Positions 1 through 44,377 of a DNA stretch of 44,377 nt are shown here, piece by piece (position 1 is the stretch's first letter; each line of letters begins with the position of its first letter). Below the pieces are notes generated by a model. The model had not been told where the DNA came from and did not search any database. It saw only the letters and a list, made by a program, of their open reading frames with translations. This stretch comes from a virus, in the IMG/VR virus record IMGVR_UViG_3300028559_000069, positions 1 through 44,377 of that record. The stretch is one strand, 5' to 3'. The translations under genes and the position numbers were made by a program.

Positions 1-179
1 ACACCATCTAATGTGAGTCCACCAATTCCGTTTTTAATAATTCCTGTTGCGCCAGAAATTGCTTGGGTCAATGTGATTGCCTGATAGCACATAAACTGAC
101 GAAACATTGCCGTTGCAGATGCTATTGCTTTTACATCGCTTGTCCCAACTTCTGCCGCACTGGAATCAGTTAAAATCAT
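1..179 (-). CDS. Unknown phage protein, 5' part only (truncated by window edge)
   Basis: An open frame starts with ATG at 179-177 and runs off the window edge after 59 codons without a stop. The start is supported by an ATGA overlap: the ATG shares bases with the TGA stop of the upstream tail-fibre-like gene (stop at 178-176), the same junction type used at several other places in the window. The visible N-terminus begins MILTDSSAAEVG and is rich in Ala, Thr, Ser and Gly. It has no signal peptide or recognisable motif. Its position directly after a fibre-like gene suggests a structural or tail-associated protein, but I do not recognise the family. Confidence 0.7.
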   Translation of the reverse strand, partial: MILTDSSAAEVGTSDVKAIASATAMFRQFMCYQAITLTQAISGATGIIKNGIGGLTLDG

Positions 180-1375
180 CCTACAATAATGTAAAGTGTG
201 TTTGCAGTTGGAGTTACAATTGCGCTGTATGCCGCTTGAGTGATCTGAACCATGTTAAGCAGTTGGGTTCCCCCTTGTGCCGCAGTCGTGTTACTTCCAA
301 CTGCTCCCAGATCGGCAGGCGTTGTAGTTGGTTGCAGAGCAGTGTCGGCCTTTGCTCCTTGTTCTGCGGTAGCCGCGCCGATGGCTACGCGGAAATTATC
401 CGCGTCGTGGATATGCCAGCTATCGTCTTCCACCGAGTAAATGAGTGCAGTAACATCGTTAGATTCTTCCGTTCGCAGTCCCGTAGCGGCTTGAACCACT
501 GGATCGGCCAATGTATTTTTATTTGGAACCGGACTAACTCGTTCGACAATAATACTTACGGGAAGGGACGAGGCGGCCCCTACCACCTGCTTCCAGCCGC
601 TGGTCAGCGTTGATGGATCGAGGTCGGTTCGTGTGTTGAAGTATTTTGTAACCTGCTCTGCGGTTTCTACCACCCACTCTTCGCTGTTAAATGTAAGGGA
701 TTCCCCCGTTGCTGCATAGTATTTTGGCTCGCCCTCAAAAATACCAGCATAAGTATAGAGAGCATTGAAATTTGTATCAGGGCAACCACTTAGCCGAATA
801 AAAATACTCAAGGGAGACTTGGCACTGAGAGCAAGCTGACCGTCGCTCGAAATCGGCTTGTGCAGGTCTGCTGTGTTTTGCACATTTCCCAGACCGAGGG
901 CTGCACGGAAATTTTGCTTTAGTGCGGTAGGTACATCTGGCGCTGTCCCTAAGTCAAACTGCTCACCCGCTAAAAAAACTCCGGAATCATCAATTTTTAG
1001 AGCAACCGATCCGTTAGCAAAGTCATACAACCCACCTGCGCTAACAGCCACATCTGGATTGATGTCGCTGGCGGGAGCCGCGCCGATGTCTTCAGGCGTG
1101 AGAGCATCCGTGCCGCCTGTGGCGTGGGTGGACTTGTGGGTGGTGGTGGGCGATATCTCGATAAATGCTGACCCGCTCCAGCGCCAGCACTTGCCGTTGT
1201 CGATCGTAACATAGATTTTGCCGGTCTCACCTACGACGGGTAGCCCATGAATATCCGCAAACTCCAGAACATCATCTACATAACCCGGAAGTTGACTGGC
1301 GGGGATTTTCCCGTTCTCCAGTATGGCGTAGGGCTTTAGATTTCCAATACTACTAAATAGATTGTAAGAAAACAT
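176..1375 (-). CDS. Tail-fibre-like protein
   Basis: A 399-residue protein. Residues about 22-75 carry a module very common in phage tail fibres and receptor-binding proteins: an NGKIPASQLPGYVDDV segment, then GETGKIYV, then CWRWSGSAFIEI. After it come His/Thr-rich and ALTPEDIGAA-like segments of the kind found in fibre shafts. The C-terminus (ITQAAYSAI ... ANTLYIIVG) also resembles the closing strand of many fibre proteins. No enzyme motif or chaperone domain is seen. It is the fourth gene after the portal, starts 3 bases after the previous stop, and its stop overlaps the next start (ATGA). Role inferred: virion tail or fibre component, possibly host recognition. The family resemblance is my recognition of the motif and was not searched. 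Confidence 0.75.
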   Translation of the reverse strand: MFSYNLFSSIGNLKPYAILENGKIPASQLPGYVDDVLEFADIHGLPVVGETGKIYVTIDNGKCWRWSGSAFIEISPTTTHKSTHATGGTDALTPEDIGAAPASDINPDVAVSAGGLYDFANGSVALKIDDSGVFLAGEQFDLGTAPDVPTALKQNFRAALGLGNVQNTADLHKPISSDGQLALSAKSPLSIFIRLSGCPDTNFNALYTYAGIFEGEPKYYAATGESLTFNSEEWVVETAEQVTKYFNTRTDLDPSTLTSGWKQVVGAASSLPVSIIVERVSPVPNKNTLADPVVQAATGLRTEESNDVTALIYSVEDDSWHIHDADNFRVAIGAATAEQGAKADTALQPTTTPADLGAVGSNTTAAQGGTQLLNMVQITQAAYSAIVTPTANTLYIIVG

Positions 1376-1378
1376 TTT

Positions 1379-1618
1379 TTATTGTATGTATGGCCCTTTT
1401 TTTAATTCGCCAGAAACCAAGAATGATGAGATTGTTGTGGGATTTGCATCTTCGTATTCAAACGCAATATGATGCGTTTCAATTCCGTTAAGAAAAAAAG
1501 AAACGGCTTTTGTAAGAGGCACAATCTCATGTCTCTCGTTACGGAATTTGTCATGCAATGGGATTTGCATCCCCGTCCGCCCCTCTAAAACTGCAGATAT
1601 AAATTCGGTGCTTGTCAT
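1379..1618 (-). CDS. Small hypothetical phage protein
   Basis: A 79-residue protein beginning MTSTEFISAVLEG. It shows mixed alpha/beta character with acidic and aromatic residues in the middle (HHIAFEYEDANP) and no transmembrane segment or cysteine motif. The ATG at 1618-1616 has no Shine-Dalgarno sequence. It is preceded by A/T-rich DNA containing TATAAT immediately upstream and by one copy of the recurrent intergenic motif at 1641-1657. It lies between another small unknown gene and the tail-fibre-like gene, so a structural or assembly role is plausible. I do not recognise the family. Confidence 0.65.
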   Translation of the reverse strand: MTSTEFISAVLEGRTGMQIPLHDKFRNERHEIVPLTKAVSFFLNGIETHHIAFEYEDANPTTISSFLVSGELKKGPYIQ

Positions 1619-1640
1619 AAATTATAATTTTGGCTGAAGT

Positions 1641-1657
1641 TTGTCTATTGTTTTGGC
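1641..1657 (-). promoter_or_regulatory. Recurrent late intergenic motif, copy 1
   Basis: On the minus strand it reads GCCAAAACAATAGACAA, matching the copy at 36633-36649 at 16 of 17 positions. It sits in the 63-base gap before the gene starting at 1618. A TAGACA then TATAAT pair with a 15-base spacer could be a weak sigma70-like promoter, but TATAAT ends only two bases before the ATG, so a normally placed transcript start would fall at or inside the start codon. Confidence 0.5.
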
Positions 1658-1681
1658 GCAAATTTGCAACATGAAATCCGG

Positions 1682-1942
1682 TTACTTTTCCTGCTGTTTT
1701 GCCTTTATGACTTTTTCGAGTGATTTTTTTCTATCGCGCAAGTAGTTTAGCAAGTCGCGCGAAGCGACGTAGCGAGCGCGTGCGAATTCAAGCGCCGCGC
1801 CTGTTGTGTCAGGATTCACAATTGCGCTGTGCGCGTGATCGTGAAGCTGCTGAAACCATGGGAGCAGTTCTTTCTGAAAATCCTCATTATTCCAAAGTCG
1901 ATTGATGCGTTCAAGGGCCGCAATTTGTTCGGAGATTTCCAT
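1682..1942 (-). CDS. Small helical phage protein downstream of portal
   Basis: An 86-residue, largely helical and highly charged protein starting MEISEQIAALERINRLW. Its Lys-rich C-terminal helix (DRKKSLEKVIKAKQQEK) is a likely coiled coil. It has no cysteines, signal peptide or enzyme motif. The ATG at 1942-1940 has no Shine-Dalgarno sequence and is separated by five bases from the portal stop, so the two are probably co-translated. A small helical gene right after a portal is often an accessory virion or assembly factor, but that is inference from position. Confidence 0.65.
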   Translation of the reverse strand: MEISEQIAALERINRLWNNEDFQKELLPWFQQLHDHAHSAIVNPDTTGAALEFARARYVASRDLLNYLRDRKKSLEKVIKAKQQEK

Positions 1943-1947
1943 AAATT

Positions 1948-4104
1948 TTAAACGCGTTGTGGGATTGGTATCATTTGATTGTCCTCGACCGGCGCTGTAA
2001 TCAACGCTTTCGACGGAGCTTTGTAAACCGTTGGCACACTGGGCATAGATTCTTCAGGCGACGGTGTTTTTAGTTCTTCCGCAATTTCAAGCGTTGTTGG
2101 GGCCTGCATTTTTGCCTGAGACGGAACGGGCGATTGTAATTCTGCATTCCTCATTTGCTCCAATGATTCAGGAGTAGGCATGATTGCTAATGCCGCTTCG
2201 GCCGCCATGGCTTCCGCCCCAAGAGCCTTGTCAACATCCTCAATCCCCATAGTTTGCAGGATGCGATAAATGATTGGGCGGATTCGTATTTTAACATCCG
2301 GCGGCAGTTGTTCGTAGCCCATCAGGATGTCAAAGGCTTGCTTGTGCGATTCAATGACATCACTGTCTTTGCTATTTGACAGCAACAACTTAACATTATA
2401 TTGTAATTGGGCAATGTCGCGATTTTTCTCCAGCATTTTTGCCGCCTCTTCCCCCATCAATCGTTCGGCATCATAGGGATCGTAGTTTTTAAGGGTGAGT
2501 GCCACGCAATCTTTCAGGACAGATTCAAACCCCTCAACGATGTCGTAGAGCATATTTTTCAACAGCACATTTGCAACTCGGTCAAGAGACCGGATGCCGG
2601 TTGCCAGGCTGGCGGCGGGAAGCCCTGCTAATCCATGATCCCCCGCTGAAACAATGCCCGCTTCAAGCTGAGTCACTTGCATGAGCATATTCAGTAGGTT
2701 TTCTGATGCGGATGCGTCGTTCGGTATTGTAACGCACTTGAAAACATCCTCTGCGGAAAACCCTTCGCGCAACCTGTATGTCTTGTTTGTGCCAAACTCA
2801 ATTGGCTCACCCGCCATCCCCTCCTCTGTCGCCATTGGATTTTCGATTTTAATGTTCCCCGAAAGACTCGCTGCCAAATTCACCCGATTGATAAACAGAT
2901 CACAAAATTTATGACGATCCGCAAAAAGCTCATAATATCCCGTGCCATACCAACGGTGCGGGACAGGCTCCATGCGGATAACGCGCAGTGGCCTTTTTCC
3001 GGTAGGCGATACATTGTCGAGATAATCGTATGCCAAGATTTGTTTATTTTTCAAATCGACCAGGAGGGCGATTTCATCCGCAATGCCATCATCTTGCAGA
3101 ACTACACGCATATAAACTTCGGTTAATTCACACAGCGGCATCGCTTCTTGACTTCGTGCCTGCTCCCCGCGAAAAAACTCCGGTTTCATGGCCTGTTGCA
3201 CTCCGTCCCTGCTGGCTGTATTTTTGAGTTTTCGAATAACCTCCCTTGCCTGAATTGTGTCCCGCACAGGCGCGAGCATGGAAATTACTTTATCTAACTC
3301 CATGTCAATTTTTAACGCGCAAAAATCTGCGGCATGTATATCCTTTTCTGTGGTAGAGCAAACAAAGTCCCGGTGGTCGATACACGATGATTCAATGCCG
3401 TCGTAGGTGACGCGATAAAAATCAAATTCCTGTTCCTCCCATACCGGCAGTTCATCGACCTCTAATCGGACTCGTTTGTCGCGCCCTAAAACAAGCGCGT
3501 CGCCATCTTCATTCCAAATATCAGTGCGACATACTAAATTCCCATCTCTGGCTCGTATAGCCCTTCCATCTTTTATTAGCACTTCGCCTTTTTTTCGCGA
3601 GCGTGAGACTTTGCGTTCCCATGTTGTTTTGACAACCGTTTCGCCTCTTATACATGTTAGAGTTTCCGCCTCTCTCAATACAGATCGCAGCCCGGATCGC
3701 TCTATCTGATGCCCAATGTAACGCTGGATAACGCGAGCGACTTCGTGATCGTCTCCCTTCCCCTCTACGGCGACTGCAAGGAGAGGACTGCTTGTCAGCA
3801 TGGCATCGTAGATGCGAGACGCTGTAATTCTGACAAACCGTTTAGGCAAGTTGAGGCTGATGTTAGACAACTCGAATATACTTCCTGGGGTTTTTCGCTC
3901 TTCCATGTTGCCCATGTATTGCTGCATGGCGAGATTGCGCGTGTGAAGCCATTTGCTTTGGGTATAACTATTGTTAGCCCTATCCATGCGGGTGAGGATT
4001 AAATTCATGACCTCGCGTTCTTGCGCTCCTGCGAGCCGTAGCGTTCCTCGTAGCGGCACTGTTGACGGGTCAAGGGTCTCAGCTAATTCGGGCAGTGCAA
4101 TCAT
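1948..4104 (-). CDS. Portal (head-tail connector) protein
   Basis: A 718-residue protein with the layout of podovirus-type portals. The N-terminal helical region has an N-R-x-Y-x-x-x-K-like segment (RANNSYTQSKWLHTR). The centre has an alpha/beta wing region with PHRWYGTGYYELFADRH followed by a helix with INRVNLAASLSG. Then come long helices and a Pro/Glu-rich tail (about residues 640-718). It would form the dodecameric ring at the capsid vertex through which DNA is packaged and ejected. The start ATG at 4104-4102 has no Shine-Dalgarno sequence. It follows the giant gene after a 39-base gap containing a copy of the recurrent motif. Unusually, the giant gene lies between this gene and the terminase. 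The assignment rests on overall pattern, not on a unique motif. Confidence 0.75.
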   Translation of the reverse strand: MIALPELAETLDPSTVPLRGTLRLAGAQEREVMNLILTRMDRANNSYTQSKWLHTRNLAMQQYMGNMEERKTPGSIFELSNISLNLPKRFVRITASRIYDAMLTSSPLLAVAVEGKGDDHEVARVIQRYIGHQIERSGLRSVLREAETLTCIRGETVVKTTWERKVSRSRKKGEVLIKDGRAIRARDGNLVCRTDIWNEDGDALVLGRDKRVRLEVDELPVWEEQEFDFYRVTYDGIESSCIDHRDFVCSTTEKDIHAADFCALKIDMELDKVISMLAPVRDTIQAREVIRKLKNTASRDGVQQAMKPEFFRGEQARSQEAMPLCELTEVYMRVVLQDDGIADEIALLVDLKNKQILAYDYLDNVSPTGKRPLRVIRMEPVPHRWYGTGYYELFADRHKFCDLFINRVNLAASLSGNIKIENPMATEEGMAGEPIEFGTNKTYRLREGFSAEDVFKCVTIPNDASASENLLNMLMQVTQLEAGIVSAGDHGLAGLPAASLATGIRSLDRVANVLLKNMLYDIVEGFESVLKDCVALTLKNYDPYDAERLMGEEAAKMLEKNRDIAQLQYNVKLLLSNSKDSDVIESHKQAFDILMGYEQLPPDVKIRIRPIIYRILQTMGIEDVDKALGAEAMAAEAALAIMPTPESLEQMRNAELQSPVPSQAKMQAPTTLEIAEELKTPSPEESMPSVPTVYKAPSKALITAPVEDNQMIPIPQRV

Positions 4105-4114
4105 ACAGATTATG

Positions 4115-4131
4115 TTGTCAATTGTTTCGGC
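4115..4131 (-). promoter_or_regulatory. Recurrent late intergenic motif, copy 2 (upstream of portal)
   Basis: On the minus strand it reads GCCGAAACAATTGACAA. Including upstream bases, TATGCCnAAACAATTGACAA is shared with the copy before the gene at 36587. It fills most of the 39-base gap between the giant gene's stop and the portal ATG, with only 10 bases between motif and ATG. That leaves no room for a standard -10 box and a leader, which argues against a simple sigma70 promoter for the portal. Confidence 0.55.
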
Positions 4132-4143
4132 ATAGTCAAAAGT

Positions 4144-7100
4144 TTATTTTTCAAATAATTTTTCTTGCGGGGTTATCTGGGCGGATTTGGGGCCGCCTCG
4201 CGGCACAGGCTTGATGTTGACTCCTCCGAAAGTCCGGATCAACTGCATCAATGGGTCGGTGTAGGCTACCGTAGATGCGTCTGGCATATTTACTTCGCCT
4301 TTCGGAGTCAATGCAATACTTTCCTTGCCAACGCCCATATTTTTCAGCTTTTGAATATTATAGGCAATCGGAACACTGCTATTTTTCCCGAGGTTTAGTT
4401 TTTCCACAGGCAACCCTGCGTCTTTCATCACTCTGATTTGGCCCTCAATTGGGATGTCATAACGGCGGGCCGTTTCTTTCACTCGCCTGATCTCAGCATC
4501 GCGTTCACTGCCTGACATGTTGCTTTTATTTATTTTTGCCAACTCTCGATTTAACCATTTTTCGGCTGAAAACGGAGCGAATGCCGCATTGACTCTTGAT
4601 CCCGTGCTGGGTTGATTCTTGGAAAGGAACGGAGTATTGTTAAATAGGGCATCCATTGGCGACGCCGTGTAGCCTAACTTTTCCATGGGTTTATCAGAGC
4701 GTGTCACAGGATCGACTAACCTCGTAGCTAAATTCCTCCACGGCACCGGCAAGACGCCGCTCGTACTAAAATCAAGCGCGCCCTCTGTCAGTCGATATCC
4801 AACAGGTTTATTTTTGTCAAACTCGGAAATTCCAATGATTTTAGATATGATGCCCAAACTTACATATTCTCCTGCAATATCTCCCATCTGTTGCATTGCC
4901 TCGCTGTATTGTCCATTTGCAACAAGTCCTAACGCAAGTGCCTCTTTGAGGTAAGGGTAGTTTCTGTATCTCCACCACAAGTCTTTTGTGGTTCCTGTTC
5001 CATCGTCCAGCGTAAAATCGACATCGTGCATTAAGCCGTGAGCAAAAATTACACGAGCGAGACGCGAAATATTCATTCGGTTTGCAGTTCTAAAAGCGGC
5101 ATCTAAAACATTTCCTTCCTCGTCGATATTTGTTCCCAGAATCTTTTCTTCTTCCCCCTCGCCCATTCCGATGACGGTCGCCCCCAATGCAACTAACCCG
5201 GCCATTGTCATCAAGTTTGCCATGCCTTCGATGCGTTGTTGTTTGCTTTTGTTAGTGCCAAGTAGGTCGATTGCAGAATCTACCGTAAATACCTTGAACT
5301 GGCGCGCCATGTTGTAGGGCCATTTCGCGAAGGGCAGCACCAAGCGTTTGATGACTTTACTGCCCGTTGTCATGCTTTGCGAGGCATCCAACCATGCCGG
5401 AACATTTTGGTAGTCCATCATGTAAAGAACAACGGTTTGATAAACATCTTGGTGGATTCCATTGTCTTCAGATTTCATCCATGCGCGCATCCACTCGCGC
5501 TTATTTATTTGCTTGGTAACTTCTTTGCGCTTCTTCGCTTCAGACCACGCAACTTCGGCGTGAGCCCGGTATGCAGCATACGCTAATTGTTGCTTGTTTT
5601 TAGTGTCAATTTCTCCATAACCCATCGCTTGCAGTGCAGCCCCTCCCAAATTCAAGCGCATTACCTGTTCAAACACAGTTTTGTCGGCATCAATGTCCAT
5701 CGCCTCCAAACCGGTTTGATCGCTAAATAATTCCTTGGGAACGATGTCGCCAATTCGATTTTGCTGGAACTTGCTCCCCATAAACCTGTCGCTGACGAGT
5801 CCCCGCAGGAGGAAGCCAAACTCGTATGCGCCAAGTTTTGCGCCTCGAACATCGCCCGTGGCGGCACTTATGAGAGCAAAATTCAACCTGTTAAAAGCCC
5901 TTGTGAATTTATGCAACTCATTACTCAAGGCGTTTGTGATTGCTGTGAAGGGGGTTGAAAGCAAGCCGCCATTGTATCGTTCGAGCAGTCCGCTTAGTAT
6001 TCGCGTCAACCAATTCGAGGTGGTTTCGCGAGCAACGCCTAACATTAGCTCGCGGGCAACTTGCTTGTGAATCATCAGTCCTCGACCTTTAAGCCTGTAA
6101 GCATCGCCCAGAATTTTTGCCATTGCCTTATCGTCGGCGGGACTCAACGCATCCGTTAATGCTGGGTATGCCGTTGGGTTAAGACGCTGAGCCAATTTTA
6201 CGGCTTGGAGCAACTGATTGAATGTGCCGTCCAGAGGAACGAAATCCTTAACCTTCAGCGGATCAATGCTGGTTTCTGGCTTGGCCGCAAGATCAATGAG
6301 CTTTTGCCGGGTCTGAACGCGAATTTTTTCGCGGTGAGCTTCGTAAGCGCGGGTGCTGAAACCGTCAAAGAGGTTTTTGATATTGCCACTTTCGCGCAGC
6401 TCGCCAGCCTTAAACTTTCTCGCGCCTGATTTAAACTTACTGAGCAGCGAACTAATCAATGCAACTAATGTTTTTTGCTCGGCGACATCGGGCGTGTAGC
6501 CGGGGACATAAGGCATGTCTTCTAATGGTATTGGGCCAAACAAGTCTCGTAACTCTTGAGGCCAATCATTAAAAAGTTGGCGCAGCGATCCTCGATTAAA
6601 CTCTGCCGTCATTGTTCCGCTTGGCCCCTCATATCGGGACTCCTCCATACCTGGAGCGATAAACCTGTCGAGGTAGTATGCTGTTTCGGGATATTTGCTG
6701 TGGAAATCGGCGAAGATTTTTTCTTGGCTTGCCGCCGGCATCCACCGCTCGATTACATATTTGTTTCTGTCTTCAACAAAGCGACCAAGCCTGTAAGTCA
6801 TTCCATCTTTGCCAATGAAGGTATCGCCTGGAGCGATGCCACGAAGGCGGGTTTCATTTTTTGACATCATTCCCGACCTCATGTAGAAGTCGCGAAAAAT
6901 AAAGTTGCCGTCATCGTCGAAGCCAGCGACTTCTAATCGCGCAGCGGTCGGAAGGATTTCATCGAGAAAATTTGTAAGCCGCGTTTTGTTTTTGCTCCAG
7001 AATTGCGGATACCCAAAACCCTTGATAATGTCCTGCTTAATCTGATCCATCATGGCATTGATGGTCGCTGCCGCAAGTGTTTCGTTCCGCTTGTTAGAAA

Positions 7101-7300
7101 GAATCACATCCTTTGCTCCGGGGGCATAGTATTCCAGCTTGTCGTAGCGGCCTTGGAAAACATTGGCATAAAACTCTTTTGCACTCTCTTTCATGGAGGC
7201 GTTTTCTGTCGCAAGTTTCGCCTCATTTTTACGAAACGATTTCGCGGCATTAGCCTCTTCGGAAATTATTGCTATTTCGTCAGCAGGGGTCGGGGCCGCA
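4144..7300 (-). other. Giant protein region: long helical C-terminus (residues about 7560-8610)
   Basis: No enzyme motif is visible. The region is mostly helical, with a RLVLPFAKWPYNMARQF segment that resembles a recurring P-F-x-x-x-P-x-N signature of C-terminal domains in large polyvalent proteins. A Gly/Ala/Met-rich hydrophobic helix (LMTMAGLVALGATVIGMG) follows and could be a single membrane-associated segment. The end is Lys/Pro-rich (SAQITPQEKLFEK). Packaging or membrane passage are possible roles, by inference only. Confidence 0.45.
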
Positions 7301-10300
7301 TTGATCTGACGAGGTGTTATATTGCCGGTTGCAGCAGATTCCTTTTTCAAGTCGCTGGTGAAATTGTCAAACGCCATTCCAAGGGCGATGTTTTCGCTTG
7401 GGTCTTCTTTTGCGACAAGTGTTTCCATTGCGTTGCCCCTTGGCGATCTCTTCGCGACATAATCAAAAGCAATGTCGTTTATACTATTACCTGCCGAAAA
7501 TCCCTTACTGATTGGCGTGCCTATCATCTGAGAACTTTGCGGTTTTTTTCCGATAGTAGGTTTCCTTGCTTTAGCAAGATCACTAAACTCTTGTATTCCA
7601 ATATCGTTTGCCGCTTCAAGAAACTCATTAAGCGTGTAAACACGATTAGGTATTTTTGCGTAGAAGGCAGGGTCAATTTGACTGACGGGTAACGCATGAA
7701 TGCGATTACCATTTTCAATGGTAAGATTTTCCCCGCTCAGCATCTGTTTCGACAATTCCTTCCCAACAATTTCGATCAATTGCGATGTGGTTTTTACTGG
7801 CGTTCTAAAGTAACTCCCATTTTCTCCGGACAAAACTAAAACTTGCGGTGAATCGGTATCCTCCGTCCCGTTGATCCATGTTAGTTTTGCACTTGGCTCA
7901 TACGGCAAGATATTTTTCAAAGCAAAAAACAATTCGATTGTTTTTTGTTTTTTTGCTGAACTGTTTTTTCGCAAGTTTAGATCGGCTATTTCTGCGGTAG
8001 TTCGCAAGACCGACTCAAGCATGGTTTCTAATTCGCCCGAAAAATCTGACGACATTTTCTTGAACAGCTTTTTAATTGCTTCGACAAGTTCTTGCCATAT
8101 CGTTTTCTTTTTATTGCCCTTCAATTTTGAGAGCATTATTTGAAATTCGGGACTGCTAAACGACTGAGCGATGAACTCATAAATGTTTGACATCCCGTAA
8201 GCCTCATTTGAAAAAGTCTTGATAGCACTATCTTCTACCTTTTTTTGAAAAATATCAGGGTTAGGCCCAGCATAACCTTTTGTTTTACTGGTCGCGATTC
8301 TTGGCTCCTTATAGTTGATAAACAAAAAGCTCCGACTTACATTTCTTCCAAGTCCCTTGTGAAAAAAATTTAAAGGCGACACTTTAAGTAACTGCGTTTC
8401 TCTGGCGGCTTTTTTCAACCCCTCTTTTTCTTGCTTGGTAATTTTATCAAAAATATCAGGAAGCGTTGTGCCTGCATATTTTTCAAGTAGAGAATTTACT
8501 ACTGCGTTAAATTTATTCTCGCCAGGAGTCGGGGAGGAATCTAAGATTTTTTGAAAATCAGCATCGGAAAAAACAATTCTTCCGTAAATATAGTCATTTT
8601 CTGAAATAGTCGGCATTGGCAAATTATTATCAACTAATTTTTTGTAAAAATTAGGATATAATTCTTTGAATACCTCCAATGTAGTATATTGAGGTTTTCG
8701 GCCAAACGCGCTATTCCCTTTTTCATTAACATAAGCTCTTGGTTCCCAATTTTTTGCGAACTTAGTTCCTCTGACATCTAAATCTGCAAAAACAATTCCG
8801 TCGTCAAAATTTGACCTTTCAAAACCAATGTTCTCGGATTGAACATTAACTCGCTTCGTAGTGCTGCCGAACATTGATTTTTGTATGCCCAATTGTTCTG
8901 CGGCAGAAAAATACAATTTTATGATGTCCTTGATTGGCTGTGGAGCGGCCTCATTTTTAAGAACATTTTCTAATAACTTTTTGTAATCTGCTCCTGAGAC
9001 ATTTACTTGATCGATAAATTTTTTGATCGCATCAACGGAGATTGAGTGGGCAGCCTCATGTAACAATGCTTGTGTTGAAATGCCCTGCACCCCATGAATA
9101 ATCTCCCCGCCCCCACTACTTCTGAATGCTCGTCGGTTATTTTTTTTCAGATCGGACGGCTTTATCATTCGCACCTTTTCATCTTTTAAGTGCGCCCATT
9201 TTTGTTTAAGTAAAAATTGAGCTAAATCGTGATATTTTGAGTATTGGGGGACTCGTTTGAGCGCGGCATCTAAGCCAATGGACTCACCTAATGGGACGCT
9301 AAATAGTATGTCATCATCCATCATGCCATCAGGCATGAACTGCAACTGCCCTGCGCGAGCCGCATTGCGCGCAAGAAGTTGGCCTTGAACTAAATTGTTT
9401 TGATTCCCAATTCGCGATTCCGTTGAGCCATCGAGGAATGAAGTTTCAAGCCCAATTCCCGCCTCAATGCCAACCGCTCCTGCTCGTTGTCTGGCATGGT
9501 CGAGGATTCGCTTGGCTTTGTCTTTGTTGGTGGACGCAAGCTCAATTTTGTTGGCGAGTTGTTTGTAGGAGCCATGAAGAAAACCCTGCATCACCGGCTT
9601 AACAATGTCAAGAGGTTCGTTTGTGCTGGCGGCTATTTTCTCTGAAACCCGCTCAATATCACGCGCACTCGTTTTGCGCGTTTCAACGGCGTTCAGAACT
9701 GCCACACCAGATACATTAACCCCATTGCGCCTTAATAAGCCGGCAAAAGCCATCCAACTTTCGCCTGTGTTGTGGACATCTTCAACAATAACAACCGGGC
9801 GATTGAGCGCGGCCAAGGATTGCAACCCTGCCTCTGGCGCATAACCAATCGGGTCGTCAATGGTCATGGTGTAGTCGTAGCGTTTCTTCTTCGCTTCGAG
9901 CTTTGCGGTCGCAGTCGCGACCGGCGTTTCAAATACGGGGTTGCCTTGGTCTGCGCTGATTCGTTGCGCGAGGAGGTATGGCAAAATGTTTTTTCCGCTC
10001 GTGCTTGGTTGCGCCACCAAAACGGCATCTTCGGGTATTCCTGCAAACGACCCGGCATTGTAAAGTTCATCGACCATTTTTATGCCATACGCGAGCGGAA
10101 ACCCATCCTCTGCCCATTTGTCCTTTTTGAGCCGCAAAATGTGCGATGGCTTGTAGCCTGTGGTTGAGGCAAAAATACTCGCAGGCATTGTAGCCGCATC
10201 TGACCTTACTTCTGAAGCAAGCACACCCTCGGCAAGTCCATTTAAGACAACCTCGGGATCATCTTCTTGGTTCAATGCGTCAATAATTGCTTGTTCTCGC

Positions 10301-13300
10301 GTTTTTCCAGCCGCCACACCATTCAGGATTTCTGATCTAACCTTGCTGGCGTCTGCGGTGACAATCGCATCTGGTGCGGCTTTAGCCACAACTGCGAGCA
10401 ATGGATTTATGTTGCTGTCTGCCGCCGCGCCAAGGAAGTGAATGCGGGGAGGCTTTGATTCCCGCAAAAACTCTGCGAGTTGTTCCCTGCTTACGGCTTC
10501 CGCGTTAGATGGAATACCAACAATGAACTTGGCAGGATCAATCTCTATTCCTAATGTGTTGGTTTTTAGTATCTCAATAATTTTGCTATATGCTTGCGAA
10601 ATAGACAGCTCTCCAAGTGGGATAGGAATAATTGGCTCAAACAGGTTGAAATCCCCTGCAAGCGCGATGCGATCTTTGTATTGTTCTGCGAGTAATAGTG
10701 ATGCCCTTTGGTCGCCAACAATATCAGGCATAACAAAAAGCGGGCGCGGATAGTCTGCTTCTACCTTGTTTTGCTCAAAGATAGCTTCTGTAATCGCGTC
10801 GTATTTTTTGAAAATCTTGTCGAAGTCCAAAGGTGCTAATGTTTCTTTACCTTTGGCCTTTAACTTTTCATTTTTAACAAAATGACTGAAAGCCCCTGAA
10901 TCGACAAAAACCTGCGTGTCCAGATTGATTACCCTGTCAGCAAGCAAATCTATTGCGTTTTTTGAAAGCATCCCGACATCAAATCCTACTCCGTAGTTTT
11001 TCAGGCCGCCGCGAACATAAGTTGAATTCCCAAGATCACTTAATCCACTCATGCCGGACGCAAAGCGCACCATGCTCCGTTTGATTTTTTCTATTGGCGC
11101 ATCAATCTCTTTGGCGAATCCAAACTCTGCGTTAGTAGGCGCGATTATTTCGGACAATCTACGCTCTGCTAAAATTTCAGCCCCTTTGACGAATATATCG
11201 TCTTTTGCAAATCCAAATCCTTTGGCTTGCTTTTTAACTGCGGCAAGCGCATCGGCGATTTCTTTTTTGGTGCGAGCGTTCCGAATAGACGGAAATGCGT
11301 CGGGACTCTCATAAAAAGGCAGGGCGCCTATTGTGCTTTGTTGGTCTTCTGCTGTTGTTTCCGATGTTGCTGGGGTTTCGTCCATCACCTCCAGCTCGTA
11401 GTCGTAAATTTCATCCTTGGTGAGTTGGCGAGGATACTGGATCGTTCCCCATCGCGCGCGTCCCACGGCAGGCCCATTGCTGCCTATGATGTAACCTTTC
11501 GGGGCAGTTCCGATATCGAGGGGGCGATTGCGTAGCCCGTAGGTGAAGCGCGGGCCGGTATAGTCCTCGGAATAGATCGGGCCGGCGGCGGATGGTGCAG
11601 CGGTAGATTCTGCAAGCGTCAGGTTGCTTTGTGGGTCTTCGGCAAGCAATCCGGCTTCGTTGGCAGAAAACATGCTTCCGCTTGACCCTTCAACAGTTAA
11701 AACATCCAACAAGGTGATTTGAGATAAAAACGCAAACTCTTTAGCCTTTGTTACAAAGCGATCAAAGTCCGCTGAAAGCATTGAGAACGGAGCCTGGATA
11801 ATAAACCCGTATGCGCCATTGACCGAGGCAGACATCATGATTTGTCTAAAAACATCATCAGTCGGCGTGTCCATGAACGAAGGGATGCGCTCAACGGCGG
11901 TCAATTTGTTTTTCGCGGTCAAAAGGAGCGCATGGCCTGCCGTGAGGTTGCCCTGGCGTAGCGCGTTAATTAACTTTTTGGTTTCCTTGTTTTGTAAACC
12001 ATCAATTCTTTGCAATCCATCCCTCGACACTTTCTCCCAAGGGGCAGTCGAAGGAACAAATGGTGGCGCTTTTATTCCCTTATCGCGAGTTCCAAAAATG
12101 CCTTTTTCTTCTTTTGCGGGAGTGCCAAATGAGAAGCCAGCTTCCTTAAATGAAAAGTAGCTCGAACCATTTGTAATAACATGATCTAAAACAACAAAGC
12201 CGACTGCACTTGCCGCCTCGCTAATGTTTTTTGTAATGCGCCGATCAGCCGCACTCGGTGTAGGATCGCCGCTTGGGTGGTTATGCGAGATAATAATTCG
12301 GGTAAATCTTTTACCTGTGGCAAGCCTGATCTTTGCCAATGCCCGGAACACTTCGCGAGAGTGCATCATGGTCTCGTTAATTGTGCCTATCGAGATAACA
12401 TCACTCGAAATCACTTTGTTGTAGTCATCCATTACGGCGACTTTAACGCTTTCAAAGTAGGGGGAACGGAGCGGAATCAATGTTGCGGCGACATCTTCTG
12501 GGCCTTCGATTTTTGTCCCGATAATTTCCCATACAGGCAATTTGCCGGAAATGAGTTCCGGCAAGATTGAAGACGCGGTGCCTTTGATATTGATTGCTTT
12601 TGCCAACGCCACCCAATCCCCCTCAAATCCGGCCTTTACCAGATTGTCGTATTCCGTGTTGCCGACTTCCTTCAGCTTGCGCTTTTTGGTTGGAGTAGCG
12701 ACACCATCAAACATTTCTGCCTGTGCATAGTTTGCTGCATCCGCCAGTTCCGCAACTTTGCTTAATTGCAGCGCAACTTCATTGGTTGCCTCTTCGAGAT
12801 TTACTGTTCCGTTTGAAAAGAGATAATCGCTAACATCGCTTTTTAGTTTTGCCGCACGAGCGTTAATTTGTGCCAACGATGTTTTGCGTCCATTTTTAGA
12901 AACAATTTTGATTTTGCTGTCATCAAATATGACGAGGTTGCGAGTTGGCTCGTTACCGGCGGTTTCTTTTTTAGCGTCGTAGTCTTCTGCTGCTTTTCTC
13001 GCTTCTTCTTCTGTTCCTTTGACTAAACGATTGCCTGCTCCGTCTTGAGCCACCCAATATCCCTCGGCAAACATTTTCCAGACAGTTGCCTTGAGCGTGA
13101 CTTTTCCAAACCCGACGCGACTGTCACCATCGAGATATTTTATGCCTTGAATGCCAGCGGCAAGCAGGGCTTCAGAGGCTTTCTTTTTCGGATCAATGCC
13201 GTCTGCAGTAAACTCTGCATCAGGCCATGTTGCTGTCAGGTTTTTGTATATCGCTGCGCCTACAATATTAGTTCCGAGTTTTTCAGAAATGGTTTCCTCC

Positions 13301-16300
13301 CAAAGCCAATTATCAACTTGAACCGATTGCAATGCGGCCTGAACCTTCGGACTCTGCTCGCTCAATGGGGCGTCCCAATCTAACAATTCATTGTCATCAA
13401 CATCAAGCGACACTTGATAAAGATAGCCCTTTGGTATGCTGACAACGATCTCGCGGGAATCAATCATGTCGGCAATGCCGTTGTAGGCTTTAATGTATTC
13501 TGGTTTTTTAGCCGTTTTTGCCAAATCCCGAATAATGTTGGAGGCATTTCGAGGTGTCGCTTGAAGATTCAAAAGCGTTTCCGAAATCAGCATCGGTGCC
13601 GCGTCCGCATAATTTAGCAAATCCTTGTATTTAGCTTGCGCTGAATCAACCGGCTGAATGACCCATTTGCTTGTAATAGTCGGGGCTTTTTTCGCCAATG
13701 TCCGGGCATATCCTTCAGCAACATTTACATTTTCCGCAAAGTAAATCCCATAACCAAAAGCCGCCGCACCCTCGCCTGTTCCAATGTAGTCGGAACTAAA
13801 CTCATCAAACAAAGCCGGGCCTCCGTGAAATGCCGCCCGCGCGCTGATAACCGCATTTGATGTTGCTATTGGCTCACCAGCAATCACCTCGCCAATGAAT
13901 TGACTCGCATCTTCTTTTTTGGGCTTTTGCGGAATTCCATTTGCTTCCGCCATAGCCTTCCTTGTGGTGTCCAATTCAACGAGTGTTGATTGAAACTCAT
14001 TTTCCATCGGCCATTCAGTTATTGGCTTCATCTCGGCTAACTGCCGGACTCGCTCAGCATTGTTTTTTTGCGATGTCTTGATGGCATCAATAGTTTCACC
14101 AAGCTCCTCAAGCCGCGACGCAAGCGTCGGAAAACTGGTGACGCGCCCAAAAGTTATTCCATCTTGCAAGTCGCCTTCGGAGTTTGCCAACTCAAAAGAA
14201 TAACTTGGTTGCAGCGTTCCAACCATATCAGGCTTCATTATCATTTTCCCCGTCAGTAGCACAGGTTGCCCGTTGACGCTGATAGAACGAATGTGTAGAG
14301 GCATATCCCCAATAGAGGAGTCCCTGGCGAGCCTTTCGGTTGCTGATTTGAGTTCTGAATCAACAGCGCTTGCTAATTCTGTTTTGGTTTTAAACTCTAC
14401 CCCCCCTACGGTAATTCTTACGCCATTTTTGCCGATTGTCTCGGCAAGGCCTGTCATCGCTTGCATCGAGGGGGCTATGTCCCGCGCTTTTCTGAGTAGA
14501 ATTTGCATGCCCCTTTGCGCCGATTCAATTTCTTTCTGTCGGTTCGAGGCCTCCTTGAAGTGGCCACTTCGTTCCAATTCCAATTCTCGAATCTTGTTTT
14601 CCAACTCAAAAATCTTTTGCCCGAACGGTCCCGATAAAACTGCACGCTGTTCTGCAAGCGATAGAATCTCCTGAGATTCTTCGAGTTCCCTGCCCACAAC
14701 CTTCCCTGAAAGAGCTAAGGTAATAAATTTTTGCTTAGTTTCCAGCTTTTGCCATAGGGCAGCGTCGAGGGTATCTTTCATGCCATAGCGGACAATCTCA
14801 ACGGGAATTCCCATTTCTCCGTGAATGTTCCCTTGGCGGTAAACACGCCCATCTCGTTGTTCCAATCCTGCAGGCGTCCACGGCACATCAAGGTGATGCG
14901 CAGCGGCCATCCGTTGCTGCATATTTACGCCGGTTCCCAAGCTCTCCGTTGAACCGATAATAACTCTTACCTTGCCCTCATTTACTTGGTCAAATAGAGC
15001 GTTTTTAACTTTCGGATTTGAATACTTGCTATCAGTAATAAGTGCAATTTCGTTTTCCGGGATTCCTCGCGCAATCAGCTTTGCCTTAATATCATCGTAA
15101 AGATTAAACTTCACTTTGCCTGATCCCTCGGTAGTCAAATCAAGTCGCGAGAGAGGAACCACCGAATCAAAAAGACTTGTTTTTATCTGGTTGAATGAAT
15201 CTGCAAAAACGACCTGTGTGCCTTGGTAGTCGTTTGTCCGGTTGTATATTTCCATTAACCTTTCAACCATTACATTGACCTTACTTCCAGTCTCATCAAT
15301 GGCATCCGGCTGAATCATCCGAATATCAATTGCCGCCGCACGAGAGGCCATATAAGCCTGCACCGGAACAGCAAGAAGCGACGGGTTCTCTGAAATTTCT
15401 TTTCCTGTTATGCCTTCAAATTCTTTGAGGACATCTCGAATATAACTTACCCACTTAGAGGCACCAGCAGTTCTCTCGACTGCGACCAGCTCGGGTTTGC
15501 CGCCTTTGATTTCCGGTCTGTTCTTGACAATTAAATCTTCTCCAAGCTTCACATCAGCAGCCATGCGCAGCAGGGTTGCCCATTCAGGCAAATTCACTAC
15601 TTTAGACAACCGATCAACCATTTTGTGGTCTCCTGATGGTGTCATTTCGGACGCCTGTTCAATCTCGGCAAATTTCGAAACAAACTGGTCGAAACTTTCG
15701 ATCCCGTATTCTTTCACGAGACCCGGCGCAACCAATCGAATCATATTCCAAATTTCTCCAAGCGTGTTGGTAACGGGAGTTCCGGTCATTGTAAAAATGT
15801 TTTTCCCTCCCATTTTCTCCTGAATCTTCCGCGCCCGCATTAACAGCGCGTATCCCCGCTTGCTGAATGTGCCATCAATGCCTTTCGCATCCAACTTTGT
15901 GTTGAATGGCATTTTCTTAAACCTATGCACTTCATCTACAATAAGCGCATCGACCCCAAGTTGCTGAAAGTTTAAAATACCATCATCCGTCTTCCGCTCG
16001 CTCAATTCTTTCAACCGCACCTCAAGAGTTTCAATCTGTTTGATCGCATTTTTAACAGTCGGAGGCTTTTGCTTGTCTTCTTTAGCATTTTGCAAAGACG
16101 CGTATCCACTACCCTTGACGCTTGCTGTCATGGCATCTATCAAGACTTTCATGTTATCGGCCTCAACCTTTGGATCATCAGCGATAAGATCAAATGTCGA
16201 ATGTGCTATCACTACCGCATCCCAGTCACCGGCTGCAATCCGCATCAAAAACTCACGCCGTTTGCTACCCTGCAACTCATCTTTGCGCCCGACCAATACG

Positions 16301-19300
16301 CGCGCGGCCGGTGCCATCTTGGCCATTTCTTTAGCGAATGATTCAAGTGTAGCATTGTGAACCACAATCATGGGCTTTCGCGCCATGCCCAACCGCCGCA
16401 TTTCTAAAGCTATTGCACTCCCAAGAATTGTTTTACCGCCACCTACCCCATGAGCCAATAAACCATACCCTTCCTGTATGGCTCTCCAAATCGTGTTTTT
16501 CTTGTCGGGGTAAATATCAAAATCTTTGTTCGCCCACGGGAATTGGAGGAACTGTCCGTCGTATGTGCGTTGAGCAAATGCATTAACCTCTTTGTTGTAA
16601 ATTCCGGCTAACCTTTCAGCCACTTCAGGGGTTTCTTTTACCCATGCAACAAAACGATCATTTAGCTTTTTAGCGGCAGCTTTTGCAGCAGAGGTTGCCG
16701 ATTCAGACAAAATGGGCTTGCTGTCAGCCCCCTTAGTTTCATCCCTTTTGTAAATTGCTATTCTTCGGAAGTTTAAAAGCGCATTTAAAATCGGGACAAC
16801 CTCGATTTCTTTTGTTTGGTAGTCTTTGTATTCAACTCCTCTGGACACTGCTCGCCTGGCGTCCACCTGCCATCCATCAGCAGTGAGGCCAATAACGCCA
16901 GGGTTATAGGTTATTTGAACATTAGCTATCCCAATGCTTTTTAAAAATTCTTTATAGGTTTCCGCCGGAATCCATGTCGCCCCAATTTTAAATCTTACAT
17001 CCTCAATAGAAACATCTTGAGGTTGGACTGTCTGCAACATCTCAACATTACGCTCGTAGTCGGTGCCTGACTCCAGAGCAACTGCTAACTTTTTCCGAAC
17101 ATTCCCAGACAAGTATTGTTCGCGGGTCAAGACTTGACTTGTTTCGGGGTCACGAACAACCATGCCTCCCTCAAGGAGTGCTTTTTCTGCCTGTTCAATT
17201 TTCAAGCCTGTCATGCCGGCAATATACGGCAAATCAACCCTCCCCTTCCAACCCAGCGAAATTCCAAGCGCATCTGCTACGGAATCGGCTTTCGTTGGTT
17301 GTACTCGCGGCATCATTATCCGCTTTGAATAAATATCTGCTTTGACAAATTCTTTGTCTCCTTTTAGAGCGGATGCCAGTTTTGCAATCGTTGCACCGAT
17401 GCCTACTGTTCTGGATTTTTCAACCTCTGACCCAAGAACGCGAGTGTAGTCAGGATCGTCCAGCAATAAACTGGAATTGCTTCGATGATGAAACGACTTG
17501 TTTCTAAAAACAAATGTATCGTAAGCCCGATTCAATTTAACACGATTTTCTTCGATTGCCCTATCACTTGATTCTACATCAAGTTCCAAATCGTATTGCG
17601 TATTCAATAGGTCACGAACCGCTATAAAGTCGCGAACAATACCCCGGTTCTTAGCCTTATTTAAATCAACATCAGGACTCTCCTGCCCCTGAAAATAGTA
17701 GCTGCCATTTTCTTCAATTATAGAACCAATTTTGAACTCCGAGGTTCTGCCCGTTAGGACTTTAGTATTGTTCGCGCTATTGCTTGAAACGATATTTTCT
17801 GGCAACGATTCCAGTGCTTGGGCAAGGGCAATAGGCACGGGACGATTGGGGTCGCTTTCAACGGTCATTTCCTTGCTGTCGCCATACATACTGCCGTCCA
17901 AACTTAGATTCCCGAGAATGTTTTGGGGGTGATTGGCGAAGTATTGATTGACTCGAATCCCTTCACCTTTCGCTGTTTTTGAATCGCCCAAGTTTACAAA
18001 ATCATTTCCGTGATAGAAGCCTTGTCCGTCCTTTTTCCGAAGCACGATAATGTCAGTCGTTACTTGCGTGCCTGCATTTTCGACGAAGGCATCGTTCGGA
18101 AGTCGATATGCTGCCACTAAGTCAGCCTTGTCGGCAAGCCACCGGCGGTTGTCAGAATTCATCTTGTCCAGCGTGAACGCGCTGCTGATGAATACTTGTA
18201 ACCCTCCTGGCTTCAGTTTGGTCAATCCCTTCCCAAAAAAATAATCGTGCAGGTTGTCCACGGGGCCGCCCATCATCTCTAAACCTTTGTCAATCACGGG
18301 AACATTGGCGAATGGAACATTTGAGATTTCCAGATCAATCGAACCATCTGCAATATCCGCAGTCTGGAATCCTGTATTTTGAATGGTGGCTTCAGGGTAA
18401 AGAGCCTTAAGAATGCGCGAAGTGAAGTTGTCCAACTCCACGCCGAAAAGAATGCTTGTATCCGCCATGTTCTCCGGCATTAGGCCAAAGAAGTGGCCGA
18501 TGCCTGCGCCCGGCTCAAGGACATTCCCTCCCTTGAATCCCAATTTATCGACAATATCCCACATGGCCGCGATGATTTCCGGCGAGGTATAGTGAGCGTT
18601 GATTGTGCTTTTTTTTGCAGATAGATACTCCTCTGGCGTCAGTAAGGATTTTAACTCTTGGTAACTATCTAACCATTGGTCTTTCCAGTTCTGAAGAGTC
18701 GTTGCATCTTGATCTAACTTTTCAGCCTCGGGCCGATAATACTCGGCGCTATTTGGGTAGTCCACAGCGTAGCGCCGCAGTTTTGCGCTCTCGCTACGCA
18801 TGGTATCTATTGCGCCACCTTCTATCTGCTCCGCTCGTGCGTCGTCAAAAACTTGCGGCACTGATCCCCACCCAGTAAAACGGGCAAGGCTTTGCTTTTC
18901 CTCCGGGGTAGCAAGACGCCTTTCCGTTTCAATCGTTTTGATTGTTTTTATCGCCGCTAAATTCGCGCGGAATTTCCCCTTTGCTCCTTTCGGCGCAAGC
19001 TTCTCGTCTCTTGTAAAGCTAAAATTGCGTTCGGGCGATCCGACAGGAGGTCTGTCTTTAATTATTCCGGTATCACTCGATCCAGAAAATCCTTCGCCCG
19101 ACTCGTTTCCTGTAGCGTCAACGGCATCTCCTGGTCGATTTCCTCGTCCGTCAAATCCATCTCCCATTCCGGAAACAACTCTATCAGCATCTCCGTTTCG
19201 TTCCGCTCGTAGTGCGTCACTCCCAAAAGTAGGTTGAGAGCCTTCGAGTCCATCCAGAGCAGCAGGGCCGCCTCGTCCTTCATCCATTCCCGAATCGCGC

Positions 19301-22300
19301 TTGGCTTCGCGCTGTTCAGCCATGAACTGAAACAGGTCTCCCATGCTTCTTGGCAGCGGATTCCCTGCCTCTGCTGATCGGTCATCTCCCCGCGTAGTAG
19401 AGCCATCTCTTCCTCGTTGTATTTCGTCTGCATTGGGTTTGTTTCCTGTATCATTGTTTTGTGAGTCTGTCAATCCAAAGTCAAACAGCATTTCTGATGC
19501 GCTTTTGGCATTCGTATTTAAATCGGTCATTGCCGCCGCAATCTTTTCAGCGGGTTCTGTGATGCCATCTTTTTCTAAAACTTGATTGTAATCCCTGACC
19601 GAATTCAAAAGATCGTCGAATCCTAACTGCCCTGAATTTTCGTCTTTTCTCTTTCGCGCATAGATCATTTTTTTTGCCGTAGCTCCCGCCTCGGCATTGG
19701 GCGAGGACAATAAATCAATCGCTTGAGTATATTTCTCTATCTGGCGCGGGGACGGATCATCCGCAAGATTGCTCATCATGTCAGCCAGTTTAACCTTGGT
19801 TGCAATCTCGTTTGATTGTATGCCGGTAATGTAGTCGCGATATGATCCTTGTTTGTTCTTTGTCAACAAAACGACTGCATCAACGATTTCTTCCGGAATG
19901 CCCCTTTCAATCAATTGTGCCGGGGTGATTTTAGAATCCTCAATCGTATCGTGCAACCAAGCTGCTGCTTGTATTTTCGGGTCGGCTGATGCCAGTCGTG
20001 CAACCGTCGCCTTAATATGTTCTATGTAGGGGGTGACTCCATCTCGGCGGAACTGATTTTTATGAGCCTTGCGAGCTATCTGTGAGGCCAGAAAAACAAT
20101 TTTGTCGATAGGCGTTTTTTCTTGTTGCAAATCCTCGCCTGTCGTCGTATTTTTATTAGGTATGACTAAAGGTGAAATTCCATTTGAAGGCGATCTGAAA
20201 CGCGAAACATTTCCCGAGGACACCATCTTTTGGGATGACGATGGCATTCCCAGAGCTTCTTTCCAGACATTAGAGGGTAACTCTGCTTGGAATGTGCTGC
20301 CAGGCAGACTAAGCAAACTGCCATCTTCACTTTTCCCTAAAGTGACTGGCCCGTTTGTTCGGATGGTTTCTTGGGAAGAATTTCGATTGGCCGTTGCCGA
20401 GGACCTCACTCTTTGGGAGTGATTGTTTAAAGCATTTTTATAAAGTTCTTCAGACAGTTGGTTAAGCTCGGCGATTCTTACTGAATCGTTACTACTGCGA
20501 AGCTCCTCATACAAAACATGCCCGATCCCATCAGGAACGCCCAGCGAGTCGGCGGTGTATTTTTCTGGTAACAGGGGAAGCCACCCTTGCTTCGCAACCA
20601 AGATTTCGGGAATGTGGATTTGCAGTTCCGCAAACATTCTGGGACCAACTTCAATTTTTATATTGATGTCGCAATAGCCTGAAGGCAAAGGTACAGCAAA
20701 GCGATCATCTCCTACCAGAGTAACCCTGCCGTCCTCTGTTTTGTAATTATGCTTGCCTTGTTTAATTTCTTTGATCGAAGAAGCGTATTCGACATCTTCG
20801 GCAAAGTAGCGTAGGGTTTCGGAAACAACTGACTTAATGTCGTCTTTGGAATCGACAACAATTGTTGCTCGTAGAAAGTCTTGCCCTTTTTCCATGATTG
20901 CATCGAACGCCTCAATGCTTTTACCTTTTTTCCTTGAATCATTTATGTATCCAGCAATTTTTTCAAATGCGCGCGGAGCGCCTTTTAATGGCGGGAGAAG
21001 AGTGTATGCCTCCCGCATGTTGGATGCTATACTATTAAGCGTTTGATCATAGGTTTTTTTGATCTTGGCATATTCTGTAAGGATCGAGATAAATTCAGGC
21101 TCGACTTCCTTTTCTGTCTCGGTAAGTTGATAGTCAAAAAGACGCTCTGCAACCTCAAGATTGTATTTAATGCTTGCTCCACCTTTAAGCGGAGCGATTG
21201 TAGCCACGCCTTCCTTAACCTGTTCTGTAACAAACAATTCTCCCGTTGGCGAACGAAGCAGCATACCTTCTCGTGTAATCTTCCAATTACTTCGGAAGTC
21301 GCCATCGATTTTGTGGTTATATTTCCCGCCTGCAAGGTTGAGTTTTGCGATCAGATCATTAAGCAAATTGAACTCCGGTGAAATGTTATCCAAAACATTT
21401 TGAGCCGCGATGTTTCGCTCAGGCGATGGCGCGGGACGGGCTTCAAGTAATTGTTGAGGTTTAGCCTCTATGCCTCGTTGCCCAAGCTCCTTCTGCACCG
21501 CAAAAGCATCGGAATTTTCTCGCAATGTATCCGCATAAAAGCCCATGAAATCAACGCCTGACCTACTAAGCAGAAGATTGTATTCCTCCCTTTCAAGCGG
21601 TGTAAGTTCTTCAGATGCTTGTTTATTTTCAAACTCGCGCAATTTGGCGGGGTTCGACATAACCGGCATAGAGCGCGCCTGAATTTGAGAGGCATCGAGT
21701 TTCTGGCGTTCGACAAAAACTTTGTGGGCGTCATTTGCAGCGATGATTGTTTCGGAGATAGATTTAGGCGCGTCAAACCATGCGTTTGGATCATAACTCT
21801 TAATGCTTCGTGCCAGGCTATCGAGGTAGTCTCTCCAAGCGTCTTGCGTTGCTTCAGTAACAATTCTCCCCTGCTTGTTAAACACAACAAGATCGCGCAA
21901 TCTTTCGGCAATCCCAACGGCTACGGAAGTGTCGCCAACAAGTTCCACCGACTCGATTTGACCCGCCGCCAATTTCAAGGCGCTCTTCAAGCCGCTACCA
22001 GTTAGAATATAGTTGCCAACATTATTCAACAAAGAGCCTAACGCGTCTGCTACTCCGTTGTTACCGGCGGCTCGAACCGCAAGTGCCGTCCTGCTCGCGT
22101 CGGCGATAAGGCCGACCATCGCTGCACTCTTGTTGGTGTTAACCAATTCGGAGTAAAGGTTGCTGAGTGGTTTGCTCTTGAATGCTGCTCCCAAGATAAG
22201 ACGCTGCATATAAACCTGCGACTGAGCTGGGTTTTTAACCATTGGGGCAAGTCGGTTGCGCTCAAGGCCGATAGCCTCTGCGTCCCTCATCAGTGCCGCC

Positions 22301-25300
22301 AACTCGTCCATTGCGGTATTGCCGCTCATGGTGACAGACAACTTAGCCAGCCTCTCAATGGGGATTTTCACCGCATCCAAGTCTGCTCGATCATATGTGT
22401 CCTGAACAACTCCTGTTGAGGGGTTTAGGTTGTCCACAAGTTTTTGGTAAGCCGTCGCCCCCATTGGACTCCTAATGTCATGCACTCCCAAGAACCTGTA
22501 GCCTCTATATCCTTCAGGGAAATCGCCAAACCCAAATTGATTTGATTTCTTCTGCCATGTTGCGCTTAGTCTTTCCTGATCTTGGAGCGGCGAGAGGTTC
22601 GTCATCATTTCGCGAGCGTTCCCACCGGCGGTTTGCCAGCGCGCGCGAGGTTGCCCGTTTACATCGTTGTCTATGACAATGGCAATCTGCGGTGAAGCAT
22701 TCGCGGACGAAGGGTCTGTCGAGGTCAGGATTTCTTCATTCAACGCTCCCGGCAGTGCTCCCGCCCGCACCTTATTCTGCTCGGCCTCGTCTTTTTCATA
22801 AGCTCGCGTGTTCTCGCCGCCATACAGGGAGTTTTTTGTGAAGTTGGCTCCAACATGGCTGGTCTGAACAATGCCAGGGGGCAATGCAATGTAGCTTGCT
22901 GGAATCTTCTCGAAGTTCACTCCAAGCACTGCCTTTTGCTCTCCCGCAACCGCTTGCGTCATGAGGTTTGCTACGATGACACGAGCATCTTCCGGCGCGG
23001 AATTTATTGTCTCCTCAAAATTGGCAATGTCTCCCGTATTTTGCTGGACGATTGCCGACCGACGAGATTTGGCCCTTTGCTCGTTGGCCTTTCGCTCTGC
23101 ATCTGCCGCCTCTAACTCTGCCAGGCGAGCTTTTGCAACAGTGTCAAGTGTAATGCCAGCCGTGTTTGCAGTGACAGAAGGCGCGCTTCCCTGCGGTTTG
23201 CTTCCCATACTGCTATCATTTCCGCGTATTCCTGATCCGTCGGTGGTGTTAGACCCTTTCGCTTTCTGTTTAGCGGTTGCTCGTTTGTCGCGTTCATTGT
23301 CGTATGCCTGCTGCCTCGCCTGCACACCTAATCTACGGAAGTTATTGTAAATGTCAAAACTTTCTTTTCTGGCCCGATCCACGAGACTTACTGTTTGCGC
23401 TATCTCGACATCGCTCACACCCTCGCTTTTTAGCATCGATGCAATGTTGGTCTTTAGCTCGCTAAAGATTTCGAAAACCCTCTTGAATACATTTTTAAGT
23501 CCTTCAAGAAACGCAATTGGGAATGTTTGCTCGGTAATGATCGTGCCATCAGCCGAAACAATTTTGCCATCGGCAAACGCAATATCCCTTTGCAGCAACA
23601 TACGCAGAAACTCAAACCCTGCAATTTGCTGATCTGTTTTGCCATAAATCGCTGTAACATGGTCTTGTAATTCCTTGGGTAGCTGCATCCAAATCGTTCC
23701 CGCCTGCGCGAGTGCCGCATTAAACTCGTCAAACGGAGAATCTGGATTGTTCTCCCGCCAGATTTGAGCAAGAACGATTTGATGCGAAATGTGCCCCACT
23801 TCTTCGCTTATCGTTAGCTCAATCGCTTTGGTATTTGAAAACTGATTCTGCTGAGTCTTTTGTAGAAGTGACGCCGCATTGATATTTATAGTTCTGCCGG
23901 AAGATAGCCCGACAGACCCGCCGTCATTCAGCGCAGAAGCATTTCCTGCAATTTTCGAAAAAGCTCCGTGGAATCGGATTAGTTCTGGCGCAATTTGATT
24001 TTCCACGAGGTCGCGGAGGTTCGCGATTTCTGATTTGCTTAAGTTCTTACCATCGGGGTCTTGTTTAATGTCATCCATCACCTTGTTCGCAATGGATTGC
24101 ACTTCTTTTCTCTGCGACTCGTTAATGGCCTCGATGTTATCAACAACCTCTTGAGGCTGTATAAACCCTCCAGCGTCCGTGAAACCCGCTACTGCCTCTT
24201 GTAGCTTTTCTGCGCCCCAACCATCGGCAGTCTCGCGCCTAACAAAGTATGTCGCAAAAGATTTTGCGGCCTGTGGATTTGCATTCAAAGATAATAGTTT
24301 TGCTTCTATTGCTTCAGCAATGACCTTTTCTCGCTTCGAGGTAATGAGGCCACTTCGACCTAACGGGAGCGGTTGCAATGAAGGTAGTGGTGGAGGCGCG
24401 ACTTTTTCCGAGGTAAGGGGGGTAGCAGGAGCGGGAGTCGAACCCGCGACTGGAGGATATGAGCCTCCCGACTTAGCCACTTGTCCATCCTGCGGTCTGT
24501 TTTGAGAAGATTTTTCGTCTTGATTAGTCCCCTCCCCGCCGGCCATTTCGGGTGAGCCTGTCGGTTCAGGCACTGAGTTTGCGCTTGCAGAGGCAGAGGC
24601 GTCAGGGGAAATGCTTGTTGCCGAAGTCTCAGTTGATACTTGCGGCTCGGGGTTTGCAACCGGCGTGACAGGCGTGATGCTTTGCAGCACTCCTATTTTA
24701 CTCATCCCCTTCTGCCAACGCTGTCTTTTAACCGTCGCTTCTTCTGTAGTGGACGCAGTGACGGTCTGTGTGTTAGTTACGGGTCGAGGGCTACCAAATG
24801 GCACATAGACTGCGGTGAAGGTGTATTGTTTTGGCAATTCAGGCGCAGCCTCTGCGGCGGGTGCTTCTGTTACAGCAGGAGTCTCTGTAGGCAACACATC
24901 AGTTGGAAGTGGTCTTGGAGTAACTGGAGTCGATTGAACAAATTCAAACCTTCTCATGCCGTTTAAACGGGCGTTCCCTTGTCGGGCGAGTTTCAACCAA
25001 ACATTTTTACCCGGCCCATATTGCGCTCCGCTACTTCTTAAGGTAATCCCGCGAGACGCTAACTCGTTTCCAAGATAGCGATACGCTTCTAATCCAATAC
25101 CCCTACCATATTCTGAAGGATCAAGTTCAACAAAAGCAACCTCTGCCGAGTCTCCATCGATCACAATACCAAATTGTTTAAAATTTACATCTCTTCCATT
25201 TTCTTGAACTGCTACAGTCCCGCCCCCTTGATTTATTATTGAATCAATATTTGTAACTTGAACGCGAGGTTTGGCTACGGGGGCAGGCGTGATAGCGGGA

Positions 25301-28300
25301 GCTTCTGGTGCAACTGTCAAGGATTGTTGGTTAACAGGCGCTGTCGCTATTGGTTTAGGCTGTGTTGGTTTTGTTGCATTTTTGGGTGCTGTAGGGGATG
25401 TCTGCCATCCTCCTCCGACAACTCGCTCGTTTGCCGGAAGCGGTTCATCTCCTGTTCTTCTTGATATGTCTCCTCCGCTCGGCGCATTTCTTTGAGAAGT
25501 CGTTTGGTTTGACTGGCTGTTGTTTTGAGGTATTGCTTGGCCATTGGTTGTTGGTTGTTTGTTGTCAGGGAAAAAGATAGGCTTCCCGTTGATTGTCTTG
25601 AAAATGCCACCGTATTTAGCCCTTAATTCGGCCTCGCGTTCCGCCGCCGTCTTTTTAATTATTTTTGCAACTGATGGAGCAACGCTTTTAATTTGTTGCA
25701 TCAATTCATCCGCTAAAATGAGATCGTTGCCCATTGCCTCCGCCAAATTTCCAGCTTCGTTTGATGGTTTGGTTTGCCCTTGGGAGTATGACTTAACCGC
25801 CATCTCGCCTGATGGCAGCGAGTGGTTGAACAGCGAAACTTCCTGATCTTCGGTTAATTGCTCGCCTTTCGCTGCCCGCACTGTCGCATTTATCACGGGT
25901 CGTAATTCTTTGGGGGCACTTGCTATTTCCCTGTTGAGCATAATTGCTTGCTCTGTGTAACCTTGCATGTCCGCCGCATTTGCTGCCAGCGACCATGTGA
26001 TTTGATCCCGTTGAGATAATAGCCCGGCGACTACATTCGGGTTTTTTTCATTAGAAATTGCGCGCTGAATATTGCCCAAGTTGTTAATTATTGCAGCTCG
26101 GTCGTTGTAGTTTCTGACTGCGTCGGGAACGCTGATGTATTGTTGCGCCGACTTTAACTCTTCAAATGTAATTTGTTCGCTTGGATTAGTTGCGTTATAC
26201 GAGGTGACATACGATTGCAATGCCTTGTCGTTTGCGGCTTGCGTCTTTGCGTTTTGCGCAAAGTTCATAATGGCGCCACCTGTATAATGCACCGGCGTCA
26301 TGCCGATGCCGCCGATTGCGCCCGTGATGCCTTGGTTAAACGCATCGCCAAATGTTGCTCCGGCCTCGCCAAATGCAGCAATTGATTCCTGCATAAATTC
26401 GCTCGGCGCGGACACGAAACCTTGCTTTGTCAGATCAACTGACAAGTTCCAAACATTTTGGGAACTGGTGAGCCTGCCGCCAACTGGGCGAGCAACTTTT
26501 CCCATGTCTATCAGGCTGTCGATTTTTGTCCCAATATTCTCAAATGCTTCAAACGAATTGATTGCGCGGCCAACCGAATTAAGAGTACCCCCTAATTTTT
26601 CCGCCTTACTTAAAATTTTACCCGCCGTTAGCAATTTGCCCGCGCCTAATGGAATTGCTTGGGATAAAATTTCCATACCGTATTCTGTCAGAGGCGCAAC
26701 CATGCCACTGCGAAACCCGCTAATAAGGTCTCCAAATCGGGGGTTTTCGGCTATAGCTCCGTTCATACTTGCGTAATCCTGAACTCGCTGTTGCAGTGCG
26801 TTTTCTGCCGCGCTATTTAAAGACGCAGATCGGGCACCTTGCATATATGCTGGGTCTCGTGTTTCGAGGTACGCAGCAACATTCTTTGCAACCAGACTTC
26901 GAGGGTCTGAAAAGCTATACTCATATTCAGACTTCACTACTTGCGTGTTGTCTGCTCCTTTTGAATTTAGCGGATTGATATTCCCGTCCATCACATAACT
27001 AACAGCCTTGCCAATCCGTGATGAATCTACTGAGTTTTTGGCGTCAATCCCGAATTGATTAAAAGCGCGCGTCTTCTCCTCGATGGCTGAAGTATGCGCT
27101 GCATATTTCTCGGGTGTAAGTTTCCCACTATCGACATCTGCCTCAAAGTTGCTCCAAGCGATTTGCAATTCATTCGCTGTTCTGCCGCTGTATAAATCAC
27201 CTCGCAGTTTGGGATCAAAAATTAGATCGGATACACCTTTACCGAAACCAAGAAGAAGGTTGCCTGGGTTGGTCACGAGACCCTTGCCGATTTCTGGCAA
27301 CATATCCATGATCGGCGCGGTTCTGTCGGTAACTGCGCGGGTCATGTTGCGGAGCGCTCCCATTGTTTGTCCCGCTATCAATTCGCTTTCCTCATTGGTT
27401 AAGCCCAAGTTGGATTTAATCCAATTTCTTGCGCCTGTTATAGAAAGCTGGCTGTCAGGGATGATCTTGCTTAGAATGGCGTCGCCTAATTTAGCCTGTC
27501 CGTCTCCTAATGTCTCATACCATGTTCCTTCCTGTGCCTTGATGAGTTTATTTACTGCAATTTTTGCGCTGCCTGCAAGCAGGCCGGCCATTGGGGCAAC
27601 AATGCCTGTTACTGCATCGTTGGTTGCCTTGTTGGCCCATTGCAATACTGGCACATCTTTCAAGATTTCGTTGCGCGCTGCGGTGAATGCGGCATCGTTG
27701 AAGTCAACGCGAGTCGAGTTTTCGCGGAAGTAATCAGACACAAATGCTCGTTTTGCTTCTGCCTCTGCATTTGTTTTTAATTTTTCGTCCTGACTCGCTC
27801 CAAACAAAGCTGGAATTGTTTGAGAAAAAATTACCGGGATTCCTCCTTGAATGCCTGAGATGACTTTTGAAACCGTTGAAAAAAGCCCACTCGAACCGTC
27901 GGCTTTTGAAGTGGGAGCAACAGCGGTTCTATAGTTTTGGGCAGCCTTGCTTGTGTTGGTGGCTTTCCAATCGTCGAAAGCCTCGTCCATTGTTGGCAAA
28001 GCCGGTTCTTTGCCATAAAAACTTTTCTCGAACAGGCGGGCTTCTTGCGCGCTAATTTGTCCACTTTCAAACATCTGGCGGGTATTTAGTCTTCGCTCGC
28101 CGCTTGGGACTGTGGATTGATATGGGTTTAGCTCAACAATAAGGTCTTGGCGTTCTGCGGGAGTGCTTACTGACCACCTGTCCATAACATCCCGCACACG
28201 GGCATTGTCCATTTTTTGCCCGGCCCATGCGTCCGCCGCCGTTTGCTGGTAAGTATCCAACGATTTCTTGTACCTTGCCATCGCCTCTTCCCGAACCTCT

Positions 28301-29976
28301 GCAACAACCTGCTTGCCGATTACTGGGGCGTCTGGACGAAATCGCTCAACAAAAGCGTCCGTTATCGGCATATATTCTTTGATGCCGGAATAATAGTTGC
28401 CTGACGCGCCTGAGATTGAAAACTTGTTTTCCGGATTCAGCGTAATGAATGGCGTCCCTGTCTTGGTATAGTTTAAGGTGCCAACATCTACCGGCGAACT
28501 TTTCTGTGTCCACGGCATTTTTACCCCCCAAATTTCAGCCTGCTTATCTTGGGTCGCTGTAATCTTCCCACCCTTCATGTCGAACCCTTGAGGGATGCTG
28601 ATGTCGTACAAGCCGAATTGTTTGTTTGCGGCCCTTTCTTCCGAGGCTTCGCTTGTCATCCATGCTCTCGGAATTTCGGAAACTCCGGTCTTGGTTACAT
28701 AGTCTTGGATTTTTGCCTTGAGTTCAGCGGATACCTTAGGGTCATTGAGAATTCCGACTGGCCGACCCTTATCGTCTGTGCCGGTTAATTTATACACGCC
28801 GCTTGCGTCCATCTTTGATAGAAGCATATCGGTCTGTTGAATTGACTTGGTTTTCCCCCATTGATCAATCCGCGCGTCAGCTTGAAGCGAACTCACATTC
28901 CATGTGTTCGTCAATGCTTTAGCGATGTTTTTGGTATCGCCTACAAACTTGTTAAGAAAATCTATATTTTGATTGCTGATTGCACCGGATAGAGCATCCA
29001 GAGGATCGACATTGGCAGGCTTGGATGTCTGTTGGGCTTGCGCAATTCGATCCAAGGCCGATTGGATTCCTTTACCGGCATCCATTGGGCCTTGGTATAT
29101 TAGCATCTTCCTTTCAGCCAAATCATCGGCTTTTAAGTTGCTGGATTCTTGGGAGAAATCCTTTCTGGCAGCGGCGCTTTTGTAGGATTCAATTTCGGCT
29201 AATTCCAATTTATCCTGTTTGGCTTTAATCGTTCCTGTCAATTGATCGCGTTGACCTTCGAGACGCAGGCGCTCGTCGCCAGTTGCTAATTTGAGACTGC
29301 TTTCAATCTCTTTTAGTCTGGCCTTGTCACTCGTAATATCTTTCTTAATTTCTGCGGCCACTGCACTGCTGGCTGATGCTTCTTCTTTTAAGATCGCAGC
29401 TTTATCCGCTAATTCCTTTGCAAGTTTCGGATCATTCCCCACCTTCGCTGGGTCGAAGCCCACCCATTTCCATGCCATCCCTTCAACAACTTTGTAAACA
29501 TGTCCGTCCTTATTTACAATTTTGCCGTCTTTATCAGGGTCGATTTCTGTCATCGCTCCACTGGCAGCATCACGCGCATACGCCTTGCCTGTTCCCGAAT
29601 CCCAAAGAACCCCGGACTTGTCCCATGTCTTCATCACTCCGCCTGACGGTGCTGTTATTGGAATAACTTTGCGATCGGCTCCTGTCCCTTGTGAAAAAAA
29701 CGCGATAGCCCCTTTTGTGTAGTCGCTCGCTTGTTGGCGGTTTGCTTTTTCTGCGGCCACAGATTGCTGCCTGGCTTGGGTTTCTTGACGCTTTTGAGCG
29801 GCAACCATTTCTTTTTGCGCTCTTTCTTGCGACTTCTGTAAGTCCTTGAGTCCTCTTTCTGCTTGCCGCATTATATCAGAACTGCCGTATTGCGCGGCCT
29901 GATTATACACTTGTGACATTCCGCCAGCATCTTTACCCTGCATGGCGCGTTGTAGCTTTTTGTCTAAGTAATTCAT
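4144..29976 (-). CDS. Giant polyvalent protein (8610 aa) with many enzyme domains
   Basis: One uninterrupted ORF of 8610 codons (roughly 0.9 MDa), ATG at 29976-29974, eight bases after the previous stop and without a Shine-Dalgarno sequence. Domains in order by approximate residue: helical/coiled-coil 1-1500; GNAT-like 1572-1682; Pro/Ser/Thr linker 1690-1900 overlapping a tRNA; zincin-like helix about 2055; DdrB/ParB-like 2285-2675; RelA/SpoT synthetase-like 2865-3180; HD hydrolase 3290-3430; adenine methyltransferase 3648-4000; SNF2 helicase 4470-5080; coiled coil 5090-5345; ART-like 5375-5695; RadC/JAB 5805-5950; second RadC-like 5995-6110; short polyvalent module 6135-6200; TGT/DpdA-like 6265-6560; phosphoribosyltransferase 6580-6790; HExxH peptidase 6940-7305; helical C-terminus to 8610. 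Polyvalent proteins of this kind are thought to enter the host with phage or plasmid DNA and blunt its defences. That role is inferred here. Whether the chain is cleaved after synthesis is unknown. Confidence 0.93.
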   Translation of the reverse strand: MNYLDKKLQRAMQGKDAGGMSQVYNQAAQYGSSDIMRQAERGLKDLQKSQERAQKEMVAAQKRQETQARQQSVAAEKANRQQASDYTKGAIAFFSQGTGADRKVIPITAPSGGVMKTWDKSGVLWDSGTGKAYARDAASGAMTEIDPDKDGKIVNKDGHVYKVVEGMAWKWVGFDPAKVGNDPKLAKELADKAAILKEEASASSAVAAEIKKDITSDKARLKEIESSLKLATGDERLRLEGQRDQLTGTIKAKQDKLELAEIESYKSAAARKDFSQESSNLKADDLAERKMLIYQGPMDAGKGIQSALDRIAQAQQTSKPANVDPLDALSGAISNQNIDFLNKFVGDTKNIAKALTNTWNVSSLQADARIDQWGKTKSIQQTDMLLSKMDASGVYKLTGTDDKGRPVGILNDPKVSAELKAKIQDYVTKTGVSEIPRAWMTSEASEERAANKQFGLYDISIPQGFDMKGGKITATQDKQAEIWGVKMPWTQKSSPVDVGTLNYTKTGTPFITLNPENKFSISGASGNYYSGIKEYMPITDAFVERFRPDAPVIGKQVVAEVREEAMARYKKSLDTYQQTAADAWAGQKMDNARVRDVMDRWSVSTPAERQDLIVELNPYQSTVPSGERRLNTRQMFESGQISAQEARLFEKSFYGKEPALPTMDEAFDDWKATNTSKAAQNYRTAVAPTSKADGSSGLFSTVSKVISGIQGGIPVIFSQTIPALFGASQDEKLKTNAEAEAKRAFVSDYFRENSTRVDFNDAAFTAARNEILKDVPVLQWANKATNDAVTGIVAPMAGLLAGSAKIAVNKLIKAQEGTWYETLGDGQAKLGDAILSKIIPDSQLSITGARNWIKSNLGLTNEESELIAGQTMGALRNMTRAVTDRTAPIMDMLPEIGKGLVTNPGNLLLGFGKGVSDLIFDPKLRGDLYSGRTANELQIAWSNFEADVDSGKLTPEKYAAHTSAIEEKTRAFNQFGIDAKNSVDSSRIGKAVSYVMDGNINPLNSKGADNTQVVKSEYEYSFSDPRSLVAKNVAAYLETRDPAYMQGARSASLNSAAENALQQRVQDYASMNGAIAENPRFGDLISGFRSGMVAPLTEYGMEILSQAIPLGAGKLLTAGKILSKAEKLGGTLNSVGRAINSFEAFENIGTKIDSLIDMGKVARPVGGRLTSSQNVWNLSVDLTKQGFVSAPSEFMQESIAAFGEAGATFGDAFNQGITGAIGGIGMTPVHYTGGAIMNFAQNAKTQAANDKALQSYVTSYNATNPSEQITFEELKSAQQYISVPDAVRNYNDRAAIINNLGNIQRAISNEKNPNVVAGLLSQRDQITWSLAANAADMQGYTEQAIMLNREIASAPKELRPVINATVRAAKGEQLTEDQEVSLFNHSLPSGEMAVKSYSQGQTKPSNEAGNLAEAMGNDLILADELMQQIKSVAPSVAKIIKKTAAEREAELRAKYGGIFKTINGKPIFFPDNKQPTTNGQAIPQNNSQSNQTTSQRNAPSGGDISRRTGDEPLPANERVVGGGWQTSPTAPKNATKPTQPKPIATAPVNQQSLTVAPEAPAITPAPVAKPRVQVTNIDSIINQGGGTVAVQENGRDVNFKQFGIVIDGDSAEVAFVELDPSEYGRGIGLEAYRYLGNELASRGITLRSSGAQYGPGKNVWLKLARQGNARLNGMRRFEFVQSTPVTPRPLPTDVLPTETPAVTEAPAAEAAPELPKQYTFTAVYVPFGSPRPVTNTQTVTASTTEEATVKRQRWQKGMSKIGVLQSITPVTPVANPEPQVSTETSATSISPDASASASANSVPEPTGSPEMAGGEGTNQDEKSSQNRPQDGQVAKSGGSYPPVAGSTPAPATPLTSEKVAPPPLPSLQPLPLGRSGLITSKREKVIAEAIEAKLLSLNANPQAAKSFATYFVRRETADGWGAEKLQEAVAGFTDAGGFIQPQEVVDNIEAINESQRKEVQSIANKVMDDIKQDPDGKNLSKSEIANLRDLVENQIAPELIRFHGAFSKIAGNASALNDGGSVGLSSGRTININAASLLQKTQQNQFSNTKAIELTISEEVGHISHQIVLAQIWRENNPDSPFDEFNAALAQAGTIWMQLPKELQDHVTAIYGKTDQQIAGFEFLRMLLQRDIAFADGKIVSADGTIITEQTFPIAFLEGLKNVFKRVFEIFSELKTNIASMLKSEGVSDVEIAQTVSLVDRARKESFDIYNNFRRLGVQARQQAYDNERDKRATAKQKAKGSNTTDGSGIRGNDSSMGSKPQGSAPSVTANTAGITLDTVAKARLAELEAADAERKANEQRAKSRRSAIVQQNTGDIANFEETINSAPEDARVIVANLMTQAVAGEQKAVLGVNFEKIPASYIALPPGIVQTSHVGANFTKNSLYGGENTRAYEKDEAEQNKVRAGALPGALNEEILTSTDPSSANASPQIAIVIDNDVNGQPRARWQTAGGNAREMMTNLSPLQDQERLSATWQKKSNQFGFGDFPEGYRGYRFLGVHDIRSPMGATAYQKLVDNLNPSTGVVQDTYDRADLDAVKIPIERLAKLSVTMSGNTAMDELAALMRDAEAIGLERNRLAPMVKNPAQSQVYMQRLILGAAFKSKPLSNLYSELVNTNKSAAMVGLIADASRTALAVRAAGNNGVADALGSLLNNVGNYILTGSGLKSALKLAAGQIESVELVGDTSVAVGIAERLRDLVVFNKQGRIVTEATQDAWRDYLDSLARSIKSYDPNAWFDAPKSISETIIAANDAHKVFVERQKLDASQIQARSMPVMSNPAKLREFENKQASEELTPLEREEYNLLLSRSGVDFMGFYADTLRENSDAFAVQKELGQRGIEAKPQQLLEARPAPSPERNIAAQNVLDNISPEFNLLNDLIAKLNLAGGKYNHKIDGDFRSNWKITREGMLLRSPTGELFVTEQVKEGVATIAPLKGGASIKYNLEVAERLFDYQLTETEKEVEPEFISILTEYAKIKKTYDQTLNSIASNMREAYTLLPPLKGAPRAFEKIAGYINDSRKKGKSIEAFDAIMEKGQDFLRATIVVDSKDDIKSVVSETLRYFAEDVEYASSIKEIKQGKHNYKTEDGRVTLVGDDRFAVPLPSGYCDINIKIEVGPRMFAELQIHIPEILVAKQGWLPLLPEKYTADSLGVPDGIGHVLYEELRSSNDSVRIAELNQLSEELYKNALNNHSQRVRSSATANRNSSQETIRTNGPVTLGKSEDGSLLSLPGSTFQAELPSNVWKEALGMPSSSQKMVSSGNVSRFRSPSNGISPLVIPNKNTTTGEDLQQEKTPIDKIVFLASQIARKAHKNQFRRDGVTPYIEHIKATVARLASADPKIQAAAWLHDTIEDSKITPAQLIERGIPEEIVDAVVLLTKNKQGSYRDYITGIQSNEIATKVKLADMMSNLADDPSPRQIEKYTQAIDLLSSPNAEAGATAKKMIYARKRKDENSGQLGFDDLLNSVRDYNQVLEKDGITEPAEKIAAAMTDLNTNAKSASEMLFDFGLTDSQNNDTGNKPNADEIQRGRDGSTTRGDDRSAEAGNPLPRSMGDLFQFMAEQREAKRDSGMDEGRGGPAALDGLEGSQPTFGSDALRAERNGDADRVVSGMGDGFDGRGNRPGDAVDATGNESGEGFSGSSDTGIIKDRPPVGSPERNFSFTRDEKLAPKGAKGKFRANLAAIKTIKTIETERRLATPEEKQSLARFTGWGSVPQVFDDARAEQIEGGAIDTMRSESAKLRRYAVDYPNSAEYYRPEAEKLDQDATTLQNWKDQWLDSYQELKSLLTPEEYLSAKKSTINAHYTSPEIIAAMWDIVDKLGFKGGNVLEPGAGIGHFFGLMPENMADTSILFGVELDNFTSRILKALYPEATIQNTGFQTADIADGSIDLEISNVPFANVPVIDKGLEMMGGPVDNLHDYFFGKGLTKLKPGGLQVFISSAFTLDKMNSDNRRWLADKADLVAAYRLPNDAFVENAGTQVTTDIIVLRKKDGQGFYHGNDFVNLGDSKTAKGEGIRVNQYFANHPQNILGNLSLDGSMYGDSKEMTVESDPNRPVPIALAQALESLPENIVSSNSANNTKVLTGRTSEFKIGSIIEENGSYYFQGQESPDVDLNKAKNRGIVRDFIAVRDLLNTQYDLELDVESSDRAIEENRVKLNRAYDTFVFRNKSFHHRSNSSLLLDDPDYTRVLGSEVEKSRTVGIGATIAKLASALKGDKEFVKADIYSKRIMMPRVQPTKADSVADALGISLGWKGRVDLPYIAGMTGLKIEQAEKALLEGGMVVRDPETSQVLTREQYLSGNVRKKLAVALESGTDYERNVEMLQTVQPQDVSIEDVRFKIGATWIPAETYKEFLKSIGIANVQITYNPGVIGLTADGWQVDARRAVSRGVEYKDYQTKEIEVVPILNALLNFRRIAIYKRDETKGADSKPILSESATSAAKAAAKKLNDRFVAWVKETPEVAERLAGIYNKEVNAFAQRTYDGQFLQFPWANKDFDIYPDKKNTIWRAIQEGYGLLAHGVGGGKTILGSAIALEMRRLGMARKPMIVVHNATLESFAKEMAKMAPAARVLVGRKDELQGSKRREFLMRIAAGDWDAVVIAHSTFDLIADDPKVEADNMKVLIDAMTASVKGSGYASLQNAKEDKQKPPTVKNAIKQIETLEVRLKELSERKTDDGILNFQQLGVDALIVDEVHRFKKMPFNTKLDAKGIDGTFSKRGYALLMRARKIQEKMGGKNIFTMTGTPVTNTLGEIWNMIRLVAPGLVKEYGIESFDQFVSKFAEIEQASEMTPSGDHKMVDRLSKVVNLPEWATLLRMAADVKLGEDLIVKNRPEIKGGKPELVAVERTAGASKWVSYIRDVLKEFEGITGKEISENPSLLAVPVQAYMASRAAAIDIRMIQPDAIDETGSKVNVMVERLMEIYNRTNDYQGTQVVFADSFNQIKTSLFDSVVPLSRLDLTTEGSGKVKFNLYDDIKAKLIARGIPENEIALITDSKYSNPKVKNALFDQVNEGKVRVIIGSTESLGTGVNMQQRMAAAHHLDVPWTPAGLEQRDGRVYRQGNIHGEMGIPVEIVRYGMKDTLDAALWQKLETKQKFITLALSGKVVGRELEESQEILSLAEQRAVLSGPFGQKIFELENKIRELELERSGHFKEASNRQKEIESAQRGMQILLRKARDIAPSMQAMTGLAETIGKNGVRITVGGVEFKTKTELASAVDSELKSATERLARDSSIGDMPLHIRSISVNGQPVLLTGKMIMKPDMVGTLQPSYSFELANSEGDLQDGITFGRVTSFPTLASRLEELGETIDAIKTSQKNNAERVRQLAEMKPITEWPMENEFQSTLVELDTTRKAMAEANGIPQKPKKEDASQFIGEVIAGEPIATSNAVISARAAFHGGPALFDEFSSDYIGTGEGAAAFGYGIYFAENVNVAEGYARTLAKKAPTITSKWVIQPVDSAQAKYKDLLNYADAAPMLISETLLNLQATPRNASNIIRDLAKTAKKPEYIKAYNGIADMIDSREIVVSIPKGYLYQVSLDVDDNELLDWDAPLSEQSPKVQAALQSVQVDNWLWEETISEKLGTNIVGAAIYKNLTATWPDAEFTADGIDPKKKASEALLAAGIQGIKYLDGDSRVGFGKVTLKATVWKMFAEGYWVAQDGAGNRLVKGTEEEARKAAEDYDAKKETAGNEPTRNLVIFDDSKIKIVSKNGRKTSLAQINARAAKLKSDVSDYLFSNGTVNLEEATNEVALQLSKVAELADAANYAQAEMFDGVATPTKKRKLKEVGNTEYDNLVKAGFEGDWVALAKAINIKGTASSILPELISGKLPVWEIIGTKIEGPEDVAATLIPLRSPYFESVKVAVMDDYNKVISSDVISIGTINETMMHSREVFRALAKIRLATGKRFTRIIISHNHPSGDPTPSAADRRITKNISEAASAVGFVVLDHVITNGSSYFSFKEAGFSFGTPAKEEKGIFGTRDKGIKAPPFVPSTAPWEKVSRDGLQRIDGLQNKETKKLINALRQGNLTAGHALLLTAKNKLTAVERIPSFMDTPTDDVFRQIMMSASVNGAYGFIIQAPFSMLSADFDRFVTKAKEFAFLSQITLLDVLTVEGSSGSMFSANEAGLLAEDPQSNLTLAESTAAPSAAGPIYSEDYTGPRFTYGLRNRPLDIGTAPKGYIIGSNGPAVGRARWGTIQYPRQLTKDEIYDYELEVMDETPATSETTAEDQQSTIGALPFYESPDAFPSIRNARTKKEIADALAAVKKQAKGFGFAKDDIFVKGAEILAERRLSEIIAPTNAEFGFAKEIDAPIEKIKRSMVRFASGMSGLSDLGNSTYVRGGLKNYGVGFDVGMLSKNAIDLLADRVINLDTQVFVDSGAFSHFVKNEKLKAKGKETLAPLDFDKIFKKYDAITEAIFEQNKVEADYPRPLFVMPDIVGDQRASLLLAEQYKDRIALAGDFNLFEPIIPIPLGELSISQAYSKIIEILKTNTLGIEIDPAKFIVGIPSNAEAVSREQLAEFLRESKPPRIHFLGAAADSNINPLLAVVAKAAPDAIVTADASKVRSEILNGVAAGKTREQAIIDALNQEDDPEVVLNGLAEGVLASEVRSDAATMPASIFASTTGYKPSHILRLKKDKWAEDGFPLAYGIKMVDELYNAGSFAGIPEDAVLVAQPSTSGKNILPYLLAQRISADQGNPVFETPVATATAKLEAKKKRYDYTMTIDDPIGYAPEAGLQSLAALNRPVVIVEDVHNTGESWMAFAGLLRRNGVNVSGVAVLNAVETRKTSARDIERVSEKIAASTNEPLDIVKPVMQGFLHGSYKQLANKIELASTNKDKAKRILDHARQRAGAVGIEAGIGLETSFLDGSTESRIGNQNNLVQGQLLARNAARAGQLQFMPDGMMDDDILFSVPLGESIGLDAALKRVPQYSKYHDLAQFLLKQKWAHLKDEKVRMIKPSDLKKNNRRAFRSSGGGEIIHGVQGISTQALLHEAAHSISVDAIKKFIDQVNVSGADYKKLLENVLKNEAAPQPIKDIIKLYFSAAEQLGIQKSMFGSTTKRVNVQSENIGFERSNFDDGIVFADLDVRGTKFAKNWEPRAYVNEKGNSAFGRKPQYTTLEVFKELYPNFYKKLVDNNLPMPTISENDYIYGRIVFSDADFQKILDSSPTPGENKFNAVVNSLLEKYAGTTLPDIFDKITKQEKEGLKKAARETQLLKVSPLNFFHKGLGRNVSRSFLFINYKEPRIATSKTKGYAGPNPDIFQKKVEDSAIKTFSNEAYGMSNIYEFIAQSFSSPEFQIMLSKLKGNKKKTIWQELVEAIKKLFKKMSSDFSGELETMLESVLRTTAEIADLNLRKNSSAKKQKTIELFFALKNILPYEPSAKLTWINGTEDTDSPQVLVLSGENGSYFRTPVKTTSQLIEIVGKELSKQMLSGENLTIENGNRIHALPVSQIDPAFYAKIPNRVYTLNEFLEAANDIGIQEFSDLAKARKPTIGKKPQSSQMIGTPISKGFSAGNSINDIAFDYVAKRSPRGNAMETLVAKEDPSENIALGMAFDNFTSDLKKESAATGNITPRQINAAPTPADEIAIISEEANAAKSFRKNEAKLATENASMKESAKEFYANVFQGRYDKLEYYAPGAKDVILSNKRNETLAAATINAMMDQIKQDIIKGFGYPQFWSKNKTRLTNFLDEILPTAARLEVAGFDDDGNFIFRDFYMRSGMMSKNETRLRGIAPGDTFIGKDGMTYRLGRFVEDRNKYVIERWMPAASQEKIFADFHSKYPETAYYLDRFIAPGMEESRYEGPSGTMTAEFNRGSLRQLFNDWPQELRDLFGPIPLEDMPYVPGYTPDVAEQKTLVALISSLLSKFKSGARKFKAGELRESGNIKNLFDGFSTRAYEAHREKIRVQTRQKLIDLAAKPETSIDPLKVKDFVPLDGTFNQLLQAVKLAQRLNPTAYPALTDALSPADDKAMAKILGDAYRLKGRGLMIHKQVARELMLGVARETTSNWLTRILSGLLERYNGGLLSTPFTAITNALSNELHKFTRAFNRLNFALISAATGDVRGAKLGAYEFGFLLRGLVSDRFMGSKFQQNRIGDIVPKELFSDQTGLEAMDIDADKTVFEQVMRLNLGGAALQAMGYGEIDTKNKQQLAYAAYRAHAEVAWSEAKKRKEVTKQINKREWMRAWMKSEDNGIHQDVYQTVVLYMMDYQNVPAWLDASQSMTTGSKVIKRLVLPFAKWPYNMARQFKVFTVDSAIDLLGTNKSKQQRIEGMANLMTMAGLVALGATVIGMGEGEEEKILGTNIDEEGNVLDAAFRTANRMNISRLARVIFAHGLMHDVDFTLDDGTGTTKDLWWRYRNYPYLKEALALGLVANGQYSEAMQQMGDIAGEYVSLGIISKIIGISEFDKNKPVGYRLTEGALDFSTSGVLPVPWRNLATRLVDPVTRSDKPMEKLGYTASPMDALFNNTPFLSKNQPSTGSRVNAAFAPFSAEKWLNRELAKINKSNMSGSERDAEIRRVKETARRYDIPIEGQIRVMKDAGLPVEKLNLGKNSSVPIAYNIQKLKNMGVGKESIALTPKGEVNMPDASTVAYTDPLMQLIRTFGGVNIKPVPRGGPKSAQITPQEKLFEK
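8060..9150 (-). other. Giant protein domain: HExxH metallopeptidase in an A/T-rich island (residues about 6940-7305)
   Basis: ALLHEAAHSIS (about 6966-6976) is a proper HExxH zinc helix. A distant NIYEFIAQSFSSPEFQ segment (about 7255-7270) supplies the Glu-containing helix typical of zincins in polyvalent proteins. The intervening stretch of about 270 residues is long for this family. The DNA from about 7.5 to 9.25 kb is strikingly A/T-rich compared with both sides. It could process the giant polyprotein itself or a host target. Confidence 0.7.
9600..10240 (-). other. Giant protein domain: type I phosphoribosyltransferase (residues about 6580-6790)
   Basis: The PRPP-binding signature is clear: RPVVIVEDVHNTGESW (about 6726-6741), two acidic residues and then T-G-x-S. 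It is preceded by a PEDAVLVAQPSTSGKN strand-turn and followed by RRNGVNVSGVAVLN, the next strand of the fold. Such domains move a base or amino group to or from PRPP. It lies directly after the TGT-like barrel, so both may act on modified-purine metabolism. Confidence 0.8.
10290..11185 (-). other. Giant protein domain: TGT/DpdA-like TIM barrel (residues about 6265-6560)
   Basis: Motifs in order: RGGLKNYGVGFD, FVDSGAFSHF (about 6356-6365), LFVMPDIVGDQRAS (about 6413-6426), PIIPIPLGELS, FIVGIPSNAEAVS and RIHFLGAAAD (about 6508-6517). A D-S-G-A-F-S start, a central P-D-x-x-G-D and a late H-x-L-G fit the tRNA-guanine transglycosylase-like barrels of the DpdA group. These swap guanine for a 7-deazaguanine in DNA as anti-restriction. 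DNA or tRNA as substrate cannot be told from sequence. Direct coupling to a phosphoribosyltransferase supports a base-exchange role. Confidence 0.65.
11380..11580 (-). other. Giant protein region: short polyvalent-protein-associated module (residues about 6135-6200)
   Basis: The segment contains FTYGLRNRPLDIGTAPKGYI, a VGRARWGTIQYPRQL strand and LTKDEIYDYEL. This compact module recurs in large phage and plasmid polyvalent proteins, commonly near RadC or ART domains. Function unknown. Confidence 0.55.
11640..11990 (-). other. Giant protein domain: second RadC-like domain lacking zinc ligands (residues about 5995-6110)
   Basis: HALLLTAKNKLTAVERIP, then GAYGFIIQAPFSMLS, then ITLLDVLTVEG and SMFSANEAGLL follow the strand-helix order of RadC. 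The HNHPSGD segment is replaced by QAPFSML, and the later Asp is not in a matching context. This looks like a catalytically dead copy, perhaps used for binding. The resemblance is at the level of pattern only. Confidence 0.5.
12130..12560 (-). other. Giant protein domain: RadC/JAB (MPN) metalloprotease-like, ligands intact (residues about 5805-5950)
   Basis: SIGTINETMMHSREVF is followed by RIIISHNHPSGDPTPSAAD and VLDHVITNGSSYFSFKEAG. This is the full RadC pattern, with His-x-His and a downstream Asp as zinc ligands (HNHPSGDPTPSAAD at about 5890-5903). JAB domains hydrolyse isopeptide-like or other bonds. RadC-like proteins are frequent on plasmids and phages, where their substrate is unsettled. 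Confidence 0.85.
12890..13860 (-). other. Giant protein domain: ADP-ribosyltransferase-like ('ART-PolyVal' type) (residues about 5375-5695)
   Basis: AAFHGGPALFDEFSSDYIGTG is followed by GYGIYFAENVNVAEGYAR, the H-G and Y-F-A-E elements of the NAD-binding half of ART-fold domains in polyvalent proteins. Further on are YLYQVSLDVDDNELLDWD, GIKYLDGDSR and RNLVIFDDSKIKI, the usual closing elements of this subfamily. Expected role: ADP-ribosylation of a host target using NAD. The target is unknown. Confidence 0.78.
14730..16560 (-). other. Giant protein domain: SNF2-type DEAD/H helicase (residues about 4470-5080)
   Basis: Walker A is LLAHGVGGGKTILG (about 4504-4517). Motif II is LIVDEVHRFK (about 4678-4687). 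Motif III is FTMTGTPVTNT. The second RecA-like half has VIIGSTESLGTGVNMQ and motif VI GLEQRDGRVYRQG (about 5037-5049). All motifs needed for ATP hydrolysis and DNA translocation look intact. It is paired with the preceding methyltransferase and followed by a coiled coil with many Glu/Lys/Arg heptads (about 5090-5345). Confidence 0.87.
17980..19033 (-). other. Giant protein domain: class I N6-adenine DNA methyltransferase (residues about 3648-4000)
   Basis: A lead-in with RFTGWGSVPQVFD and NAHYTSPEIIAAMWD is typical of large phage and plasmid MTase-helicase proteins. Motif I, LEPGAGIGHFFG (about 3819-3830), binds S-adenosylmethionine. ISNVPFAN (about 3882-3889) replaces the catalytic NPPF, a variant seen in this fused group. 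It probably methylates adenine to protect incoming DNA from host restriction. The domain directly precedes an SNF2 helicase, as in DarB-like anti-restriction proteins. Confidence 0.8.
19680..20112 (-). other. Giant protein domain: SpoT/MESH1-type HD phosphohydrolase (residues about 3290-3430)
   Basis: The motif set is intact: KAHKNQFRRDGVTPYIEH, then AAWLHDTIEDS, then KVKLADMMSNL. These match the metal-binding His, the His-Asp doublet with following Glu-Asp, and the late Asp with Asn of (p)ppGpp hydrolases of the SpoT and MESH1 group. Expected reaction: removal of the 3' pyrophosphate from (p)ppGpp, or of pyrophosphate from modified tRNA if it acts as an antidote to a toxic synthetase. In RelA/SpoT proteins the hydrolase precedes the synthetase; here the order is reversed. 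Confidence 0.82.
20440..21390 (-). other. Giant protein domain: RelA/SpoT synthetase-like nucleotidyltransferase (residues about 2865-3180)
   Basis: Core motifs of the RelA/SpoT synthetase fold occur in order. QDFLRATIVVDS (about 3030-3041) corresponds to the Asp-containing strand. GYCDINIKIE (about 3096-3105) corresponds to the GYxSxH region. AELQIHIPE (about 3113-3121) corresponds to the EIQIRT strand with its catalytic Glu. The usual His after GYxS is replaced, so activity is uncertain. Family knowledge: such domains make (p)ppGpp or, in toxic small alarmone synthetases, pyrophosphorylate the 3' CCA of tRNAs. It is followed about 110 residues later by a hydrolase domain. Confidence 0.65.
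21950..23130 (-). other. Giant protein domain: DdrB/ParB-like (residues about 2285-2675)
   Basis: The order of motifs resembles the DdrB-like ParB-superfamily domain of phage and plasmid polyvalent proteins. A QIAIVIDNDVNGQ strand is followed by ARWQTAGGNAREMM (residues about 2445-2458), which parallels the GNGR phosphate-binding turn of ParB-type domains. Then comes a helical segment of about 200 residues. ParB-fold domains bind or cleave DNA, or hydrolyse nucleotides. DdrB homologues travel with phage anti-restriction proteins. No homology search was possible. Confidence 0.5.
23540..23960 (-). other. Giant protein region: zincin-like helix with EEVGHISH (residues about 2010-2145)
   Basis: The segment ELTISEEVGHISHQIV at about residues 2051-2066 sits where polyvalent proteins often carry a metallopeptidase helix. 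It gives E-E-x-x-H rather than H-E-x-x-H. A downstream F-E-F-L-R-M-L-L helix could supply the third ligand region. With the first histidine replaced by glutamate, the site may be inactive or bind metal differently. The assignment to a zincin fold is tentative. Confidence 0.35.
24423..24494 (-). tRNA. tRNA with anticodon CAU (Met/fMet/Ile2-type) nested in the giant ORF
   Basis: On the minus strand from 24494 down to 24423 the sequence folds as a full cloverleaf. The acceptor stem has six perfect pairs (24493-24488 with 24430-24425) plus a C-U mismatch at the terminal 1-72 pair. Bases T8, A14, G15, G18, G19 and A21 are in place. The D stem has three pairs. The anticodon stem GGAGG/CCTCC holds the 7-base loop CTCATAT, anticodon CAT at 24461-24459. 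The variable loop is four bases. The T arm GCGGG/CCCGC holds TTCGACT. The discriminator is A; the next bases are CCC, so CCA is not encoded. The gene lies on the same strand and wholly inside the giant ORF, where the same bases encode a linker containing KSGGSYPPVAGSTPAPAT. The 1-72 mismatch recalls initiator tRNA, but the anticodon stem lacks the three G-C pairs typical of initiators. Expression is unproven. Confidence 0.85.
24931..25263 (-). other. Giant protein domain: GNAT-like acetyltransferase (residues about 1572-1682)
   Basis: A strand segment ending VAFVELDPSEYGRGIGLEAY is followed by RYLGNELASRGITLRSSG and then WLKLARQGNARL ... RFEFV. The GRGIG turn followed by a helix matches the acetyl-CoA pyrophosphate-binding motif A of GNAT enzymes. 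The later W-x-x-L-x-x-x-G and F-x-F-V elements match the end of the fold. Substrate unknown. The local DNA is more A/T-rich than the flanking linker, consistent with a separately acquired module. Confidence 0.6.
25300..29976 (-). other. Giant protein region: N-terminal helical segment (residues about 1-1560)
   Basis: Begins with a Lys/Gln/Glu-rich coiled coil (residues about 1-90 and again about 180-270), then a long region without a recognisable enzyme motif. Residues about 700-1250 contain several Gly/Ala/Ile-rich amphipathic or hydrophobic helices, for example GGIPVIFSQTIPALFG and GIVAPMAGLLAGSAK, then LTEYGMEILSQAIPLGAGK and EFMQESIAAFGEAG. Helices of this type are usual in very large phage polyvalent and ejection-type proteins. 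Membrane interaction during DNA entry is conceivable but unproven. A Pro/Thr/Gln-rich linker ends the region. Confidence 0.6.
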
Positions 29977-29984
29977 TATGTATG

Positions 29985-32447
29985 TTAAACCAAGCCGTCT
30001 TTTTTGCGTTTTAGATAATTGATTAGTCCACCTGACATTCCCGTGGATGAAGTGCTGGATGAAGTGCTGCCGCCACCCCCACTGCCAATGAGTGGAATGG
30101 GAAGCGGGGGTGAATTAGGGTCAAGGCCAAGAGAACGCCTATAGTCTCTTACATTACCATAACCTGCCTTCTTTGCTGACGTTAGTTCGTCTCGCTCCGC
30201 AGTCTCAGCATTTACTTTCTCTCTCGCCTTCTGTATCCGTGCTTGCCGTGCTTCTTTTGATGCTGAGTCTAAATTGGATGCGTCATCTTTTCGCTTTTGA
30301 TTTGCGGCCGCATTTTTTTCTCCGAATTCTTGCGACTTACGAAGTTCGTCACTAAATCCTGGGCGATCAAAGTGCCCGCTATAGTCTGGATTTAGCCCAC
30401 TATTACTCAAGCGTTTATCGAGTTGGCTCCCGCTTTCATTAGCTTCGGCGCTTGATTTGTACGCGTTCTCGTAAGCTTTGTCTGAATATCCTTTTGAATC
30501 AACGCGGCGTGCTTCTTTTGAGGCCCGTGCTGCGGCTTGCGCATTTCGTTCCTTGGCTGTTAGACGCGGAGCGGCAGGAGGCTTACCTCCGCCTCCTCCC
30601 CTGCTTCCGCCTTTTTCGGCGCCGACCTTATCGGTAAAGCGCGCTCCTTTAGATTCTGCGTCGGCCGCATCTTTAAATCCCAATTGTCGCGCAGCTTGGT
30701 CGCGAGCAGCCGCCAATTGTTGGCTTTGCTGTTGTTGCTGCGCTGTCTGTTGAGCCAACTGTCTGGCCATTTGTTGCTGTTGCTCTGCCTTCTGTTGCTG
30801 CTGTGCGGCTTGTTGAGACAACTGTCCAGTAGAGTTGGGAACAAATTTCAGTGCGTTAGCTGCTTGAGGATCGCCTAATGCTGCTCTTTCAACAATTCTA
30901 TTACGGGCTGCGTCTGCAATCTTCAAATTGGGATTCATGGCCTGCTTAACATCCGCATCAATAGAATCTGTCTTCATCTGCTTTGCACTAATTTCAGAAG
31001 GGGTAAGCGGTTTCTTTTGTTGTGCGGTTTCTCGTGGGTCTGGATCGGCGTATCTTTTAGCGAGCGTCTCCTTTTTGAGCCGGTCGTATTCTTGGGGGTT
31101 TGCGTTGGCTAACCGGGTCTGCTCTGCGGGTGACAAGGCATCCAAACCTTGCCTAACCGGCGCAACCGGCACTGCCTTTTGCGGAGGAACCGCTGGCGGG
31201 AGTTCCCTTTTAACTTCGGTATTCAGCATTGGTTGTTTAAGACCGCCGCCTGATGTCGCTGCCGCCTGTCGTTCGGCATAACTTTCGGCTTCTTGCATAG
31301 TTAAGCCTGCGTTTAGTGCCTTTGTTACATTATTCCTTTCAGCCCTTTGAAGTTGGATTGATTCGACTGCTGTACTGTCTCCGCGTCTCTGTGCATCCTC
31401 TAACTTTTCATCCAATTTGAAAAGCTCTGCCTTGGTCCGCTGGGCATACGGTTTGATCGTGTCGCCTTTTGATGGGCGACCTGCATTTTCCCACTCTTTT
31501 TGTGTCATGCCTACGGCTTCCCATGAGGGCTTGCTTGAAATGGTTTCTGGGGGCGGTAATCCTCGAAGGTATGCTGTATTGCCGCTTGATGGGCGATTGA
31601 TAAGCCGATCCATCGGAGGCGGAACAGGAGTAGTGACTACGGGTTTGGTTTGTGAAGGGCTATTCGGAGGAGTGCCGAATTGCTTCATCTTTTCAAGCTG
31701 CCAGTTCTTCATGGTTGAGCTTCCCATTCCACCCATTGGCAGTGGCACTATATCTCTTGTTTCTATTCTTGGAGGCGTTCCCCATGCATCAGGAAACCTA
31801 GTCTTGCTATTGGGAGGAGTGACTACGGGTTTGTCTTCTCCACGGGGTTGGCCGGGGCCTGTTTGGTAACGATCATCCGTGCCGTCTTTGTCAGCGAGCG
31901 TCTCCTTTTTGAGCCGGTCGTATTCTTGGGGGTTTGCGTTGGCTAACCGGGTCTGCTCTGCGGGTGACAAGGCATCCAAACCTTGCCTAACCGGCGCAAC
32001 CGGCACTGCCTTTTGCGGAGGAACCGCTGGCGGGAGTTCCCTTTTAACTTCGGTATTCAGCATTGGTTGTTTAAGACCGCCGCCTGATGTCGCTGCCGCC
32101 TGTCGTTCGGCATAACTTTCGGCTTCTTGCATAGTTAAGCCTGCGTTTAGTGCCTTTGTTACATTATTCCTTTCAGCCCCTTGAGCCCTTTGAAGTTGAG
32201 TTGAATTTGGCGCAGGCTTGGCGATTGTTTTTTGTTTTATTTTAATGCCGTGGACGCCTGCTATTTTTTCTGCCTGTTTTTCCAAGTTCTCTATTTGCTC
32301 AGGAGTTTTGTTCCACCACCATCGTGGCCCCCTATCCATTCTCTCGGGATGTCCTGCCATCCCGGCAATTATCGTTGCCATCATTGCGCCGTTCTTTCTA
32401 GCAATGTCATTAAGCTTAAGGATGTCAGGTGATTTTCTTATGTTCAT
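29985..32447 (-). CDS. Low-complexity, Gln-rich phage protein with an internal duplication
   Basis: An 820-residue protein with no recognisable catalytic domain. The N-terminal 70 residues look ordered (WWWNKTPEQIENLEKQAEKIAG). Residues about 90-185 and 368-463 are encoded by an exact 287-bp direct repeat (AERNNVTKALNAGLTMQEAE ... AEQTRLANANPQEYD). A Gln/Ala-rich coiled coil (about 530-600) follows, then Gly-rich and Lys/Arg/Glu-rich segments and a Ser/Gly-rich end. The ATG at 32447-32445 has no Shine-Dalgarno sequence, and a recurrent motif copy lies 24 bases upstream. It ends eight bases before the giant ORF, so the two are probably one transcription unit. Possible scaffold or virion-internal protein, from position and composition only. 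Confidence 0.7.
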   Translation of the reverse strand: MNIRKSPDILKLNDIARKNGAMMATIIAGMAGHPERMDRGPRWWWNKTPEQIENLEKQAEKIAGVHGIKIKQKTIAKPAPNSTQLQRAQGAERNNVTKALNAGLTMQEAESYAERQAAATSGGGLKQPMLNTEVKRELPPAVPPQKAVPVAPVRQGLDALSPAEQTRLANANPQEYDRLKKETLADKDGTDDRYQTGPGQPRGEDKPVVTPPNSKTRFPDAWGTPPRIETRDIVPLPMGGMGSSTMKNWQLEKMKQFGTPPNSPSQTKPVVTTPVPPPMDRLINRPSSGNTAYLRGLPPPETISSKPSWEAVGMTQKEWENAGRPSKGDTIKPYAQRTKAELFKLDEKLEDAQRRGDSTAVESIQLQRAERNNVTKALNAGLTMQEAESYAERQAAATSGGGLKQPMLNTEVKRELPPAVPPQKAVPVAPVRQGLDALSPAEQTRLANANPQEYDRLKKETLAKRYADPDPRETAQQKKPLTPSEISAKQMKTDSIDADVKQAMNPNLKIADAARNRIVERAALGDPQAANALKFVPNSTGQLSQQAAQQQQKAEQQQQMARQLAQQTAQQQQQSQQLAAARDQAARQLGFKDAADAESKGARFTDKVGAEKGGSRGGGGGKPPAAPRLTAKERNAQAAARASKEARRVDSKGYSDKAYENAYKSSAEANESGSQLDKRLSNSGLNPDYSGHFDRPGFSDELRKSQEFGEKNAAANQKRKDDASNLDSASKEARQARIQKAREKVNAETAERDELTSAKKAGYGNVRDYRRSLGLDPNSPPLPIPLIGSGGGGSTSSSTSSTGMSGGLINYLKRKKDGLV
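31059..31345 (-). repeat. 287-bp perfect direct repeat, downstream copy
   Basis: Identical by eye, base for base, to 31893-32179. The offset is 834 bp, a multiple of three, so both copies are read in the same frame. Encodes residues about 368-463 of the 820-residue protein. Confidence 0.95.
31893..32179 (-). repeat. 287-bp perfect direct repeat, upstream copy
   Basis: Partner of 31059-31345. Beyond its right edge the sequence AGCCCTTTGAAGTTG reappears eight bases further on, so a small slippage-type insertion marks the repeat boundary. Encodes residues about 90-185. Confidence 0.95.
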
Positions 32448-32471
32448 AGAGTGGTTCGGTTGCGTGTTAAA

Positions 32472-32488
32472 TTGTCAAATGTTTAGGC
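32472..32488 (-). promoter_or_regulatory. Recurrent late intergenic motif, copy 3
   Basis: On the minus strand it reads GCCTAAACATTTGACAA, two changes from the portal copy. It lies in the 73-base gap before the ATG at 32447. I see no -10 box at a normal distance from TTGACA. Confidence 0.5.
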
Positions 32489-32520
32489 AATTGCAATTTA
32501 AAACCTGATACTTTTTGTTC

Positions 32521-33051
32521 CTACATGGAATCTTCTGAGGCTTGAGCGATCGCTTGTTGCCTCTGCAACTGTTTTTGTGATGGCGGTTTAGGCGTTAGAG
32601 CCTTCATTCCTAAAGTGGAAGGGCTAACCTTTTCTCTTGCTTTGCTCATCTTATATTCGATGGCATCGGTTATGTATTGCGGAATTTTTTTAGTTCCTGC
32701 AACGCCACCTTTTTGTAAAACATCTTCAATGCGTAGAAGCCGACCATCAACAGTTCGGACGGCGCTCTCTTCGCCACTTAGCTTTAGTCTGTCCTGCCTG
32801 TTGTAATCCTTTGTTAATCTCCGAGGCTTTTTGAATTTCCGTTTCTTTTCAGCAACTTTGTTAGGTGGAACGACTTTTGATAGGTTGATGATTGCCGCTC
32901 GCGCTTCTTCATTGCCTCCCCTTGCAATATCGATTAAATTTACGCGAGCTACCATAGCTTCTTGCGAACTGCCTGCGGCGGTTGCAGTAATACTGGCAAG
33001 GCTATCAGCCTGTGCGTCTGGAAAAAAAACTTGGCTTGGCGGGTTGGGCAT
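32521..33051 (-). CDS. Hypothetical basic phage protein
   Basis: A 176-residue protein. It has an N-terminal Ala/Ser-rich segment (DSLASITATAAGSSQEAMVARVNL), a strongly basic central stretch (EKKRKFKKPRRLTKDYNRQDR) and a Gln-rich end. The motif RLLRIEDVLQKGG echoes VKLDDILIRGG in the protein encoded just upstream, so the two may share a short linear element. The ATG at 33051-33049 shares its A with the TAA stop of the upstream gene (TAATG), indicating translational coupling. Probably a virion or assembly protein by position between terminase and the giant gene; no family recognised. Confidence 0.65.
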   Translation of the reverse strand: MPNPPSQVFFPDAQADSLASITATAAGSSQEAMVARVNLIDIARGGNEEARAAIINLSKVVPPNKVAEKKRKFKKPRRLTKDYNRQDRLKLSGEESAVRTVDGRLLRIEDVLQKGGVAGTKKIPQYITDAIEYKMSKAREKVSPSTLGMKALTPKPPSQKQLQRQQAIAQASEDSM

Positions 33052-33953
33052 TAGCGCATTCCGCTTTCTCGTTTTAGAGGGGAAACCAAACTCATTTTGC
33101 CTCCCGTTTGACCACCAAAATCTGAATAAAGCATTCCGTTGCGAATTTCCGTTTTTGGTCTTCTTGAACCGCCTTTGCTGCCCATCAAGATACTATTGCC
33201 ATCAGGATCAGATGCAGATGCTGGGTCTGGTTTTATCGCTACGATCCTATCATTGATCATTCGGAATTGCTTTCCGGGTGCGGAAACTGAATTTGATCCT
33301 TGTTTTCCTCCCATGCCCCCCCGAATTAGAATGTCATCGAGTTTTACTTTGTTTCCGTAGATGTCTCGGGTGTCTTGAGTTAGTTGATCTAATTTATCAA
33401 GAGGCTTAGGCTTGACGGGAGACTTTGGGCGCTCCTCTGTTGCCCTCAGTACAGGGTCTTTCCGGATTCCTTTTGGCGCTGCATATCGATATTGGGGATT
33501 TCCGTATTCATCCACGCCTGATTTTACTGCGCCTGATTTTCGCAACGCTTCTTGTTGTGCAAGACTTTCACGGTATTTACTAACTTCATTCATTCTGTCG
33601 AACGCATCTTTCGTCCAATTCGCTCCTAAGTTAGCCCGATACTGTGGTGGCTCCTTGAATCCTGGATAAATGGGAAATCCGTTTGGGTTTAAGTTTGTTG
33701 GCTGTTCAGGGGGCAATTGATAGCTTGTGGGTGCTACTGCCTCTCGGTTGTAGACGCCAGAACTGCCTATCCCTTGTTGCTTCGCGCTACCATCATAGAC
33801 ACCCAAAGGTTGTCCGCTGACTAATCGGCTGTCATACTTACCTCGCGTGGGCGGCGCGACTGTGAATTTGGCAAGAGCTTCTGGCGAGGAGAAGGTACCA
33901 TCTGGAAAGTATTCCTTCCTCTGTAGTTTTCCTGTAAATGCTGGTGAACTCAT
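33051..33953 (-). CDS. Hypothetical Pro/Gly-rich phage protein
   Basis: About 300 residues, low complexity with many Pro, Gly, Tyr and Lys. I prefer the ATG at 33953-33951 (protein MSSPAFTGK...) because AGTAGGTG sits nine bases before it. A GTG four codons earlier (33965) is the alternative. Segments such as PEQPTNLNPNGFPIYPGF and a Gly-rich end (GGQTGGKMSLV) suggest a mostly disordered, structural or linker protein. VKLDDILIRGGMGG resembles a piece of the next protein. It overlaps the next gene by a TAATG junction and follows the large terminase after 62 bases. No family recognised. Confidence 0.65.
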   Translation of the reverse strand: MSSPAFTGKLQRKEYFPDGTFSSPEALAKFTVAPPTRGKYDSRLVSGQPLGVYDGSAKQQGIGSSGVYNREAVAPTSYQLPPEQPTNLNPNGFPIYPGFKEPPQYRANLGANWTKDAFDRMNEVSKYRESLAQQEALRKSGAVKSGVDEYGNPQYRYAAPKGIRKDPVLRATEERPKSPVKPKPLDKLDQLTQDTRDIYGNKVKLDDILIRGGMGGKQGSNSVSAPGKQFRMINDRIVAIKPDPASASDPDGNSILMGSKGGSRRPKTEIRNGMLYSDFGGQTGGKMSLVSPLKRESGMR

Positions 33954-34015
33954 TGGCAAATACACCTACTAATGGTTTTCTTCTTTGCAATGTGGATGGC
34001 GAGCATTTTTTCTGC

Positions 34016-35863
34016 TTAAAGACATTCCGCCGCGAGATCGCGCCTCGTGGTGTAATATGAATTGCGTCGGGCTTCGCGAGCGAGTTTGGCATCTTTTCCC
34101 ATCATGGCTCGTGCGGCAGGCAAAATGTGAGCGCAGATCGCAAGGGACATAACCCAATCGTCGTGAAATCCTTCGGCTGCGGCCTCCGTCCCATCGGGGT
34201 GGACAATAAAGTTGCGTAGTTCCGCGCAAATACGAGGGCAGGTTATTTCGATTTCTCTTTCTCGGATCAGGGTCGCAAGCTCCCCAATGATTTGTCGCTT
34301 GCTGCTACTTGTTGTCTGGAAACCCGGCACCAATATAGTTTTTCCCGTGCCTGTTTTCTTTCTCATCCAGAGATTTGTTTTGTGTCGCCTGAGAAGGTCG
34401 ATGATTCCGTGCAGGTTGTTAACCTCTGGCGCAATGAGGCATCCCCCATAAAATTCAGACATCAATCCAATTCTTTCTGCGACAATATCCAAGTCCTTCT
34501 GCCTATCGTCCGGCATAAATGCCGCAGCAATAGACGATTTGTGAGAATCCTGCGATGAGTCAATGTAAGTCGCCCTACAAATGATGGTTGCATGACAATC
34601 GGTTTCTCTGCGGCTGCCGCTCGCCTGTTCGCCTGTCATAAAATCACTTGCGCCAATGTATTTCATGCCTTCCTTTGGCATTTCCCAAGCGCGCATCCAT
34701 GCTTCGTGGCGAGATGTTTGGATAAAAACCGGCGATGCTGATCCATCTGGTTTTTCCAGTATGCCATACTTCGGCTCTTTTTGTAGAGACGATTCGATGT
34801 CGAGAGCATCGAGTCCATCAGGATCAAATCTTCCAGAACCGGAATTTAAAAAACAAGTGATCGCATCGGATGGATATTCCTGCTGGAATTTTCGCGGATC
34901 GCCGCCACAGGCTGGGGAGTCAATAATCTGCCGCCGCCACTTGATTTTGTCTGCCGAAACTCCGTATCTCCCTACTAACGATATTTCGCCGGTGTATCGG
35001 CTTTCGCTATCGAGGTCGTTGAGTAGAGATTGTTCTTCTCCTAGTGCGAGTGGCGCCCGGCTATCATCAAATTCAAACCACGGCGCAAAGATTTTAATGT
35101 AGCCATTCCCCTCCCTCCCTTGTTGGAAATCATCAAATGAAGCTGCGCTTTGCCATGTATTGTAAAATACTCCTTGTGTTCCGTTCGGCGTAGATTCGAT
35201 GATGACGCAGGAGTTGGGAAGGTTCGGCACTGAGTTCAAGACCGACTGCATCACAAATTCACCCGAAGTTTTTCCGCGCGACCGATAGTGAGCCGCCTCC
35301 GATGCGAGCAAAAAATGAATGTCGCCACCCATGCCGGCGCGGGGGTCGTTTGCGGTCTCCTCGTAAATCTTACTTCCGTGGGAGAATGTTCGCTTGTTTA
35401 ATCCGGAATCGTTTCCCCAATATTTGAATTTTTCATGTTCGATGTATCGGTTCCAAGTTTCCATGAGTTTTGCCGTTGTGCCTAAATCATCTCCCAGAAC
35501 AGCCCCGTATCCCATGTGATTTCGTAGGTGAGTGTAGCAAAGTGCTAATGCGACCGTGGATGATCCTTTTCGTCGTGGCTTCAGGATAATGATTCTGCAT
35601 GGCTTTCGCTTTTCGCGGCACCATTGGTAAACAGAAAAGACTCTGGTTTGGAACGAGTTTGCTTGCGGCGTAATAAGTTCTCCTGCGCGGTTCAGAATCG
35701 TCCCGAATATTTCAAACCAGAGGATTGGGTTATTGCGAATTTCAAATGTTGTCTGTTCTTCCTCGGTCATTGTCTGGGTATTTTCAGTCTTAAAAATTGA
35801 TCCGATAGGTTCAGGCACGAGATTGCTTTCCCTGAATCGTAAACCGCTGCTGCTGTTATACAA
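34016..35863 (-). CDS. terL: Terminase large subunit (DNA-packaging ATPase/nuclease)
   Basis: A 615-residue motor that cuts phage DNA and pumps it through the portal. Visible motifs: a deviant Walker A KPRRKGSS (residues 95-102); the Walker B position FLLASEA, with Ser-Glu instead of the usual Asp-Glu (185-191); the coupling motif ESTPNG (223-228). RNase H-type nuclease acids are ASDFMTG (Asp407), APEVNN (Glu480) and HDDW (Asp568/569). The longest ORF starts with TTG at 35863. An ATG at 35770 (MTEEEQTTFEIRNN) is the conservative alternative, and neither has a Shine-Dalgarno sequence. The small subunit gene lies about 1 kb upstream, separated by two small genes and a promoter-bearing gap. Length and motif order fit the family well. 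Confidence 0.92.
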   Translation of the reverse strand: MYNSSSGLRFRESNLVPEPIGSIFKTENTQTMTEEEQTTFEIRNNPILWFEIFGTILNRAGELITPQANSFQTRVFSVYQWCREKRKPCRIIILKPRRKGSSTVALALCYTHLRNHMGYGAVLGDDLGTTAKLMETWNRYIEHEKFKYWGNDSGLNKRTFSHGSKIYEETANDPRAGMGGDIHFLLASEAAHYRSRGKTSGEFVMQSVLNSVPNLPNSCVIIESTPNGTQGVFYNTWQSAASFDDFQQGREGNGYIKIFAPWFEFDDSRAPLALGEEQSLLNDLDSESRYTGEISLVGRYGVSADKIKWRRQIIDSPACGGDPRKFQQEYPSDAITCFLNSGSGRFDPDGLDALDIESSLQKEPKYGILEKPDGSASPVFIQTSRHEAWMRAWEMPKEGMKYIGASDFMTGEQASGSRRETDCHATIICRATYIDSSQDSHKSSIAAAFMPDDRQKDLDIVAERIGLMSEFYGGCLIAPEVNNLHGIIDLLRRHKTNLWMRKKTGTGKTILVPGFQTTSSSKRQIIGELATLIREREIEITCPRICAELRNFIVHPDGTEAAAEGFHDDWVMSLAICAHILPAARAMMGKDAKLAREARRNSYYTTRRDLAAECL

Positions 35864-36051
35864 TTATCGCTGATGATTGCATGATCCTGCAATAAATTCA
35901 TAGTAGCAACTTCGTTGAGGTGAAATAGATCAATGAAATCCTGTAGGCTGTTAGTCTTTCGTGAATTAGTCTAAACCATGATTTAAATGAGAGCCTCCGT
36001 TTTATGTGATTGCACACGCTGGCACCCGCCACAATACCACATAATTGCATC
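35864..36051 (-). other. 188-base gap upstream of large terminase
   Basis: No convincing gene. A perfect 6-bp stem ATTGCA/TGCAAT with a 6-base loop lies at 35876-35893, about a dozen bases before the TTG start. A 61-codon ORF (35898-36083) crosses the gap but has no start signal and overlaps the preceding gene. No recurrent motif copy is found here. Confidence 0.5.
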
Positions 36052-36267
36052 TCAAACTTTTTGATAAAACTCACCGAGGACACGCTTTACCAGAGTGGCC
36101 TCAAATTCCGGATTTGATCCCCATCCGATCTTCTCGCAAAACAAAAGGGGCCTCGGTTCTGGTTTGAGAATTTCTGGAATTACTGGCGGCACATTGTGCC
36201 GGAATGATAAATCTCTTACGGACGCAAGCGTGGCTGCGTAGTCGTAGGGCTTCATGGTGATTGTCAT
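36052..36267 (-). CDS. Small hypothetical phage protein
   Basis: A 71-residue protein, MTITMKPYDYAATLASVRD at its start and EATLVKRVLGEFYQKV at its end, with a Pro-rich middle. The ATG at 36267 overlaps the TGA of the preceding gene as ATGA, which supports it as real despite its size. No motif or membrane segment seen. It sits between a Cys-rich small gene and the large terminase. Function unknown. Confidence 0.65.
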   Translation of the reverse strand: MTITMKPYDYAATLASVRDLSFRHNVPPVIPEILKPEPRPLLFCEKIGWGSNPEFEATLVKRVLGEFYQKV

Positions 36268-36587
36268 TGGTATTTTGCTGTTTTCTTTGCTATCTTTTGC
36301 GGTTGTTTAGAAAATTGCTCGCCATTTTTAATGGCTTCGCGCTTCGCCTGGGTCGATGCACGATACTCTGCTGGGGTAAGCGCCTTAATGGCGAGGGCGG
36401 GAAGATATCGCTCTCCTGTTGCTGTCGGCCCCTGAGTGCTGGGCTTTCCGCTTTTGGTTTTCCATCCCTTGCCGCCAGCCATAATTCTGTCTTTGACCTT
36501 TTCTCGAATTTCGGGCTTCGTGTAGATGTTCTTTTTCATCATGCAGCTACGGCAACCGCAATTCTCATTCGTGCAATTATTTTTCAT
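36264..36587 (-). CDS. Cys-rich small basic protein (DUF5872-like, tentative)
   Basis: A 107-residue protein. The N-terminus has four cysteines in CTNENCGCRSC, a possible metal site. The body is basic, with TKPEIREKVKDRIMAGGKGWK and then ERYLPALAIKALTPAEY. The PEIREKVKDRI...GGKG segment resembles small basic proteins of the DUF5872 type known from large viruses and phages, but this is a weak pattern match. It is the first gene after a 306-base gap carrying the best promoter in the window. Its stop overlaps the next ATG. DNA or RNA binding is plausible from charge. Confidence 0.6.
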   Translation of the reverse strand: MKNNCTNENCGCRSCMMKKNIYTKPEIREKVKDRIMAGGKGWKTKSGKPSTQGPTATGERYLPALAIKALTPAEYRASTQAKREAIKNGEQFSKQPQKIAKKTAKYQ

Positions 36588-36611
36588 AGGAATTGGCTCT
36601 TTCTGCGTTGA

Positions 36612-36639
36612 ATTTTATCGTGGATTTGTGCATTGTCAA
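36612..36639 (-). promoter_or_regulatory. Sigma70-like promoter for the late operon
   Basis: On the minus strand TTGACA (36639-36634) and TAAAAT (36617-36612) are separated by 16 bases. The expected transcript start falls about 20 bases before the ATG at 36587. The -35 hexamer is part of the recurrent motif, so an upstream element (TATGCCAAAACAA) may bind an activator. Confidence 0.55.
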
Positions 36640-36649
36640 TTGTTTTGGC
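36633..36649 (-). promoter_or_regulatory. Recurrent late intergenic motif, copy 4
   Basis: On the minus strand it reads GCCAAAACAATTGACAA, 16 of 17 identical to the copies at 4115-4131 and 1641-1657, and extended at the 5' side by TAT as in the portal copy. Confidence 0.6.
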
Positions 36650-36893
36650 ATAGGTAAAAAATTGAATTCCATTACCTATTATCCATCTTATCTGAAGTTA
36701 TGAGGTTTTTTTAGTTGTAAAGCATTATACTTAAATTGAATACATTGAAAATTGCCTGTCTCTGAATGCGGTCTAAATATACGCCTTGATTCGACTCAAA
36801 ACCGATTTTTGCTTGCGGTAGCACATATATGAATGGTTGCCCACCAGGAAGACTCGGCTCCATTTTATATTTCTTGTTCGATTGATGTCGATG

Positions 36894-37379
36894 TTAAGTG
36901 TGTCGCGCCTGACTTTCTATAATCTTTTGCTTCAGTTCGTCAAGCGGCATGAACTCAGTTTTTACTTCATGCTCGATTTTATCTCCATATTTTTTCGCGT
37001 TCCATTTTCCAATCAGCCGTATTCGAGTGTCGATGCGGATTCGTTTGTCCTGAGGGTCAAGAATAGGATCGTCGGCAATCTCAATGCACTGATCGGCTAA
37101 GACATGGGTTCCGTGTTCTCGCGCGCGCATGGAAAGTTTAGCGAATTCAGGGTATTTTTGCTCCCAAGAGAAAACGGTGACAACTTCCGGCATGTGATTC
37201 AGCGAGCAAATACTTTTAAGGGTTTGCCCTGATCCGAGGCGCCAGCAGATTTCTTCGACGATTTCTTTTGAATACATACTTGGCGCCCCCCTACGCTTGG
37301 GAATTTGCGTTACGGTTAATTCGGTGGACGGAGCGTCTTCAGTGGTTGCTTTTTTATTTTTAGAGGTTTGTTTCTTCAT
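36894..37379 (-). CDS. terS: Terminase small subunit
   Basis: A 161-residue protein from ATG 37379, starting MKKQTSKNKK. A basic, Thr-rich N-terminal tail leads to RRGAPSMYSKEIVEEICWRLGSG, then TLKSICSLNHMPEVVTVFSW and YPEFAKLSMRAREHG, then ADQCIEIADD. This helix-turn-helix pattern with a following Ala-rich oligomerisation helix is typical of phage small terminases that recognise packaging sites. The frame is open to 37520, but the ATG at 37379 lies within the end of the upstream gene (20-base overlap), consistent with the compact layout. An ATG at 37442 is also possible. It works with the large subunit encoded about 1 kb downstream. Confidence 0.8.
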   Translation of the reverse strand: MKKQTSKNKKATTEDAPSTELTVTQIPKRRGAPSMYSKEIVEEICWRLGSGQTLKSICSLNHMPEVVTVFSWEQKYPEFAKLSMRAREHGTHVLADQCIEIADDPILDPQDKRIRIDTRIRLIGKWNAKKYGDKIEHEVKTEFMPLDELKQKIIESQARHT

Positions 37380-37872
37380 TTTTGGTTTTTTTTGATTTGC
37401 CGCCTTTTGGGCCTTTTTTTTCCCGTTTTTTGGTAGAGTCATATTTTTGCCGAATAAATCCTGCGATAAGTCCGCCTTGGTCGAGGTCTTCGATAAAAAC
37501 GGGTTGATGTCCAGAGGCACAGGTCTCGGTGCAGTATTTTATTGCAGCCGCTATGCTACGCAGCCGTCTATGGAAATTTTTTTCGACATTTTTTAATTCG
37601 CAGTCTTGTTGCGACATGGTCTCAAAGATTTCGCGTGGGTGTTGATTTTCGACTGCGAATTGCGAGCGTATCAAGTGGATGGTTACGCTGGTTTTTGTCC
37701 CTTTTTCGCTGCGGGAAAAATAAACCCCATGTTTTTGCCTTTGGGCTTCGATTACCGCATTCCAGAGGAATTGCACCTCGTTGCACTGATATGGCCCAGC
37801 AAACGCTTCGCAGTTGGGATGTTTGTTGTTGGTGTCTATCGTCTTTAGAAGATACAATGGGTTTGTTAGCAT
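37360..37872 (-). CDS. Hypothetical phage protein with basic tail
   Basis: A 170-residue protein from ATG 37872 (MLTNPLYLLKTID). The start overlaps the TAA stop of the preceding gene, which favours it over the longer reading. It contains several cysteines (NCEAFAGPYQCN, QDCELK, YCTETC), a NHIL-like helical middle (FHRRLRSIAAAIKYC) and a strongly basic C-terminus (KKREKKGPKGGKSKKTKNEE). This hints at nucleic acid binding. No family recognised. It ends inside the small-terminase gene, so it belongs to the same operon. Confidence 0.65.
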   Translation of the reverse strand: MLTNPLYLLKTIDTNNKHPNCEAFAGPYQCNEVQFLWNAVIEAQRQKHGVYFSRSEKGTKTSVTIHLIRSQFAVENQHPREIFETMSQQDCELKNVEKNFHRRLRSIAAAIKYCTETCASGHQPVFIEDLDQGGLIAGFIRQKYDSTKKREKKGPKGGKSKKTKNEETNL

Positions 37873-38117
37873 AGGTTTTTTGTTTTTTCTGAGCAAAGGT
37901 TAGGACACCCATATTTGCCGAGGGTTTCGAGATCAAAGAAATATCCGCATTTTTTACATTTATGCGGGTTCCCCTTTTTTCCGCTTTTATCCGGTTTATT
38001 GTCTTTATTTTGCATTTTAGGTTGCGGTGTAGTTGCTGCTGTTGATTCGCCAGCACGCGCCGCGAGGCCTGTGTATTTGCCGGCGGCAGATACATAGCGG
38101 TCATAGTCTTTGTCCAT
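37866..38117 (-). CDS. Small zinc-ribbon protein
   Basis: An 83-residue protein from ATG 38117 (MDKDYDRYVSAAGKY), which begins one base after the previous stop. The N-terminal half is Ala/Thr/Lys-rich and likely flexible. The C-terminal part, HKCKKCGYFFDLETLGKYGC then PNLC, has four cysteines in two CxxC-like knuckles, a zinc ribbon. Such proteins bind nucleic acids or proteins and are frequent in phage replication or transcription modules. Target unknown. Confidence 0.7.
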   Translation of the reverse strand: MDKDYDRYVSAAGKYTGLAARAGESTAATTPQPKMQNKDNKPDKSGKKGNPHKCKKCGYFFDLETLGKYGCPNLCSEKTKNLC

Positions 38118-38118
38118 A

Positions 38119-38355
38119 TTAGTCGCTCCAGCAATCAAAAGACCCCTCGTATGTGTGGGGATTTTTGCTTGTTTCGGAGCTTGTTTCGGAAAATGTACAT
38201 GACTGCCCTCCGAATCCATGTAGTTCCGCGAGTTCTGTAACGATTTTTTTGTCGAGAGGTTTATCGGAAGTAATCGTGAAATTCCCCCAGTCATGCGTAC
38301 CTCGGTCATTTTGTTTGATTTCACCAGTAATGGTGATTGTGTTATTTATTTTCAT
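38119..38355 (-). CDS. Small hypothetical phage protein
   Basis: A 78-residue, mainly beta protein starting MKINNTITITGEIKQND and ending in a Ser/Thr/Glu-rich tail with SFDCWSD. The ATG at 38355 overlaps the TGA of the preceding gene (ATGA). Alternating hydrophobic residues (TITITGEI, NFTITSD) suggest a small beta domain. No family recognised. Confidence 0.65.
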   Translation of the reverse strand: MKINNTITITGEIKQNDRGTHDWGNFTITSDKPLDKKIVTELAELHGFGGQSCTFSETSSETSKNPHTYEGSFDCWSD

Positions 38356-38552
38356 TGGTTTTTCTCTGCGGTTTCCTTCTTGCGAATATCGGACAAGTGT
38401 TTCGCGCGCCAGAGATCAAGTTCTTCCCAGCCAGCATCAAGAATTTGCGATGCCACGCGGATCGCCGTAATACTCTGGAACATACGGTCTATCTGATCCT
38501 CCGCGATTGACAATCGGTTGCGAAGTTGTTCGTAGGTTTGTTTTTTTTTCAT
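38352..38552 (-). CDS. Small coiled-coil phage protein
   Basis: A 66-residue, almost entirely helical protein (MKKKQTYEQLRNRLSIAEDQ ... KETAEKNQ). The ATG at 38552 overlaps the TGA stop of the resolvase gene as ATGA, and its own TGA overlaps the next ATG. A single long amphipathic helix suggests an oligomerising accessory factor. Function unknown. Confidence 0.65.
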   Translation of the reverse strand: MKKKQTYEQLRNRLSIAEDQIDRMFQSITAIRVASQILDAGWEELDLWRAKHLSDIRKKETAEKNQ

Positions 38553-38932
38553 GGGTGTGTAATTTCGATGGTTACGGATTCTTGGGTTTTTTTGGCGACC
38601 TTCTCTTGAAGGAATTGGAGTTCGACGCTTTGAGGGTCGTCATCGGGGATGAGGGAGGCGTAGCGGAGTTGGTCGATGAGAGGTTTGCAACCGCCTGCGA
38701 AATTATCGGCATCGAGGAGTCGGCAGGCATATCTAGTAATGCTGACAATAACGCGCTTCGGGCGGTCTGCTTTTCTCGATGGCTGGCAGTCCAGTGTTTT
38801 CCGAATAGGCGGTTGAGGCTTGGGGTTAAGTAACCGGGCAGATGGATTGTGATGACCTGCTCGGGCATAGGAGCCGTCGGGTTGCAGGGTGTAGCCAAGG
38901 GATTCAAGGTTTTGTTGGGTGAATGTGGACAT
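38549..38932 (-). CDS. RusA-like Holliday-junction resolvase
   Basis: A 127-residue protein from ATG 38932 (MSTFTQQNLESLGY). The C-terminal 70 residues carry the RusA signature: ITRYACRLLDADNFAGGCK, then DQLRYASLIPDDDP, then a QEKVAKKTQESVTIEI strand. The Asp residues of LDADN and PDDDP are the magnesium ligands of RusA enzymes, which cut four-way DNA junctions during phage recombination and packaging. The N-terminal 55 residues are Pro/Arg-rich rather than a standard RusA N-terminus, which appears in another frame (38572-38868). The frame is open to 39034, but that extension runs into the repeat region and looks non-coding. The gene lies downstream of the primase and overlaps the next gene by ATGA. 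Confidence 0.8.
   Translation of the reverse strand: MSTFTQQNLESLGYTLQPDGSYARAGHHNPSARLLNPKPQPPIRKTLDCQPSRKADRPKRVIVSITRYACRLLDADNFAGGCKPLIDQLRYASLIPDDDPQSVELQFLQEKVAKKTQESVTIEITHP
38572..38868 (-). other. Second open frame overlapping the resolvase, with a RusA-like N-terminus
   Basis: Starts with ATG at 38868 (MPEQVITIHLPGYL) in a different frame from the resolvase. It contains PGYLTPSLNRLFGKHW and HREKQTARSALLSAL, which match the N-terminal P-G-x-x-P-S-x-N-x-x-x-x-x-H-W pattern of RusA proteins. The rest, rich in Ser, Pro and Lys, looks like a shadow. It may be a real overlapping gene, the remnant of a frameshifted RusA, or coincidence. Confidence 0.35.
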
Positions 38933-38956
38933 GGAAAAACGGTGAAAAAAGAGGGT

Positions 38957-38973
38957 GCAGGAAATGCAGGATT
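38957..38973. repeat. 17-bp repeat unit, direct orientation
   Basis: GCAGGAAATGCAGGATT on the plus strand. It is the exact reverse complement of the units at 39055-39071 and 39128-39144. With 39055-39071 it forms an inverted repeat enclosing 81 bp. Confidence 0.85.
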
Positions 38974-39054
38974 TGCGGGGGGGTACAACCCAGCTGCTGG
39001 GAAGAAGAAATAAGAGAAATACCTTTCCTAACATTTAATATGAAACATCCTGCC

Positions 39055-39071
39055 AATCCTGCATTTCCTGC
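39055..39071. repeat. 17-bp repeat unit, inverted orientation
   Basis: AATCCTGCATTTCCTGC on the plus strand, identical to 39128-39144 and the reverse complement of 38957-38973. Confidence 0.85.
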
Positions 39072-39127
39072 AGATTTTACCTCCCAAAGGCTCTTTTTGA
39101 GGTCTTGAATAAAAAGGACGCTTACAG

Positions 39128-39161
39128 AATCCTGCATTTCCTGCGCGGGAAATGCGGGATT
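39128..39161. repeat. 34-bp palindrome of two 17-mers
   Basis: The left arm is AATCCTGCATTTCCTGC (39128-39144) and the right arm GCGGGAAATGCGGGATT (39145-39161). The arms are complementary at 15 of 17 positions with no spacer, so a cruciform would need a few unpaired bases at the tip. It lies 20 bases downstream of the primase stop. No T-run follows on the minus strand, so it is not a classical rho-independent terminator. Confidence 0.8.
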
Positions 39162-39180
39162 GCCAGTGGTTCTTTTGATT

Positions 39181-41613
39181 TCAGGCGCTAAATCCGAACG
39201 CATCTTTTCGTTCCTCCAGTTTGAGTTTGATCCCGTGAATGGTCGGATGGTCGATCCTGTCCGGCTCAATGTGATAGCCCCGCTCGGACATGACTTTTCT
39301 GAGTTGGCGGGTTCCCCTGTAGCGTGGCTGCTCGTTATTTTGATCGCACCAGATGGCGTAGGTTTTCGCCAGCGTCCCGATCCCACAGCGGCCCGTGATG
39401 TCCTTTTCTGTGCATTCGATGAGGAACGATCCGAATTGGTCGCTTTCCTCCCGGTAGTTTTTTGTCGCCTCCACCACTTGGGGCGGTGGGCAAAGGCCAA
39501 TATCTCGGGTTTCGAGGAGTCCGCGGATTGCCCAGTTGAGGATTCCGGCCGCCTCGGCTTCAAATTCCGCAAGGATTTCATGGCGCTCGCGCCGTTCGTT
39601 CACTGGGATCGTGACCGTGAACAGAATCATGTGGACGCGCCGCCATATTCCCTCGTCCGTGCCTTGGACATCCGGCTTGTGGTTTCCCATGAGCCAGAGC
39701 TTGTGAGTGGGGAAAAAGGCGTATGGTTGTTCAAATGGCCGGCGGGCATTGATGGCATCGCCGCCGGTGATCGCTTTCACTTGGCTGTCGGCCAATTTCC
39801 GCCCCTCGGGGATTTCGTCCGTGAGGACAACCCGTTTGCCCTCCATCGACGCCTTGTAATAGTCGAAATTATTATCCGACTTGGCAGCGAGGAGCGCGGC
39901 AATCGGGACCGTGGTCATGAGGTCGCCGAGGAGAATTTTTAACACCCCGAACAAGGTTGACTTGCCATTCGCTCCCTTGCCGTAGGCAAAGAAGAGGGCA
40001 TCCTTGTCCACACGACCTGTCAACGAATAGCCAAATGCACGAGCCAGATAGACTCGCGTCTCGACATCCGGGATGAATCGATTGAGAAACGCATCCCATT
40101 TCGGACACTCTGCGGACACATCAAAATTGATTGGTGAGCGCGTGGTTGCGTAGTCGGATGCTCGGTGTTCGCGGAAGATACCTTCCGCAAAATCCAGAGT
40201 TCCGTTGAGCCCCACGAGAATCTCAGGGTTGGAGTCAAAGGCGGTCGCCGGAAGGTTCATCTCGCTCTTGGCTATGCGCTCCACGGAGGCGAGATATTCC
40301 GAATGGCAGAGTTTATGGCAGCGATCTTCGAGGCCCTTGATTTCCTTGATGCGGGGGTCTTTCTTTTCGTCGTCGCAGGGCAGCGCCTTCATTTCAGCGC
40401 GCACTGAGTCGGCTACACGCTGATAAACCTCTGCGAGCGTGTCGGATATATCGAGGAGCGTCGTATTTCCCGTGTCGCGCCTCCATAGTCCGTCCTCATA
40501 GACCATCCAGACTTTAGCGTGGATATTCCAAACGCGCAGGCCCTTTCGGAGTTCGGCCCACAGGCGGGCGTCTCCCTTGTGGGCCTGCGTGTATGCCCCC
40601 ATAATGCGTTCGCGGGAAATCTCGGTTCCGATAGCCGCGACATCCGCACCGGCCATCGGGTCTTCCCCTTGCCCTGGTCCGAGGGTTGAGTCAGCAAACC
40701 GGATTCGGCCAGCCCAGCGTTTGCGCCTCCATGCCTCACGGGCATCGAAGCCGTGTTCACTGGCGATGTGTGCCAGCGTTCCGACTCCCACCTGCTTGAG
40801 CCGTGCCTTGTGCTTGGAGGCGTATTCGCCATCCTTCTCCTCTGGTGACCATTGGTGCAGGGTGCGCGCGCCGTCTAACATCGGGAGGACGCTCCACACT
40901 GCGGACGCGATCTTCAGCCATGTGTCGTAGTCCGGGCGCGGTGGGATGAATCGCAGCATTTCGGCAATGTCTGCCGCTGTCGTTTCGACTGGTGGACGCC
41001 ACACCTCACGCTCTGGCATTTTGTCCGGCACGGGGATTGGCTGGTAAATGTCCGCTGTCTCCATGTCTGGATCGTAGGAGACAAAGCACAGGCGCATCGG
41101 GTCTTTGGTCGCCTTGTCCAGAGTCAGCCGGTGCTTCTCACGGAAGTAAAGTTCCGCCGCAAACCATGAATCCTTGTGCTTATTGGTATCGACTGATACC
41201 ACCGCCTTGAGTCCCTGCCCGGAGGGGCCAACGAAAACCGCGCCCACATAGGGATCGGCGAGGAGTTCAGCCCGCTTGGCGCGCACCACCGAGTCGTCGG
41301 CAAGTATCGGGTTATCTTTAAGGTCGAAGTCTGCTTGGAGCCAACCGCTATGAGTGATCGCCTTCGCCTCGGGCGAGAGTTCCCGTTCACGGGATAGGCA
41401 ATGGCAGGAAATGGTAACGGCTGGGAGGTCACGCTTCTTGGCTGTGTAGCGCGGCTCGTCTCCACGCTTTAGGTGTTCGCGGAGGATATCGACCTGTCTC
41501 TGCCAGCGTCCATCCTTCACCCCTTGACAGAATACCTCCAGCGATATCGCCTCATCCGGTTCATCGGCAAAGGCATTGGAAAAAATTGAGATATTCGTCT
41601 TGAGTGTATTCAT
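39181..41613 (-). CDS. Primase-helicase (BT4734-type N-terminus, D5/P4-type SF3 helicase)
   Basis: An 810-residue replication protein. The N-terminal part (about 60-200) has WLQADFDLKDN (91-101) and GPSGQGLKAVVSV (129-141), the acidic and Ser-Gly-x-Gly-Leu-Lys motifs of BT4734/PrimPol-like primase domains. A PriCT-like helical segment follows (RPDYDTWLKIASAVW, 226-240). The C-terminal helicase has the D5 N-terminal region (LNGTLDFAEGIF), Walker A GKGANGKS (545-552), Walker B VVLTDEIPEG (595-604) and sensor-like LWLMGNHKP (639-647). A winged-helix-like end follows. It should prime and unwind DNA at the phage origin. It starts directly after the helicase gene, with a nine-codon ORF in the junction, and is followed by the palindrome-rich gap. 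All catalytic motifs appear intact. Confidence 0.88.
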   Translation of the reverse strand: MNTLKTNISIFSNAFADEPDEAISLEVFCQGVKDGRWQRQVDILREHLKRGDEPRYTAKKRDLPAVTISCHCLSRERELSPEAKAITHSGWLQADFDLKDNPILADDSVVRAKRAELLADPYVGAVFVGPSGQGLKAVVSVDTNKHKDSWFAAELYFREKHRLTLDKATKDPMRLCFVSYDPDMETADIYQPIPVPDKMPEREVWRPPVETTAADIAEMLRFIPPRPDYDTWLKIASAVWSVLPMLDGARTLHQWSPEEKDGEYASKHKARLKQVGVGTLAHIASEHGFDAREAWRRKRWAGRIRFADSTLGPGQGEDPMAGADVAAIGTEISRERIMGAYTQAHKGDARLWAELRKGLRVWNIHAKVWMVYEDGLWRRDTGNTTLLDISDTLAEVYQRVADSVRAEMKALPCDDEKKDPRIKEIKGLEDRCHKLCHSEYLASVERIAKSEMNLPATAFDSNPEILVGLNGTLDFAEGIFREHRASDYATTRSPINFDVSAECPKWDAFLNRFIPDVETRVYLARAFGYSLTGRVDKDALFFAYGKGANGKSTLFGVLKILLGDLMTTVPIAALLAAKSDNNFDYYKASMEGKRVVLTDEIPEGRKLADSQVKAITGGDAINARRPFEQPYAFFPTHKLWLMGNHKPDVQGTDEGIWRRVHMILFTVTIPVNERRERHEILAEFEAEAAGILNWAIRGLLETRDIGLCPPPQVVEATKNYREESDQFGSFLIECTEKDITGRCGIGTLAKTYAIWCDQNNEQPRYRGTRQLRKVMSERGYHIEPDRIDHPTIHGIKLKLEERKDAFGFSA

Positions 41614-41643
41614 TTAAGATTTTTCTTTTGGTCCCATCGTCAT
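41614..41643 (-). other. Nine-codon ORF bridging helicase and primase, with a 12-bp repeat
   Basis: On the minus strand an ATG at 41643 overlaps the helicase TGA (ATGA) and encodes MTMGPKEKS, and its TAA (41616-41614) abuts the primase ATG. AATCTTAAATGA occurs at both ends (41651-41640 and 41621-41610). It may act as a ribosome-coupling mini-ORF, or reflect a 30-bp tandem duplication of the gene junction. Confidence 0.35.
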
Positions 41644-43058
41644 TTAAGATTCTTGTAAAAGTTGATCGCTGCTTCGCTCACATGGACGCCTTTGATCCAA
41701 TCCTTGAGGTAAAGCCCTCTGAGTTCCCGCAGGCGGGAAAGCGCCACATACGCCTGCCCAGGCTCACGAGCGGCGCGGATGTCAATATGGCCGCTGTTGA
41801 GAGTGAGGCCCTGTGACTTGTGGATGGTCAGCGCATAGGCAGGCCGAAGAGGGATTTGTGTCATGGTCGCCGAATCCTCTCGCTGCGGGTCAAATTGGGA
41901 TGACCGCTTGGGGATGTTCACCGTCTCGCCATTGTCAAAGGCCACCCACACCGATTCCGGCTCCATGTCCTTCACCGTCCCGCAGAGGCCATTAACAACC
42001 GTGTAAGACATGTTGCATGTCGCCATGACGCGCGCCCCTCTCTTGATCGTGAGGTGAGTCGGGGTGATCGAGTTCTTGGCGAGGAAGTCCGCCTCATGCT
42101 CTGCGCCTGTGAATTCCGCCTCGTAGCTCAGCTCGGGCGATTCGATATCCCCGATTTGGTAGGCATTCCACTTGTCCACCTGTGCGTTGTGGGTCATCAG
42201 ACGCACCACGCGCCGGTCCACAAACATCTTCACCCGGCTGCAAAGCGTATCCGCCACCGCCTTGGATATGCGCCCCTCACGGAAGTTGTTCAGCGCCTCG
42301 GTGAAGAGCGGTTCTTTCTGACGGTGAATCTCCGTGAGATAGGCATTGCAGAAAGAGGCATCACGCCACGCCTGCGAGGCAAACGCCCAATCGTATTTGC
42401 CATCCTTTGCCACCGGAGGGAGTTGGAGGAAATCTCCCACGGCCACGAGTTGGATTCCTCCAAAGGGACGATCCACCTTGCGGATCGAGCGGCAATGGAA
42501 ATCGAGGTAGTCGATAATCCTGCCCGGCAACATGGAAATCTCATCGATGATAAGGCATTCAGCCGCCTTCACCCGAGAAAATGCCGAATGACGCGAGAAC
42601 GGCATCGGATTCTTTCGGAGGAAAGCCAGATAGTTCTCGAACCTCTGCCCCGGCGCAGGCCCCAGCGCCATCCCCGACCAGCGGTAGATAGTATGCGCGG
42701 CAATCCCCACGCCGGCATTCTTGCGGAATTGGTCTTGGAGGTTCAGCGCAGCGATGCCCGTGGTCGCGCAGACATCCACCCGACGGAATGACTGCCCGAT
42801 GTATTGCAGGAGAGCGAATGATTTTCCAGTACCTGCCATACCGGAAAGGAACACATTTGCACCGGATTGGATGAGATTCACCGCCTGCTGTTGTCCTTGC
42901 GAGAGAGTTATCGTCGGCTCAGTATTCACTGACGCGCCCCCGAAAGAGATGGATGGCCTTGGCGAGGAATCGCGCCTCGAGATCATCCGGCCCTTCGAGG
43001 TATCCCATGCGGACGGCTGAACAGAGTTCTCCCGCGATTCGATGAGGTTCATCGGCAT
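41640..43058 (-). CDS. Pif1/RecD-like SF1B DNA helicase
   Basis: A 472-residue protein with all helicase motifs: Q-motif region LSQGQQQAVNLI (52-63), Walker A SGMAGTGKS (72-80), motif Ia ATTGIAALNL, Walker B CLIIDEISML (168-177), motif III VGDFLQLPPV (207-216), LTEIHRQ (241-247), motif V YALTIHKSQGLTL (408-420) and motif VI AYVALSR (436-442). It is a compact form without a large accessory domain. It would unwind DNA 5' to 3' during replication or recombination. The start at 43058 lies six bases after the previous stop and lacks a Shine-Dalgarno sequence. ATGs at codons 3 and 25 are alternatives, since the first 45 residues look disordered. Confidence 0.9.
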   Translation of the reverse strand: MPMNLIESRENSVQPSAWDTSKGRMISRRDSSPRPSISFGGASVNTEPTITLSQGQQQAVNLIQSGANVFLSGMAGTGKSFALLQYIGQSFRRVDVCATTGIAALNLQDQFRKNAGVGIAAHTIYRWSGMALGPAPGQRFENYLAFLRKNPMPFSRHSAFSRVKAAECLIIDEISMLPGRIIDYLDFHCRSIRKVDRPFGGIQLVAVGDFLQLPPVAKDGKYDWAFASQAWRDASFCNAYLTEIHRQKEPLFTEALNNFREGRISKAVADTLCSRVKMFVDRRVVRLMTHNAQVDKWNAYQIGDIESPELSYEAEFTGAEHEADFLAKNSITPTHLTIKRGARVMATCNMSYTVVNGLCGTVKDMEPESVWVAFDNGETVNIPKRSSQFDPQREDSATMTQIPLRPAYALTIHKSQGLTLNSGHIDIRAAREPGQAYVALSRLRELRGLYLKDWIKGVHVSEAAINFYKNLK

Positions 43059-43064
43059 CGTCGC

Positions 43065-43478
43065 TTAAAACGGGTCCGTTTCGCTGCGTTTGCGGTTCAG
43101 GAGTGGCAGTCGGTGGAGTAGGATCGGCGGTTTGCTTTGAAACGCTTGCACTGCAATCCATGCCTGCTCCCCGTTCGGATCGATCACAATCCCGAGGTCT
43201 GACTCGAAGGAGTGCATCGAGTCGAACCACTCCCACTCCGCTACCGGCGCTCCCTCCTTTGGGTGTTCCATAGGAATGCGCTCCCCGAGGGTCAATGCCC
43301 CCAACTCGCGTGGAGCCGGGGGTTTGACTTTTGGGGCGCAGGCGTCGAGTCCCTGCTTGATACTGGCGGCAAGGTCAGCATTTTCGCTGTCTGGCGTGAT
43401 TTTAATGCCGGTGGAGGTTGGTTGAGTTTCAGCGGTTTTGGCCGCTTTCTTGGCGAGGATTTCGGCGAGGGTTGGCAT
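43065..43478 (-). CDS. Hypothetical early phage protein
   Basis: A 137-residue protein from ATG 43478 (MPTLAEILAKKAAKTAE). The start is fixed by a TGATG overlap with the stop of the upstream gene. The N-terminal helix is followed by a Pro/Ser-rich linker, then a globular half with WEWFDSMHSFESDLGIVIDP and EQAWIAVQAFQSKPP, suggesting a small beta-rich domain. It lies between a recombinase-associated protein and a helicase, so it is probably part of replication or recombination. No family recognised. Confidence 0.7.
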   Translation of the reverse strand: MPTLAEILAKKAAKTAETQPTSTGIKITPDSENADLAASIKQGLDACAPKVKPPAPRELGALTLGERIPMEHPKEGAPVAEWEWFDSMHSFESDLGIVIDPNGEQAWIAVQAFQSKPPILLHRLPLLNRKRSETDPF

Positions 43479-44221
43479 CAGTAATCGTATTCCTCCACTT
43501 TCACCGGAGCGGCAACCCGCACGATGGCTGCGGCTTCCTGCCAAACGCGAAGCCCAGGGATTTTTGCCCCCATCTTCACCACGGCACGGATCGCAGCGTT
43601 GTTTGGGGTGATGACACAGAGTTCCGGGCGAGCGGCATGGAGCGCGGTGATGTCCACCACTTCAAATTTCCAGTTCGTCCGACTTGTGATTCCCTCGGGC
43701 CTTGGTCCCTCGGCATTGATTGCGGCAAGTTGGCTTGCGGCAATCTTATCCGCTGCCTCGGCACGGGCGGCATCTGCTGCCTCCTCATCGCCATTTGCCA
43801 CGGCTTGCGCCTGCTTGGCGTTCATTTCCGCGATGGCATCCGCTTGGGCCTTGGCCGCTTCCTCGCGTTCCTTCTCAGCCTTCCGGCGTTGGGCCTCTTG
43901 GTAGGAGCCAACAATCACCGACAGGCGCTTGGCCTCCGACTCCAGCGAGGCCAAGTAATCCTTCGCCACCGCATCGATCCGCCGGCCAACCTCCAGCACC
44001 GGCGCCTTCACTTCCTTACGGCTATCCTCCACCGAGCGGGTCAGCGCCTTGAGTTTTGTCAAAGCCACCGCCGCTGCGTCGAGGTCAGCCACCGAGGCAA
44101 TCGCCTTGATGCGCCCGCTCGCCTCCAACGCCAATGTTCTGGCGTTGAAGGCTGCCACGGACAGCTCGATCTGCGGGCAGGGGAGACTGCCCGATACAAC
44201 GATTTCAAGCGTGTCGCTCAT
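43478..44221 (-). CDS. Coiled-coil protein of phage recombination modules (DUF1351-like, tentative)
   Basis: A 247-residue protein from ATG 44221 (MSDTLEIVVSG). AGGAGG at 44239-44234 lies 12 bases upstream, the clearest Shine-Dalgarno sequence in the window. A helical N-terminal half with a long Glu/Lys/Ala coiled coil (about 105-170) is followed by TSRTNWKFEVVDITAL and AIRAVVKMGAKIPGLRVWQE. The R-T-x-W-x-x-E-V-x-D and late G-L/V-R-V-W/Y elements resemble phage proteins encoded next to RecT- or Bet-like recombinases and exonucleases. It may act as an accessory factor for single-strand annealing, by inference. The stop overlaps the next ATG. Confidence 0.65.
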   Translation of the reverse strand: MSDTLEIVVSGSLPCPQIELSVAAFNARTLALEASGRIKAIASVADLDAAAVALTKLKALTRSVEDSRKEVKAPVLEVGRRIDAVAKDYLASLESEAKRLSVIVGSYQEAQRRKAEKEREEAAKAQADAIAEMNAKQAQAVANGDEEAADAARAEAADKIAASQLAAINAEGPRPEGITSRTNWKFEVVDITALHAARPELCVITPNNAAIRAVVKMGAKIPGLRVWQEAAAIVRVAAPVKVEEYDY

Positions 44222-44225
44222 TTTT

Positions 44226-44377
44226 TTAGAATTCCTCCTCGGCAGTCGCTGCGGCGAGTTCCTCTTGGGCACGCTTCAGCGCCTTGACCAGACGCTGGTC
44301 AGCGGCGCTCGTTCCCGCGTTGGGAACCCAATTCTTGTTCAGCTTCTCGATGGCACCGGCATCAAGGTCACGCACTT
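44226..44377 (-). CDS. 3' end of an unidentified early gene (cut by window edge)
   Basis: An open frame enters at the right edge and ends with TAA at 44228-44226. It encodes the last 49 residues: AGAIEKLNKNWVPNAGTSAADQ and a helical end QEELAAATAEEEF. It stops four bases before the ATG of the coiled-coil gene, and its last codons contain that gene's AGGAGG, so the two are co-translated. The neighbourhood suggests a recombinase or single-strand-annealing protein, but the visible part is not diagnostic. Confidence 0.6.
   Translation of the reverse strand, partial: VRDLDAGAIEKLNKNWVPNAGTSAADQRLVKALKRAQEELAAATAEEEF

Follow-up and report, generated by a model that had tools for sequence, protein, structure and literature searches.

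The DNA analysed here, referred to as the window, is the IMG/VR virus record IMGVR_UViG_3300028559_000069, from a virus of bacteria, at its full length, positions 1 to 44,377. Primase and PIF1-like helicase genes lie upstream of the locus under study, and terminase and portal genes lie downstream. At this locus two frames of the minus strand, here called A and B, are open over the same bases. Frame B carries the motifs LDADNFAGGCK and PDDDP (sequence LLDADNFAGGCKPLIDQLRYASLIPDDDP). Frame A, read from the ATG at 38868, begins PGYLTPSLNRLFGKHW...HREKQTARSALLSAL, holds VITIHLPGYLTPSLNRLFGKHWTASHREKQTARSALLSAL and remains open to 38572. The features of the locus are as follows.

38549..38932, minus strand: frame B gene, 127 aa, with an N-terminal mini-domain, a weakly constrained linker and the C-terminal catalytic half of a RusA-like resolvase.
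38572..38907, minus strand: frame A gene, +1 with respect to B and 111 aa long if translation begins at the TTG at 38907. Its content is the N-terminal half of a RusA-like fold followed by a tail that is Ser/Thr-rich, then Lys/Arg-rich.
38930..38932, minus strand: ATG start codon of frame B.
38905..38907, minus strand: possible TTG start of frame A, 25 nt past the B start.
38866..38868, minus strand: alternative ATG of frame A, missing from part of the window's clade.
38737..38856, minus strand: conserved core of A, comprising strand 1, PSLN..HW and a long helix (VITIHLPGYLTPSLNRLFGKHWTASHREKQTARSALLSAL), with elements named from the model of an intact cousin.
38552..38755, minus strand: codons 60-127 of B, the conserved C-terminal half, which includes D74, D76, K83, D87 and D98.
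38735..38755, minus strand: dual-constrained stretch, the end of the A helix and the start of a B strand (B codons 60-66).
38707..38752, minus strand: 15 doubly read codons; the A reading followed by the B reading is the window's best fit to the intact RusA-like profile.
38861..38917, minus strand: N-terminal mini-domain of B, residues 6-24, LGYxxxPDGSY, modelled as a short helix and two short strands.

A single open frame of 8610 aa (4144-29976, minus strand) covers over half of the record. A PHROG scan of seven further window genes detected no second resolvase. Between the primase gene and the RusA-like locus, the 16-base word CAGGAAATGCAGGATT occurs at 38958-38973, 39055-39070 and 39128-39143, as two direct copies on the minus strand and one inverted copy; these three exact matches in the window compare with 0 expected.

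Relatives were collected by a scan of viral contigs with B, which identified 100 stretches encoding a relative. The best 80 of these 100, together with the window, make up a set of 81 loci. L001 is a copy of the window, and the window itself was used in its place. A subset of 29 representatives shares less than 90% nucleotide identity; the representatives are related and are therefore not independent trials. The window's clade, delimited by identity, consists of 16 loci (the window and L002-L016). In a further relative search, the related stretches totalled 156.

The original prediction held that both frames over these bases look like RusA, and the presence of two conserved frames proved to be real. 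Frame A contains no stops in 81/81 loci, from B codon 9 to 36 codons beyond DxDN. Within codons 9-110 of the 29 representatives, 0 stops were observed in frame A compared with 46.8 expected under synonymous resampling of the B codons. The same test applied to 28 intact single-frame relatives gave 173 stops observed compared with 175.8 expected, and because this control matches expectation the stop test is unbiased. The opposite outcome, a second frame devoid of homologues and interrupted by stops in close relatives, was looked for and did not occur. The tail of A, considered alone, likewise contains 0 stops compared with 27.0 expected, with 10.3 of the 29 genes expected to be stop-free. In the window this tail (38572-38735, minus strand) is Ser/Thr-rich and then Lys/Arg-rich, and it stays stop-free even as its residues change. 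In three loci (L112, L114 and L364), A ends shortly past the helix. A long stop-free tail with drifting residues is a feature that the two-chain model described below does not account for.

Selection alternates between the two frames, and it is purifying, acts at the protein level and falls in complementary segments. The diversity at each codon position follows a B-type constraint in codons 7-24, an A-type constraint in codons ∼25-60, both in codons 60-66 and again a B-type constraint from there to the end. The substitution ratios of both frames across the relatives, a check proposed with the original prediction, displayed the same alternation. As Nei-Gojobori proportions, which ignore the overlap and therefore give direction only and not exact rates, pN/pS was 1.08 for A and 0.57 for B in codons 7-24, 0.38 for A and 1.50 for B in codons 31-58, 0.63 for A and 1.11 for B in codons 57-66, and 1.35 for A and 0.32 for B in codons 67-116. 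Both frames are conserved beyond chance.

When the two frames were searched separately, B was RusA-like. The RusA PHROGs (34 and 1682) matched 29/29 B proteins at E values up to 1 (best 4.9e-6), and the window B protein matched them at 1.2e-4 and 2.8e-4. Aligned with the C-terminal half of the intact cousins by hhalign, B scored a probability of 98.3% and an E value of 1.6e-14. Residues D74, D76, K83, D87, D98 and Q109 are invariant in 33 aligned B rows, so that acidic residues of the catalytic type and a lysine are present. We take these invariant residues to be equivalent to the catalytic residues of E. coli RusA; the titles of the matched RusA structures in the PDB mention D70. The Pfam family PF05866 (RusA) matched 0/29 B proteins, 0/29 A proteins and 0/27 intact cousins, and in a PDB sequence search none of these three groups matched RusA. 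The sole PDB sequence match below 0.001, to a coat protein (E 7.9e-5), was taken as spurious. Searches of phage and plasmid collections with the window B protein, and of a phage collection with the window A protein, returned no match.

Structural models give the RusA fold for an intact cousin and a weaker match to it for B alone. The model of an intact cousin (mean pLDDT 92.4) consists of a strand (2-7), a helix (21-40), a second strand (50-58), two helices and two strands, and is closest to E. coli RusA (Foldseek E 6.4e-5; Z 9.3). The model of the window B protein (mean pLDDT 80.4) contains the last five elements of the cousin, beginning with strand 2; strand 1 and helix 1 are absent. At its N-terminus are a small helix and two short strands, followed by a low-confidence stretch where A is constrained. 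Compared with RusA, the B model alone reached a Foldseek E value of 0.31 and a Z of 4.6, tied with tautomerase-like folds. In L114 (1489-1908, minus strand), the B-type N-terminus is a zinc-ribbon-like sequence, CCGQYLCSGVAVCPICGK, which replaces the LGYxxxPDGSY motif.

Similarity of A to RusA, the other part of the original prediction, was weak. Frame A has PSLN..HW and a helix-like stretch at the positions of strand 1 and helix 1, the elements absent from B. A weak but collinear hhalign match to the N-terminal half of the intact cousins was found (E 2.5e-4, probability 43%), along with a weak match to canonical RusA (E 0.0078 at 5%). Against the profile of the cousin N-terminal half, the window A protein scored 6.1 bits, and 1950 resampled controls reached at most 4.0; most other A proteins fell within the control range. 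The Asn of A is invariant in 36/36 aligned rows. Pfam, PHROGs and PDB sequences contained no RusA match for A, and returned just scattered unrelated matches at E 0.012 or worse. Since a RusA database match is lacking, the identity of A as a RusA half is drawn from the weak profile match, the motif, its spacing and conservation, and the way in which A completes B. The distance from PSLN in A to DxD in B is 36 codons in 31/34 loci, with 37 in L364, 39 in L114 and 42 in L112. Together, the intact cousins indicate that A and B are complementary parts of one fold.

A different reading of these data is that B alone is resolvase-like, a truncated form with an N-terminal domain of its own, and that A would be either a small protein that is translated but has no relation to RusA, or a leader with a regulatory role. 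This would agree with the location of all the invariant acidic residues and of the conserved N-terminal motif in B, and with the outcome of the database searches for A. However, the conserved part of A occupies, with almost no change in register, the place of the RusA strand 1 and helix 1 that B is missing, and the invariant Asn and the collinear, if weak, profile match argue against an unrelated protein. We consider this reading unlikely.

The arrangement extends to distant relatives. In a set of 18 further viral loci that includes several near relatives of the first 80, 14 were split and 4 were intact in one frame (L230, L239, L250 and L251). In another relative search, all 16 loci read out of 26 were split, although some repeat earlier contigs. 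The seed locus and one other come from MAGs named Verrucomicrobia and Terrimicrobiaceae. Among 387 genomes of the phylum of the Verrucomicrobia MAG, 4 contained a B match, the seed MAG included, and the A half was found by motif in the +1 frame in 4/4. BK063671, for which the record gives Methanomicrobiales as host, is split too (locus L333). In that record the A half at L333:3056-3343 is annotated as hypothetical (DBA35050), and the catalytic B half is without annotation.

On a tree of 71 columns, the split genes need 3 changes (bootstrap 2-3), and a single clade of split genes was not rejected (p 0.364); thus one origin or several both fit. We also considered a shared neighbourhood as evidence. 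A primase was adjacent in just 12/98 loci, 90 of which have at least 300 nt upstream, and synteny was therefore not used in the argument.

Frame A generally appears to have a start codon of its own. Outside the window's clade, its first start is an ATG in 65/65 loci, located at +13 (46 loci), +10 (15 loci) or +7 (4 loci) from the B start. A frame A ATG at +4 to +16 is present in 26/26 representatives outside the clade compared with 6.4 expected when the codons of B were resampled synonymously, using the codon frequencies of later codons alone. Each of these representatives thus has a second, +1-frame gene whose start is separate from that of B. Furthermore, N-A-Y codons before G end in T in 27/28 cases within codons 2-6 compared with 55/155 later.

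The start is less certain within the window's clade. The original prediction placed the N-terminus of A at the ATG at 38868, and the frame is indeed open from there. However, this ATG is missing in L003-L006 and L009-L011 and, since it is not kept in all loci of the clade, is the less likely start. A frame A TTG at +25, which is 38907 in the window, is present in 16/16 loci and may serve instead; its conservation is weak evidence, because a TTG arises by resampling in 12-15% of cases per gene and the loci of the clade are closely related. No Shine-Dalgarno sequence was seen by eye upstream in the loci of this clade.

The nearest A and B starts lie 4 nt apart in L219, L221, L235, L343, L344, L345, L346, L349 and L362, where that of B is TTG or GTG. 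The offset is 7 in L112, L347 and L364 and 13 in L354, L356, L357 and L359, with exceptions of 22 in L114, 28 in L237 and 31 in L365. In L333 it is 46 counted from the B ATG, and AGGAGG precedes the frame A start. The A start comes before the B start in L361 and L363, and the start pair is without clear assignment in L188, L358, L337 and L113.

The distance from HW to DxDN is 41-46 residues in the 51 intact cousins measured, compared with 28 codons in the window. We scored each locus against the intact profile as two pieces, reading A up to one point and then B from another. The best fit reads 11-16 codons twice in 44/44 loci (median 15). Compared with the best single -1 junction, its median gain is 9.1 bits (59.8 versus 42.5 in the window), and the fusion was worse in 44/44 loci. 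Part of this gain may come from gap filling by two free cut points, and the shared stretch was shuffled as a control. The real B reading was equalled or beaten by no more than 5 of 100 shuffles in 44/44 loci; the real A reading reached the 5% level in 21/44 loci and lay above the mean in 35/44. As judged from sequence, the A half is the weaker part of the argument. The claim that the overlap is too long for a one-base frameshift to restore a full RusA was borne out by these fits.

One chain could in principle be made by recoding, with translation starting in A and passing into B either by a -1 frameshift or by a ribosome hop of ∼46 nt backwards. The two halves do lie in the right order and relation for this, and a backward hop of constant length would yield a complete RusA, consistent with the nearly constant spacing. 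We know of no backward ribosome hop of ∼46 nt. In programmed frameshift genes, such as dnaX and those of IS transposases, overlapping frames are read on one mRNA; here, in contrast, a slippery X_XXY_YYZ heptamer is in frame in 1/44 loci, the second frame keeps its own start, and a single -1 fusion would cost ∼15 residues. The best single -1 junction also scores below the reading of ∼15 codons in both frames, albeit with some of that difference due to gap filling. Furthermore, a fusion requires neither a frame A start near the B start nor an A frame that is open far beyond the junction. Programmed frameshifting, one of the options raised in the original prediction, is accordingly disfavoured, and we regard production of a single chain by recoding as very unlikely.

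At first sight the locus looks like one gene broken across frames. Explanations in which the second-frame similarity is due to chance, whether through decay or frameshift of rusA or through an old duplication and later deletion, are refuted for the group and retain next to no probability, given the stop-free A frame throughout the 81 loci, the purifying selection on both frames in complementary segments and a near-fixed spacing in relatives that reach down to ∼25-30% identity.

Based on these results, we conclude that the option of a conserved overlapping gene pair is supported, and that the best explanation, with a probability of about 0.78, is that the locus encodes two polypeptides, each with a separate start, which come together as a split RusA-like resolvase. 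In this model B would start at 38932 and bring strand 2 and the region of the catalytic aspartates, and A would start separately, shortly downstream in the +1 frame, and bring strand 1 and helix 1. Ribosomes would initiate at one or the other of two adjacent start codons; both frames would thereby be translated, and both halves would come from the same mRNA stretch. In some relatives the start pair would lie 4 nt apart behind one ribosome binding site, an arrangement that would balance the two halves. RusA is dimeric; the A and B chains would bind each other to rebuild one RusA fold, and two such pairs would then form a dimer. The complex of A and B may cut branched DNA such as Holliday junctions, and it may serve in phage replication or recombination.

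Overlapping genes mostly encode two different proteins. The overlap of lacL and lacM is short, whereas here it takes in the greater part of the locus, with some of the fold encoded twice. LacL/LacM is a heterodimeric β-galactosidase, one enzyme from two overlapping genes (PMC4358714). Similarly, the lambda spanin subunits Rz and Rz1 cooperate and are encoded in overlapping +1 frames of one phage locus, where mutationally silent parts of one face sensitive parts of the other (PMC5295617). Rz and Rz1, however, are membrane proteins that differ from each other, whereas the products of the present locus would each supply half of a single enzyme fold.

E. coli RusA (PDB 1q8r and 2h8c; PHROG 34 and 1682) has in common with our loci the fold and element order of the intact cousins, the DxDN...K...DD region in B and the PSxN motif in A. 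Unlike RusA, which is one chain in one frame, the halves here lie in two overlapping frames, B has an extra N-terminal mini-domain, and PF05866 does not match. In PMC10885494, RusA/RuvC are mentioned among genes known to contain a frameshift, and the sole resolvase paper among its references 35-42 concerns E. coli ruvC. Within the literature searched, a search of limited extent, we found no report of RusA, or of one enzyme fold, split over two overlapping frames.

Taken together, these observations suggest that a virus lineage that includes Verrucomicrobiota-linked phages and a methanogenic archaeal virus probably uses an obligate two-chain resolvase, in which one catalytic fold is spread over two out-of-frame overlapping genes, part of it is coded twice, and the two chains start from a neighbouring start pair. 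With what appear to be complementary halves of one fold in two frames, over a hundred relatives can be used to trace the constraint, register and origin of dual coding. Annotation can miss one of the halves, as in the archaeal virus record, where the A frame alone is annotated. If confirmed, the locus would provide a nuclease that is split in nature, and a dual-start layout by which two chains could be produced side by side.
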